A stretch of DNA of 37,180 nucleotides from a virus, in the IMG/VR virus record IMGVR_UViG_3300045303_000020, positions 1 through 37,180 of that record. The stretch is one strand, 5' to 3'. Position 1 is the stretch's first letter; every line of letters starts with the position of its first letter. Of the stretch, positions 1 to 37,180 are shown piece by piece. The translations under genes and the position numbers were made by a program. Below the pieces are notes generated by a model. The model was given only the letters and a program-made list of their open reading frames with translations. It was not told the origin of the DNA and did no database searches.

Positions 1-127
1 CGGACCTGTTGCCGGTGTGGGATTCGCCGCTCGGGCGGCAGATGGATTCGTCGCGCACGCGGCGCGTGCAGACGCCGTTTTCCTGCTGCAGCACGAACAT
101 CTGGGAACCGATGGGGCAAGCGGTACG
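1..127. repeat. Terminal direct repeat, left copy (circular overlap)
   Basis: The first 127 bases are identical to the last 127 bases of the window. The gene reading frame passes through both copies without a break when the ends are joined. This is the signature of a circular molecule written with an overlap, and 127 matches a common assembler k-mer. A true short terminal repeat of a linear virion is less likely because the repeat sits inside a coding region. Confidence 0.93.
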
Positions 128-491
128 CGATCTTCGCGCAACGCTCGTCATCCGCGGGCAACGTGCAAGCGACGTGAAACGCTCGCCGATCAAGAGCGGC
201 ACGGTAGTGGCCGGCATCGAGTACTGGTTCCCGCTCGAGGCGTGGAGCGAGGCGGAAGTGCGGACGTTCCTCGAGGGCATGGATGTGTCGCTGCCGGAGT
301 CGTACGCGTATTTCAACTCGTCGGCGGACTGCATGACCTGCACGGCGTACCTGGGCGAGAACTTGGGCAAGGTGCGCTATCTGCGCGAGCGCTATCCGCT
401 GGTGCATGAGGTGGTGAAGGGGCGCGTGGCGCAGATCAACGCGGCGGTGCAGGCGGAAATGGACGTCATGCAGAAAGCGATGGCTGCCTAA
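1..491 (+). CDS. PP-loop PAPS/APS reductase-like enzyme, C-terminal part (continues from the right edge)
   Basis: This is the 3' part of the gene that starts at 36813; joined across the circle it encodes 243 residues, and this segment covers about residues 82-243. It carries a CC pair (residues 109-110, in FSCCSTNIWEP) and a CxxC pair (residues 191-194, CMTC). That arrangement resembles the cysteine set that binds a [4Fe-4S] cluster in assimilatory APS reductases. A GxRxxD segment (about 133-138) and a W-S-E-A-E-V segment match the C-terminal half of the PAPS reductase superfamily. The stop at 489-491 is followed at once by the next ATG. The substrate is unknown; sulfur-based modification is only a guess. 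Confidence 0.85.
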   Translation, partial: DLLPVWDSPLGRQMDSSRTRRVQTPFSCCSTNIWEPMGQAVRDLRATLVIRGQRASDVKRSPIKSGTVVAGIEYWFPLEAWSEAEVRTFLEGMDVSLPESYAYFNSSADCMTCTAYLGENLGKVRYLRERYPLVHEVVKGRVAQINAAVQAEMDVMQKAMAA

Positions 492-2420
492 ATGCCGATC
501 AATATCACGGGTGGGTATCAGACCGGGCTCGGCTACACGCCAGGCAACATCGATCTGGCGACGCAGCAGGCGGACATCGAGCGCAAGCGGCAGATCCTGC
601 AGGCGCTGATGCTGCAGTCGTTGGCGCCGGGCGGCGGCACGCAGATGGCGGGGCAGATCGCCATCAAGAATTCCAAGCTGGCGCCGCTCGCGACGCTGCT
701 GCAGGGCTACATCGCGCAGAAGGGCATGGAGGGGTTGTCCACTGAAGAGCGCGAGTTGATCCAGCGCAAGCAGCAGGAGGCCGCAGATGCGGTGACGAAA
801 GTGATGGAGGCGTCGCAACCGCAGCCGGGCACGCCGACCACGTACACGGAGCAACCTGGGCCTCCTGACGAGCAGGGCGTGCCGAGCATGACGGTCGACA
901 AGGGAACCCCGGGCGGGTTCGATATGCCGGGCTTTTCCAAGGCGTATGCCAAGGCGCAATACGCGGGCGTGGATTCGTCGCTGCTCGGCAAGATGCTCGA
1001 GCAGTTCAACCGCGGCCGGCTGCTGACGCAAATGGGCTACGGGAACATGGTTCCCGGTGCGCAACCGGGGCAGCCGTCGTTCACGCCGGGCGATGCGACC
1101 AGGGGCGCGTCGCTGTCGGTGCCTGGCGGCGGTGCTGCGCCTGCGGGCGGCACGTTCGGCGGTGGTACGGGGGGCGGCGGTGGCGGCATGGGTGGCGTGC
1201 CGGGCAATGCCGCGGCGCTGACGCTCTCCGGCGATCCGGCGCTCGAGAAGCTCGCCGCGATGATCAACGAGCGGACGAAGGATCAGAACATTCGCGAAGG
1301 CGGATCGATCGCGCAATACGATGCGAACGGCAATCCGCGCATCGTCCTGACTGCTCCGAAGTTGCAGGCCGGCACGCGTACGAACGCGCAGGGCGCCATC
1401 GAATCGATCCCCGGTGCTCTGCCTACTGCTGCGGCAATTCAGACGCAGGAGGAGGCCATCAAGGCCGGTTTCAAGCCGGTCACGATGGAGTCCGACGGGA
1501 TCAAGCAGCAGGGTTACATCGGACCGGGCGGGGTGTTCACGCCGTACCGGAAAGCGGGCGCAGTGTCGCCGGAGACGCCGCAAGGGTTCGCGCGTCAGCA
1601 GGACGCCGCGGGCAAGCCGATCGATGTTGTGGTGCCGGCTGCGGCTGGCGGTGGTGCCGGGTTCAATCGCTCGCTGTCGCCGGGAGCGGAAGCGTTCCAG
1701 AAGGATGAGGGAAGCGCGGTTTCCAAGCAGTTTGCATCGTTCCGCGACGCGGGCGATCAGGCGTCGATCGGCCGCGCGACGAATGCACAAATGCTCGACG
1801 CGCTCGACGCGTTCACGCCAGGCGCTGCGGCACCGCGGCGGCAGAAACTGGCCGAGCTGGTGCAATCGATCCCCGGCCTGAATCTCACGGCCGAATCGCC
1901 GATCGTGCAGAAGATCGCGGGCGGCGACATCAATGCGATGCAGGAGTTCGGCAAGCTTGCCTACGGCAACGCGGCGTCGCAGTTGCGCTCGACGCTGCCG
2001 GGGCAGCGCCTGACGCAGATGGAGATCCTGCAGAACTATCTGAATTCGCCGAATCCGTCGCTGCAGCGCGCGTCGATCCAGACGATGCTGGAAATGCAGG
2101 ATGGGATTTATCGCTGGTCGCAGGACCGCGTCGACGCGATGGACAAGTGGACGGGCGATCCGAAGTCGTTCGGCAACTGGTGGAACCGCAACCACCCGTT
2201 GACCGGTACTGATGGCAGCGGGCAGCCGTACGTGCCGACGTTGTCGCAAGTGAAGGAGCGGCTCGCCGCGTCGGGCAAGGGGCCGCAGCAACTGCCGGCG
2301 ATGCCCGGTGAGATTCCGCAGCCGATGCCTACGCGAATCACGGGCGACGCTGATTATGCGAAGTTGCCGAGCGGGACCATGTTTGTCGGTCCTGACGGCG
2401 TGCCACGGCGGAAGCCCTAG
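492..2420 (+). CDS. Predicted internal virion/structural protein, 642 aa
   Basis: I recognise no family. The N-terminal third is helical and Gln-rich (TQQADIERKRQILQALMLQS), followed by a Pro/Gln stretch and then a long Gly-rich linker at about residues 205-240. The C-terminal part (about 400-600) is again mostly helical. Start ATG 492 directly follows the previous TAA, and the next gene begins 2 nt after the stop. Size, composition and position between tail-hub and fibre genes fit an ejected or internal podovirus protein. That role is inferred from context; a lytic-enzyme domain hidden in it cannot be excluded. Confidence 0.6.
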   Translation: MPINITGGYQTGLGYTPGNIDLATQQADIERKRQILQALMLQSLAPGGGTQMAGQIAIKNSKLAPLATLLQGYIAQKGMEGLSTEERELIQRKQQEAADAVTKVMEASQPQPGTPTTYTEQPGPPDEQGVPSMTVDKGTPGGFDMPGFSKAYAKAQYAGVDSSLLGKMLEQFNRGRLLTQMGYGNMVPGAQPGQPSFTPGDATRGASLSVPGGGAAPAGGTFGGGTGGGGGGMGGVPGNAAALTLSGDPALEKLAAMINERTKDQNIREGGSIAQYDANGNPRIVLTAPKLQAGTRTNAQGAIESIPGALPTAAAIQTQEEAIKAGFKPVTMESDGIKQQGYIGPGGVFTPYRKAGAVSPETPQGFARQQDAAGKPIDVVVPAAAGGGAGFNRSLSPGAEAFQKDEGSAVSKQFASFRDAGDQASIGRATNAQMLDALDAFTPGAAAPRRQKLAELVQSIPGLNLTAESPIVQKIAGGDINAMQEFGKLAYGNAASQLRSTLPGQRLTQMEILQNYLNSPNPSLQRASIQTMLEMQDGIYRWSQDRVDAMDKWTGDPKSFGNWWNRNHPLTGTDGSGQPYVPTLSQVKERLAASGKGPQQLPAMPGEIPQPMPTRITGDADYAKLPSGTMFVGPDGVPRRKP

Positions 2421-2422
2421 AG

Positions 2423-4588
2423 ATGGGCTGGCAAGACGCTCCGGTCGTCGAGCAGCCGCCGCTGCGCATCGACATCTCGGGCAGCGCGGCCTCGCCGCCG
2501 CCGCAGTCTCAACCGGCGTGGATGAGTGCGCCGGCCGTGCAGGATGCGGCCTCGTTCCAGGAGCCGCCGTCGCTGTTCGAGCGCTTCGGGCACGGCACGA
2601 ACGCCGTCGTGGAAGCCGCCAAGCAACGCTACCTGATGGCGACCGATCCTGCCGCCGCAGAAGCGTACACGCGGAAGATGAACGAGGACGAGGCGTTCTA
2701 CCAGCGCGGGCGGCAGAAGCAGACCGATGCCGAGAACGCCGCGAACCCCGGCCTTGCAATGGTCCGCCAGCGGTACGGCGGGAGCGATATACCGTCCGAA
2801 TTGGGCTCGGCGGCGATGCTCTCGCCGGCGATGCTCCTGCCGGGTGGCCCGGTGGCCGCTGGCATTACGCAAGGCGGCATCGGTGGCTTCTTCCAGCCGA
2901 GCAAAGACGCGTCGTGGTGGGACGTCGCGAAGAATACTGCTGTCGGCGCAGGGATCGGCGGGGTTCTGGGTTCCGCCAGCAGGGGCACTCCGGCGCCGGC
3001 CAGACTCACTCCTGAGCAGCAGGCGCGCGTCGATGCGATGCGGGCGGTCGGGATCGACAATCCGCCGCTGCCGGCGGTCACGCGCTCGCCGCAGGATTGG
3101 TACAACTACGTCGAGCTGGGCAAGAAGGAGGGCCGGGCGAAGGACGTGTACACGACCGCCGAGGAAGGCATCAACAAGACGCTTTCCGAGGTGCTGCCGT
3201 CGCTGGGTGGCGATGCCACTCCGACGCTGACGGGCGTGCTTCCGACGCTGCGCACGAAGCCGGCAACGCCCTACGCCAACGCGGAGCAGGCGCGGCAGTC
3301 GGTGGCTGCGTACGAGGCCGACGCGCGCAACGTCGCGAGCGGCACTTATGAAGCGGCAGCGAAGGCGCCAGGGTCGGAAGCGTCATTCCCCGCCGAGCCG
3401 TTCTTCAAGCGCATCGAGTCTGTCGTCAATGACTTCGAGGACGCGATCCCTGGCGCGGTGATGACCCGGCTGCGCCAGTTGAAGGCCGGCATGGACATGT
3501 CGCGCGGCGTCGAAACGCCCGGCACGGTCCCGCGCGACTTCACGATCGCGGAAGCGACGAAGCTCTACCAGCTCATCAACGACCGCATGAGCACTGGACC
3601 GGCGGCAGCCGCCGGGCGCGCGATGAAGAGCGCCCTGGCCGACGTGGGTGAAAGCGCCGCGGGTCCGACGGTGCCGCAAGCCGGCAACGTGGCGATGCAG
3701 CTCTTCAAGGACGCCACCTCGCAATGGCGGACGATGAAGCAGACGCTTGAGCCCGCGCCGCTGGCGAAGCTCGCCGATACTGCGGAAGCGCATCCTGACT
3801 TCTACCCGCGGCTGTTCACGTCGGGCAAGCCGGAAGAGATCGTCGCACTGCGGAAGTTTCTGCAGGAGAACAATCCGGCCGCGGCCAGCGGAATGCGTGA
3901 CGCGTTGCTGGGTCACTTGCAGGACGCGGCCACCAAGAGCGGCAGTTTCGACGCCTTTGCGATGAACGATGCGATCAAGCGCGTCGGTTCGGAGCGCCTG
4001 GCGGCGGTACTTGATGCGCAGGAGATCGGGCATCTGACAGCACTGGTGCAGACCGGGATGCGCGAGTCGGTACTTAACTCGCTGCGCTCGGCGGCGATGC
4101 AACAGAACGGTCGCTTCTCCGGCGTGATGCTCGGCAGGGCAATGGACCGCATCGGTCCCGAGCGTTTGCGTGCCGTGCTGTCGCCGGCCGATCTGGCGAC
4201 GCTGCAGAATCTGCGCGTTGCATCGCACGCGCTCACGGTCGAGCCCAATCTCGCGAACGTCAACCGCTCCAACACCGGCTCGACACTCGGCAACATGCTG
4301 CAGCGCTTCCACGTAGGGCCGATGGCGGGTGCCGGGCTCGGTGCGCTGTTCGGGCCGCACACGGGGCTGCCGCAGTTCGTGCCGGAGATGGCGGGGGCAG
4401 CTCTTGGCGCGATCGGCGAGCGATTCGGAGCCAACGCGGCCGGGCGCCGGATGCAGGGCATGGTCAATCCCGATCTGCAGGCGCTAGCGCGCTCGCAACA
4501 ACCGCAGGCGTCGATGCTTGCGCAACTGCTGACGCAACAGCGCACGCCGATGCAACGCGCGTTGCCGATGCTGGGGCTGGGTTTCTAG
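2423..4588 (+). CDS. Predicted internal virion/ejection protein, 721 aa
   Basis: No catalytic motif is recognised. The protein begins with a Pro/Ala-rich segment, then has a hydrophobic Gly/Ala-rich stretch at about residues 130-190 and a long helical, Ala/Arg/Leu-rich middle. Near the C-terminus (about 630-670) there is a second Gly/Ala hydrophobic stretch (GPMAGAGLGALFGPH...). Such amphipathic regions are common in podovirus proteins that are ejected with DNA and form a trans-envelope channel. It is the largest protein after the portal and sits directly before the tail fibre array. Function is inferred from size, composition and place. Confidence 0.6.
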   Translation: MGWQDAPVVEQPPLRIDISGSAASPPPQSQPAWMSAPAVQDAASFQEPPSLFERFGHGTNAVVEAAKQRYLMATDPAAAEAYTRKMNEDEAFYQRGRQKQTDAENAANPGLAMVRQRYGGSDIPSELGSAAMLSPAMLLPGGPVAAGITQGGIGGFFQPSKDASWWDVAKNTAVGAGIGGVLGSASRGTPAPARLTPEQQARVDAMRAVGIDNPPLPAVTRSPQDWYNYVELGKKEGRAKDVYTTAEEGINKTLSEVLPSLGGDATPTLTGVLPTLRTKPATPYANAEQARQSVAAYEADARNVASGTYEAAAKAPGSEASFPAEPFFKRIESVVNDFEDAIPGAVMTRLRQLKAGMDMSRGVETPGTVPRDFTIAEATKLYQLINDRMSTGPAAAAGRAMKSALADVGESAAGPTVPQAGNVAMQLFKDATSQWRTMKQTLEPAPLAKLADTAEAHPDFYPRLFTSGKPEEIVALRKFLQENNPAAASGMRDALLGHLQDAATKSGSFDAFAMNDAIKRVGSERLAAVLDAQEIGHLTALVQTGMRESVLNSLRSAAMQQNGRFSGVMLGRAMDRIGPERLRAVLSPADLATLQNLRVASHALTVEPNLANVNRSNTGSTLGNMLQRFHVGPMAGAGLGALFGPHTGLPQFVPEMAGAALGAIGERFGANAAGRRMQGMVNPDLQALARSQQPQASMLAQLLTQQRTPMQRALPMLGLGF

Positions 4589-4707
4589 CCGCGCTCGCGA
4601 AACAGGAACGTCTTGACGCGACTATCGGGAATTAACTTGAACAGAATCCACACAAGCGGGCGCACGACGAGGAAGTAGAACACCGGAATCAGCGCAACGG
4701 ACTCCAT
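4585..4707 (-). CDS. Candidate 40-aa single-span membrane microprotein, antisense in the tail region
   Basis: On the minus strand an ATG at 4707 opens a 40-codon frame that fills almost the whole gap between two plus-strand genes. The product has one strong hydrophobic segment at about residues 4-26 (VALIPVFYFLVVRPLVWILF and on) followed by a basic tail ending FLFRERG. An AGGA Shine-Dalgarno lies 7 nt before the ATG. Its stop overlaps the stop of the upstream plus-strand gene. No other minus-strand gene is credible in the late module. It could be a superinfection or lysis-related membrane peptide, or chance; no promoter was identified. Confidence 0.45.
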   Translation of the reverse strand: MESVALIPVFYFLVVRPLVWILFKLIPDSRVKTFLFRERG

Positions 4708-4721
4708 AGGGAAATCCTAGC

Positions 4722-5696
4722 ATGGCTTTCAACGGATCAGGTACGTTCAACCGGCTCTATAGCTGGGTCCAAGACGCGGCGAACGGTATCAATATCGACG
4801 CGACCCGCAGCGACAACGAGCTGAACGGGTTTGCGACCGGACTCTCGAATTGTGTCACGCGCGACGGGCAGTCGCCGTTCCTCGCGAACATTCCCGCCGG
4901 TGGCTTCAAGATCACCGGCCTGGGCACGCCGACATCGACCGGCGACGCGGCGACGTACGAGTTCGTCAACACGACCGCCGCGAACGAGTGGAAGCTCGAG
5001 TCGAACACGGTCGCCTATATCGGGCCGACGTCGTTCCGCGTGCTGGGTGGCGACTACACGGCAACCTATCACGTCGGGCGACGGGTCAAGATCGTCAATA
5101 ACACCGGTGCGACGACAAGCTACGGGACGATCTTCACATCGGTGTTTCCGGGCACGGGCGGCTTCCTGACGGACACGGTGATTGGCGTCGCACTAGATGC
5201 CGGCGCGTCGCTCGTCTCGACGGTGACGGCGGTGAGTTACGGGCTGCTGTCGTACACGAATCCCTCGTATCTCGATCCGCGCTCGGTGGTGCTGGCGGTG
5301 CCGACAGGAAACGGTGTAGCAACGAACGTCGCGGCAACGAAAGTGTCGCTGGGCTCCGAGATTATCGACAGCCAGAGCGAATTCGCGGCGAGCCGGTTCA
5401 CGGCGTTGCATCCTGGCTACTACCTGGTGAGCGGCGGCGTTTCGGTCATCGCGGCCTCGGGTGGCAATGCGATCGCCTACGTCTACAAGACCGGCGTCGC
5501 GTACTGCGAGATCGGCAAGGTGCTGCAGTCGTCCGCAGGCTTCCAGTTCGTGCCGATTCCGACGACGCCCGTGCTGCTCGCGAAGGGCGATTACCTCGAG
5601 CTGTTCTTCCAGTGCTCGGTGGCGGCGCTCATTGAAAGCACGGGCACCGGCTCGGCGCCCTACGACACGACGTTCGCGGTGACGCGCCTTGCGTGA
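4722..5696 (+). CDS. Tail fibre protein with probable C1q/TNF-like C-terminal head, 324 aa
   Basis: The N-terminus (MAFNGSGTFNRLYSWVQDA, then NGFATGLSNC and a GFKITGLGTP segment) matches the particle-attachment region of many podovirus tail fibres. The C-terminal 135 residues alternate beta-strand-like segments with GYYLVSGGVS, AYVYKTG and KGDYLELFFQ, a pattern typical of C1q/TNF-like trimeric heads. The protein probably joins the tail and binds a host surface receptor. A start at ATG 4722 is supported by AGGGA 9 nt upstream. It is the first of five consecutive fibre or adhesin genes. Confidence 0.75.
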   Translation: MAFNGSGTFNRLYSWVQDAANGINIDATRSDNELNGFATGLSNCVTRDGQSPFLANIPAGGFKITGLGTPTSTGDAATYEFVNTTAANEWKLESNTVAYIGPTSFRVLGGDYTATYHVGRRVKIVNNTGATTSYGTIFTSVFPGTGGFLTDTVIGVALDAGASLVSTVTAVSYGLLSYTNPSYLDPRSVVLAVPTGNGVATNVAATKVSLGSEIIDSQSEFAASRFTALHPGYYLVSGGVSVIAASGGNAIAYVYKTGVAYCEIGKVLQSSAGFQFVPIPTTPVLLAKGDYLELFFQCSVAALIESTGTGSAPYDTTFAVTRLA

Positions 5697-6046
5697 TGGA
5701 GGGGGCACTCAAGCCGTTGGTCGCAACGCAGTTCCTCACGAACAGCGCAGCAACCTATTACACGGTGCCGCAGGCGCTCGCCAATTCGATTGCGATTCCC
5801 GAGATGTTCGTGTGGTGCAACACGGACAGCAGCGCACACACGATCACGATTCACAACGTCCCGAGCGGCGGGTCGGCGAGTTCGAGCAACAAGATATTCG
5901 CCGCGGCGTCGATCCCAGCGAATACGACGTGGATTGGCCGCTATCCCGGTGGGGCGTTCGTGATGCCGGGCGGCGGCACGCTGCAGGCGCTTGCCGATGC
6001 GAATAGCGTGGTGACACTCACGGTCGGCGGGCGCGAGTTCCAGTAA
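5696..6046 (+). CDS. Small beta-rich tail accessory protein, 116 aa
   Basis: This gene starts in a TGATG overlap with the fibre gene; an in-frame GTG at 5693 would add one residue. The product is rich in Ser, Thr, Ala and Asn and reads as short strands (ATYYTVPQAL, TITIHNVPSG, VVTLTVGGREF). This resembles a small fibre-associated beta-sandwich or chaperone-like subunit. It ends in TAATG with the next fibre gene. The family is not recognised, and the tail role rests on its position. Confidence 0.6.
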   Translation: MEGALKPLVATQFLTNSAATYYTVPQALANSIAIPEMFVWCNTDSSAHTITIHNVPSGGSASSSNKIFAAASIPANTTWIGRYPGGAFVMPGGGTLQALADANSVVTLTVGGREFQ

Positions 6047-7311
6047 TGGCCGTCGACAGCACGGGAACCACGATCCCGAGCGGGCTCGACGTCTACCCGC
6101 CGATCGCCGGCGGTGGCGGGGGCGGTGGTGGTTCGGTCACGTCGGTCACGGCCGGCGATGAATCCATCATCATCGGCGGGACTGCAACCGATCCGACAGT
6201 TCGTGCGAACACGACGAAAACGGCAGTCGCCTCGCAGGCGCTGACGGGTGGGGATTGGGTGACGGTGTACGACAACGCCGGCACGCCGACGGTACGAAAA
6301 GCCGATTGGACGCTCGGGCAGGCCGGCGAGTGCAACGGCTACGTTGCAGCGAATGTCGCGAATGGTGGAACCGCGACGGTATTCATCTCCGGGATCAATG
6401 CGCACGTCTCCGGCATGGTCACGGGCGATGTGTGGCTGGCCGGTACGGGCCTCGGCACGAACACGGCGCCTGCAAGTACCGCGGGGAACATCTCGCAGCG
6501 CATCGGGCGGGCTCTGTCCGCCACAGCTGTCGGAATCGAATTCGAGCCGGCGATGCTGATTTCGACGCCTAGCACACCGTCCTCCGGTGGCGTCATGCAA
6601 TCGCAGGAGTTCACCGCAAGCGGCACGTTCACGGTGCCCACTGGCGTCAAGGCGGTATGGCTGACGATGGTCGGCGGTGGCGGCGGCGGGTACGGGACCG
6701 GGGCAACGGCTGCTGCCGGTAGTGGTGGCGGCGCGGGTGAATTGCTGGAAGGGCAGCTCGTTCCAACGGTGCCCGGAGCCGCGATAACGGTCACGGTGGG
6801 CACGGGCGGTACAGGCGGCGCATCCGGCGCGCATGTCGGGGTCGATGGTGGCACGACATCATTCGGCCCGGTGTGGAAGGTCTTAGGGGGCGGTGGTGGA
6901 CAGGGCACGTCGGCTGGGCCTGCCGGTGCAGGCGGTGGCATTCGCGGTGCGGCGGGCGGTGTATCGGGCGGCGGTGCGGGCATTCTCGGCACGGCAGAGA
7001 CTCCTACGGCGTTCGGTGGATCGAGTGGCGGGGTAGGTAGCGCAGGCGGTACGGGTGGCGCTGGCGGCGGTTCTGCGGGCCTGCTCGCGGGCGGTGCCGG
7101 TGGTGTGCTGGCAAGCGCCAAAGCGGGCGGCGGCGGCGGTGCGGCTACGCGCTGGGGTGTAGGTGGCGCGGGCGGCAACGGTGAAGTTGCTGGATCGAAC
7201 GCGCCTGCGGGCTCTTACGGCGCGGGCGGTGGTGGTGCGGGTGGTTCTGCCACGGGCAAGGCAGGCGGCAATGGGCTCGACGGCTACGTTCTCGTGGTGT
7301 GGGTCGGCTGA
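6046..7311 (+). CDS. Glycine-rich tail adhesin 1, 421 aa
   Basis: The N-terminal part has a run of eight Gly followed by SVTSVTAGDESIIIGG, a motif common in tail fibre linkers. From residue about 185 the sequence QEFTASGTFTVPTGVKAVW leads into a long Gly-rich domain with repeated GGGGG, GAGGG and GTGG segments. This is the glycine-rich domain of phage adhesins; in S16-type gp38 adhesins similar sequences form packed polyglycine II helices whose loops bind receptors. The protein probably serves as a host-range determinant. It overlaps both neighbours by one base (TAATG, TGATG). Confidence 0.72.
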   Translation: MAVDSTGTTIPSGLDVYPPIAGGGGGGGGSVTSVTAGDESIIIGGTATDPTVRANTTKTAVASQALTGGDWVTVYDNAGTPTVRKADWTLGQAGECNGYVAANVANGGTATVFISGINAHVSGMVTGDVWLAGTGLGTNTAPASTAGNISQRIGRALSATAVGIEFEPAMLISTPSTPSSGGVMQSQEFTASGTFTVPTGVKAVWLTMVGGGGGGYGTGATAAAGSGGGAGELLEGQLVPTVPGAAITVTVGTGGTGGASGAHVGVDGGTTSFGPVWKVLGGGGGQGTSAGPAGAGGGIRGAAGGVSGGGAGILGTAETPTAFGGSSGGVGSAGGTGGAGGGSAGLLAGGAGGVLASAKAGGGGGAATRWGVGGAGGNGEVAGSNAPAGSYGAGGGGAGGSATGKAGGNGLDGYVLVVWVG

Positions 7312-8120
7312 TGCCAACGCGCAGCCAAGTATTCATCGCATCCGGCACGTTTGTTGTTCCAGCCGGTGTGTCGCATGTCCTGGTCAACATCATCGCCGGC
7401 GGCGGTGGTGGCGCAAGGGCGCAATTTGCCGAAGGCGGCAACGGCGGCGGATCGGGTGCGTTTCGGCTCAACTGCGGACTAAACGTCACGCCGCTAGCGT
7501 CGATTGCTGTGACGATTGGCGCGGGCGGTCTTGGCGGGACATCGCCGAATATTACTGACCTCGGCCCGCAGCCGGGAACGAATGGCGGCGCGTCCTCATT
7601 TGGGACGAGTCTACAAGTGTCGGGTGGGCTTGGCGGGACGGCGGCGGCAGGAAGCGGCGGCACTGGGGGCGGGGAATCAGGCGGCGCGGCGGGGGTTTAT
7701 GTCGGTTCCGGTCCCGCAACCGTTGCGAACGCGGGAAGTGCTGGAACGCTAGATACACCTCATGCGACAGGCGGCAGCGGTGCGGGTGCGGGCGGCGGAT
7801 CAACCACGCCATCCGGGGTCGGGATGCAAGGCGGTCCCGGAGGCCCAGCGGTAAACGCGAACGCGGGTGCTGCGGGTGGGACCGCCAACGCCAGCGGATC
7901 GGGCGGGGGCGGCGGTGCCGGAGCTTCGTCGCCGTGGGGTGCGGGTGGCATCGGCGGGAACGGCGGAGCCTCGACCGGCGTGCTTACGAATGGATCGTCG
8001 CCTACTGCTACTGCGTTCGGTGCAGCGGGCGGGGGTGGCGGTAGTTTCGGCTCAGGCAATCACTCCAACGGGGCGGATGGCATGGCGGGGTATTGCGAAG
8101 TGTTCTGGACGGCTCCATGA
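7311..8120 (+). CDS. Glycine-rich tail adhesin 2, 269 aa (paralogue of the preceding gene)
   Basis: The sequence starts SQVFIASGTFVVPAGVSHVL, clearly paralogous to the SQEFTASGTFTVP segment of the upstream adhesin, and then continues as Gly-rich repeats to the end. It lacks the N-terminal linker part of the first copy, so it looks like a second copy of the Gly-rich head alone. ATG 7311 in a TGATG overlap is preferred over an upstream in-frame GTG at 7299. The end shares ATGA with the next fibre gene. A receptor-binding or fibre-tip role is inferred from the family. Confidence 0.7.
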   Translation: MPTRSQVFIASGTFVVPAGVSHVLVNIIAGGGGGARAQFAEGGNGGGSGAFRLNCGLNVTPLASIAVTIGAGGLGGTSPNITDLGPQPGTNGGASSFGTSLQVSGGLGGTAAAGSGGTGGGESGGAAGVYVGSGPATVANAGSAGTLDTPHATGGSGAGAGGGSTTPSGVGMQGGPGGPAVNANAGAAGGTANASGSGGGGGAGASSPWGAGGIGGNGGASTGVLTNGSSPTATAFGAAGGGGGSFGSGNHSNGADGMAGYCEVFWTAP

Positions 8121-9688
8121 CGCTGCGCGCGCCACTTGTACGAATCAGCGGGAAGATTGTCGATCTCCCTGCGAGTGACACGATAGGCGGTGCGCCCGCT
8201 GGCCCTACGGGTGCTGATGGCTCTGCGCCGCTGACGACGAAGGGCGATCTGCTGACGTTTAGCACGGTCGTTACTGCACTTGGAGTAGGTGCAGATGGAA
8301 CGGTCCTCACGGCGGACAGCGCGCAGGCGCGAGGCATCAAGTGGGGAACCGTCACGGCTGGCGTTTCATCGGTCAGCAACAGCGACGGCACGCTCACGAT
8401 CAGCCCGACGACGGGTGCGGTGGTTGCAAGCCTCGCGCTAGGTCACGCGAACACCTGGACGGCGAAGCAGACGTTCCGCGCCAGCACGACGAGCGCAAGC
8501 ACGGCGGGCATTTATCTGCAATCCGGCACGCTGATGTCCACAGCGGAAGTCGGCGCGGTCGAGTTCCTGACGGACAAGTATTACGCCACGATCACGACGG
8601 GCGCAGCGCGTAAGGAATTGGCGCTGTGGGATGCCGCAGGAACGAGCGGACGAGTCCCATATGAAACGACGAATGGGCGACTGACAGACACTGCGAATCT
8701 CGCATGGAATAACGGCAACGTAACACTAACGCTGGGAGGCGCAGCAGGATCCGCAGCGGAGCGGATTTACGCAACCTCTACCGCCAACAGTGGAGTCGGA
8801 TTCGTTAACGAGAACCTCTCGACAGGCACCGCAGGCTATGCCGGGATATTTGTCAGGAACTCCGTTGACACGGGTGGAATGACCTACGCAGGCACGGGCT
8901 TCACTGTTTCCGGCGTGCTTGGGCCGAGCACTTTTCAGCTCTACAACAATTTATCTGGCAAAGCCGTCAATCTTGCGTCAAACGCTGGTGTTATCAATTT
9001 TAGCGTTGACCTTTTCGCCACCGCCCGGATGCGCATCGAGGCTAACGGTGACATCAAGTATCTCAATGCCGGGGTGCAGAAGTACCACTTCGACACGGTC
9101 AACTCGAGATTCAATTTCCTCGAGGCAGTCACGACGGCGGGGAACGATTTTTATTATTTGAAAGCGCAGAACGCGCAAACTGGGGTGTTCTTTCAGAACA
9201 ACAGCACTGGTGCTGCTGGTTCGGTAGCGTTAGCTGCGTTTAACAGTGCCAACTATATTGGGCTGTTCAAATATTCGACTGGCTTCACTACTGCGGGACT
9301 GCTAACCGCAGGGACCGGAAGTTTATTCACCGACTCAGGTAATTTGCTGATTGGCCCAATAGCGGCATCGGTAGCGACAATTTTTGTAACTGGCGGAACC
9401 GCCGCAGCGAATGAACGGATGCGCATTGATTCGTCCGGTATCACGATTGCCGATGCTCACAACATCGTCGTCAATACCTCGACCGGCACGAAAATCGGCA
9501 CCGGCACGACGCAAAAGATTGGTTTCTGGAACGCTACGCCGATAGCGCAAAAGACTGGCTATGGCACGCCGACCGGTAACGTCAATCAAGGCTCTTTTGC
9601 GGCTGGGTCGATCACCTTGCCAAACCTTGCCGCGCACGTCGCGCAGTTGTGTCTTGACTTGAAAGCCGCTGGGCTCATCGGGGCGTAA
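8117..9688 (+). CDS. Tail fibre/tail spike protein, 523 aa
   Basis: After an N-terminal segment with a GPTGADGSAP collagen-like stretch, the sequence shows SVSNSDGTLTISPTTGAVV and HANTWTAKQTF, motifs frequent in phage fibre shafts. It continues with Ser/Thr/Asn/Gly-rich beta-like repeats. The last 60 residues (about 460-523) differ and end in an Ala/Leu-rich helix (NLAAHVAQLCLDLKAAGLIG) that may trimerise. The ATG at 8117 in an ATGA overlap was chosen; an upstream in-frame TTG at 8093 has no support. Base composition is less GC-rich than its neighbours, suggesting separate acquisition, as is usual for host-range genes. Confidence 0.7.
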   Translation: MTLRAPLVRISGKIVDLPASDTIGGAPAGPTGADGSAPLTTKGDLLTFSTVVTALGVGADGTVLTADSAQARGIKWGTVTAGVSSVSNSDGTLTISPTTGAVVASLALGHANTWTAKQTFRASTTSASTAGIYLQSGTLMSTAEVGAVEFLTDKYYATITTGAARKELALWDAAGTSGRVPYETTNGRLTDTANLAWNNGNVTLTLGGAAGSAAERIYATSTANSGVGFVNENLSTGTAGYAGIFVRNSVDTGGMTYAGTGFTVSGVLGPSTFQLYNNLSGKAVNLASNAGVINFSVDLFATARMRIEANGDIKYLNAGVQKYHFDTVNSRFNFLEAVTTAGNDFYYLKAQNAQTGVFFQNNSTGAAGSVALAAFNSANYIGLFKYSTGFTTAGLLTAGTGSLFTDSGNLLIGPIAASVATIFVTGGTAAANERMRIDSSGITIADAHNIVVNTSTGTKIGTGTTQKIGFWNATPIAQKTGYGTPTGNVNQGSFAAGSITLPNLAAHVAQLCLDLKAAGLIGA

Positions 9689-9844
9689 ATGGACGCAAAA
9701 GAAGAGTGGGAATTGCGCCGCGAAAACTTGCTGCTCAAGCGGGCATTGATCGAGGCACAGGTGCAGAACCAGCAGGCCGCGCATGCGGAAGTGACGCGCC
9801 AGTTGGCCGCGATGGGCGACGAATACAAAGCAGCCGATGAGTGA
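9689..9844 (+). CDS. Small coiled-coil protein, 51 aa
   Basis: The frame starts at the ATG directly after the fibre stop codon and encodes 51 residues, strongly charged and helical (KEEWELRRENLLLKRALIEAQ). There is no signal or membrane segment. It overlaps the following holin-like gene by 8 nt. Similar short coiled-coil genes lie before holins in other phages, but I do not recognise a family. A lysis-accessory role is only inferred. Confidence 0.55.
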   Translation: MDAKEEWELRRENLLLKRALIEAQVQNQQAAHAEVTRQLAAMGDEYKAADE

Positions 9845-9950
9845 GCGCAAAACCACGGCGGCGGACGGCTTGCGCTCGCTGGGAACCGCGGCGACGCTGC
9901 TGTTTATCCTGATCGGCGTCATCGCCGTGGCGCAATGCGTGGCGGGCTGA
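9837..9950 (+). CDS. Small membrane protein, holin-like, 37 aa
   Basis: The 37 codons encode a short basic/polar N-terminus (MSERKTTAADG) followed by one hydrophobic helix at about residues 15-36 (LGTAATLLFILIGVIAVAQC). The ATG lies inside the previous gene. Very small single-span proteins placed between fibres and a second membrane gene are often holins, antiholins or lysis regulators. Family assignment is not possible from sequence alone. Confidence 0.55.
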   Translation: MSERKTTAADGLRSLGTAATLLFILIGVIAVAQCVAG

Positions 9951-9953
9951 TCA

Positions 9954-10088
9954 TTGACCCCACCCAACGCCACCGTAGAAACGCGCCTGGCCCTGCTGGA
10001 AGCGCGGATGCGGATCGTCATCTTGACGCTGGAGGGCATGATCGTCGCATTCGTAAGCGCGCTGATCGCGTACTTTTTCAAGGGTTAA
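9954..10088 (+). CDS. XhlA/holin-like membrane-anchored protein, 44 aa
   Basis: The only open start after the in-frame TGA at 9948-9950 is TTG at 9954. The product has an amphipathic helix with TRLALLEARMR, followed by a C-terminal membrane helix (IVAFVSALIAYFF) and a Lys-Gly end. This layout (charged coiled helix, then one C-terminal span) is that of the haemolysin XhlA family, although at 44 residues it is shorter than usual. With the preceding gene it may form the lysis cassette. No endolysin follows. Confidence 0.55.
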   Translation: MTPPNATVETRLALLEARMRIVILTLEGMIVAFVSALIAYFFKG

Positions 10089-10103
10089 TCTAAAGGAGCA
10101 GCG

Positions 10104-10520
10104 ATGTCCAAGTTCACCATCGGAGTTACCGCAGGGACTGCCAACGTATACCCGTACGGGCAGGGCAGCGAGGTCAAGAAGGTGCTGAAGGAAGGCGAGA
10201 CAGTGGCGTGCGAGGTGCCGGTGGGCCCGCACCCTGAGCCGCAGATCGCGCAGCCGCCGAAGGAGCAGGCCAGGCAGCAAGTCGACGAGGACAAGGCAGC
10301 GCCAGCAGCGGGTGTCGCTGACGACGCACCGCACGGGCAACGCGCGGGCACGCTATTGGTCGCCGTCACGCAAGGCGCCGTCACGCTGCGCACCTACGCC
10401 GGCAATGCCTTCTCCGAGCAGAAGCTCGAGCTGGGCGCGTCGGCCTCGGTCGAGGTCACGGAAACCAATCACATCACGCTGGCGGTGTACGACGCAGCGC
10501 CGGTGGTCGACCCGAGGTAA
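10104..10520 (+). CDS. Hypothetical late protein, 138 aa
   Basis: No family is recognised. A strong AAAGGAG site lies 6 nt before ATG 10104. The first 40 residues and the last 55 look beta-rich (TLLVAVTQGAVTLRTY, SVEVTETNHITLAVYD); between them is a Pro/Gln/Asp-rich linker at about residues 46-75. The gene sits between the holin-like pair and a final small protein, so it may be a virion accessory protein or a lysis-module gene. It has no signal peptide and no membrane segment. Confidence 0.6.
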   Translation: MSKFTIGVTAGTANVYPYGQGSEVKKVLKEGETVACEVPVGPHPEPQIAQPPKEQARQQVDEDKAAPAAGVADDAPHGQRAGTLLVAVTQGAVTLRTYAGNAFSEQKLELGASASVEVTETNHITLAVYDAAPVVDPR

Positions 10521-10522
10521 CC

Positions 10523-11026
10523 ATGGCGAACATTCCGATCGCCGGCCTGATGTACCAGGGGCACCCCTGCAGTTACGACGATGGCGTGGTGCCGCCGATC
10601 GTGCCACCGGATCCGCCGAAGCCAACGGAACCGGGAACCACCATCTACCCGCCGGAGCTGCAACCGAAGAACAAGAGCCAGTCGGCGCTGCCGTGGACGA
10701 CCGGGACGCGCCTCTCTGGCCCGGAGATCGACCACAATACCGCGTGGATCATTAACTTCCGCGCGGGTGCTGCGAGTACGCGCGTGGTGCGTCTTTCTGC
10801 CGTTGAGCGTGAGGGCGGGCCGGAGATGCGCGTCGGCATCCTGTTCCGCCGCAGTGACGGCGCGGTGCTGCAGCGGCTGCAATCGTCGAGCCTGACGTAC
10901 AACTGCCTGGTCGGGCAACCGGCAACGCCGTATCGCGTGCCGCTCGAGGCGAACACCAACTACGCGCTCGGGATCTACAACGTGAACGCAGAGCAGGGGG
11001 CGATGTTCTGCGACCTGTATCTGTAA
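10523..11026 (+). CDS. Hypothetical late protein with Pro-rich N-terminus, 167 aa
   Basis: This is the last plus-strand gene before the convergent gap. Residues 22-37 are Pro-rich (VVPPIVPPDPPKPTEP), followed by a beta-rich domain with WIINFRAGAAS, MRVGILFRRSDG and an ending GAMFCDLYL. The pattern fits a small tail or decoration beta-sandwich, but no family is recognised. The start ATG lies 2 nt after the previous stop. Confidence 0.58.
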   Translation: MANIPIAGLMYQGHPCSYDDGVVPPIVPPDPPKPTEPGTTIYPPELQPKNKSQSALPWTTGTRLSGPEIDHNTAWIINFRAGAASTRVVRLSAVEREGGPEMRVGILFRRSDGAVLQRLQSSSLTYNCLVGQPATPYRVPLEANTNYALGIYNVNAEQGAMFCDLYL

Positions 11027-11214
11027 AGGCGTCCAATATTTCTGCGCCACGTAGGGAGAATTCATGGCATTACGCGCGCGTTTTTTGGAAAACCGCTACG
11101 ACTAACCTGTTGAATCAGACCGCGTCTCCGGTTTAGCGTGCCGTATAATCGGTGATTGCGCGCGCCCTTGAAAACGTTGGCTTTTCGCTCTGCGAATTTG
11201 GGCGCTTCCAATAT
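11027..11214. other. Convergent intergenic gap, candidate attP region
   Basis: These 188 bases separate the end of the plus-strand late module from the end of the integrase gene on the minus strand. They hold a 9-bp direct repeat (TCCAATATT at 11032-11040 and 11207-11215), a T6 run at about 11081, and a TATAAT box near 11142 with no clear -35. Attachment sites usually lie beside the integrase gene, and this is the only non-coding space there. No tRNA 3' end was recognised, so the crossover core is unknown. Confidence 0.4.
11064..11105 (+). other. Possible 13-codon mini-ORF
   Basis: An AGGGAG ribosome-site-like sequence stands before an ATG that opens only 13 codons (MALRARFLENRYD). It may be the remnant of a gene, a leader, or a reading frame that is completed by host DNA after integration. 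It may equally be chance. It is listed because a good ribosome site before such a short frame in the candidate attP gap is noticeable. Confidence 0.2.
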
Positions 11215-12180
11215 TCACAGCCGGCGCTTGAGCGTTGGCGCGTTGATCGTGCGCAGCCGCTTGATGTACCGGTCGCTCATTTTCTTCGACGTGTGGCCGA
11301 GCATCGCCTGGTAGTCCAGCCCTTCCTCTTCGGCCGTGGTCGCCGACATCCCGCGGATGTCGTGGAAGCGAGTATCGCGCTCGACGCTGGCGGCATCGCG
11401 AGCGGTCGCGAACGCTTCCTGCAGGCGCCGGCCGGTGATCGGGCGACCCTTGTCCGTCGAAACCACGAACAGCCCCACGATCGGGATGCGCTTCGCGGCC
11501 TCTAAAACGGCGCGCAGCGGGGGCGTGATCTCGAAAGCCTGCCGTGCCCCAGTCTTAACTTGGACGACGCTCAGGCGCTCGCCCACTGCCGCCCAGCGCA
11601 GCCCGAGCACGTCGCTCTCGCGCATGCTCGTGAGGTAGGCTAGATCCATCGCGATCTGCAGCCAGCGCGGCGAGATCTCGCGGATGCGCCGGAACTCGTC
11701 GTCGGTGATTCGTCGGCCGCGCGGCGTCGTTTCGTTGAAGTTGACGTGCTCGGCCTCGTTCGTCGTCACCCATCCCCACTCGCCGCCGATCCGGTACGCG
11801 ACGCGGAGCAGCGATAGACAGCCATTGAACCAGCCGCGCTTCACCCTGCCGCTGTCACGCCATCGCGCGATGGCGAAACGGCTCAGGTCGTCGGCGGGGA
11901 GGGTGCCGAACTCGGCGTCGATAGTGCGGCTGTAATCGGCGTAGCGGTTGCGCGTGCTCTTAGCGTAGTCCGCCATGCAATCGTCGAGATAGCGGTGGAC
12001 CAGATCAGCGACGGTGACGTGTGGCGGAAGGCACTCCAATTCGGCCCACAATCGTAGCGCTCGCGCCTTGACCTTCCCGAGGTTGTGCCACTTGCCGTCG
12101 GCGCTGACGTAGTAAAAGGTCGACCCCCGCAGGTACATCCGTGGGGGGAGATCGAGATTCTTGGTGCGGCGACGACCCAT
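11215..12180 (-). CDS. int: Tyrosine-family site-specific integrase, 321 aa
   Basis: This enzyme integrates the phage chromosome at attB. From ATG 12180 the catalytic set is visible: Arg187 (in LTSMRESD), Lys209 (QVKTG), His273-x-x-Arg276 (HDIR), His296 (LGHTS) and Tyr305 (DRYIK). The N-terminus MGRRRTKNLDLPPRMYLRG is the arm-binding start seen in integrases paired with DUF4224 proteins, so 12180 is preferred to an upstream in-frame start at 12258. A core-binding SAM-like domain spans about residues 55-145. The gene is the last of the left operon, as int is in lambda. Confidence 0.95.
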   Translation of the reverse strand: MGRRRTKNLDLPPRMYLRGSTFYYVSADGKWHNLGKVKARALRLWAELECLPPHVTVADLVHRYLDDCMADYAKSTRNRYADYSRTIDAEFGTLPADDLSRFAIARWRDSGRVKRGWFNGCLSLLRVAYRIGGEWGWVTTNEAEHVNFNETTPRGRRITDDEFRRIREISPRWLQIAMDLAYLTSMRESDVLGLRWAAVGERLSVVQVKTGARQAFEITPPLRAVLEAAKRIPIVGLFVVSTDKGRPITGRRLQEAFATARDAASVERDTRFHDIRGMSATTAEEEGLDYQAMLGHTSKKMSDRYIKRLRTINAPTLKRRL

Positions 12181-12334
12181 GAATCGCTTCGAGTGCGGAG
12201 CGGAGCACTTTAGGCCGACCGGAGCCGGATTGAAAGTAGGGTATTCCATAGCGGTCAAACCACTCCCTCTGCTTGCTGGCTCTTACCTTGCCGGTTAGGT
12301 CAGCCACTTCCTCGGGCGAAAGCCACTGATTCAT
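12005..12334 (-). CDS. DUF4224 protein, possible excisionase-type partner of the integrase
   Basis: MNQWLSPEEVADLTGKVRA, then a REWFDRYGIPYF segment and RPKVLRSALEAIHG form a complete DUF4224 domain in the first 50 residues. These small DNA-binding-like proteins stand directly upstream of integrases in many proteobacterial phages, so a role in integration/excision control is likely. Family members normally stop at or near the integrase ATG; here the frame stays open for a further 176 nt in another frame inside int, giving 109 residues. The tail from about residue 52 is out-of-frame integrase coding. Start ATG 12334 overlaps the previous stop (ATGA). Confidence 0.75.
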   Translation of the reverse strand: MNQWLSPEEVADLTGKVRASKQREWFDRYGIPYFQSGSGRPKVLRSALEAIHGSSPHQESRSPPTDVPAGVDLLLRQRRRQVAQPREGQGASATIVGRIGVPSATRHRR

Positions 12335-12555
12335 GTCTCGGCGTGAACCTGTCGGTGATGCTTGCGGCACAACCAAACGACTGCGAGGTGCATATCCTCG
12401 GCGTAGGATGGGTGATGCGCCTCGACGTGTTCGGCGCTGCCGCACACCCAACACGGCGCGCGCTGTATTTCGCCGCGTCGCAGCGCCTTCGCTACGGCGG
12501 CATTGGCAGCGTCTCGAATGAACACCGCGCCGGGCTCATCGGTCCACTTAACCAT
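12331..12555 (-). CDS. Small HNH-like zinc protein, 74 aa
   Basis: Cysteines 35 and 38 (CWVC), His47-His48 (EAHH), and C63 with H66-H67 (WLCRKHH) form a small HNH/His-Me-like zinc fold seen in many phage operons. The central Asn of a functional HNH site is not obvious, so it may be structural rather than nucleolytic. The ATG at 12555 follows an AGGGAG site and overlaps the previous stop as TGATG; the end overlaps the DUF4224 start as ATGA. Confidence 0.75.
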   Translation of the reverse strand: MVKWTDEPGAVFIRDAANAAVAKALRRGEIQRAPCWVCGSAEHVEAHHPSYAEDMHLAVVWLCRKHHRQVHAET

Positions 12556-12761
12556 CAATCTCCCTTCGTGGTATCGGGTTGGTAGCTGACGACTCGATGT
12601 AGTCCGATAAACGCAACCGGCTTTCCGCTTGGCTCGCGTCGGCCGTTGATGATGTCGCACAAGAATGGTTGTGTTACCCCGATTGCCTGCGCAAGAGCCT
12701 TCTGTGATCCGTATCGCTCGACTTGTACTTGTAGCTCGCGACGGACCTGTTCGGCGTTCAT
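12555..12761 (-). CDS. Cro/XRE-type helix-turn-helix regulator, 68 aa
   Basis: The segment YGSQKALAQAIGVTQPFLCD followed by IINGRREPS is a clear helix-turn-helix of the Cro/YdaS type at about residues 16-45. An excellent GGAGAAGGA ribosome site precedes ATG 12761. The tail (SYQPDTTKGD) is short, so the protein is a bare DNA-binding unit. Its location just before the integration genes suggests local control of them, but the target is unknown. Confidence 0.75.
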   Translation of the reverse strand: MNAEQVRRELQVQVERYGSQKALAQAIGVTQPFLCDIINGRREPSGKPVAFIGLHRVVSYQPDTTKGD

Positions 12762-13168
12762 TCCTTCTCCGGTAGGGCATCGAGATAGGCGTCTATCATT
12801 TCGCAACGCTTTTCTGGCGATGCTGTCATCCATTCATCATGCGGCGGGTCGTACTCGAACGGGTACGTCCACGACGTATGCACGTCGACCGGCCATGTGG
12901 TCGGCAGGAACGGGCGCATCCCGGCGGCATGACCAGATCGCCAAGTTCGATACCGTTCTGCATCCCGACGGAGTAGTGCTACTGCATCCCCCTGCTCCTT
13001 TTCTTCGTTGACCGTGGGGGCTGCTAGACAGCCGGGAGCGTGCTGCTCTGCATCCAGCCCGCCCCATTCCGCCTTGCACAATTTGCAACGTTTGAAGCGC
13101 AATCCGCCATTCCATTCTTCCGTAGCAAACTCCCGCAGCGCATCGTGTAGGGCTTGCTCTCGGGTCAT
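12758..13168 (-). CDS. Hypothetical phage protein with Cys/His cluster, 136 aa
   Basis: The N-terminus TREQALHDALREFATEEWNG is helical, followed by C-K-L-C and an H-x-x-x-C group (RCKLCKAEWGGLDAEQHAPGC) that may bind zinc. The rest is mixed, with a Trp/Pro/Tyr-rich patch (WPVDVHTSWTYPFEYDPP). No family with known function is recognised. The start is the ATG at 13168 in an ATGA overlap with the previous gene. It belongs to the left operon of accessory genes. Confidence 0.68.
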   Translation of the reverse strand: MTREQALHDALREFATEEWNGGLRFKRCKLCKAEWGGLDAEQHAPGCLAAPTVNEEKEQGDAVALLRRDAERYRTWRSGHAAGMRPFLPTTWPVDVHTSWTYPFEYDPPHDEWMTASPEKRCEMIDAYLDALPEKE

Positions 13169-13602
13169 TTGGGCCCCGTGATCTGTTCCGCTACCCAATC
13201 GCGCATCTGCTGCCAGCGTTTCTCATCTAGCCGGCGCTTGCCTTCGGGCGTGCGGTCGTCGAGTAAATAGCCCCAATCAGGATCGTCGTTCATGTACATA
13301 ATCTCTGCGGCCAGTGGCTTTGCTACACCGAAAGCCTTGGCGACATCTTCAGGCTCGCAGGCGTCGAGCCCTTTCATGTCGAGCCCTCGCGCCTGTCCGA
13401 GCGCCCCGAGCGCGCATACCCCACCGCCATCGTCTACTAGCGCGTCCGTAACAAGTCGCTTTTCCGGCATGGCGTCGAGCGCGGCTAGCATTTCGCGCAA
13501 TAACGCCTGTCCGCGCTTGCCCCGCGTAGCACTTGCAACTTGTCCGCGCCAGCGAATTAAGTCCCAGTTGTCGAGATTGGTGCTGTATCCGCTGCGGCTC
13601 AT
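13165..13602 (-). CDS. Conserved phage protein, 145 aa
   Basis: The beginning MSRSGYSTNLDNWDLIRWRG and the following RGKRGQALLREMLAALDAMP match a conserved protein found in early regions of many proteobacterial phages. A VCALGALG segment and an AEIMYMNDD segment recur in that family as well. Its function is unknown. The start ATG 13602 overlaps the previous stop by the ATGA pattern, so an upstream in-frame start at 13644 is rejected. Confidence 0.78.
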   Translation of the reverse strand: MSRSGYSTNLDNWDLIRWRGQVASATRGKRGQALLREMLAALDAMPEKRLVTDALVDDGGGVCALGALGQARGLDMKGLDACEPEDVAKAFGVAKPLAAEIMYMNDDPDWGYLLDDRTPEGKRRLDEKRWQQMRDWVAEQITGPK

Positions 13603-13844
13603 TTGGGCGGCTCCAAGGGAAGATTGCGGACGGCGAGCGCGCAATGGTCGCAGGCGCGGTTATAGGCTGCGTCCGACTCATCGCCCGTATCTTCGATGCC
13701 CTTTTCATCCTCACACACCTTCGCCGCCGCTTCCCGCATAGCCTCGGCACCCTCGCGGAAAGCTATGTCGTAAGCCAGCGGCCAATCATCCCGCGCGGGC
13801 GGGGCGGCGAGCGTAGGCTGTACCTGTTGCTGCTCAATAGTCAT
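13599..13844 (-). CDS. Hypothetical acidic protein, 81 aa
   Basis: A Pro/Gln-rich first 20 residues precede an acidic helical part (AFREGAEAMREAAAKVCEDE) with three cysteines. It has no recognised family and no membrane segment. It is linked by ATGA overlaps on both sides, which makes it a firm gene of the operon even though its function cannot be stated. Confidence 0.68.
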   Translation of the reverse strand: MTIEQQQVQPTLAAPPARDDWPLAYDIAFREGAEAMREAAAKVCEDEKGIEDTGDESDAAYNRACDHCALAVRNLPLEPPK

Positions 13845-14035
13845 GTGATCCTCCCGGCCGCATACAGCGCCAACTGAACGCGATTGCTGTAGCCGTTGCC
13901 GAGCTTCGCGCGGATCATCTTCGCGTGCGCCTTGACCGTGCTGACGCTTAGTCCGAGATCGCGGGCGATGGCCTTGTCAGGCAGGCCCGAGCCGATGCCG
14001 GTCAGCACGGCGCGTTCGCGTGGGGTGAGGTTCAT
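13841..14035 (-). CDS. Solo LuxR/GerE-type HTH protein, 64 aa
   Basis: The whole protein is a GerE helix-turn-helix: LTPRERAVLTGIGSGLPDKA, then IARDLGLSVSTVKAHAKMIRAKL. No receiver or autoinducer domain is present. LuxR family members use this unit to bind DNA as dimers. Such a short, isolated form inside a recombination operon may act as a small transcription regulator of phage or host genes. Start ATG 14035 is in an ATGA overlap with the ninB-like gene. Confidence 0.85.
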   Translation of the reverse strand: MNLTPRERAVLTGIGSGLPDKAIARDLGLSVSTVKAHAKMIRAKLGNGYSNRVQLALYAAGRIT

Positions 14036-14427
14036 GCGGCCAACTCCAAGCCGAGATTGCTGGCGACGTATGCCTCGATCTTGTTCAGGTACTCGGTGAA
14101 CTCGGCAACGTCGAGCGTCGTCGTGCTTACCGGCACGAGTTCGCCGCTCGGCGTCGGGATCTTCGGTAGGAATTGGCTGCCGAACTCGTGATGCCAGGCG
14201 TCGCGGCTGAATTGCTTGCCATCGACCCATGCGTTATCCGCGATCTCTTCGAGTCGCTTCCAGTAGAGATTGTTTTGCGGGATGGACCGCTGCGACTTGT
14301 ACTCGGTCACTTCCACCGACAGCGGCTTACCGTTGTCGGCGCAGGCTTGCCAGTTCGCGCCGATGAAGCCGAGCAACTGCCGGAAGTGGCCTTCCTGCCG
14401 CAAGATGAAGTGTCGACGCAGATTCAT
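14032..14427 (-). CDS. ninB: NinB/Orf-family recombination mediator, 131 aa
   Basis: The segment EVTEYKSQRSIPQNNLYWKR, followed by LEEIADNAWVDGKQFSRDAWHHEF, is the hallmark of the NinB family. In lambda, NinB (Orf) helps load recombinase on SSB-coated single-stranded DNA and can substitute for RecFOR. Length is close to the 146 residues of lambda NinB. It stands directly after the exonuclease and annealing protein genes, so the three likely form one recombination system. Start ATG 14427 overlaps the exonuclease stop (ATGA). Confidence 0.88.
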   Translation of the reverse strand: MNLRRHFILRQEGHFRQLLGFIGANWQACADNGKPLSVEVTEYKSQRSIPQNNLYWKRLEEIADNAWVDGKQFSRDAWHHEFGSQFLPKIPTPSGELVPVSTTTLDVAEFTEYLNKIEAYVASNLGLELAA

Positions 14428-15194
14428 GCGGCCTCGCGCATCATCGGGCGGTGCCCGGTCTGACACTGCCAGAAGCATAAAAGGGCGTCGAACATGGCGA
14501 GCCCGCGCGTGAGGTCGACCTCCGGCACTTCCAGCAGGACGGACAGGCCCGGCACGGTGGTCGACACGAACACGATCGCGCAGCGCGCCGCCGGCACCCG
14601 CAAGCCGCGCCGGTACGCCGCGAGCTGCATCGGATGCTCGTCCCATAATTTCGGCAGAGTGGCGGCGGTGAATTCCTTGCTCTTGTAATCGATTACCCAT
14701 GCGTCGGAGTGCAAGTCGCATTTGCCGCCGTAGCCGGCCGGGTGCGCGAACGAACGCTCCGGCAGCCACTGCTGCTCGCCGCACCAGTCGGTGATCTCCT
14801 GGCGGGCGCCCTTGACGTGCGCGAACAGGTCGGGGTCGGGCATCTCGCCGCGGTAGTGGCGCTCGAGGGCGCCATGAATGCTCTCGCCGCGCTCGCGTGC
14901 CTTGCGCGCCTGTTCCTGCGCGTCGAGGCGCACGCGGGCGAGCCACGCGTCTTCCGTCTCGCCGATGATCCGCGGCAGCGTCAGGCCGGCCATCAGCAAC
15001 TGCTCGGCCATCCAGCGGTTGAGCGCCGGCCGGTCGGCGCAGCGCATGACGGTCGTAACGGACGGGACGAGCCCGAGCTTGCGCGCGTCGGCCAGGGTGG
15101 CATTGCGCTCCTTGCCGTTGCGGCCGATCACCGTATAGGCGGGCGTGCCGTCGAGCTTGTACCAGTGGCCGGTGGACGTTGCGAAGTCGTTCAT
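14424..15194 (-). CDS. PD-(D/E)XK exonuclease (RecB/Cas4-like), 256 aa
   Basis: Motifs in order are GESIHGALERH (about residues 103-113, His107), GGKCD (Asp160), VIDYKSK (Asp169, Lys171) and QLAAYRRG (Gln190-Tyr194). They form a complete PD-(D/E)XK nuclease core as in lambda-type exonucleases and RecB-like phage nucleases. The likely role is 5'-to-3' resection giving single strands for the annealing protein encoded just upstream. Start ATG 15194 follows a GAGAGG site. Confidence 0.88.
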   Translation of the reverse strand: MNDFATSTGHWYKLDGTPAYTVIGRNGKERNATLADARKLGLVPSVTTVMRCADRPALNRWMAEQLLMAGLTLPRIIGETEDAWLARVRLDAQEQARKARERGESIHGALERHYRGEMPDPDLFAHVKGARQEITDWCGEQQWLPERSFAHPAGYGGKCDLHSDAWVIDYKSKEFTAATLPKLWDEHPMQLAAYRRGLRVPAARCAIVFVSTTVPGLSVLLEVPEVDLTRGLAMFDALLCFWQCQTGHRPMMREAA

Positions 15195-15844
15195 GCTGCC
15201 TCTCTCGGGAATTTCGCCGCAAGCTCGATGCCCTTCGCCTTGATGCGCTTGTGCGCCTCGACGTCGCCGCCCTGCTGCGCGATGGCGAGCGCCTTCTCCA
15301 GGCGCTGGCGCAGATCGTCGATGCTCGTTGCTTCGTCGAGAGACGCGATAAGATCTGCCTCGGCACTCGGATCGAGGCCGTTAGTCGCGGGTTCGCCCTC
15401 GACGCCGTTCGCCTCGGGTTCGTCCGGCGCGCGCGGCACGTCTTCGCCGGCGTAGATGTACAGCCCGAGCCCGTGCAGCGCGATCGCCTTGACGAGACAG
15501 CGCTGCATCGCCGTGTTGACCGCGAAGGCATCGGGCGCCGCAATGGCCTGGTTGCGGTGATTCATCACGGGCAGATGCATCGTGCGCGGCTTGCCGAACG
15601 CTGTCACGGTGCAGACGACTTGCATCGTCTCGCCGAACATGCGCGGCTCGCCGTATTCCCACTTGGCATCCGGGTCGCGGCGCAGCAGTTGGTCGACCGC
15701 CCACGCCCACGACAGGTACTTGAGGGTGCCCTTCTTCTCGACGTACTTGCCGACGTCGATCGCGGCGAGTTCGGTGAAGTGGTTCTTCGCTTCCATCTGC
15801 TGCTGCTCCTCTTGTTGCTGTTGGTGGCCGAGATCGGTGTCCAT
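15191..15844 (-). CDS. Single-strand annealing protein of the Sak/DUF1071 family
   Basis: HFTELAAIDVGKYVEKKGTL followed by KYLSWAWAVDQLLRR is the diagnostic start of the DUF1071/Sak annealing proteins, which pair complementary single strands. The C-terminal 80 residues form an acidic linker and a helical tail (DLRQRLEKALAIAQQ). Start choice is open. ATG 15844 sits in a TGATG overlap but has a poor ribosome site and adds a Gln/Glu-rich leader. ATG 15796 has AGAGGAG 9 nt upstream and matches the family N-terminus. The partner exonuclease and NinB follow. Confidence 0.87.
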   Translation of the reverse strand: MDTDLGHQQQQEEQQQMEAKNHFTELAAIDVGKYVEKKGTLKYLSWAWAVDQLLRRDPDAKWEYGEPRMFGETMQVVCTVTAFGKPRTMHLPVMNHRNQAIAAPDAFAVNTAMQRCLVKAIALHGLGLYIYAGEDVPRAPDEPEANGVEGEPATNGLDPSAEADLIASLDEATSIDDLRQRLEKALAIAQQGGDVEAHKRIKAKGIELAAKFPREAA

Positions 15845-16035
15845 CAACGGAACCATCCGAAACAGAGGCCGAGCACGATGAACCCGGCGATGCCGGTCAT
15901 CACGGTGCAGAGCACAAAGCCGCCGATGCGCTCGAAGCGGTGCGAGACGAACACCGGATCGCGCGGCAGTTGCCGACGGAACGCGTAGTGGTCGGGGTTG
16001 TAGTCCGCCTGGCTGGAGATGTCGGAGCGGTTCAT
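15844..16035 (-). CDS. Small single-span membrane protein, 63 aa
   Basis: The polar N-terminal 35 residues (NRSDISSQADYNPDHYAFRR and on) are followed by one membrane helix (GGFVLCTVMTGIAGFIVLGL) and a short FGWFR end. The orientation is probably N-in. The family is not recognised. It overlaps both neighbours in the left operon. A membrane protein next to recombination genes may be a superinfection or host-interaction factor, but nothing in the sequence decides this. Confidence 0.68.
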   Translation of the reverse strand: MNRSDISSQADYNPDHYAFRRQLPRDPVFVSHRFERIGGFVLCTVMTGIAGFIVLGLCFGWFR

Positions 16036-16217
16036 GCTGAAACCGGCTCGCGGCGGTAGATGGCGAGCGCGTCACTGATGCCATCGCGCTTGCCGGCTAT
16101 GTGGGCGAGCGCGATGACCGTCTCGACGTCCGTCCGGTTCGCGGCGTCGATTGGCACAACCAAATTGACCAGCTCCATGAAGGCGGCGTCGTCGGTGAGT
16201 TCGTTCGGCAGTTTCAC
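16032..16217 (-). CDS. Hypothetical early protein, 61 aa, GTG start
   Basis: A GGAGGA site 6 nt upstream makes GTG 16217 the best start (V-K-L-P-N-E-L); an earlier in-frame GTG at 16256 overlaps the previous gene without a ribosome site. The product is a small mixed-charge helical protein (AFMELVNLVVPIDAANRTDV). The family is not recognised. Its end overlaps the membrane protein start (ATGA). Confidence 0.62.
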   Translation of the reverse strand: MKLPNELTDDAAFMELVNLVVPIDAANRTDVETVIALAHIAGKRDGISDALAIYRREPVSA

Positions 16218-16230
16218 GACTGTTCCTCCG

Positions 16231-16356
16231 TCACGAGCCGTTCGGGAATGCGCCACGGCCTTTGCAGCGGTCGCAGATCACGCGAACCAGCTTCGGCACG
16301 GTCAGCGCCTGGTCGATCGCTTCGTCGAGCAGCGGGTCGTGTTCGAAGAAGTTCAT
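16231..16356 (-). CDS. Tiny zinc-motif protein, 41 aa
   Basis: ATG 16356 follows a GGGGGAAGC ribosome site and opens 41 codons. The sequence holds a CDRCKGRG motif (residues 28-35), the half-knuckle seen in DnaJ-type and other small zinc domains. With only one CxxC, zinc binding would need a dimer. Its start overlaps the stop of the upstream gene as ATGA, and 13 nt separate it from the next gene. Confidence 0.6.
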   Translation of the reverse strand: MNFFEHDPLLDEAIDQALTVPKLVRVICDRCKGRGAFPNGS

Positions 16357-16574
16357 GCTTCCCCCGTTGCGGCGATGGCGCGGCGCTTGCGCATAACATC
16401 GCGGCCGACGCGTGCGGATTCGACGCCAAAAATGTCGGCGATCAATGCGGACGTGACGTACTCGGACGCGCGACGCTCGCAGTCAGATTGATCCTCCTCG
16501 TCGGCCGTTTCGATGCCGGCCTCGTCGTTCAGCGCGATCCATTCGATCGCGGCGCGGTAGCTTGCGCGATTCAT
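16353..16574 (-). CDS. Conserved small phage protein, 73 aa
   Basis: The pattern MNRASYRAAIEWIALNDEAG, then YVTSALIADIFGVESARVGR, matches a widespread small protein of proteobacterial temperate phages; its function is unknown. The start ATG 16574 shares the GGGGGAAGCATGAA block with the gene that follows. A longer frame from 16685 is out of keeping with that family start. Confidence 0.78.
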   Translation of the reverse strand: MNRASYRAAIEWIALNDEAGIETADEEDQSDCERRASEYVTSALIADIFGVESARVGRDVMRKRRAIAATGEA

Positions 16575-16945
16575 GCTTCCCCCGTGCAATCGAGCCACGT
16601 TGTTCTGCAGGCGCTGTCGTTGCAGATGTAGAGGTCCGTCATCTCGCGCTCGCGGCGGATGTCGCTGCCGGCGCACTTCGGGCACTCGAGGCCCGCATCG
16701 ACGCGGCGCTCGCGCTCGCGCATCTCGCGGAGGTCGGCGAGCAGCGTGTCGTCGCCCAGCGTCTTGACGCCTGCGATGCGGCGGGTGAGGTCGAGGCGCA
16801 GGCTGTTGGCGCTGCGCGCCAGCGCCATCTCCTGCCGTTCCTCCGCAGCGCGTTCCTCACGCTCGGCGCGGACTTCCTCGCGGTACTGCGCGTCGTCCGC
16901 TTCGTCGCGAACCATCTGATCGAAGGCGTAACCGTGGCCGCTCAT
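16571..16945 (-). CDS. Coiled-coil protein with C-terminal zinc ribbon, 124 aa
   Basis: The N-terminal two thirds form a charged coiled coil (QYREEVRAEREERAAEERQE). The C-terminus has CPKCAGSD and YICNDSAC, two CxxC-like knuckles about 20 residues apart that form a zinc-ribbon pattern. The family is not recognised. A start at ATG 16945 with GGAGG 6 nt upstream, overlapping the previous stop by ATGA, is preferred to 17008. Confidence 0.7.
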   Translation of the reverse strand: MSGHGYAFDQMVRDEADDAQYREEVRAEREERAAEERQEMALARSANSLRLDLTRRIAGVKTLGDDTLLADLREMRERERRVDAGLECPKCAGSDIRREREMTDLYICNDSACRTTWLDCTGEA

Positions 16946-17154
16946 GCTGCCTCCGCGACGGTGCGATGCTTCGGCGTAACACCCACAAGCAAAGCCTCGG
17001 GAATGCATTGCGGACGGCGGAAGTTACCGTTGATGACAACCAGATGCGCCGGCCGATTGACGCTGACGACTATCGACCGTTTGACGTTGCCGTCGTTGCC
17101 GATGTAGCGGATCTGGTCGCCAGGGCGAACGGACTCGAAGAGGGTGGGAGTCAT
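16942..17154 (-). CDS. Hypothetical early protein, 70 aa
   Basis: A small beta-rich protein (FESVRPGDQIRYIGNDGNVK, then HLVVINGNFRRPQ) that looks like a compact barrel of KOW or SH3 type, although no family can be named. It is the second gene of the left operon, starting 2 nt after the previous stop, and ends in ATGA. A promoter-proximal position fits anti-host or antitermination-type functions, but that is only inferred from position. Confidence 0.65.
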   Translation of the reverse strand: MTPTLFESVRPGDQIRYIGNDGNVKRSIVVSVNRPAHLVVINGNFRRPQCIPEALLVGVTPKHRTVAEAA

Positions 17155-17156
17155 GA

Positions 17157-17291
17157 TCAGAATCCACCGTCGAACGTGAGGACGAAGCCGCGCGATTCCT
17201 CGACAACGCGGAAGCCGGCCGAACTGCCGGTGAACGCCTTAAGAAATTCGGCGAGCGCCGCGGCGTCCTTGAAAACAATCGATCCGTTCAT
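17157..17291 (-). CDS. First gene of the left operon, hypothetical, 44 aa
   Basis: ATG 17291 lies behind a GGGAG ribosome site, about 35 nt downstream of the predicted PL start point. The product (MNGSIVFKDAAALAEFLKAF, then SAGFRVVEESRGFVLTFDG) is a small alpha/beta protein with no known family. As the first PL gene it holds the position of lambda N, but it is not basic and shows no N-like arginine-rich motif, so antitermination is not suggested. Confidence 0.65.
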   Translation of the reverse strand: MNGSIVFKDAAALAEFLKAFTGSSAGFRVVEESRGFVLTFDGGF

Positions 17292-17332
17292 CTGCTTCTC
17301 CCGTAAGGCGCTTGTCGTAGCGCGTTAGAGAG

Positions 17333-17361
17333 ATATTAACCAACAGATTGTTGGACGTCAA
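17333..17361 (-). promoter_or_regulatory. Leftward early promoter PL
   Basis: On the minus strand TTGACG (17361-17356) and TAATAT (17338-17333) are separated by exactly 17 bp, close to the sigma-70 consensus. The spacer contains operator O1 and the -35 is flanked by operator O2. Transcription should begin near 17326 and read the whole left operon. Confidence 0.8.
17340..17354. promoter_or_regulatory. Operator O1 in the PL spacer
   Basis: CCAACAgatTGTTGG is a perfect palindrome with 6-bp arms and a 3-bp centre, lying wholly between the -35 and -10 boxes of PL. A bound repressor would block RNA polymerase directly. Its sequence is repeated with one change in PR. Confidence 0.78.
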
Positions 17362-17374
17362 CAACTAATTGTTG
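17359..17374. promoter_or_regulatory. Operator O2 upstream of PL
   Basis: CAACAActaaTTGTTG has perfect 6-bp arms with a 4-bp centre. It overlaps the upstream edge of the PL -35, and its centre lies about two helical turns from that of O1, so both dimers would sit on the same DNA face. This fits cooperative repressor binding. Confidence 0.7.
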
Positions 17375-17439
17375 GGGATATGGGCGCAAGCAGGCACGCG
17401 CCGACGAACGGTCAGTGCGGCTAGGCGATCAGGGACTGG

Positions 17440-17874
17440 CTACTGCGTGCCGCTGCGGGGGCCCTTCCCCAGCGGGTTGGTGGCGTCGGGCTCGTTGAAC
17501 TCCTCCAGCAGCTCGACGGCGCGGCGGCGGACCGCTTCCTTCATCCACTCTTTGCGCAGGCCGCGGTAGGCCCGCAGGAGCGCGATCTCGTCCTCGTCGG
17601 TGACGTGCTCGCCGCGCATCTGCGGCAGCGCGGCCGGGCCCCTCGGCCCATAGCGGAGATCGGCAACGTCGAGGCCGATCATCTTCGCCAGCTTCTTCAT
17701 TTGCGTATCACGCGGCATGCGTTCACCCCGCATCCAGAGGCGGACCGCCTCAGGATCAACCTGGAGCGTGTCCACGATTATTTTTGGCCTGATACCGGCG
17801 CGTTGCATGCCTACCGTAAGCCGCTGACCGAACTCCAGGTACTTCGACTTCCTCTTCGGTTCGTCAGCGGCCAC
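17440..17874 (-). CDS. Probable CI-type lysogeny repressor without a peptidase domain, about 144 aa
   Basis: The gene is divergent from the Cro-like gene and lies between operators O1/O2 and O3, the position of cI. Residues about 15-60 contain an HTH-like unit (IIVDTLQVDPEAVRLWMRGE, then MPRDTQMKKLAKMIGLDVAD). The C-terminus is helical and charged and lacks the Ser/Lys S24 peptidase domain of lambda CI. The open frame begins at ATG 17964, overlapping O3 and the opposite start. GTG 17874 is preferred because it leaves O3 outside the coding region, but it has no strong ribosome site, so the start is uncertain. Confidence 0.72.
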   Translation of the reverse strand: MAADEPKRKSKYLEFGQRLTVGMQRAGIRPKIIVDTLQVDPEAVRLWMRGERMPRDTQMKKLAKMIGLDVADLRYGPRGPAALPQMRGEHVTDEDEIALLRAYRGLRKEWMKEAVRRRAVELLEEFNEPDATNPLGKGPRSGTQ

Positions 17875-17925
17875 GACCCCAAGACTGCCAATAAAAGCTT
17901 GGGCGGTCAGCCCCGCAGATTGTCG

Positions 17926-17955
17926 TTGACGTCCCCAACGATTTGTTGGTAACCT
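17926..17955 (+). promoter_or_regulatory. Rightward early promoter PR
   Basis: TTGACG (17926-17931), an 18-bp spacer and TAACCT (17950-17955) form a promoter that resembles PL: both begin TTGACGTCC and carry a CCAAC...TTGTTGG operator in the spacer. The predicted start point is about 17962, practically at the ATG of the Cro-like gene. Confidence 0.72.
17935..17949. promoter_or_regulatory. Operator O3 in the PR spacer
   Basis: CCAACGattTGTTGG matches O1 in 5 of 6 positions of the left arm and all of the right arm. It fills the gap between the PR -35 and -10, and it lies just upstream of the preferred repressor start. It could therefore serve both repression of PR and autoregulation. Confidence 0.75.
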
Positions 17956-17962
17956 ATGTTCC

Positions 17963-18211
17963 ATGAAAAATCAATCGGAAGTTATCGCCGAGGCCATCGT
18001 CAAAGGCGGCGGCGTTCGGCGCGTGGCGATCGCCATGAAGATGAGCGAGGAGGGCGTGCGTCTGTGGCGCGTTCGCGGCTTCGTGCCGGCGAAGCGCCTG
18101 GTCGAGTTCGCGCGGCTGACGGGCGTTGGGCGGGAACGGCTCGCACCTGACCTATACGCCGACTTCCCGACGCGCAGGCGTGGATCGAGGGCGGTGGCTG
18201 AAGCGCCATGA
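17963..18211 (+). CDS. Cro/YdaS-like HTH repressor, 82 aa, probably leaderless
   Basis: GGVRRVAIAMKMSEEGVRLW followed by RVRGFVPAKRLVEFARLTG is the helix-turn-helix of the YdaS/Cro class, and LAPDLYADFP is a typical ending of that fold. Its position as first PR gene, opposite the repressor, gives it the role of Cro, a competing repressor of the operators. ATG 17963 lies 7 nt after the -10 box with no Shine-Dalgarno, so the mRNA probably starts at or next to the start codon. Confidence 0.82.
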   Translation: MKNQSEVIAEAIVKGGGVRRVAIAMKMSEEGVRLWRVRGFVPAKRLVEFARLTGVGRERLAPDLYADFPTRRRGSRAVAEAP

Positions 18212-18516
18212 CCGAAGTGTCCGACTCGGTCGATTCAATTACACGCAAATCGTTGACGACGATATTGAACGCCGTTGAATTGGTCGGGCAAAACACGATC
18301 GCCGACGCGTGCGGCGTCGACAACTCGACGATCACCGGCGACAAGGCGAAGTACTGGCCGCGGTTTGCCAAGACGCTCGCGGTCGCGGGACTCAAGGTCG
18401 TTCCGGCCGGCTCCCGCTGCTACACGCCGGAGTCGATCGAGCCGCTCCTCGCACTCGCCAAGCAGCGCATGGCGCAGCTCACCAGCGTGAACGAATTGGA
18501 GTGGGGCGAGACGTGA
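18208..18516 (+). CDS. cII: CII-family transcription activator, 102 aa
   Basis: RKSLTTILNAVELVGQNTIA, then DACGVDNSTITGDKAKYWPR and FAKTLAVAGLKVVP, match the phage CII family, including the HTH (IADACGVDNSTIT) and the helix that forms the tetramer. In lambda, CII activates establishment promoters for repressor and integrase and acts as the lysogeny timer. Order cro, cII, replication genes is the lambdoid one. Its binding site could not be placed with confidence. It overlaps the previous gene by 4 nt. Confidence 0.85.
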   Translation: MTEVSDSVDSITRKSLTTILNAVELVGQNTIADACGVDNSTITGDKAKYWPRFAKTLAVAGLKVVPAGSRCYTPESIEPLLALAKQRMAQLTSVNELEWGET

Positions 18517-18677
18517 ACGCCGCGCCGAACGAGAACAAAACGTGCCATGTGCCAGTGTGGCTGGCGCCCGAGATGGCGCTCGTGCTGAAGCGCTTGGCGC
18601 TGCGGGACCGACGCAAGGTTAGCGCGTATGTCCGCATGGTGCTCGAGCGGCATATCGCCGTGCGGAGGGATACGTGA
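18513..18677 (+). CDS. Ribbon-helix-helix-like small protein, 54 aa
   Basis: GTG 18513 overlaps the previous stop as GTGA. The sequence VPVWLAPEMALVLKRLALRD followed by RRKVSAYVRMVLERHI has the strand-helix-helix layout of Arc/CopG DNA-binding proteins. It may be a regulator of the right operon. The assignment rests on pattern only. Confidence 0.65.
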   Translation: MNAAPNENKTCHVPVWLAPEMALVLKRLALRDRRKVSAYVRMVLERHIAVRRDT

Positions 18678-19102
18678 CGCACTGGACGCAGGAGCAGCTC
18701 GACGCCTACAAGGCCCGCGCCGCGGCGCCTGACGAGCATTGCGTGCTGCTCGCGCCGGTCGCTGCGCTACCCACGCCCGAATCCGCGGTCCTGAAGGCCG
18801 TTCTCGACGTGCTGCGGCTGCATCGCGGCGTGGCCTGGTGCGCGCGCATGAACTCAGGGCGCTTTCAGATCGAGGGCCGGTGGGTGCAGGCGTCGTTCAA
18901 GGGTTGCGCGGACATCCTCGGGCAGCTCACCGACGGGCGACTGCTCGCGATCGAATGCAAGTCGGACAAGGGCAAGACGACGGACGAGCAGGCCGCGTTC
19001 CTGCGGCACGTTCGCGACAACCACGGCATCGCATTCGTCGCAAGATCGGTCGACGACGTGATGGTCAACCTGTCTGCAGTGCTCGCCGGCGAGGCCGCGT
19101 GA
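18674..19102 (+). CDS. VRR-NUC-type nuclease, 142 aa
   Basis: The motif set Asp80 (KGCADILG), Glu94 and Lys96 (LLAIECKSDKGKT), with TTDEQAAFL following, is the VRR-NUC variant of the PD-(D/E)XK fold. Stand-alone phage VRR-NUC proteins act on branched DNA and may resolve replication or recombination intermediates. The N-terminal 35 residues are outside the core domain. The start is GTG 18674 (GTGA overlap), and the end overlaps the PP-loop gene in the same way. Confidence 0.85.
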   Translation: MTHWTQEQLDAYKARAAAPDEHCVLLAPVAALPTPESAVLKAVLDVLRLHRGVAWCARMNSGRFQIEGRWVQASFKGCADILGQLTDGRLLAIECKSDKGKTTDEQAAFLRHVRDNHGIAFVARSVDDVMVNLSAVLAGEAA

Positions 19103-19956
19103 ATCCATTCCGCATCGACGGGCCGGTCGCGTTCAGCGGCGGGCGGACGTCGGGTTACATGCTGCACGAAATCCTTCGCGCGCATCAATGGGTGCTGCCG
19201 GATGACGTCGTGCCGGTGTTCTGCAACACGGGGAAAGAGCACGACGCCACGCTCGACTTCGTGCAGGCGTGCGCGACGCACTGGTGCGTGCCGATTCGCT
19301 GGGTCGAGTATCGCAGCGCGAAGGTGCCGGTCGACCGTTGGCGCGAGGTCGACTATGCAACGGCCTCGCGCAATGGCGAGCCGTTCGAGGCGGCGATTCG
19401 GGCGACTAAGGGCTATCTTCCGAACCCCGTCAATCGCTACTGCACGGTCGAGCTAAAGATCCGCGCATCGCAGCGTTTCGCCGAATCAGACGTCGGAGGG
19501 ATGGTCGATGGACACACCCGCGTCGTCGGTCTTCGCGCGGATGAGCCGGGGCGCGTCAGCAAGGCCCGCGCGCGCGAATTGACCGGTAAGGACGGCGGTC
19601 GCCTTGATCTCGCCTTCCCGTTGTATGACGCCGGCCGCACGGTTGCCGATGTCACGGCGTTCTGGAAACGGCAGTCGTTCGACCTCGGCCTGCCGAACGT
19701 CAACGGCACGACGCCGCTCGGGAATTGCGACCTGTGTTTCCTCAAGGGCGCCGGCAAGCTTGCCTCGATCATCGCCGCGGAGCCGGAACGCGCGATCTGG
19801 TGGGCGAAGATGGAAAACCTAGCGGCACAAACGAGTGAGTCACCGTTGGGTGGTGTCTTTCGCAAGGACCGGCCCAGCTACGCCGCCATGCTGGCGCAGG
19901 GCAATCTGCGCTACGACGACGCGCCGGACACGATCGACTGCGCGTGTACCGACTGA
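19099..19956 (+). CDS. PAPS reductase-like PP-loop enzyme, 285 aa
   Basis: SGGRTS at residues 13-18 is the PP-loop (SGGxxS) that binds the alpha-phosphate of an adenylated substrate; Arg replaces the more usual Lys. FCNTGKEHDATLDF is the second conserved segment. Further on, NRYCTVELK (Cys115), HTRVVGLRADEP and GNCDLCFLKG (Cys210, Cys213) recur in phage PAPS reductase-like proteins. It lies in the early operon beside a nuclease and is clearly different from the virion-module enzyme. Reaction and substrate are unknown; nucleic-acid modification or anti-defence roles are possible. Confidence 0.85.
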   Translation: MNPFRIDGPVAFSGGRTSGYMLHEILRAHQWVLPDDVVPVFCNTGKEHDATLDFVQACATHWCVPIRWVEYRSAKVPVDRWREVDYATASRNGEPFEAAIRATKGYLPNPVNRYCTVELKIRASQRFAESDVGGMVDGHTRVVGLRADEPGRVSKARARELTGKDGGRLDLAFPLYDAGRTVADVTAFWKRQSFDLGLPNVNGTTPLGNCDLCFLKGAGKLASIIAAEPERAIWWAKMENLAAQTSESPLGGVFRKDRPSYAAMLAQGNLRYDDAPDTIDCACTD

Positions 19957-19981
19957 TGAACCACAACTGGGAGGCAACCGC

Positions 19982-20176
19982 ATGGATCTGATCGGCTTGC
20001 TCGTCACCGTCGTCGTGCTGGGGTTGGTGTTCTATCTGCTGTGGTGGCTGCTCGGCGTCATCGCCCTGCCCGAGCCATTCAACAAAGTCGCCATCGTGCT
20101 GCTCGCCTTGGTCGCCGTGGTGCTGCTGCTCGGCGTGCTGTTCGGCGGCATCAGCGTGCCGCGGCTGCGCCTGTGA
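19982..20176 (+). CDS. Two-span membrane protein, 64 aa
   Basis: Two hydrophobic helices (IGLLVTVVVLGLVFYLLWWL and VAIVLLALVAVVLLLGVLFG) are joined by the short LPEPFNK turn and end in RLRL. This matches the Thivi_2564-type small membrane protein found in bacteria and phages; its function is unknown. GGGAGG stands 8 nt before ATG 19982. It might act as a superinfection or lysis-linked factor, but its early position argues against a main holin. Confidence 0.75.
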   Translation: MDLIGLLVTVVVLGLVFYLLWWLLGVIALPEPFNKVAIVLLALVAVVLLLGVLFGGISVPRLRL

Positions 20177-20310
20177 CCTGTCCCGCCTGCCGCGATCAGC
20201 TCGCCGCGCACGCACGCGTGCCGGCGCTGTATCGCTGTCTCAACCCGTATTGCGCAGAGTTCGACCGATTCAAGATTCTGCGAAGTGCTCAAGCGGAGGA
20301 AAATGGGTGA
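20173..20310 (+). CDS. Small zinc-ribbon protein, 45 aa
   Basis: GTG 20173 overlaps the previous stop as GTGA. The product has CPAC at the N-terminus and CLNPYC further on, a four-cysteine zinc-ribbon pattern, then a charged tail. Such small ribbons accompany replication genes in several phages. The end overlaps the replication protein start. Function is unknown. Confidence 0.65.
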   Translation: MTCPACRDQLAAHARVPALYRCLNPYCAEFDRFKILRSAQAEENG

Positions 20311-21098
20311 AGCGCCCCGCGTTTATGTTCTATCCCGCCGATTGGCGGAAGGACACGGCGTTGCAGTTGTGTTCGATCGCAGCGCGGGGCGTATGGCTCG
20401 AGTTGCTGTGCGTGATGCACGAATGCACGCCCTACGGCCATCTGGCACTCAACGGCGCGCCGATGCCGGAAGCCAGCGCGGCCCGGCTGATCGGCGTCAC
20501 GGTGGCTGAATACCGGCGCGCGATGGTCGAGCTTGAGCGATCGGCGATCTTCAGTCGGACGGATGCCGGCGTGCTCTATTCGCGGCGGATGGTGCGCGAT
20601 GAGCGCGTTCGGTTGGCCCGTGCAAACGGTGGGCAATTGGGCGCGGAGTTCGGGCATCTGGGTGCTGAACACGGATCGAAGGGGGGTAGACCAAGCATTA
20701 AAAAGGGGGATCAAAAACCCCCCTTACATGACCCCTTAAAACCCCCCCCTTCATTTGCAGTTGCATTTGCAGTTACAGAAGTTCAAAAGCTATCGTCGAC
20801 TTCGTCGACTCGTCCGGTTGCACCGGACCCGCCGGAACCACCGGGCTTCCAAGCGTTCTGGGGTGCCTACCCGGCAACCCGGCGACGAGTGGCAAAGGCC
20901 AAGTGCCTCGTCGTTTGGAAGCGGGGTGGCCTGGAACCGCTTGCGGTGGCGATCGTCGAGCACGTGACGGCGATGAGCGGCACCACGCAATGGCGCGACG
21001 GCTATGAGCCGGCGTCGCTGACCTACCTCAACCAACGCCGGTGGGAGGACGGGCTGCCGTCCGCCGCTGTCGACCAACCGCTACGGGTGGCAATGTGA
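20307..21098 (+). CDS. DUF1376-type replication initiator, lambda O-like, 263 aa
   Basis: The N-terminal domain KRPAFMFYPADWRKDTALQL, followed by AARGVWLELLCVMHE, is DUF1376 (YdaU-like). The C-terminal FQAFWGAYPATRRR, then SLTYLNQRRWEDG, is the usual second domain of these replication proteins. Between them (about residues 125-170) is a Lys/Pro-rich linker whose DNA carries unusual G and C tracts and tandem repeats, listed separately as a candidate origin. The GTG start at 20307 has GGAGG 7 nt upstream. It is followed by a helicase, as O is by P or a DnaB-type gene. Confidence 0.85.
   Translation: MKRPAFMFYPADWRKDTALQLCSIAARGVWLELLCVMHECTPYGHLALNGAPMPEASAARLIGVTVAEYRRAMVELERSAIFSRTDAGVLYSRRMVRDERVRLARANGGQLGAEFGHLGAEHGSKGGRPSIKKGDQKPPLHDPLKPPPSFAVAFAVTEVQKLSSTSSTRPVAPDPPEPPGFQAFWGAYPATRRRVAKAKCLVVWKRGGLEPLAVAIVEHVTAMSGTTQWRDGYEPASLTYLNQRRWEDGLPSAAVDQPLRVAM
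20678..20811. other. Candidate replication origin inside the replication gene
   Basis: This part of the gene differs sharply from its GC-balanced surroundings. An outer perfect 9-bp inverted repeat (GAAGGGGGG at 20678, CCCCCCTTC at 20744) encloses an inner 7-bp one (AAGGGGG at 20703, CCCCCTT at 20719). It is followed by an 11-bp tandem repeat CATTTGCAGTT (20752, 20764) and by GTCGACT repeats near 20797. Lambdoid origins lie in the linker of gene O in the same way. Confidence 0.45.
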
Positions 21099-22003
21099 GC
21101 GTCATCCCGCTGACCAAACGCCGGCCGGGGATCCTCGACGCGGCGGCGATGACGCTGGAAACCGGCGCCCTCTGGAAGCGCGGTGGACTGCCGCGGGGAC
21201 AGTCGAGCGGGTGGGCCGGCCTCGACGATTTCTACACCGTCCTGCCGGGCCAGTGGACCGTCATCACCGGGATGCCGGGCGGCGGGAAATCCGAGTTCCT
21301 CGACGCCCTGCTGGTCAACCTCGCCGAGGCCGATCCGACGTGGGAATTCGCCATCTACTCGCCCGAGAATTGCCCGCCGTCGACCCACCTTGCCAAGCTG
21401 CTCGAGAAGGTCGTCCGCAAGCCGTTTGGCCTCGGCCCGACCGAGCGCATGACGTTCAACGACGTCTGCAGCGGCGCCGCCTGGATCCACGAGCACTTCT
21501 TCTGGCTCGAGCCCGACCTCAAAACCCCCGACGAGCTGATCGCGACCGGGCTCGCCTACCGCAACGAAGGCCGGAAGTTCGGCATCGTGCTCGACCCGTG
21601 GAATACCCTCGATCACCAGCGCGGGACGATGAACGAAACCGACTACGTGTCGTTCATCCTCACCGAGGTCACCAAGCTCGCGCGCGCCGCCAATGCCCAC
21701 GTCTGGCTCGTCGTCCACCCGGCGAAGATCCAGAAAACCCGCGACGGCGTACGGCCGGTCCCGACCCCCTCCGACATCTCCGGCTCGGCGCATTGGTACA
21801 ACAAGGCCGACAACATTATCACCGTCCACCGCGACCAGACGCAGGGCCAGGACGTCGAGATCCACGTCCAGAAGGTGCGCTTCAAGCACTGCGGACGGGT
21901 CGGGCTCGCCATGCTCAAGTACGACCGCATCACGGGCCGGTTCTTCGAGTTCCCCAACGGCGTGCCGGGTGAGCTGTACGCCGATCCCGAGCGGCGCTCG
22001 TGA
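21095..22003 (+). CDS. DnaB/Twinkle-type helicase ATPase domain, 302 aa
   Basis: Walker A is GMPGGGKS (residues 59-66, Lys65), Walker B FGIVLDPWNTL (Asp167), and a VVHPAK segment matches motif H3/H4 of hexameric helicases. The order is as in the C-terminal domain of DnaB or Twinkle. The N-terminal primase or DnaB N-domain is missing, so it is a stand-alone ATPase domain, probably loaded by the preceding initiator. The gene starts with GTG 21095 in a GTGA overlap. Confidence 0.87.
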   Translation: MSVIPLTKRRPGILDAAAMTLETGALWKRGGLPRGQSSGWAGLDDFYTVLPGQWTVITGMPGGGKSEFLDALLVNLAEADPTWEFAIYSPENCPPSTHLAKLLEKVVRKPFGLGPTERMTFNDVCSGAAWIHEHFFWLEPDLKTPDELIATGLAYRNEGRKFGIVLDPWNTLDHQRGTMNETDYVSFILTEVTKLARAANAHVWLVVHPAKIQKTRDGVRPVPTPSDISGSAHWYNKADNIITVHRDQTQGQDVEIHVQKVRFKHCGRVGLAMLKYDRITGRFFEFPNGVPGELYADPERRS

Positions 22004-22278
22004 CCAATGCTGCCACTCCCCGCACCCCGCGGCGCCGCAACCGCAAGGTCGCCCTCTACACCCTCTGCGCCGAACTCGCCGCCTGCAACGTCAACGCCGC
22101 CCACATCGCCGCCCTCCTCGGCAGCCACAAGGGCTACGTCACCCGCGTCATGACCGAACTCGGCCTGCACCGCAAACGCAAGGATCACTCCGCCAACGAC
22201 GCCTACAAGCGCCTCCCCCCCGACGTCTGCGAGCGCATCGAGGCGTTCCGCAAGCGTACTGAGTCTCCAAAGTGTTGA
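22000..22278 (+). CDS. Small basic HTH-like protein, 92 aa
   Basis: The start is GTG 22000 (GTGA overlap). A basic N-terminus (TPRRRNRK) leads to a helix-turn-helix-like unit (NVNAAHIAALLGSHKGYVTR). It is the last gene of the right operon before a 52-nt gap. Its position suggests a late-gene regulator or a terminase-linked DNA-binding factor. The family is not recognised. Confidence 0.62.
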   Translation: MTNAATPRTPRRRNRKVALYTLCAELAACNVNAAHIAALLGSHKGYVTRVMTELGLHRKRKDHSANDAYKRLPPDVCERIEAFRKRTESPKC

Positions 22279-22307
22279 GCAAAACCCTTGACGAATCAGT
22301 ACGCTTG
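22251..22307. repeat. Perfect 12-bp inverted repeat between early and late modules
   Basis: CAAGCGTACTGA (22251-22262) and TCAGTACGCTTG (22296-22307) are exact inverse copies around a 33-nt spacer. The left arm overlaps the end of the previous gene, and the right arm overlaps the spacer of a candidate promoter. It could be an operator pair, an RNA hairpin, or part of a terminase recognition site. It has no T-run of a simple terminator. Confidence 0.6.
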
Positions 22308-22317
22308 AAGGTTAAAC
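22288..22317 (+). promoter_or_regulatory. Possible late-module promoter
   Basis: TTGACG (22288-22293) and TTAAAC (22312-22317) are 18 bp apart, just before the terminase genes. The -35 is as in PL and PR; the -10 matches the consensus poorly, as expected for a promoter that needs an activator. The right arm of the inverted repeat is in the spacer. Confidence 0.35.
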
Positions 22318-22330
22318 AAGGATTTCCATA

Positions 22331-22597
22331 GTGGCGAAGATCGGTCGACCCAAGGGCAGCCCCAACAAGCGCACGCTGGCGACGAACGCCAAGTTCGCCC
22401 GGTCGGGCCTGCTGCCGCTCGAATTCCTGCTGATGCGCATGCGCGATCCGAAGCTCGACGAGAAGGACCGCGTGTACGCCGCGGTCAGCGCCGCGCCCTA
22501 CATGCACGCCAGGCTGACGTCGATCGACGCCAAGGTCAGCGGCGACATCATCATCGAGGTCGTCCGCTTTGGCGAAAAAAACCGTCAGGCTGCCTAA
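22331..22597 (+). CDS. Probable terminase small subunit or DNA-binding packaging protein, 88 aa
   Basis: The basic N-terminus (KIGRPKGSPNKRT) is an AT-hook-like DNA-binding segment common at the start of phage small terminase-like proteins. A LPLEFLLMRMRDPKLD segment and APYMHARL recur in that group. GTG 22331 is preceded by AAGGA. The position directly before the large terminase supports the role in recognising DNA for packaging. The protein is shorter than most small terminases, so it may be only part of the function. Confidence 0.65.
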   Translation: MAKIGRPKGSPNKRTLATNAKFARSGLLPLEFLLMRMRDPKLDEKDRVYAAVSAAPYMHARLTSIDAKVSGDIIIEVVRFGEKNRQAA

Positions 22598-23954
22598 TGG
22601 CTGGCGCCCGCGGGATTATCAACTTCCCTCGTGGCAATACCTCGAGGACGGCGGCAAGCGTGCGCTGCTGTTCTGGCACCGGCGGGCCGGCAAAGACGAC
22701 GTCGGGATGCATTGGGCAGCCTGCAGCGCGTTCCTACGCGTCGGGACGTACTGGCACATGCTTCCCGAGGCCAGCCAGGCCCGCAAGGCGATCTGGGACG
22801 CCATTAATCCTCATAGCGGGATCAGACGTATCGACGAAGCCTTCCCTCACGACATTCGCGAGATTACTCGCGAGAATGAGATGTTCATCCGCTTCCGCAA
22901 TGGCTCAACCTGGCAAGTCGTCGGATCGGACAACTACAACTCGCTGGTTGGATCGCCTCCCGTGGGTGTCGTGAGTTCCGAGCACGCACTGTCGAATCCC
23001 GCGGCATGGGCGTACCTCAGACCCATATTTCGCGAGAATCACGGCTGGTTTCTCGGCATCACCACGCCCCGCGGCAAGAATCACGCATACGAGATGTACC
23101 GCGCGCACACCGATGATCCCGAATGGTTCACGCAAGTGCTGCCGGCCACGCAAACCGGCGTGTTCAATGCGCAGGAGCTTGCCGCCGAGCGCGAGGAGTA
23201 CTGCGCCGAGTACGGCGAAGACCATGGCGCGGCGCTGTTCGAGCAGGAGTACTACTGCTCCTTCGAGGCGGCGATTCTCGGCAGCTACTACGCCGGCGAG
23301 CTGGCAAAGGCTCGCGCGGATGGCCGGATTGGTGCCTATCCGTGGATCGAATCGTTGCCGGTGTTCGTTGGCGGCGATCTTGGTCGGCAGGATTCGACGG
23401 CGCTGTGGTTCTGGCAGATCGTAGGTGGCGCGCCGCGGTTCATCGACTATCACGAGAGCAACACCCGCGACGTGCCGTTCTACGTGGAATTGTTACGCGA
23501 CAAGCCGTACCGCTACGCTGCGCCGCCGCTGTGGCTGCCGCACGACGCGCGGGCGGAAACCCTTGCATCGCCGCGGTCGGTGCAGCGACAGTTTCGCGAC
23601 GCTGGGTTCGCCAATCGCATCGTGCCGTCGAAGGATATGCAGGACGGGATCCAGGCCGCGCGCGCGACGCTGCGCATCTGCACGATCGACGATGAGCACT
23701 GCGCCGGCGGGCTCGAGGCGCTGCTCGAGTACCGGCGGATGTGGGACGACGAGCGGCGCGTGTTCAGCAACACGCCGTTGCACAACTGGGCGAGCAATGG
23801 CGCTGACGGATTCCGCTATGCGTCGATCGCCTGGCGCATCGATCAGAAGCCCGCGGTGCCCGAGCCGGCGGTGTGGGCGCTCGAGGCCGGGGTGCGCGCG
23901 CCGACGTTTGACTACGTGCGCAGTGTCGTTGCGCGCCGAAGGAATCAGCTATGA
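22569..23954 (+). CDS. terL: Terminase large subunit, 461 aa
   Basis: This is the DNA packaging motor. Walker A is seen in LLFWHRRAGKDD (Lys42). The Walker B-like segment VGVVSSEHALSN keeps the catalytic Glu138 but has Ser where Asp is usual. The C-terminal nuclease domain begins with VGGDLGRQDSTALWFW, where the Asp residues bind metal. The start is TTG 22569, 29 nt inside the previous gene; other starts would lose the N-terminal RLPNGWRPRDYQ segment. The end overlaps the portal start by ATGA. Confidence 0.92.
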   Translation: MAKKTVRLPNGWRPRDYQLPSWQYLEDGGKRALLFWHRRAGKDDVGMHWAACSAFLRVGTYWHMLPEASQARKAIWDAINPHSGIRRIDEAFPHDIREITRENEMFIRFRNGSTWQVVGSDNYNSLVGSPPVGVVSSEHALSNPAAWAYLRPIFRENHGWFLGITTPRGKNHAYEMYRAHTDDPEWFTQVLPATQTGVFNAQELAAEREEYCAEYGEDHGAALFEQEYYCSFEAAILGSYYAGELAKARADGRIGAYPWIESLPVFVGGDLGRQDSTALWFWQIVGGAPRFIDYHESNTRDVPFYVELLRDKPYRYAAPPLWLPHDARAETLASPRSVQRQFRDAGFANRIVPSKDMQDGIQAARATLRICTIDDEHCAGGLEALLEYRRMWDDERRVFSNTPLHNWASNGADGFRYASIAWRIDQKPAVPEPAVWALEAGVRAPTFDYVRSVVARRRNQL

Positions 23955-26431
23955 GCGACGTACAGGACGCCGGCACCCTGGTCGAGCCGAAGGATGCAGG
24001 GACCGGTGCCGCGGGCGTGGTTCGCCGCTGGCTGACGGAACTCGAACTCGCCGGCAAGTCGGAGAAGACCTGGCGCGAGCGCGCCGACAAAGTCGTCATG
24101 CGTTACCGCGGCGACGGCCGGGCCGACGCCGATCGCCAGCAGTCGCGGCCGGATGCCTACAACATCCTCTATGCCAACGTGCAGACGCTGCAACCGATCC
24201 TCTACAACTCGACGCCCGAGCCAGTGGTCGAGCGGCGGTTCAAGGACTCGGACCCGATTGCGAAGGCTGCGGGCGAGGTGCTGCGCCGGGCGATCAAGTA
24301 CACGGTGTCGTGTCAGGACTTCGACGAGGTGATGCTGCTCGCGGTGCAGGACTATCTGCTGCCGGGGCGCTCGGTGGTATCGGTCAAGTACGTGCCGACG
24401 ACGGCAAAGGGGGATGAGGGGTATGACGATGACGCTGACAACGAAAAGCCGGCCGGAATGGATGTCGCCGGCACTGCACAGCAGCCTGCAACGAATGGAG
24501 CGGGCGCTGCATATGGCAGCGCTGCAGGAGCAACGCCAAGGGGATCCGGCAGTGGCGCTGGTGTTGGGGCGATTGGACCGGGCGCTGCATCTGGAATTGG
24601 CAGCGAGTCGGGCGATGCGAATCTCGACGCGAACGCGCGCACCGACGAGGTCGTCTACGAAGAGATTCGCTTCGACCTGACGCCGTGGAAGTCATTCCGC
24701 CGCGGGCCGGGGCGCACGTGGCAGGACGTGCCGTGGATCGCCTTCGAGCTGGAGTTGACGCGCGAGGCGTGCGTCGACCTGTTCGGCAGCGAAATCGGCA
24801 ATGCGGTCCCGCTGCAGTCGATGGAGTCGGACGACAAGAACCAGAAGGAGGCGCTCGACAAGGAAACGGCGTTCAAGCGGGCGAAGGTGTGGCAGATCTG
24901 GGACAAGGCCGAGCGGCGCTGCCTGTACGTGTGTCCCGACTACAAGGACAAGCCCTGCAAGACCGTAGACGACGCGTACAACCTGAGCGGTTTCTTCAAC
25001 GTGCCGCGGCCGATGTATGCGGTCGAGACGTCGGACAGCCTGGTGCCGGTGTCCGAGTTCACGATTTATCAGTCGCTCGCCGACGAGGCCGAGACGCTGA
25101 CCAACCGCATGTCGCGGATTGCGCGGGCGATTCGGGTGCGTGGTGGCTATGCGGCGGGCTTGCCGGAGATCGGGCGGATCCTCGAGTCGGAGGAAAACGA
25201 GCTGGTGCCGGTCGCGAATGCGGACGTGTGGGCGGATAACGGCGGGCTGAACAACGCGATCTGGTTGTGGCCGCTCGACAAGCTCCTGCAAGCGTACGAA
25301 GGGCTGCAGGCGCAGCGCGAGCTGGTCAAGCAGTCGATTTACGAGATTCTCGGGCTGTCGGACATCATGCGCGGGGCGACGGATCCGCAGGAGACAGCGA
25401 CGGCGCAGGGGATCAAGAGTCGCTGGGGGTCGCTACGGACGCGGCGGCGGCAGTCGGAGGTGCAGCGGTTCTGCCGCGACTTGATGCGGATTGCCGGGGA
25501 GTTGATCGCGGAGAAGTTCAGCGCGGAGACGCTGGCGATGATGACTGGGCTGTGGTTTCCGACGGCGCAGGAGAAGCAGTACGTCCAGGCGACCATGCAA
25601 CAGTACCAGCAGCGGGCGCAGATGGCCCAGCAGCAGCCGCAGGGGCCACCGCCGGGGCCACCCCAGCCCGGCCAGCCGCCGCAGGCGCCAGCGCCCCAGC
25701 AACCGCCTCCGCCGCAGATCCCGCCCGAGGTGCAGCAGCAGGCGCAGCAGATGCTCTCGTTGCCGACGTGGGAGGACATCGTCGGGTTCCTGCGCAACGA
25801 CTCGACGCGGCACTTTCGCGTCGACATCCAGACCGACAGCACGATCGCGCTGCAGGACTCGGAGGATCAGGCCGACTACGCGAAGATGATCGCGGGGGTC
25901 ACGCAACTGTTCACGGCTCTCACACCGGCGGTGCAGGAGGGGATTCTGCCGTTCGACGCGGCGAAGTCGATGATGTCGGGGCTGGCGCGCAAGTTCCGCA
26001 TGGGCTACGAGATCGAGGATCAGATCGGGCAGATGAAGGCGCCACCGCCGAAAGACCCGATGCAGGATCCGCGGGTGTTGGCGGCGAAGGCCGCGGCGGA
26101 GGCGAAGGCGCAGACGACGATGCAGATCGAGCAGGCGAAGGCGCAGGCGACGGTGCAGGCGGAGCAGGCGCGTACGCAGGCCGACGTGGCGATCCAGCAG
26201 CACAAGACGCAGACGCAGGCGCAGCTCTCGGCGCAGAAGAATCAGCTCGAGGCGATGGGCAAGCGGATGGAGATGCTGCCGGCGATCATCATCCAGCATC
26301 TGAAGAACGTCGGCGCGATCACGGTGGCCGAGATCAATGCCGGAGTCGACATCGGGCAGGCGGTGCTCGATCACGAACTCGCGGCATCCGAACAGCAGGC
26401 GGCAGCGAACGGCGGCGCGGTGCCGCAATAA
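23951..26431 (+). CDS. Portal protein, 826 aa
   Basis: Length, place after the terminase and segments such as ETLTNRMSRIARAIR, LLQAYEGLQAQRELVKQSIY and GATDPQETATAQGIKSRWGS identify a P22-like podovirus portal. It forms the dodecameric DNA gate. Two low-complexity inserts stand out: a Gly/Ala/Asp-rich stretch at about residues 153-230, and a Gln/Pro-rich stretch at about 545-600. The C-terminal 150 residues are a long Gln/Ala/Lys coiled coil (QTTMQIEQAKAQATVQAEQA), as in the barrel of P22-type portals. Confidence 0.9.
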   Translation: MSDVQDAGTLVEPKDAGTGAAGVVRRWLTELELAGKSEKTWRERADKVVMRYRGDGRADADRQQSRPDAYNILYANVQTLQPILYNSTPEPVVERRFKDSDPIAKAAGEVLRRAIKYTVSCQDFDEVMLLAVQDYLLPGRSVVSVKYVPTTAKGDEGYDDDADNEKPAGMDVAGTAQQPATNGAGAAYGSAAGATPRGSGSGAGVGAIGPGAASGIGSESGDANLDANARTDEVVYEEIRFDLTPWKSFRRGPGRTWQDVPWIAFELELTREACVDLFGSEIGNAVPLQSMESDDKNQKEALDKETAFKRAKVWQIWDKAERRCLYVCPDYKDKPCKTVDDAYNLSGFFNVPRPMYAVETSDSLVPVSEFTIYQSLADEAETLTNRMSRIARAIRVRGGYAAGLPEIGRILESEENELVPVANADVWADNGGLNNAIWLWPLDKLLQAYEGLQAQRELVKQSIYEILGLSDIMRGATDPQETATAQGIKSRWGSLRTRRRQSEVQRFCRDLMRIAGELIAEKFSAETLAMMTGLWFPTAQEKQYVQATMQQYQQRAQMAQQQPQGPPPGPPQPGQPPQAPAPQQPPPPQIPPEVQQQAQQMLSLPTWEDIVGFLRNDSTRHFRVDIQTDSTIALQDSEDQADYAKMIAGVTQLFTALTPAVQEGILPFDAAKSMMSGLARKFRMGYEIEDQIGQMKAPPPKDPMQDPRVLAAKAAAEAKAQTTMQIEQAKAQATVQAEQARTQADVAIQQHKTQTQAQLSAQKNQLEAMGKRMEMLPAIIIQHLKNVGAITVAEINAGVDIGQAVLDHELAASEQQAAANGGAVPQ

Positions 26432-26445
26432 CTCAGGAGACGGCA

Positions 26446-26967
26446 ATGACGACCAAGAGCAGGGCACGGTACGGTGACGACGATGCATCGGGCAGGGAAG
26501 TCGGCATGCCGCCGACGGTGATGTCGCTGGCGCCGACCGAAGGACCGGACGGCACCGAGGTAACGGTCGAGGGCGGCGGGTTTCAAACGCAGGGCGACAA
26601 TTCCAAGGTGACGGTCGGCACGGCGGACGCGACGATCGTGTCGTGGGACGACGGCAAGGTGGTCGTCACCGCAGTGAAGGGGCAGAACGTGCTCGACGCG
26701 CCGCTCGCCGTGCATCTGCACACCGACGACGAGCAGGACGTCAACTGCGGGGCGTTCACGTTCACGGCCGGGACGGTGGTCGAGCCGGTGGAGGATCAGA
26801 CGGTTGCGCTGGAAGTGACCAATAGCGGAGACGCTGCGGTCGGCCTGTTTCTCATCGTATTCGGCCCGGACGGGATCATGCAGGAGAGCCTGCTCAATGA
26901 GATTCAGCCGAAGGAGTCGCTGGCGGTGAAAGCGCTGCCGGGGGTGGTGCGCTTCAAGGTGTTATAG
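26446..26967 (+). CDS. IPT/TIG-domain virion protein, 173 aa
   Basis: ATG 26446 follows an AGGAG site. After a charged N-terminus, the segment PTVMSLAPTEGPDGTEVTVE, then GFQTQGDNSKVTVGTADATI and VVTAVKG, is an IPT/TIG immunoglobulin-like domain (about residues 24-105). A second beta-rich part (VALEVTNSGDAAVGLFLIVF) follows. Ig-like domains are common decorations on capsids and tails. Being next to the portal gene suggests a head or connector decoration. Confidence 0.7.
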   Translation: MTTKSRARYGDDDASGREVGMPPTVMSLAPTEGPDGTEVTVEGGGFQTQGDNSKVTVGTADATIVSWDDGKVVVTAVKGQNVLDAPLAVHLHTDDEQDVNCGAFTFTAGTVVEPVEDQTVALEVTNSGDAAVGLFLIVFGPDGIMQESLLNEIQPKESLAVKALPGVVRFKVL

Positions 26968-27038
26968 GCGACTTTTTCCGCACTGGGTGCCCAAAAGGTG
27001 CTTGCTGTAGCAATGACTTAGCTATTCAATGCCTCTGC

Positions 27039-27398
27039 ATGAGGCGCACGTTTCGCTACGACCCTCACCTCGGCCAACTGGTCGAGGTTTCCCATTGTGC
27101 GGAGCGCGTCGCGCCTGACGTTCTCAACGATCTTCCCGCTTATACGTCGCCGATCGATGGGCGCGTAGTCGATGGCCGCGCGCAGCGTCGTGAAGACTTG
27201 CAGCGCGCGGGTTGTCGGCCCTACGACGCCGGCGAGCGTGCGCAACAGGAGCAGCGTCTCGTGCATGAGGACGCGGCGCTCACTCGCAGCATCGATGCGA
27301 CGGTCGACCAGTGGTTCGCCACGAATCCGTCGCGCAATCACGAATTGCTTGAGCAGGCGATCCGCGCCGGCGTCGACGTTCGCTACGAGAGGCGGTAG
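27039..27398 (+). CDS. Conserved phage protein before scaffold, 119 aa
   Basis: The segments MRRTFRYDPHLGQLVEV, AYTSPIDGRVVDGRAQRRED and LQRAGCRPYD match a small protein that lies between portal and scaffold in many podoviruses. Function is unknown. The ATG lies in the loop of a GCCTC-tgcat-GAGGC hairpin and has no strong ribosome site, which may limit its translation. The stop is adjacent to the scaffold ATG. Confidence 0.75.
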   Translation: MRRTFRYDPHLGQLVEVSHCAERVAPDVLNDLPAYTSPIDGRVVDGRAQRREDLQRAGCRPYDAGERAQQEQRLVHEDAALTRSIDATVDQWFATNPSRNHELLEQAIRAGVDVRYERR

Positions 27399-28475
27399 AT
27401 GGCTGATGACCTGATGGACGCGAATGCGGCAGCGAGTGACGTTGCCGACGCGCCCGCCGATGCGCCGGTCGAGAAGTCGATCGACGACACGCTCAACGAA
27501 ACCTATGCCGCCATCGTTGCGGAGCCGGAGACGACCGAACAGCAGCGCGCCGAGCGTGCTCGCGACGAGGCTGGCCGGTTTGCAAAGGCTGATGCTGCCC
27601 GGCCGGCAGCCGCGCCTGGCGCCGCTGGTGCTGCGCCTGCTGCTGGTGCGCCTGCCGCGGCTCAATTCGTCGATCAGGGCCCGCCGGCGGCGTGGAAGCC
27701 CGTTGCGAAAGCGGAATGGAACAAGCTGTCGCCTGAGGCGAAGGCGGATGTGTATCGCCGCGAGCAGGCGTTTTTCGATGGCATAGGACAGTACCAGGCC
27801 AAGGCGCAGATCGCCGATGGCCTGCTGCAAACGATTCAGCCGTACCAGTCCGTCATGGCGGCGATCGGGAAGGACATCCCGAGCGCGCTCAATGAGGTGC
27901 TGCGCACGGCAGCGGTCCTGCACGTCGGTTCGCCGGCGCAAAAGGCCGCAACCCTTCAAGGGTTAGCGCAAGCGTTCGGGGTCGATCTGAGTCAGTTCGC
28001 CGGCAACACCGGTGTGGCTGATCAATTTCGCGATCCGATCGTCGATCAGCTCAACAGCCGAATTGCGCAGCTCGAGGGGCACCTCGCGAACCAGCAGCGG
28101 ATGGCGCAGCACAGCGACCACCAGGCGGCAGCGGGTCAGATCATCGCGTTCCGCGACGATCCTGCGAACAGGTACTTTGCCGACGTGGCGGTGCAGATGG
28201 GCCAGCTAATCAACGCGGGCCTCGCGACCGACATCAAGGACGCCTATCAGAAGGCGTGCGAGCTGAATCCGCAAGTCAGGGCTGCGCTGGCAGCCGAACG
28301 GGGTCAGGCAGACGCAGCGAAGCAGGCCGCGGAGCGTGCGCGCCGGGTGAAGGATGCCCAGCGTGCCGGTTCGCTCGGCGTGCGCTCGAGCGTGCCGCCG
28401 GCGCCGGTTACTGCCAGCAAAGGCGGATGGGCGGACAGTATCGCGGGGTATTACGAGCAGATCGCCGGAGCGTGA
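27399..28475 (+). CDS. Scaffolding protein, 358 aa
   Basis: The protein is acidic and helical, with an Ala/Pro-rich linker at about residues 63-90 (ARPAAAPGAAGAAPAAGAPA), then a FDGIGQYQAKAQIADGLLQT segment and coiled-coil parts (IAQLEGHLANQQRMAQHSDH). The C-terminus is rich in basic residues before a final WADSIAGYYEQIAG. A long helical protein directly before the coat gene is the P22-type scaffold, which guides procapsid assembly and leaves or is cleaved. Confidence 0.85.
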   Translation: MADDLMDANAAASDVADAPADAPVEKSIDDTLNETYAAIVAEPETTEQQRAERARDEAGRFAKADAARPAAAPGAAGAAPAAGAPAAAQFVDQGPPAAWKPVAKAEWNKLSPEAKADVYRREQAFFDGIGQYQAKAQIADGLLQTIQPYQSVMAAIGKDIPSALNEVLRTAAVLHVGSPAQKAATLQGLAQAFGVDLSQFAGNTGVADQFRDPIVDQLNSRIAQLEGHLANQQRMAQHSDHQAAAGQIIAFRDDPANRYFADVAVQMGQLINAGLATDIKDAYQKACELNPQVRAALAAERGQADAAKQAAERARRVKDAQRAGSLGVRSSVPPAPVTASKGGWADSIAGYYEQIAGA

Positions 28476-28503
28476 CCATCCTACTCTGGACTAAAGGATC
28501 GTC

Positions 28504-29484
28504 ATGGCCTCTCCGAACAGTGTGTTCACGGAGCTGGTGTCGACCACGTTTCGCAACCACGCCAAGGAAATCAAGGACAACGTCAGCAAGAACAATGCGC
28601 TGCTGAGTCGGTTGAATTCCAAGGGGCGGAAGCGCGTCGAGGACGGCGGCCTCTCCATCGTTACGCCATTGGACTACGCCGCCAATGGGACATACCAACG
28701 TTATTCCGGCTTCGACGTGCTCAACGTGTCGGCGTCGGACGTGATCAGCGCCGCGGAGTTTTCGTGGAAGCAGATCGCGGTCAACGTCGTCGCCTCGGGC
28801 CTCGAACTGCGCAGCAACGCGGGTCCGCAGCGCATCATCAACCTCGTCAAAGCACGCATGAACAACGCCATTCGGACGTTCAAGAATGGCCTGTCCAACG
28901 ACGTGTATTCGGACGGCACGGCGACCAACCAGATCGGCGGCTTGCAGGCGATCGTGTCGGATGCGGGTACGGGCACGGTCGGCGGCATCGATTCAGGCAA
29001 TTTCCCGTTCTGGCGCAACCAGGTGCAAAGCGCAGCGGCGCCGATGCAGGGCGGCGGCGCAATTGTGCCGAGTGGGACCACGATCGAATCGCTGATGCTG
29101 CCGCTGTGGCTGGCGACGGTGCGCGGCGACGACAAGCCCGACCTGATCGCGTCGTCGAACGATTACTTCTCGTTCTTCGAGGTGTCGCAGACGTCGATCA
29201 AGCGCTACTCGAGCGAATCGGGCCCGACCGAGGGGAACGCGGGCTTCGTGAGCCTGAAATACAAGAACGCCGACGTGATCTTCGACGGCAACAGCGGAAT
29301 TCCCACGGCGCACATGTACTTCCTCAACACCGACTACCTCGAGTTGGTCGTGCATCGCGATGCCGACATGACCGAGGTGCCGGAGTTGCGGGCGGTCAAT
29401 CAGGATGCGGTGGTGATGCCGATCATCTGGCAGGGCAACCTGGTCGTCAGCAATCGGTCATTGCAAGGTGTCGTCAAGCCGTGA
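28504..29484 (+). CDS. Major capsid protein, 326 aa
   Basis: The gene lies after the scaffold with an AAAGGA site before ATG 28504. The sequence (FTELVSTTFRNHAKEIKDNV, then RVEDGGLSIVTPLDYAANGT and a VVMPIIWQGNLVVSNRSLQG end) matches podovirus coat proteins with an HK97-like fold. Composition is mixed alpha/beta with no low-complexity stretch. A homing-type HNH gene follows with a 4-nt GTGA overlap. Confidence 0.87.
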   Translation: MASPNSVFTELVSTTFRNHAKEIKDNVSKNNALLSRLNSKGRKRVEDGGLSIVTPLDYAANGTYQRYSGFDVLNVSASDVISAAEFSWKQIAVNVVASGLELRSNAGPQRIINLVKARMNNAIRTFKNGLSNDVYSDGTATNQIGGLQAIVSDAGTGTVGGIDSGNFPFWRNQVQSAAAPMQGGGAIVPSGTTIESLMLPLWLATVRGDDKPDLIASSNDYFSFFEVSQTSIKRYSSESGPTEGNAGFVSLKYKNADVIFDGNSGIPTAHMYFLNTDYLELVVHRDADMTEVPELRAVNQDAVVMPIIWQGNLVVSNRSLQGVVKP

Positions 29485-29927
29485 ATTACCGCGGCGCACC
29501 GACGGAAGCCCGCTTTCTGGCGAAAGTGCAGAAGGCCGAGAGCGGGTGCTGGAATTGGGCTTCAACGCTCGATCGCCGGAAGCTCTACGGAAAGTTCTGG
29601 TACGCCGGCGAGCAAGTGCGGGCGCACCGGATGTCATATCAGCTTTTCGTGGGGCCTATTCCAGATGGCGCGATGGTGCTGCACAAGTGCGACAACGCAA
29701 AGTGCGTGAATCCAGAGCATCTGTATATCGGGGATCAGTCGCGAAACTGCCGCGATCGCACGGAGCGTTTGCGCTACATGGTGCGGCTGCCATTGGAATC
29801 GGTGCGCGCAATTCGCGAGCGTTACGCGGCGGGTGGTGTCAGTCAGGAATTGCTCGCCGCGGAGTTCGGCATTCATCAAACGCAAGTGTCCAAGTATGTG
29901 ACCGGCAAGCAGCGCGTCTTGCGCTGA
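29481..29927 (+). CDS. HNH homing-type endonuclease with HTH tail, 148 aa
   Basis: The HNH core is visible as RAHRMSYQLFVGPI (His49), VLHKCDNAKCVNPEHLYIGD (His68, Cys70, Cys75, Asn77, His80) and SRNCRDR. A C-terminal helix-turn-helix (VSQELLAAEFGIHQTQVSKY) would give DNA sequence recognition. Free-standing HNH genes of this layout spread into phage genomes by cutting alleles that lack them. It lies between the coat protein and decoration genes and has no evident structural role. Confidence 0.88.
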   Translation: MNYRGAPTEARFLAKVQKAESGCWNWASTLDRRKLYGKFWYAGEQVRAHRMSYQLFVGPIPDGAMVLHKCDNAKCVNPEHLYIGDQSRNCRDRTERLRYMVRLPLESVRAIRERYAAGGVSQELLAAEFGIHQTQVSKYVTGKQRVLR

Positions 29928-29954
29928 CCGGGTAGTCATCACAAAGGAAATTCC

Positions 29955-30656
29955 ATGCCTTACGCAATGGTTTCGCCGACGGTGGGCGTCGCTCCCGTCG
30001 GTTTCCTCTACGCGCCGGATACGGTGCAACGGTGTTCGCTGGGCCTGCTGGTCAACGGTGTCGACCCGTACTGGGGTGGCGGCGAGTTCATCTATCTGAA
30101 GTCCAACGATGTGATCCTGTGCGGCTCGCTGGTGATCTGGGACTTGTCCCAAGTCGCGACGCTTGTGGGGAGCACGGCGAATCTGGGGGTCAGCGTAGCG
30201 GTGGCGATGATGCCGGCCGCTGCAGGCACGTACTTCTGGGCCGCGGTGAAGGCAGATCGCGTGCCGTGCAAGGCGACGGCGACGGTGGTGGCGGGTGCAA
30301 CGATCGGCATCGGCACGTCGGCGGGTACGGTGTCGGGCACGCTGGTCGCGGGCAAGCAACTGCTGGGCGCGAAGGGAGTGATTGCCTCGGCCGGCACGGT
30401 GACGTTTGCGAATACGCAGACGCAGAACGGCTCGCCGGTCGTCGTGGTGCAAAACGCGGATGGTCTGTATCCCGGCATTGCGACGTCGGGTACTGGCATT
30501 GCGGCGTCGACCGTCTCGAGCATCGCACCTGACAATCGCACGGTGACGCTGTCGGCGAATTGCACGGCGACGGGTTCGGTGACGATGACGGGTACGAATA
30601 CCGGCTTTGTCATCGCGCAAATTAACAGAGCCTTCGCTCAAGGGGCAATTACCTAG
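29955..30656 (+). CDS. Probable capsid decoration/structural protein, 233 aa
   Basis: AAAGGA lies before ATG 29955. The protein is rich in Ala, Gly, Thr and Val with beta-like segments (ATATVVAGATIGIGTSAGTV, ASTVSSIAPDNRTVTLSANC) and no charged clusters. In related podoviruses the gene after the coat protein often encodes a decoration or head-completion protein, so that role is proposed. It ends just before a hairpin. Confidence 0.65.
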   Translation: MPYAMVSPTVGVAPVGFLYAPDTVQRCSLGLLVNGVDPYWGGGEFIYLKSNDVILCGSLVIWDLSQVATLVGSTANLGVSVAVAMMPAAAGTYFWAAVKADRVPCKATATVVAGATIGIGTSAGTVSGTLVAGKQLLGAKGVIASAGTVTFANTQTQNGSPVVVVQNADGLYPGIATSGTGIAASTVSSIAPDNRTVTLSANCTATGSVTMTGTNTGFVIAQINRAFAQGAIT

Positions 30657-30666
30657 GTACTCCGTT

Positions 30667-30719
30667 GAGCCCCTGTCTGAGGGCTTAGGGGCTCGGCAGA
30701 TTGCCGGGCCCGTTTTTCA
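30667..30719 (+). terminator. Possible intrinsic terminator or attenuator after the head genes
   Basis: A perfect 8-bp stem GAGCCCCT/AGGGGCTC (30667-30674, 30687-30694) with a 12-nt loop is followed by a second short hairpin CGGC-agatt-GCCG and then TTTTT at about 30713. The T-run is not directly next to the main stem, so termination would be partial; it may reduce transcription into later genes. Confidence 0.4.
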
Positions 30720-30730
30720 AGGAAGCGCAG

Positions 30731-31366
30731 ATGATTGGAATCATGCAAGAGCGTCCGCCGTACGTGCGGTTTGCGTTGGAGTCGGTCGAGACGCGCGACG
30801 CGAACGGCGGATCGATCACCCGCGACGTCGAGCATGTGCTGGTCACGCCGGCGGGGTCGAAAGACGTCCACGTTGCCGAAGCGGAGGCGTGGATCGCGCA
30901 GAAGGAGCGCCTGGCGCGCGAGAATCCGCCGCAGTTCAATCCGCAGTGGGCGCAGCAGTTCCGCGCGTCGTATCAGATCTGGAAGCAGGGCGTCGAGGTG
31001 CCGACGCATGGCACGCCGATTCGCTCGTGGCCGGTGGCCTCGCCGTCGGAGGTCAAACGCTGCATCGATGCGAACGTGCTGGTGGTCGAAGATCTGGCGA
31101 TTGCGAACGAGGGCGCGCTGGCGCAGATCGGCATGGGCGCGCGGGCGATGAAGGACAAGGCGCGGGCGTGGCTTGCCGAGCGTGACGGGCCAGGCGCGAA
31201 CGTGCAGCGGGTGTCGGCGCTCGAAGTCGAGAATACGGACCTGAAGCGGCAGATCGAGGATCTGCGCGAGACGGTGCGCAGTCTCGGCGCGAAGATGGCC
31301 GAGCGCGAGCGCAAGCCATACCGTAAGCAATCGCAGCCGCAGGATGACGGGGACGTGATCCAGTGA
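30731..31366 (+). CDS. Hypothetical virion protein with C-terminal coiled coil, 211 aa
   Basis: AAGGA is 7 nt before ATG 30731, so an earlier in-frame start at 30701 is rejected. Residues 30-135 are mixed (including WIAQKERLARENPPQFNPQW), and the C-terminal 50 residues form a clear coiled coil (SALEVENTDLKRQIEDLRET) followed by a basic tail. No family is recognised. It may be a head-tail connector or assembly factor, since it lies between decoration and adaptor genes. Confidence 0.65.
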   Translation: MIGIMQERPPYVRFALESVETRDANGGSITRDVEHVLVTPAGSKDVHVAEAEAWIAQKERLARENPPQFNPQWAQQFRASYQIWKQGVEVPTHGTPIRSWPVASPSEVKRCIDANVLVVEDLAIANEGALAQIGMGARAMKDKARAWLAERDGPGANVQRVSALEVENTDLKRQIEDLRETVRSLGAKMAERERKPYRKQSQPQDDGDVIQ

Positions 31367-32067
31367 CGCTTGCGTCGATCCTGTATCAGGTCGCTGACGA
31401 GGTCGGGGTCACGCGGCCGAGCGTCAATGCGCCGGTTGCGGCGGACATCTCAACGCAGCAGTTCGTAGCACTTCTGAAGCGCGCGGGCGAGTCGCTGCTC
31501 GAGGCGTTCAACTGGTCGGCGCTGATCACGTCAGGAACGCTGACGACGGCGAGCGGCACGGCGTCGTATCCGGTCGCGGCGGACTTCAATCGCTTCGTCG
31601 ATGAGACGCAGTGGCTGACGACGAGCCGGGTGCCGCTGTTCGGGCCGATGAATCAGCCGGACTGGGCGCAAAACGAGTTCGGGATGGTCAGCGTTTCGCC
31701 GTATTACCGGCAGCAGTTGCGCGGGTTGAATCTGTATCTGCAGCCGACGCCGGCGAGCGTGCAGACGATCAACTACTACTACATCTCGAAGAATTGGATC
31801 ATCGCGGCCGGCGTGCCGTCGTCGACGTTCGCGCTCGATTCAGACACGTTCCTGCTGCGCGATGACTTGCTGGTGGCGGGTCTGCGGTGGCGCTGGCTGC
31901 GCGCGAAGCGGCTGTCGTATGACGAAGAGCGCGACGACTACGACCGGCTGTTGATGGCGGCGAAGGCGCAGGACCGCGGCGCGCGGACGATCTCGATGGA
32001 TCCGGCGCACGAGATGGGGATGTGGAATTACGGGTTCGTGGTTCCGATTACTGGCTTCGGGAGTTAA
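31363..32067 (+). CDS. Head-tail adaptor protein, P22 gp4-like fold, 234 aa
   Basis: GTG 31363 overlaps the previous stop as GTGA. Segments LLKRAGESLLEAFNWSALIT, YPVAADFNRFVDETQWLTTS and the C-terminal FLLRDDLLVAGLRWRWLRAK, then DEERDDYDRLLMAAKAQDRG, match podovirus adaptor proteins. These bind the portal and start the tail. The position before the hub protein agrees. Confidence 0.75.
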   Translation: MTLASILYQVADEVGVTRPSVNAPVAADISTQQFVALLKRAGESLLEAFNWSALITSGTLTTASGTASYPVAADFNRFVDETQWLTTSRVPLFGPMNQPDWAQNEFGMVSVSPYYRQQLRGLNLYLQPTPASVQTINYYYISKNWIIAAGVPSSTFALDSDTFLLRDDLLVAGLRWRWLRAKRLSYDEERDDYDRLLMAAKAQDRGARTISMDPAHEMGMWNYGFVVPITGFGS

Positions 32068-32070
32068 ACG

Positions 32071-33303
32071 ATGGCTTATCAATTCGCTCCGGGAGCGCAG
32101 AACAGTCTGGTCAACGGCCAATATGTGAACAGCGATCCGAGCCAGATGAACAGTGCGGTGATGGGGAGCTTTAATCCGAATCAGGGTGGCCTCGGCCAGG
32201 CGGGGTATTCGTCCGATCCTCTGGCGAATTACGTCGACCCGGCCGGAGTCGCGGCACGGCAAGCCGCTGCGCAAAACGCAAGCTTTTCCAATTCGTTCGG
32301 TCCCGGTATGCAGCAGAAGTCGGCGGTGCAGTCACCGGGCGGCAGCAGCGGCGGGATGAGCGGCAAGGGCGGGGCGCAATCAATGGCCGCGCCGAACAGC
32401 GGCAGTCCCGGTGCCGGGCCGGGGGCGAGCGGCAAGGGTGGTGCGCAGTCGATGCCCGCGCCGAGCGCGCAGAACAGTCTCGCCGGCGGCAAGGCGGCGA
32501 GTTACGGGCCGGGCATGTGGGGGCAGAGCGCGAACGGTGGCCTGATGTTCGGCCTCGGCGGGCAGCCGCCGCCGGGGTGGAATGCGGCGAACATTCAGGG
32601 TGGCCCGCTGCCGGGGCAGCAGGCTGCTACGCCGCCGGGTGTGCCGATTCCGCCGGGCTGGGCGACAGGGCTGCCGGGGCAGTCTCCGAACATGCCGGGC
32701 GCGCCGAATGGTTCCGCACCGCCGGGGTGGAATAGCACGCTGACGCCGGGTACGCAGACGGCTGCGCCGGTCATTCCGCCGAAGACGCCGGTGGGCGGTG
32801 TGACGCCGAATCCGCCCGGCGGGTCGATGGCGAGCGGTGTGACGAGTGCGCCGGGCAGCAACGGCCCGCCAGCCGGTGCTGGAACAGCGACGGCGCCGAA
32901 GTCGGCCGTGCAGGGTGCGCCGTCCGCTGGTGGCCTGTCGTTCGGTGGTTCCGGCACGCAGCCGTATGCGACGGCGTTCTCGACGGCGACGCAGTCGCAG
33001 ACGCCGGCGGGGCAGTCGTTCCTCGCCAACCTGTCGAAGTACGGCGCGGGTGCGGCGGCGAATTACCTCGGCTCGCCGCAATCGTTCTCGGTCAACGACT
33101 TCAACAAGGCCGCGGGGGCGAATCCGGCACTCGCAACGCAGATGCTCGCCGCCGGCGGGCAGCAGTATCGGGATGCGGTGGCGAAAGCGAACGGTTGGTC
33201 GCCCGCGCAGATGAACCAGTTCATCAACACGAACGGCTCGGGGCAACTCTCCGGCTTCACGCCGCAGGCGCTCGCGCAACTGAAGGGGCTCGGGGTCGGC
33301 TGA
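32071..33303 (+). CDS. Gly/Pro-rich virion protein, 410 aa
   Basis: The first 280 residues are almost all low complexity: Gly, Pro, Ser and Ala with GKGGAQSM repeats and PPGW repeats (GQPPPGWNAANIQG, PIPPGWATG, SAPPGWNSTL). The last 110 residues (about 300-410) are more regular and helical (NDFNKAAGANPALATQMLAA). This suggests a long flexible arm on a small folded domain, possibly a tail accessory or ejected protein. No family is recognised. Confidence 0.62.
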   Translation: MAYQFAPGAQNSLVNGQYVNSDPSQMNSAVMGSFNPNQGGLGQAGYSSDPLANYVDPAGVAARQAAAQNASFSNSFGPGMQQKSAVQSPGGSSGGMSGKGGAQSMAAPNSGSPGAGPGASGKGGAQSMPAPSAQNSLAGGKAASYGPGMWGQSANGGLMFGLGGQPPPGWNAANIQGGPLPGQQAATPPGVPIPPGWATGLPGQSPNMPGAPNGSAPPGWNSTLTPGTQTAAPVIPPKTPVGGVTPNPPGGSMASGVTSAPGSNGPPAGAGTATAPKSAVQGAPSAGGLSFGGSGTQPYATAFSTATQSQTPAGQSFLANLSKYGAGAAANYLGSPQSFSVNDFNKAAGANPALATQMLAAGGQQYRDAVAKANGWSPAQMNQFINTNGSGQLSGFTPQALAQLKGLGVG

Positions 33304-34862
33304 TGCGCCAACGTCCGGCGCGCTCGCAGACCGCTGCCACATTGGCGCTCGCTGCGCCGATCGGCGGCTGGAACGCGCGCGACGCGCTGGCGCTGATGGC
33401 GCCGACGGATGCGATCCAGCTCGACAACTGGTTCCCGCGGCCGGATCGGCTCGAGGTTCGCAAGGGCGCCTCGCAGTGGGCGACCGGGCTCGGTGGTTCG
33501 GTCGACACGCTCGCCGCGTATGCGAGCCCGACGACGCGCAAGCTGCTGGCGGCAGCGAACGGCAAGATTTTCGATGCAACGAGCGCCGGGGCCATCGGTG
33601 CCGCGCTGGGAACGGGCTTCACGTCGAATCAGTGGCAGACGGCGATGATGACGACGCCGGGGGGGTCATTCCTGCTGCTGTTCAACGGGGTCGACACGCC
33701 GCAGAAGTTCGATGGCACGACACTCAGTGCAAACACGATCACTGGAACGGGACTCACGGCGACGAATCTGGTGCAGGCGACGGTGTACCGCTCGCGGGTG
33801 TTCATCGTCGAGAAGACTTCGCTGAACGTCTGGTATCTCGCGGTCAACGCGATCGCCGGCGCAGCGAGCGTGCTCAATCTGGGCCAGTTCTGCAAGCTCG
33901 GCGGATCGATTCAGGCGGTCGGGACGTGGACGGTCGACGGCGGCGATCAGGGCAGCGACGACATCCTCGTGGCGGTGACGTCAGAGGGCGAGATCCTGAT
34001 GTTCAACGGCGTCGATCCATCGAGCGCGACGTCGTGGCGGATGATCGGCATCTTCCGTTGTGCAAAGCCGATCGGCCGGCGCTGCACGTTGAAGTTCGGC
34101 GCGGATCTGATCCTGCTCCTGCAGGACGGGAGCTACGAGGCATCGCGCATTCTGCAGCAGTCGGTCGAGTCGCCGGCGCTGTCGCTGTCGGACAAGATTC
34201 GCAGCGCGTTTGCCGATGCCGCTGCGCTGTACGGCGCGACGGCGGCGAATCCGCTCGGGGTCTTTGGGTGGGATGTCATTTATTACCCCAATGGGCAGCG
34301 GCTGATCGTCAACGTGCCGCAGGACACGACGGGCACCGTGTACGTGCAGTACGTGATGAACAGCATCTCGCGCGCGTGGTGCCGGTTCACCGGCTGGAGC
34401 TCGCGGTCGTGGGCGCTGTTCAACTCGACGCCGTTCTTCGGCGATGCGAACGGGGTGGTGTGGCAGTCGGACATCGGCACGCGGGATAACCTGATCCTGG
34501 TGTCATCCGCTGCCAAGCAGGCGTTTACCGACCTGTCGATGCCGGGGAGGATCAAGCATCTGACGTTGATCCGGCCGAAGTTCAGCAGCAACGGCGCGCC
34601 GCAAGTTGGGATCAGTGTTGACGTCGACTTCGCGGATCGGCCGTATCCGGTGCCTACACAGTTGCCGGGCTCGAACGGCTCGCCGTGGGACATCTCGCCG
34701 TGGAACGTCACGCCGTGGGGCATCGGTGAGCGCGTGCTGGGACCGTGGGTGACGTTGGGTGGTTTGGGTACGGTGATCGCGCTGAAGGTGAATTCGCTGA
34801 CGCGCTCGACGTTGGCGTGGTTCCAGACGGACTTCGTCGCGGAGCCTGGGGGAATTCTCTAG
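33303..34862 (+). CDS. Tail hub/DNA-stabilisation protein, P22 gp10-like, 519 aa
   Basis: The start ATGCGCC at 33303 overlaps the previous stop (TGATG). Beginning with APIGGWNARDALALMAPTDA and IQLDNWFPRPDRLEVRKG, the sequence resembles podovirus proteins of the gp10/packaged DNA stabilisation group. It is then beta-propeller-like, with LLAAANGKIFDATSAG, GSFLLLFNGVDTPQKF and VIYYPNGQRLIVNVP blades. It likely seals the DNA after packaging and forms the tail tube base. Confidence 0.78.
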   Translation: MRQRPARSQTAATLALAAPIGGWNARDALALMAPTDAIQLDNWFPRPDRLEVRKGASQWATGLGGSVDTLAAYASPTTRKLLAAANGKIFDATSAGAIGAALGTGFTSNQWQTAMMTTPGGSFLLLFNGVDTPQKFDGTTLSANTITGTGLTATNLVQATVYRSRVFIVEKTSLNVWYLAVNAIAGAASVLNLGQFCKLGGSIQAVGTWTVDGGDQGSDDILVAVTSEGEILMFNGVDPSSATSWRMIGIFRCAKPIGRRCTLKFGADLILLLQDGSYEASRILQQSVESPALSLSDKIRSAFADAAALYGATAANPLGVFGWDVIYYPNGQRLIVNVPQDTTGTVYVQYVMNSISRAWCRFTGWSSRSWALFNSTPFFGDANGVVWQSDIGTRDNLILVSSAAKQAFTDLSMPGRIKHLTLIRPKFSSNGAPQVGISVDVDFADRPYPVPTQLPGSNGSPWDISPWNVTPWGIGERVLGPWVTLGGLGTVIALKVNSLTRSTLAWFQTDFVAEPGGIL

Positions 34863-35326
34863 TGAGCTGGGTCTGCGTCGATCAGCGCGTTGCCGAAGCC
34901 GTCGGGATTCCTTGGGCGATGGAACGCGTGCGGCTACGTTTCCCGTGGAACAAGCCGACAGCGATCATGCTCATCGACGGCGATCGTTTGCGCGCGGTGG
35001 TCGCGTATTCCGACTACACCGGGCAGGCGGTGTCGATGCACGTCGCGTCCGATGGGTCGAGGCATTGCACGCGCGCGTTCCTGCGCGTCTGCTTCCGCTA
35101 TCCGTTTGAACAACTCAAGGTGCTGCGCGTGACGGGGCTGATCGCGGCCTCGAATGCGGCCTCGCTGCGGCTCGCCTTGCATCTCGGATTCAGGATCGAA
35201 GGGCGTTTGCGCGAGGCTGCCGACGACGGCGGTGATCAGCTTGTGGTGGGCATGTTGCATCGCGAGTGTCGCTATCTAAACCAAGGACCGAAACATGGAC
35301 AGCGGCTCACCGCCTGCATCGCCTGA
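34862..35326 (+). CDS. GNAT-family acetyltransferase, 154 aa
   Basis: The C-terminal half (LKVLRVTGLIAASNAASLRL, ALHLGFRIEGRLREAADDGG, then LVVGMLHRECRYL) is the typical end of GNAT acetyltransferases, with the N-A-x-S-x-x-L-x-x-x-x-G-F helix. Similar GNAT genes occur in the tail region of several podoviruses, where they may modify virion or host proteins. The gene starts with GTG 34862 and overlaps the next gene by 32 nt. The acetyl acceptor is unknown. Confidence 0.82.
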   Translation: MSWVCVDQRVAEAVGIPWAMERVRLRFPWNKPTAIMLIDGDRLRAVVAYSDYTGQAVSMHVASDGSRHCTRAFLRVCFRYPFEQLKVLRVTGLIAASNAASLRLALHLGFRIEGRLREAADDGGDQLVVGMLHRECRYLNQGPKHGQRLTACIA

Positions 35327-36542
35327 TCCGACGCTGGCCGCGGATCAGCAGATTCGCGTCAACCAGGCGACGATCGATCAACTGACGAACGCGAATCGGG
35401 CGAATCAGGTCGGCCCGACCGGCTCGCAGACGTGGACGAAAGATCCGACCACGGGGCAGTGGACGCAGACGACGACACTCGATCCGGCGATCCAGCAGCA
35501 GTTGCAGCAGCAGATCATCAACACCGACATCGGGCTCGGCACGCAGGGCAACGCGATGGCGCGGTTGCTCAACAGCAACTATGCCGGCGGGCAGTTGGAT
35601 ATGTCGGGACTGCCGCAGGGGTACGGCGGCACGAGTCTGCCGCGCTCGCCGCTGGTGACGGGGCTCGATACCGGCACGTTGCCGGGGCTGCAAACCGGAG
35701 TCGCTTCGGCTGATCCGCTGACGCAACTGGACAAGTCGAAGGTGGGCGACATCCAGAACGCCGTCGCGGGTGCGGGTGGAACGCAGGGCTATCTCGATCA
35801 GGCGCAGCAGGCCGTGTACGGGCAGATGGCGTCGCGGCTCGATCCGCAGTTCAACCAGGCCGAAGAGGTGATGAAGTCGCAGCTTGCCGATCAGGGCATT
35901 CCGCAGAACAGCGAAGCCTGGAATCGTGCAATGGACGACTTCCACCGGCAAAAGACGGATGCCTACCAGAGTGCGAATAACGCAGCGGTGGGTGCGGGCA
36001 ACGCGCTGCAGAACCAGTTATTCGGCCAACGGGTGACGGCGGGACAGTTCGGCAACAGTGCGCAGGCGCAGGCATTCGAGCAGGCGCTCGGCAGCGGGCA
36101 ATTCACCAACAGCGCACTGGGGCAACTGTTCCAGCAGGGGCTCGCGTCGGGGCAGTTCGGCAACGCGGCGCAGAACCAAGCGTTCCAGCAGTTGTTGGCG
36201 AAGGCTGGATTCACGAATAGCGCGATTGGGCAGGACTTCTCGCAGGCGCTGCAGCAGGGGCAGTTCGGCAATCAGTCGCGGCAGCAGGCGCTCAATGAGC
36301 AGATAACGCAGCGGCAGGAGCCAATCAACGAGGTGAACGCGCTGAAGGGCGGTCAGGTGATGGCGCCGACGTTCGGTGCGACGGATCAGGTTGCAGGGCC
36401 GGCGGGTGCGCCGAATATCGGGCAGTTGCAGAACAATGCCTATCAGGGGCAGTTGAACGCCTACAACGCGCAAGTCGGGTCGGACAACGCGACGACGGGC
36501 GCGATCGGTAGCGTGATCGGCATGGCGCTGATGGCCTTCTGA
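35295..36542 (+). CDS. Gln-rich virion protein with five 18-residue repeats, 415 aa
   Basis: AAGGA 7 nt before ATG 35295 supports a start inside the GNAT gene. The N-terminal 80 residues are Gln/Thr-rich; a helical middle follows; residues 250-339 hold five repeats of about 18 residues (GQFGNSAQAQAFEQALGS, GQFTNSALGQLFQQGLAS and so on). The C-terminus is a hydrophobic Gly/Ala/Met stretch (GAIGSVIGMALMAF). Helical repeats and a membrane-active end fit an internal protein ejected with DNA. No named family was recognised. Confidence 0.68.
   Translation: MDSGSPPASPDPTLAADQQIRVNQATIDQLTNANRANQVGPTGSQTWTKDPTTGQWTQTTTLDPAIQQQLQQQIINTDIGLGTQGNAMARLLNSNYAGGQLDMSGLPQGYGGTSLPRSPLVTGLDTGTLPGLQTGVASADPLTQLDKSKVGDIQNAVAGAGGTQGYLDQAQQAVYGQMASRLDPQFNQAEEVMKSQLADQGIPQNSEAWNRAMDDFHRQKTDAYQSANNAAVGAGNALQNQLFGQRVTAGQFGNSAQAQAFEQALGSGQFTNSALGQLFQQGLASGQFGNAAQNQAFQQLLAKAGFTNSAIGQDFSQALQQGQFGNQSRQQALNEQITQRQEPINEVNALKGGQVMAPTFGATDQVAGPAGAPNIGQLQNNAYQGQLNAYNAQVGSDNATTGAIGSVIGMALMAF
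36042..36311 (+). repeat. Five tandem 18-codon repeats within the Gln-rich virion gene
   Basis: Units of 54 nt begin at 36042, 36096, 36150, 36204 and 36258. The shared protein pattern is G-Q-F-x-N-x-A-x-x-Q-x-F-x-Q-x-L. DNA copies have diverged, so the conservation is at protein level. The fifth copy is degenerate. Confidence 0.8.
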
Positions 36543-36543
36543 C

Positions 36544-36813
36544 ATGCCTAATCTATTCGCCAGACCGGCAGGAATGCCGCCCGCGCCGATCGACGACTAC
36601 TCGATGCAGGCGCAGGGGACGCAGCCGGGCGCGCCAATCGACGATCGCAGCACGCCGGCCTCGCCAATGGATGCGCAGCGCCAGCAGATGCAGTTGCAGA
36701 TGCTGGGGCAGATGCTGATGCGCGCGACGCAGGGAGGCCGACCGCAGATGCCGCTGCAATCGCAGTCGCAAGACCTCCAGTTCCCGCAAACGATGGGCAT
36801 GGCGCGACGCTGA
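36544..36813 (+). CDS. Small Gln/Met/Pro-rich protein, 89 aa
   Basis: The protein is disordered at the N-terminus (two P-I-D-D segments in a Pro-rich context), followed by a Met/Gln helix (QRQQMQLQMLGQMLMRATQG) and a Gln-rich tail. No family is recognised. It starts 1 nt after the previous stop and ends in TGATG with the PP-loop gene. It may be a virion accessory protein or a chaperone of the preceding protein. Confidence 0.62.
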   Translation: MPNLFARPAGMPPAPIDDYSMQAQGTQPGAPIDDRSTPASPMDAQRQQMQLQMLGQMLMRATQGGRPQMPLQSQSQDLQFPQTMGMARR

Positions 36814-37180
36814 TGGACAGCCTGTTCGCCCGGCACAAGAGCGCCGTCCTGCAGTTCAGCGGCGGCAAGGATTCGCTTGCCTGCCTGCATCTGCTGCGAC
36901 CGTGGTGGGATCAGTTCACGGTGTTGTGGTGCGACACGGGAGACTCGTTTCCCGAGACGCGGCGGCAGATGGACGTGGTGCTCGCGCTGGTGCCGCACTT
37001 CCTCGCGATCCGCAGCAATCAGCCGGCGCAGATCGAGGAAAACGGTCCGCCGTCGGACCTGTTGCCGGTGTGGGATTCGCCGCTCGGGCGGCAGATGGAT
37101 TCGTCGCGCACGCGGCGCGTGCAGACGCCGTTTTCCTGCTGCAGCACGAACATCTGGGAACCGATGGGGCAAGCGGTACG
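36813..37180 (+). CDS. PP-loop PAPS/APS reductase-like enzyme, N-terminal part (continues at position 1)
   Basis: The gene starts in TGATG at 36813 and runs off the window; the last 127 bases are already repeated at 1-127, so the gene continues at base 1 and ends at 491. The PP-loop SGGKDS is at residues 16-21 in AVLQFSGGKDSLACLHLL, followed by LWCDTGDSFPETRRQMD, the second superfamily motif. In the complete 243-residue protein a CC and a CxxC pair follow. It lies among virion genes, which is unusual for this enzyme family. The biological substrate is not known. Confidence 0.88.
   Translation, partial: MDSLFARHKSAVLQFSGGKDSLACLHLLRPWWDQFTVLWCDTGDSFPETRRQMDVVLALVPHFLAIRSNQPAQIEENGPPSDLLPVWDSPLGRQMDSSRTRRVQTPFSCCSTNIWEPMGQAV
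37054..37180. repeat. Terminal direct repeat, right copy (circular overlap)
   Basis: This copy is identical to bases 1-127. Removing one copy gives a 37,053-bp circle with an uninterrupted gene across the junction. Confidence 0.93.

Follow-up and report, generated by a model that had tools for sequence, protein, structure and literature searches.

A PP-loop protein with four invariant cysteines, encoded in a late slot among phage virion genes and related to phage "PAPS reductases"

The split gene and its late neighbourhood

The window analysed here is the whole 37,180-nucleotide stretch of IMG/VR record IMGVR_UViG_3300045303_000020. Its bases 37054-37180 are an identical copy of bases 1-127, and because of this 127-bp direct end repeat the contig is read as circular and the gene at its end as whole. 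Joined across the ends (36813-37180 plus 128-491, + strand), this gene of the PP-loop/PAPS_reduct family begins with an ATG at 36813, ends with a TAA at 489-491 and encodes a product of 243 aa, codons 1 to 123 lying in the 5' part (36813-37180) and the remainder in the 3' part (128-491). The split is thus a linearisation artefact accounted for by the repeat, and an assembly artefact is ruled out as its cause. The joined protein carries the motifs of the first-pass annotation exactly: a PP-loop, SGGKDS, of the intact ATP-pyrophosphatase type at residues 16-21 (36858-36875, +), Cys109-Cys110 (37137-37142, and also 84-89 in the repeat copy, +) and Cys191-Met-Thr-Cys194 (330-341, +), the two cysteine pairs being proposed Fe-S ligands. 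The sole further cysteines are C24 and C40.

The genes around it all lie on the + strand. Upstream are a head-closure/stabilisation-type gene (33195-34862; PHROG 5107, where it is labelled amidase), a GNAT-family acyltransferase (34745-35326; PHROG 4470, 41% identical to BcepIL02 gp65), a virion structural protein in the position of gp66 (35295-36542; PHROG 6121, E 9e-39) and a small ORF of 89 aa (36544-36813), whose stop overlaps the PP-loop ATG by 1 nt. The gp66-position protein has no direct BLAST similarity to BcepIL02 gp66. As listed, with a GTG at 34745, the GNAT ORF overlaps the gene before it by about 118 nt (34745-34862); the match to the family sets in at about residue 55, and so the true start is probably internal, downstream of 34745. 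Directly after the TAA of the PP-loop gene, an ATG at 492 opens a late gene of 642 aa (492-2420), an ejection or virion protein by position and with no family match, followed by a large late gene of 721 aa (2423-4588), likewise an ejection or virion protein by position, to which related loci show weak similarity.

The lineage of the window and the Lessieviruses share one gene order: head closure, GNAT, virion protein, PP-loop, virion protein. The ctyzp037 lineage has the same slot, but what stands there in place of the GNAT was not identified as one. The PP-loop start overlaps the upstream virion gene, or lies within 30 nt of it, in 37 of 45 loci. The flanking genes are of virion type, as judged from PHROG 6121 and from the neighbours of the gene in phage JC1 that were detected by mass spectrometry (MS; see below). 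The position in a late virion block, as originally described, is real and is kept in dozens of phages. The accompanying remark that the gene does not lie in an early operon needs one correction: the early region of this phage does encode a second, different PP-loop protein.

That second protein (19099-19956, +), a member of the phage "PAPS reductase" group, is encoded beside a VRR-NUC-like gene; it matches PHROG 424 (E 4e-42) and is SspD-like (E 3e-12), with the motifs SGGRTS, RYCT and CDLC and a C-terminal CAC. Homology between the early and late proteins was considered and set aside, as the profile score was of no use (E 1.5) and the two cannot be aligned by profile. Elsewhere in the window are an integrase (11215-12258, -), a Sak-type annealing protein (15191-16084, -) and a NinB domain (14032-15543, -), from which we conclude that the phage is probably temperate. 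The gp66-like virion proteins encoded upstream of the PP-loop gene (for example L041:7153-7983, L067:7126-7968 and L020:7156-7989, in three related loci) often start with MCCD[AS]P or MG[KG], and often have a hydrophobic tail rich in Gly and Ala at their end (such as GTIAGAGIMAF); these termini look as if they could be modification or membrane sites.

Family membership, conservation and residence time

The window protein matches Pfam PAPS_reduct (E 7e-15) and PHROG 424 (E 1.5e-24). Among GenBank phages the gene was found in 10 records, namely Burkholderia Lessieviruses, ctyzp037 and Aeromonas phage phiA008, and identity to the Lessievirus proteins is 44-45% over 93-95% of the protein. In BcepIL02, CSP3 and JC1 the gene bears the annotation "PAPS reductase" and has a GNAT and virion genes for neighbours. 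Both sequence clade and slot place the window gene in this Lessievirus-type phage PP-loop family. Neither the gene nor its position is new, as both were described earlier in the Lessieviruses as a sulfate-assimilation moron, "PAPS reductase"; the family is known in phages yet uncharacterised, and the window gene adds a further member. A chromosomal PP-loop gene with phage head-closure and virion neighbours in a Limnohabitans genome (L090, 9368-10714) is a prophage copy.

Scanning IMG/VR with a profile brought up 313 relatives, and the 80 best were retained. All four columns, Cys109, Cys110, Cys191 and Cys194, are invariant in 50/50 aligned relatives, as is an intact SGG[KR]DS loop, while C24 (37/50) and C40 (12/50) are variable. 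Loss of the four cysteines among homologues had been named beforehand as an outcome that would speak against the cysteine site, and every aligned relative retains them. The patterns used to recruit these relatives included the PP-loop and the CxxC, and two less biased sets were therefore also examined. Relatives recruited by the PP-loop pattern alone kept the CC in 26/26 cases. PP-loop genes recruited through the neighbouring head-closure gene had CC in 46/46 and CxxC in 46/46 (DCxxC in 43, variants in 3), with SGG.DS in 45/46. The spacing from CC to CxxC is 77-89 across the phage family. Such invariance rules out a chance motif and supports the view that the four-cysteine CC...CxxC site most likely holds a [4Fe-4S] cluster. 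The intact SGGxDS on an alpha-hydrolase-like fold makes the protein a PP-loop ATP pyrophosphatase by class, with a predicted activity of ATP to AMP plus PPi.

How long has the gene resided in this slot? Presence and absence were counted on contigs with BLAST-based slot calling, some of the contigs being near-copies, and were scored on the Lessievirus-type head-closure gene, the alignment of the window-type head-closure protein being too diverse for scanning; single-sequence scans of viral contigs returned 3 relatives for the window PP-loop protein and 0 for its head-closure protein. Of 63 phages that carry a Lessievirus-type head-closure gene and have a slot that could be scored, 46 possess the PP-loop gene and 17 do not, and the head-closure tree shows 6 changes between presence and absence. 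Most of the phages that lack it have flanking genes that touch or overlap across the slot, and in the genomes of this kind that were searched whole (9/9) no other PAPS_reduct match was found. Absence also occurs in the window's own lineage, where neither a Bradyrhizobium phage nor ctMlz233, whose capsid protein is 72% identical, has a PP-loop gene in the slot; both show the order GNAT, structural protein, next gene.

PP-loop distances follow head-closure distances closely (Mantel r 0.79, with 0/5000 permutations as high), a correlation that rules out recent separate acquisition by each phage for most of them. Together with the absences in relatives, it indicates a gene that has long been resident in a fixed late slot but is dispensable there. 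The GNAT gene is the more conserved of the two, present in 17/17 phages without the PP-loop gene and in 40/46 with it; with these counts, the idea that the GNAT depends on the PP-loop protein is rejected.

Fold and the reductase question

The AlphaFold2 model of the window protein is a confident one (pLDDT 96.4, pTM 0.91) and ends in a long C-terminal helix. In the PDB, its top fold matches belong to CysH reductases (E about 1e-7, TM 0.5-0.66), the APS reductase 2goy among them; after these come TtuA, GMP synthetase, ATP sulfurylase, LarE and QueC, PP-loop enzymes that use ATP. When the protein is aligned freely with four bona fide APS reductases, CC falls on CC and CxxC on CxxC, so that the earlier description of a [4Fe-4S] APS reductase-type cysteine arrangement holds column for column.

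The name "APS reductase" itself is not supported. The catalytic ECG[LI]H tail with its C-terminal Cys occurs in 0/50 phage family members, and only 6/50 have any cysteine C-terminal to the CxxC. An adenylating loop replaces the reductase loop: E. coli CysH has SSSFGIQ where the phage family has SGG[KR]DS, and SGGKDS was not found in the four aligned APS reductases. The lysine of CCxxRK and later arginines of those enzymes are unconserved in the phage family. Against the NCBIfam model for phosphoadenylyl-sulfate reductase (CysH, PRK02090) the window protein scores 44.3 bits, the cut-off being 154, and against TIGR02055 (APS reductase) 24.7 bits, the cut-off being 235.3. The phage protein thus has a CysH-like scaffold, yet fails tests that help to define the APS/PAPS reductase family.

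Its best-scoring cellular relatives are archaeal (Methanothrix, Methanosarcina, Thermococcus and others), with a few bacterial fusion proteins, all with SGGKDS and CC/CxxC; most of them score E 1e-20 to 1e-10 against the phage profile. Lower scores are given by E. coli CysH and APS reductases (E 4e-9 to 2e-6) and by CysD (E 3e-5), and TtcA (E 0.2) has no useful sequence similarity. On a quick tree of 214 columns the phage PP-loop proteins form one clade (support 99), which joins the archaeal group with weak support (87) and lies apart from CysH (92). M. jannaschii homologues belonging to the archaeal SGGKDS-type group have been reported to reduce APS/PAPS (PMC6286981, PMC10322725), and an intact loop therefore does not prove adenylation; a reductase function without the ECGLH tail is possible for the phage protein.

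Possible activities and known systems

The reading that we favour, with confidence that is middling, is of an AMP-forming Fe-S PP-loop enzyme (an N-type ATP pyrophosphatase of CysH-like fold) that is made late and acts in the cell. It would be translated with the late structural operon, SGGKDS would bind ATP, and a substrate would be activated as an AMP adduct. The cluster pocket might then deliver or position a small nucleophile, which could be sulfide, as with enzymes of the TtuA type, or some other group. The enzyme would act in the infected cell during late infection and not as a virion component, and its product would presumably be a modified macromolecule or a small molecule rather than sulfite. 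Activation at SGGKDS with cluster-assisted transfer is proposed by analogy with TtuA, in which the Ser and Asp of the PP-loop are needed for substrate adenylation and the cluster, held by three cysteines with one iron left open, delivers the sulfur (PMC7138817). The analogy is weakened because the phage site has four ligands instead of three and no sulfur donor is visible; the window ORFs that were scanned yielded no cysteine desulfurase, no sulfur carrier and no Dnd/Ssp partner.

The main rival, a possible but rather doubtful one, takes the protein for an APS/PAPS reductase that serves assimilation and belongs to the archaeal type (SGGKDS, CC/CxxC); its gene would then be an auxiliary metabolic one, giving sulfite or sulfide late in infection or to the lysogen. 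The Pfam PAPS_reduct and NCBIfam phosphoadenylyl-sulfate reductase matches, the CysH fold matches including 2goy, the reducing activity reported for M. jannaschii members of the nearest cellular group and the published moron annotation all point this way. It has to contend with an NCBIfam score far below the cut-off (44 bits against 154), with the absence of the catalytic C-terminal Cys and the unconserved CCxxRK lysine and later arginines, and with a fixed late slot among virion genes that is odd for sulfate assimilation. Nucleic-acid modification in late infection, by phosphorothioation of phage DNA or thiolation of tRNA, would be a special case of the AMP-forming enzyme, and we consider it unlikely. 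A weak whole-domain match to SspD (E 7e-5, 20.8 bits) and a loop match to BrxP (E 1e-6), both PP-loop proteins of DNA-modification or defence systems, are in its favour together with the fold matches to tRNA thiolases; yet the window ORFs scanned include no Ssp or Dnd partner, DndC gave no match at E <= 1, and of the two PP-loop proteins the early-region one is by far the closer match to SspD (E 3e-12). An equally improbable variant has the enzyme placing an AMP-activated mark (thiolation, or a Cap9-like conjugation of the QueC family) on an adjacently encoded late phage protein; if so, the phage particles would carry a previously unknown chemical mark from a virus-encoded Fe-S enzyme.

Carriage in the virion, one of the roles first suggested, would have the PP-loop protein enter the next host with the ejection proteins. 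The gene does sit between genes with orthologues that were found in JC1 virions: MS of CsCl-purified JC1 particles detected gp64, gp67 and gp68 (PMC9144972). The list of virion proteins from that study includes neither gp65, the PP-loop orthologue, nor gp63, the GNAT (PMC9144972), which argues against particle carriage, though it is no proof; the BcepIL02 record also calls the flanking genes, and not the PP-loop gene, virion-associated. We regard a virion component as very unlikely, and retain the AMP-forming enzyme acting in the cell.

It is common to count phage "cysH/PAPS reductase" genes among the auxiliary genes of sulfur metabolism. Because this large subfamily is without the catalytic cysteine and has its ATP-activating loop intact, the label alone should not pass for evidence of viral sulfate assimilation. 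Among the papers searched, none dealt with misannotation of phage PAPS reductases. The fixed late slot, the four invariant cysteines and the clean natural absence from some relatives make the question testable in cultivable phages (JC1, BcepIL02, CSP3).

Four known systems invite comparison. The "PAPS reductase" moron of the Lessieviruses (BcepIL02 gp67, JC1 gp65, DC1, BcepMigl, CSP3) has the same CC, CxxC and SGGKDS and the matching slot after a GNAT and a virion gene, whereas the window phage is of another lineage, a 37-kb phage with an Mx8-like capsid protein, and direct BLAST detects no similarity between the neighbouring virion proteins of the two. The assimilatory [4Fe-4S] APS reductase (CysH, TIGR02055; 2GOY) shares the fold and the aligned CC and CxxC, and the phage protein differs from it in lacking the ECGLH tail and several charged residues common to the reductases, and in having an intact adenylating PP-loop and an extra C-terminal helix. 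The archaeal SGGKDS-type putative APS/PAPS reductases (NF010368/PRK13795 and PRK08576 groups) also combine an intact SGGKDS with CC and CxxC, but the majority are fusion proteins (430-830 aa) that carry additional domains, cysteine-rich or of other kinds, and the phage proteins make a clade of their own. Finally, the Fe-S tRNA thiolases TtuA and TtcA likewise join an SGGKDS-type ATP-pyrophosphatase domain to a cysteine cluster site (for TtuA, PMC7138817), and TtuA is similar in fold; it has three cluster cysteines, in contrast to the four that the phage protein has in common with APS reductase.
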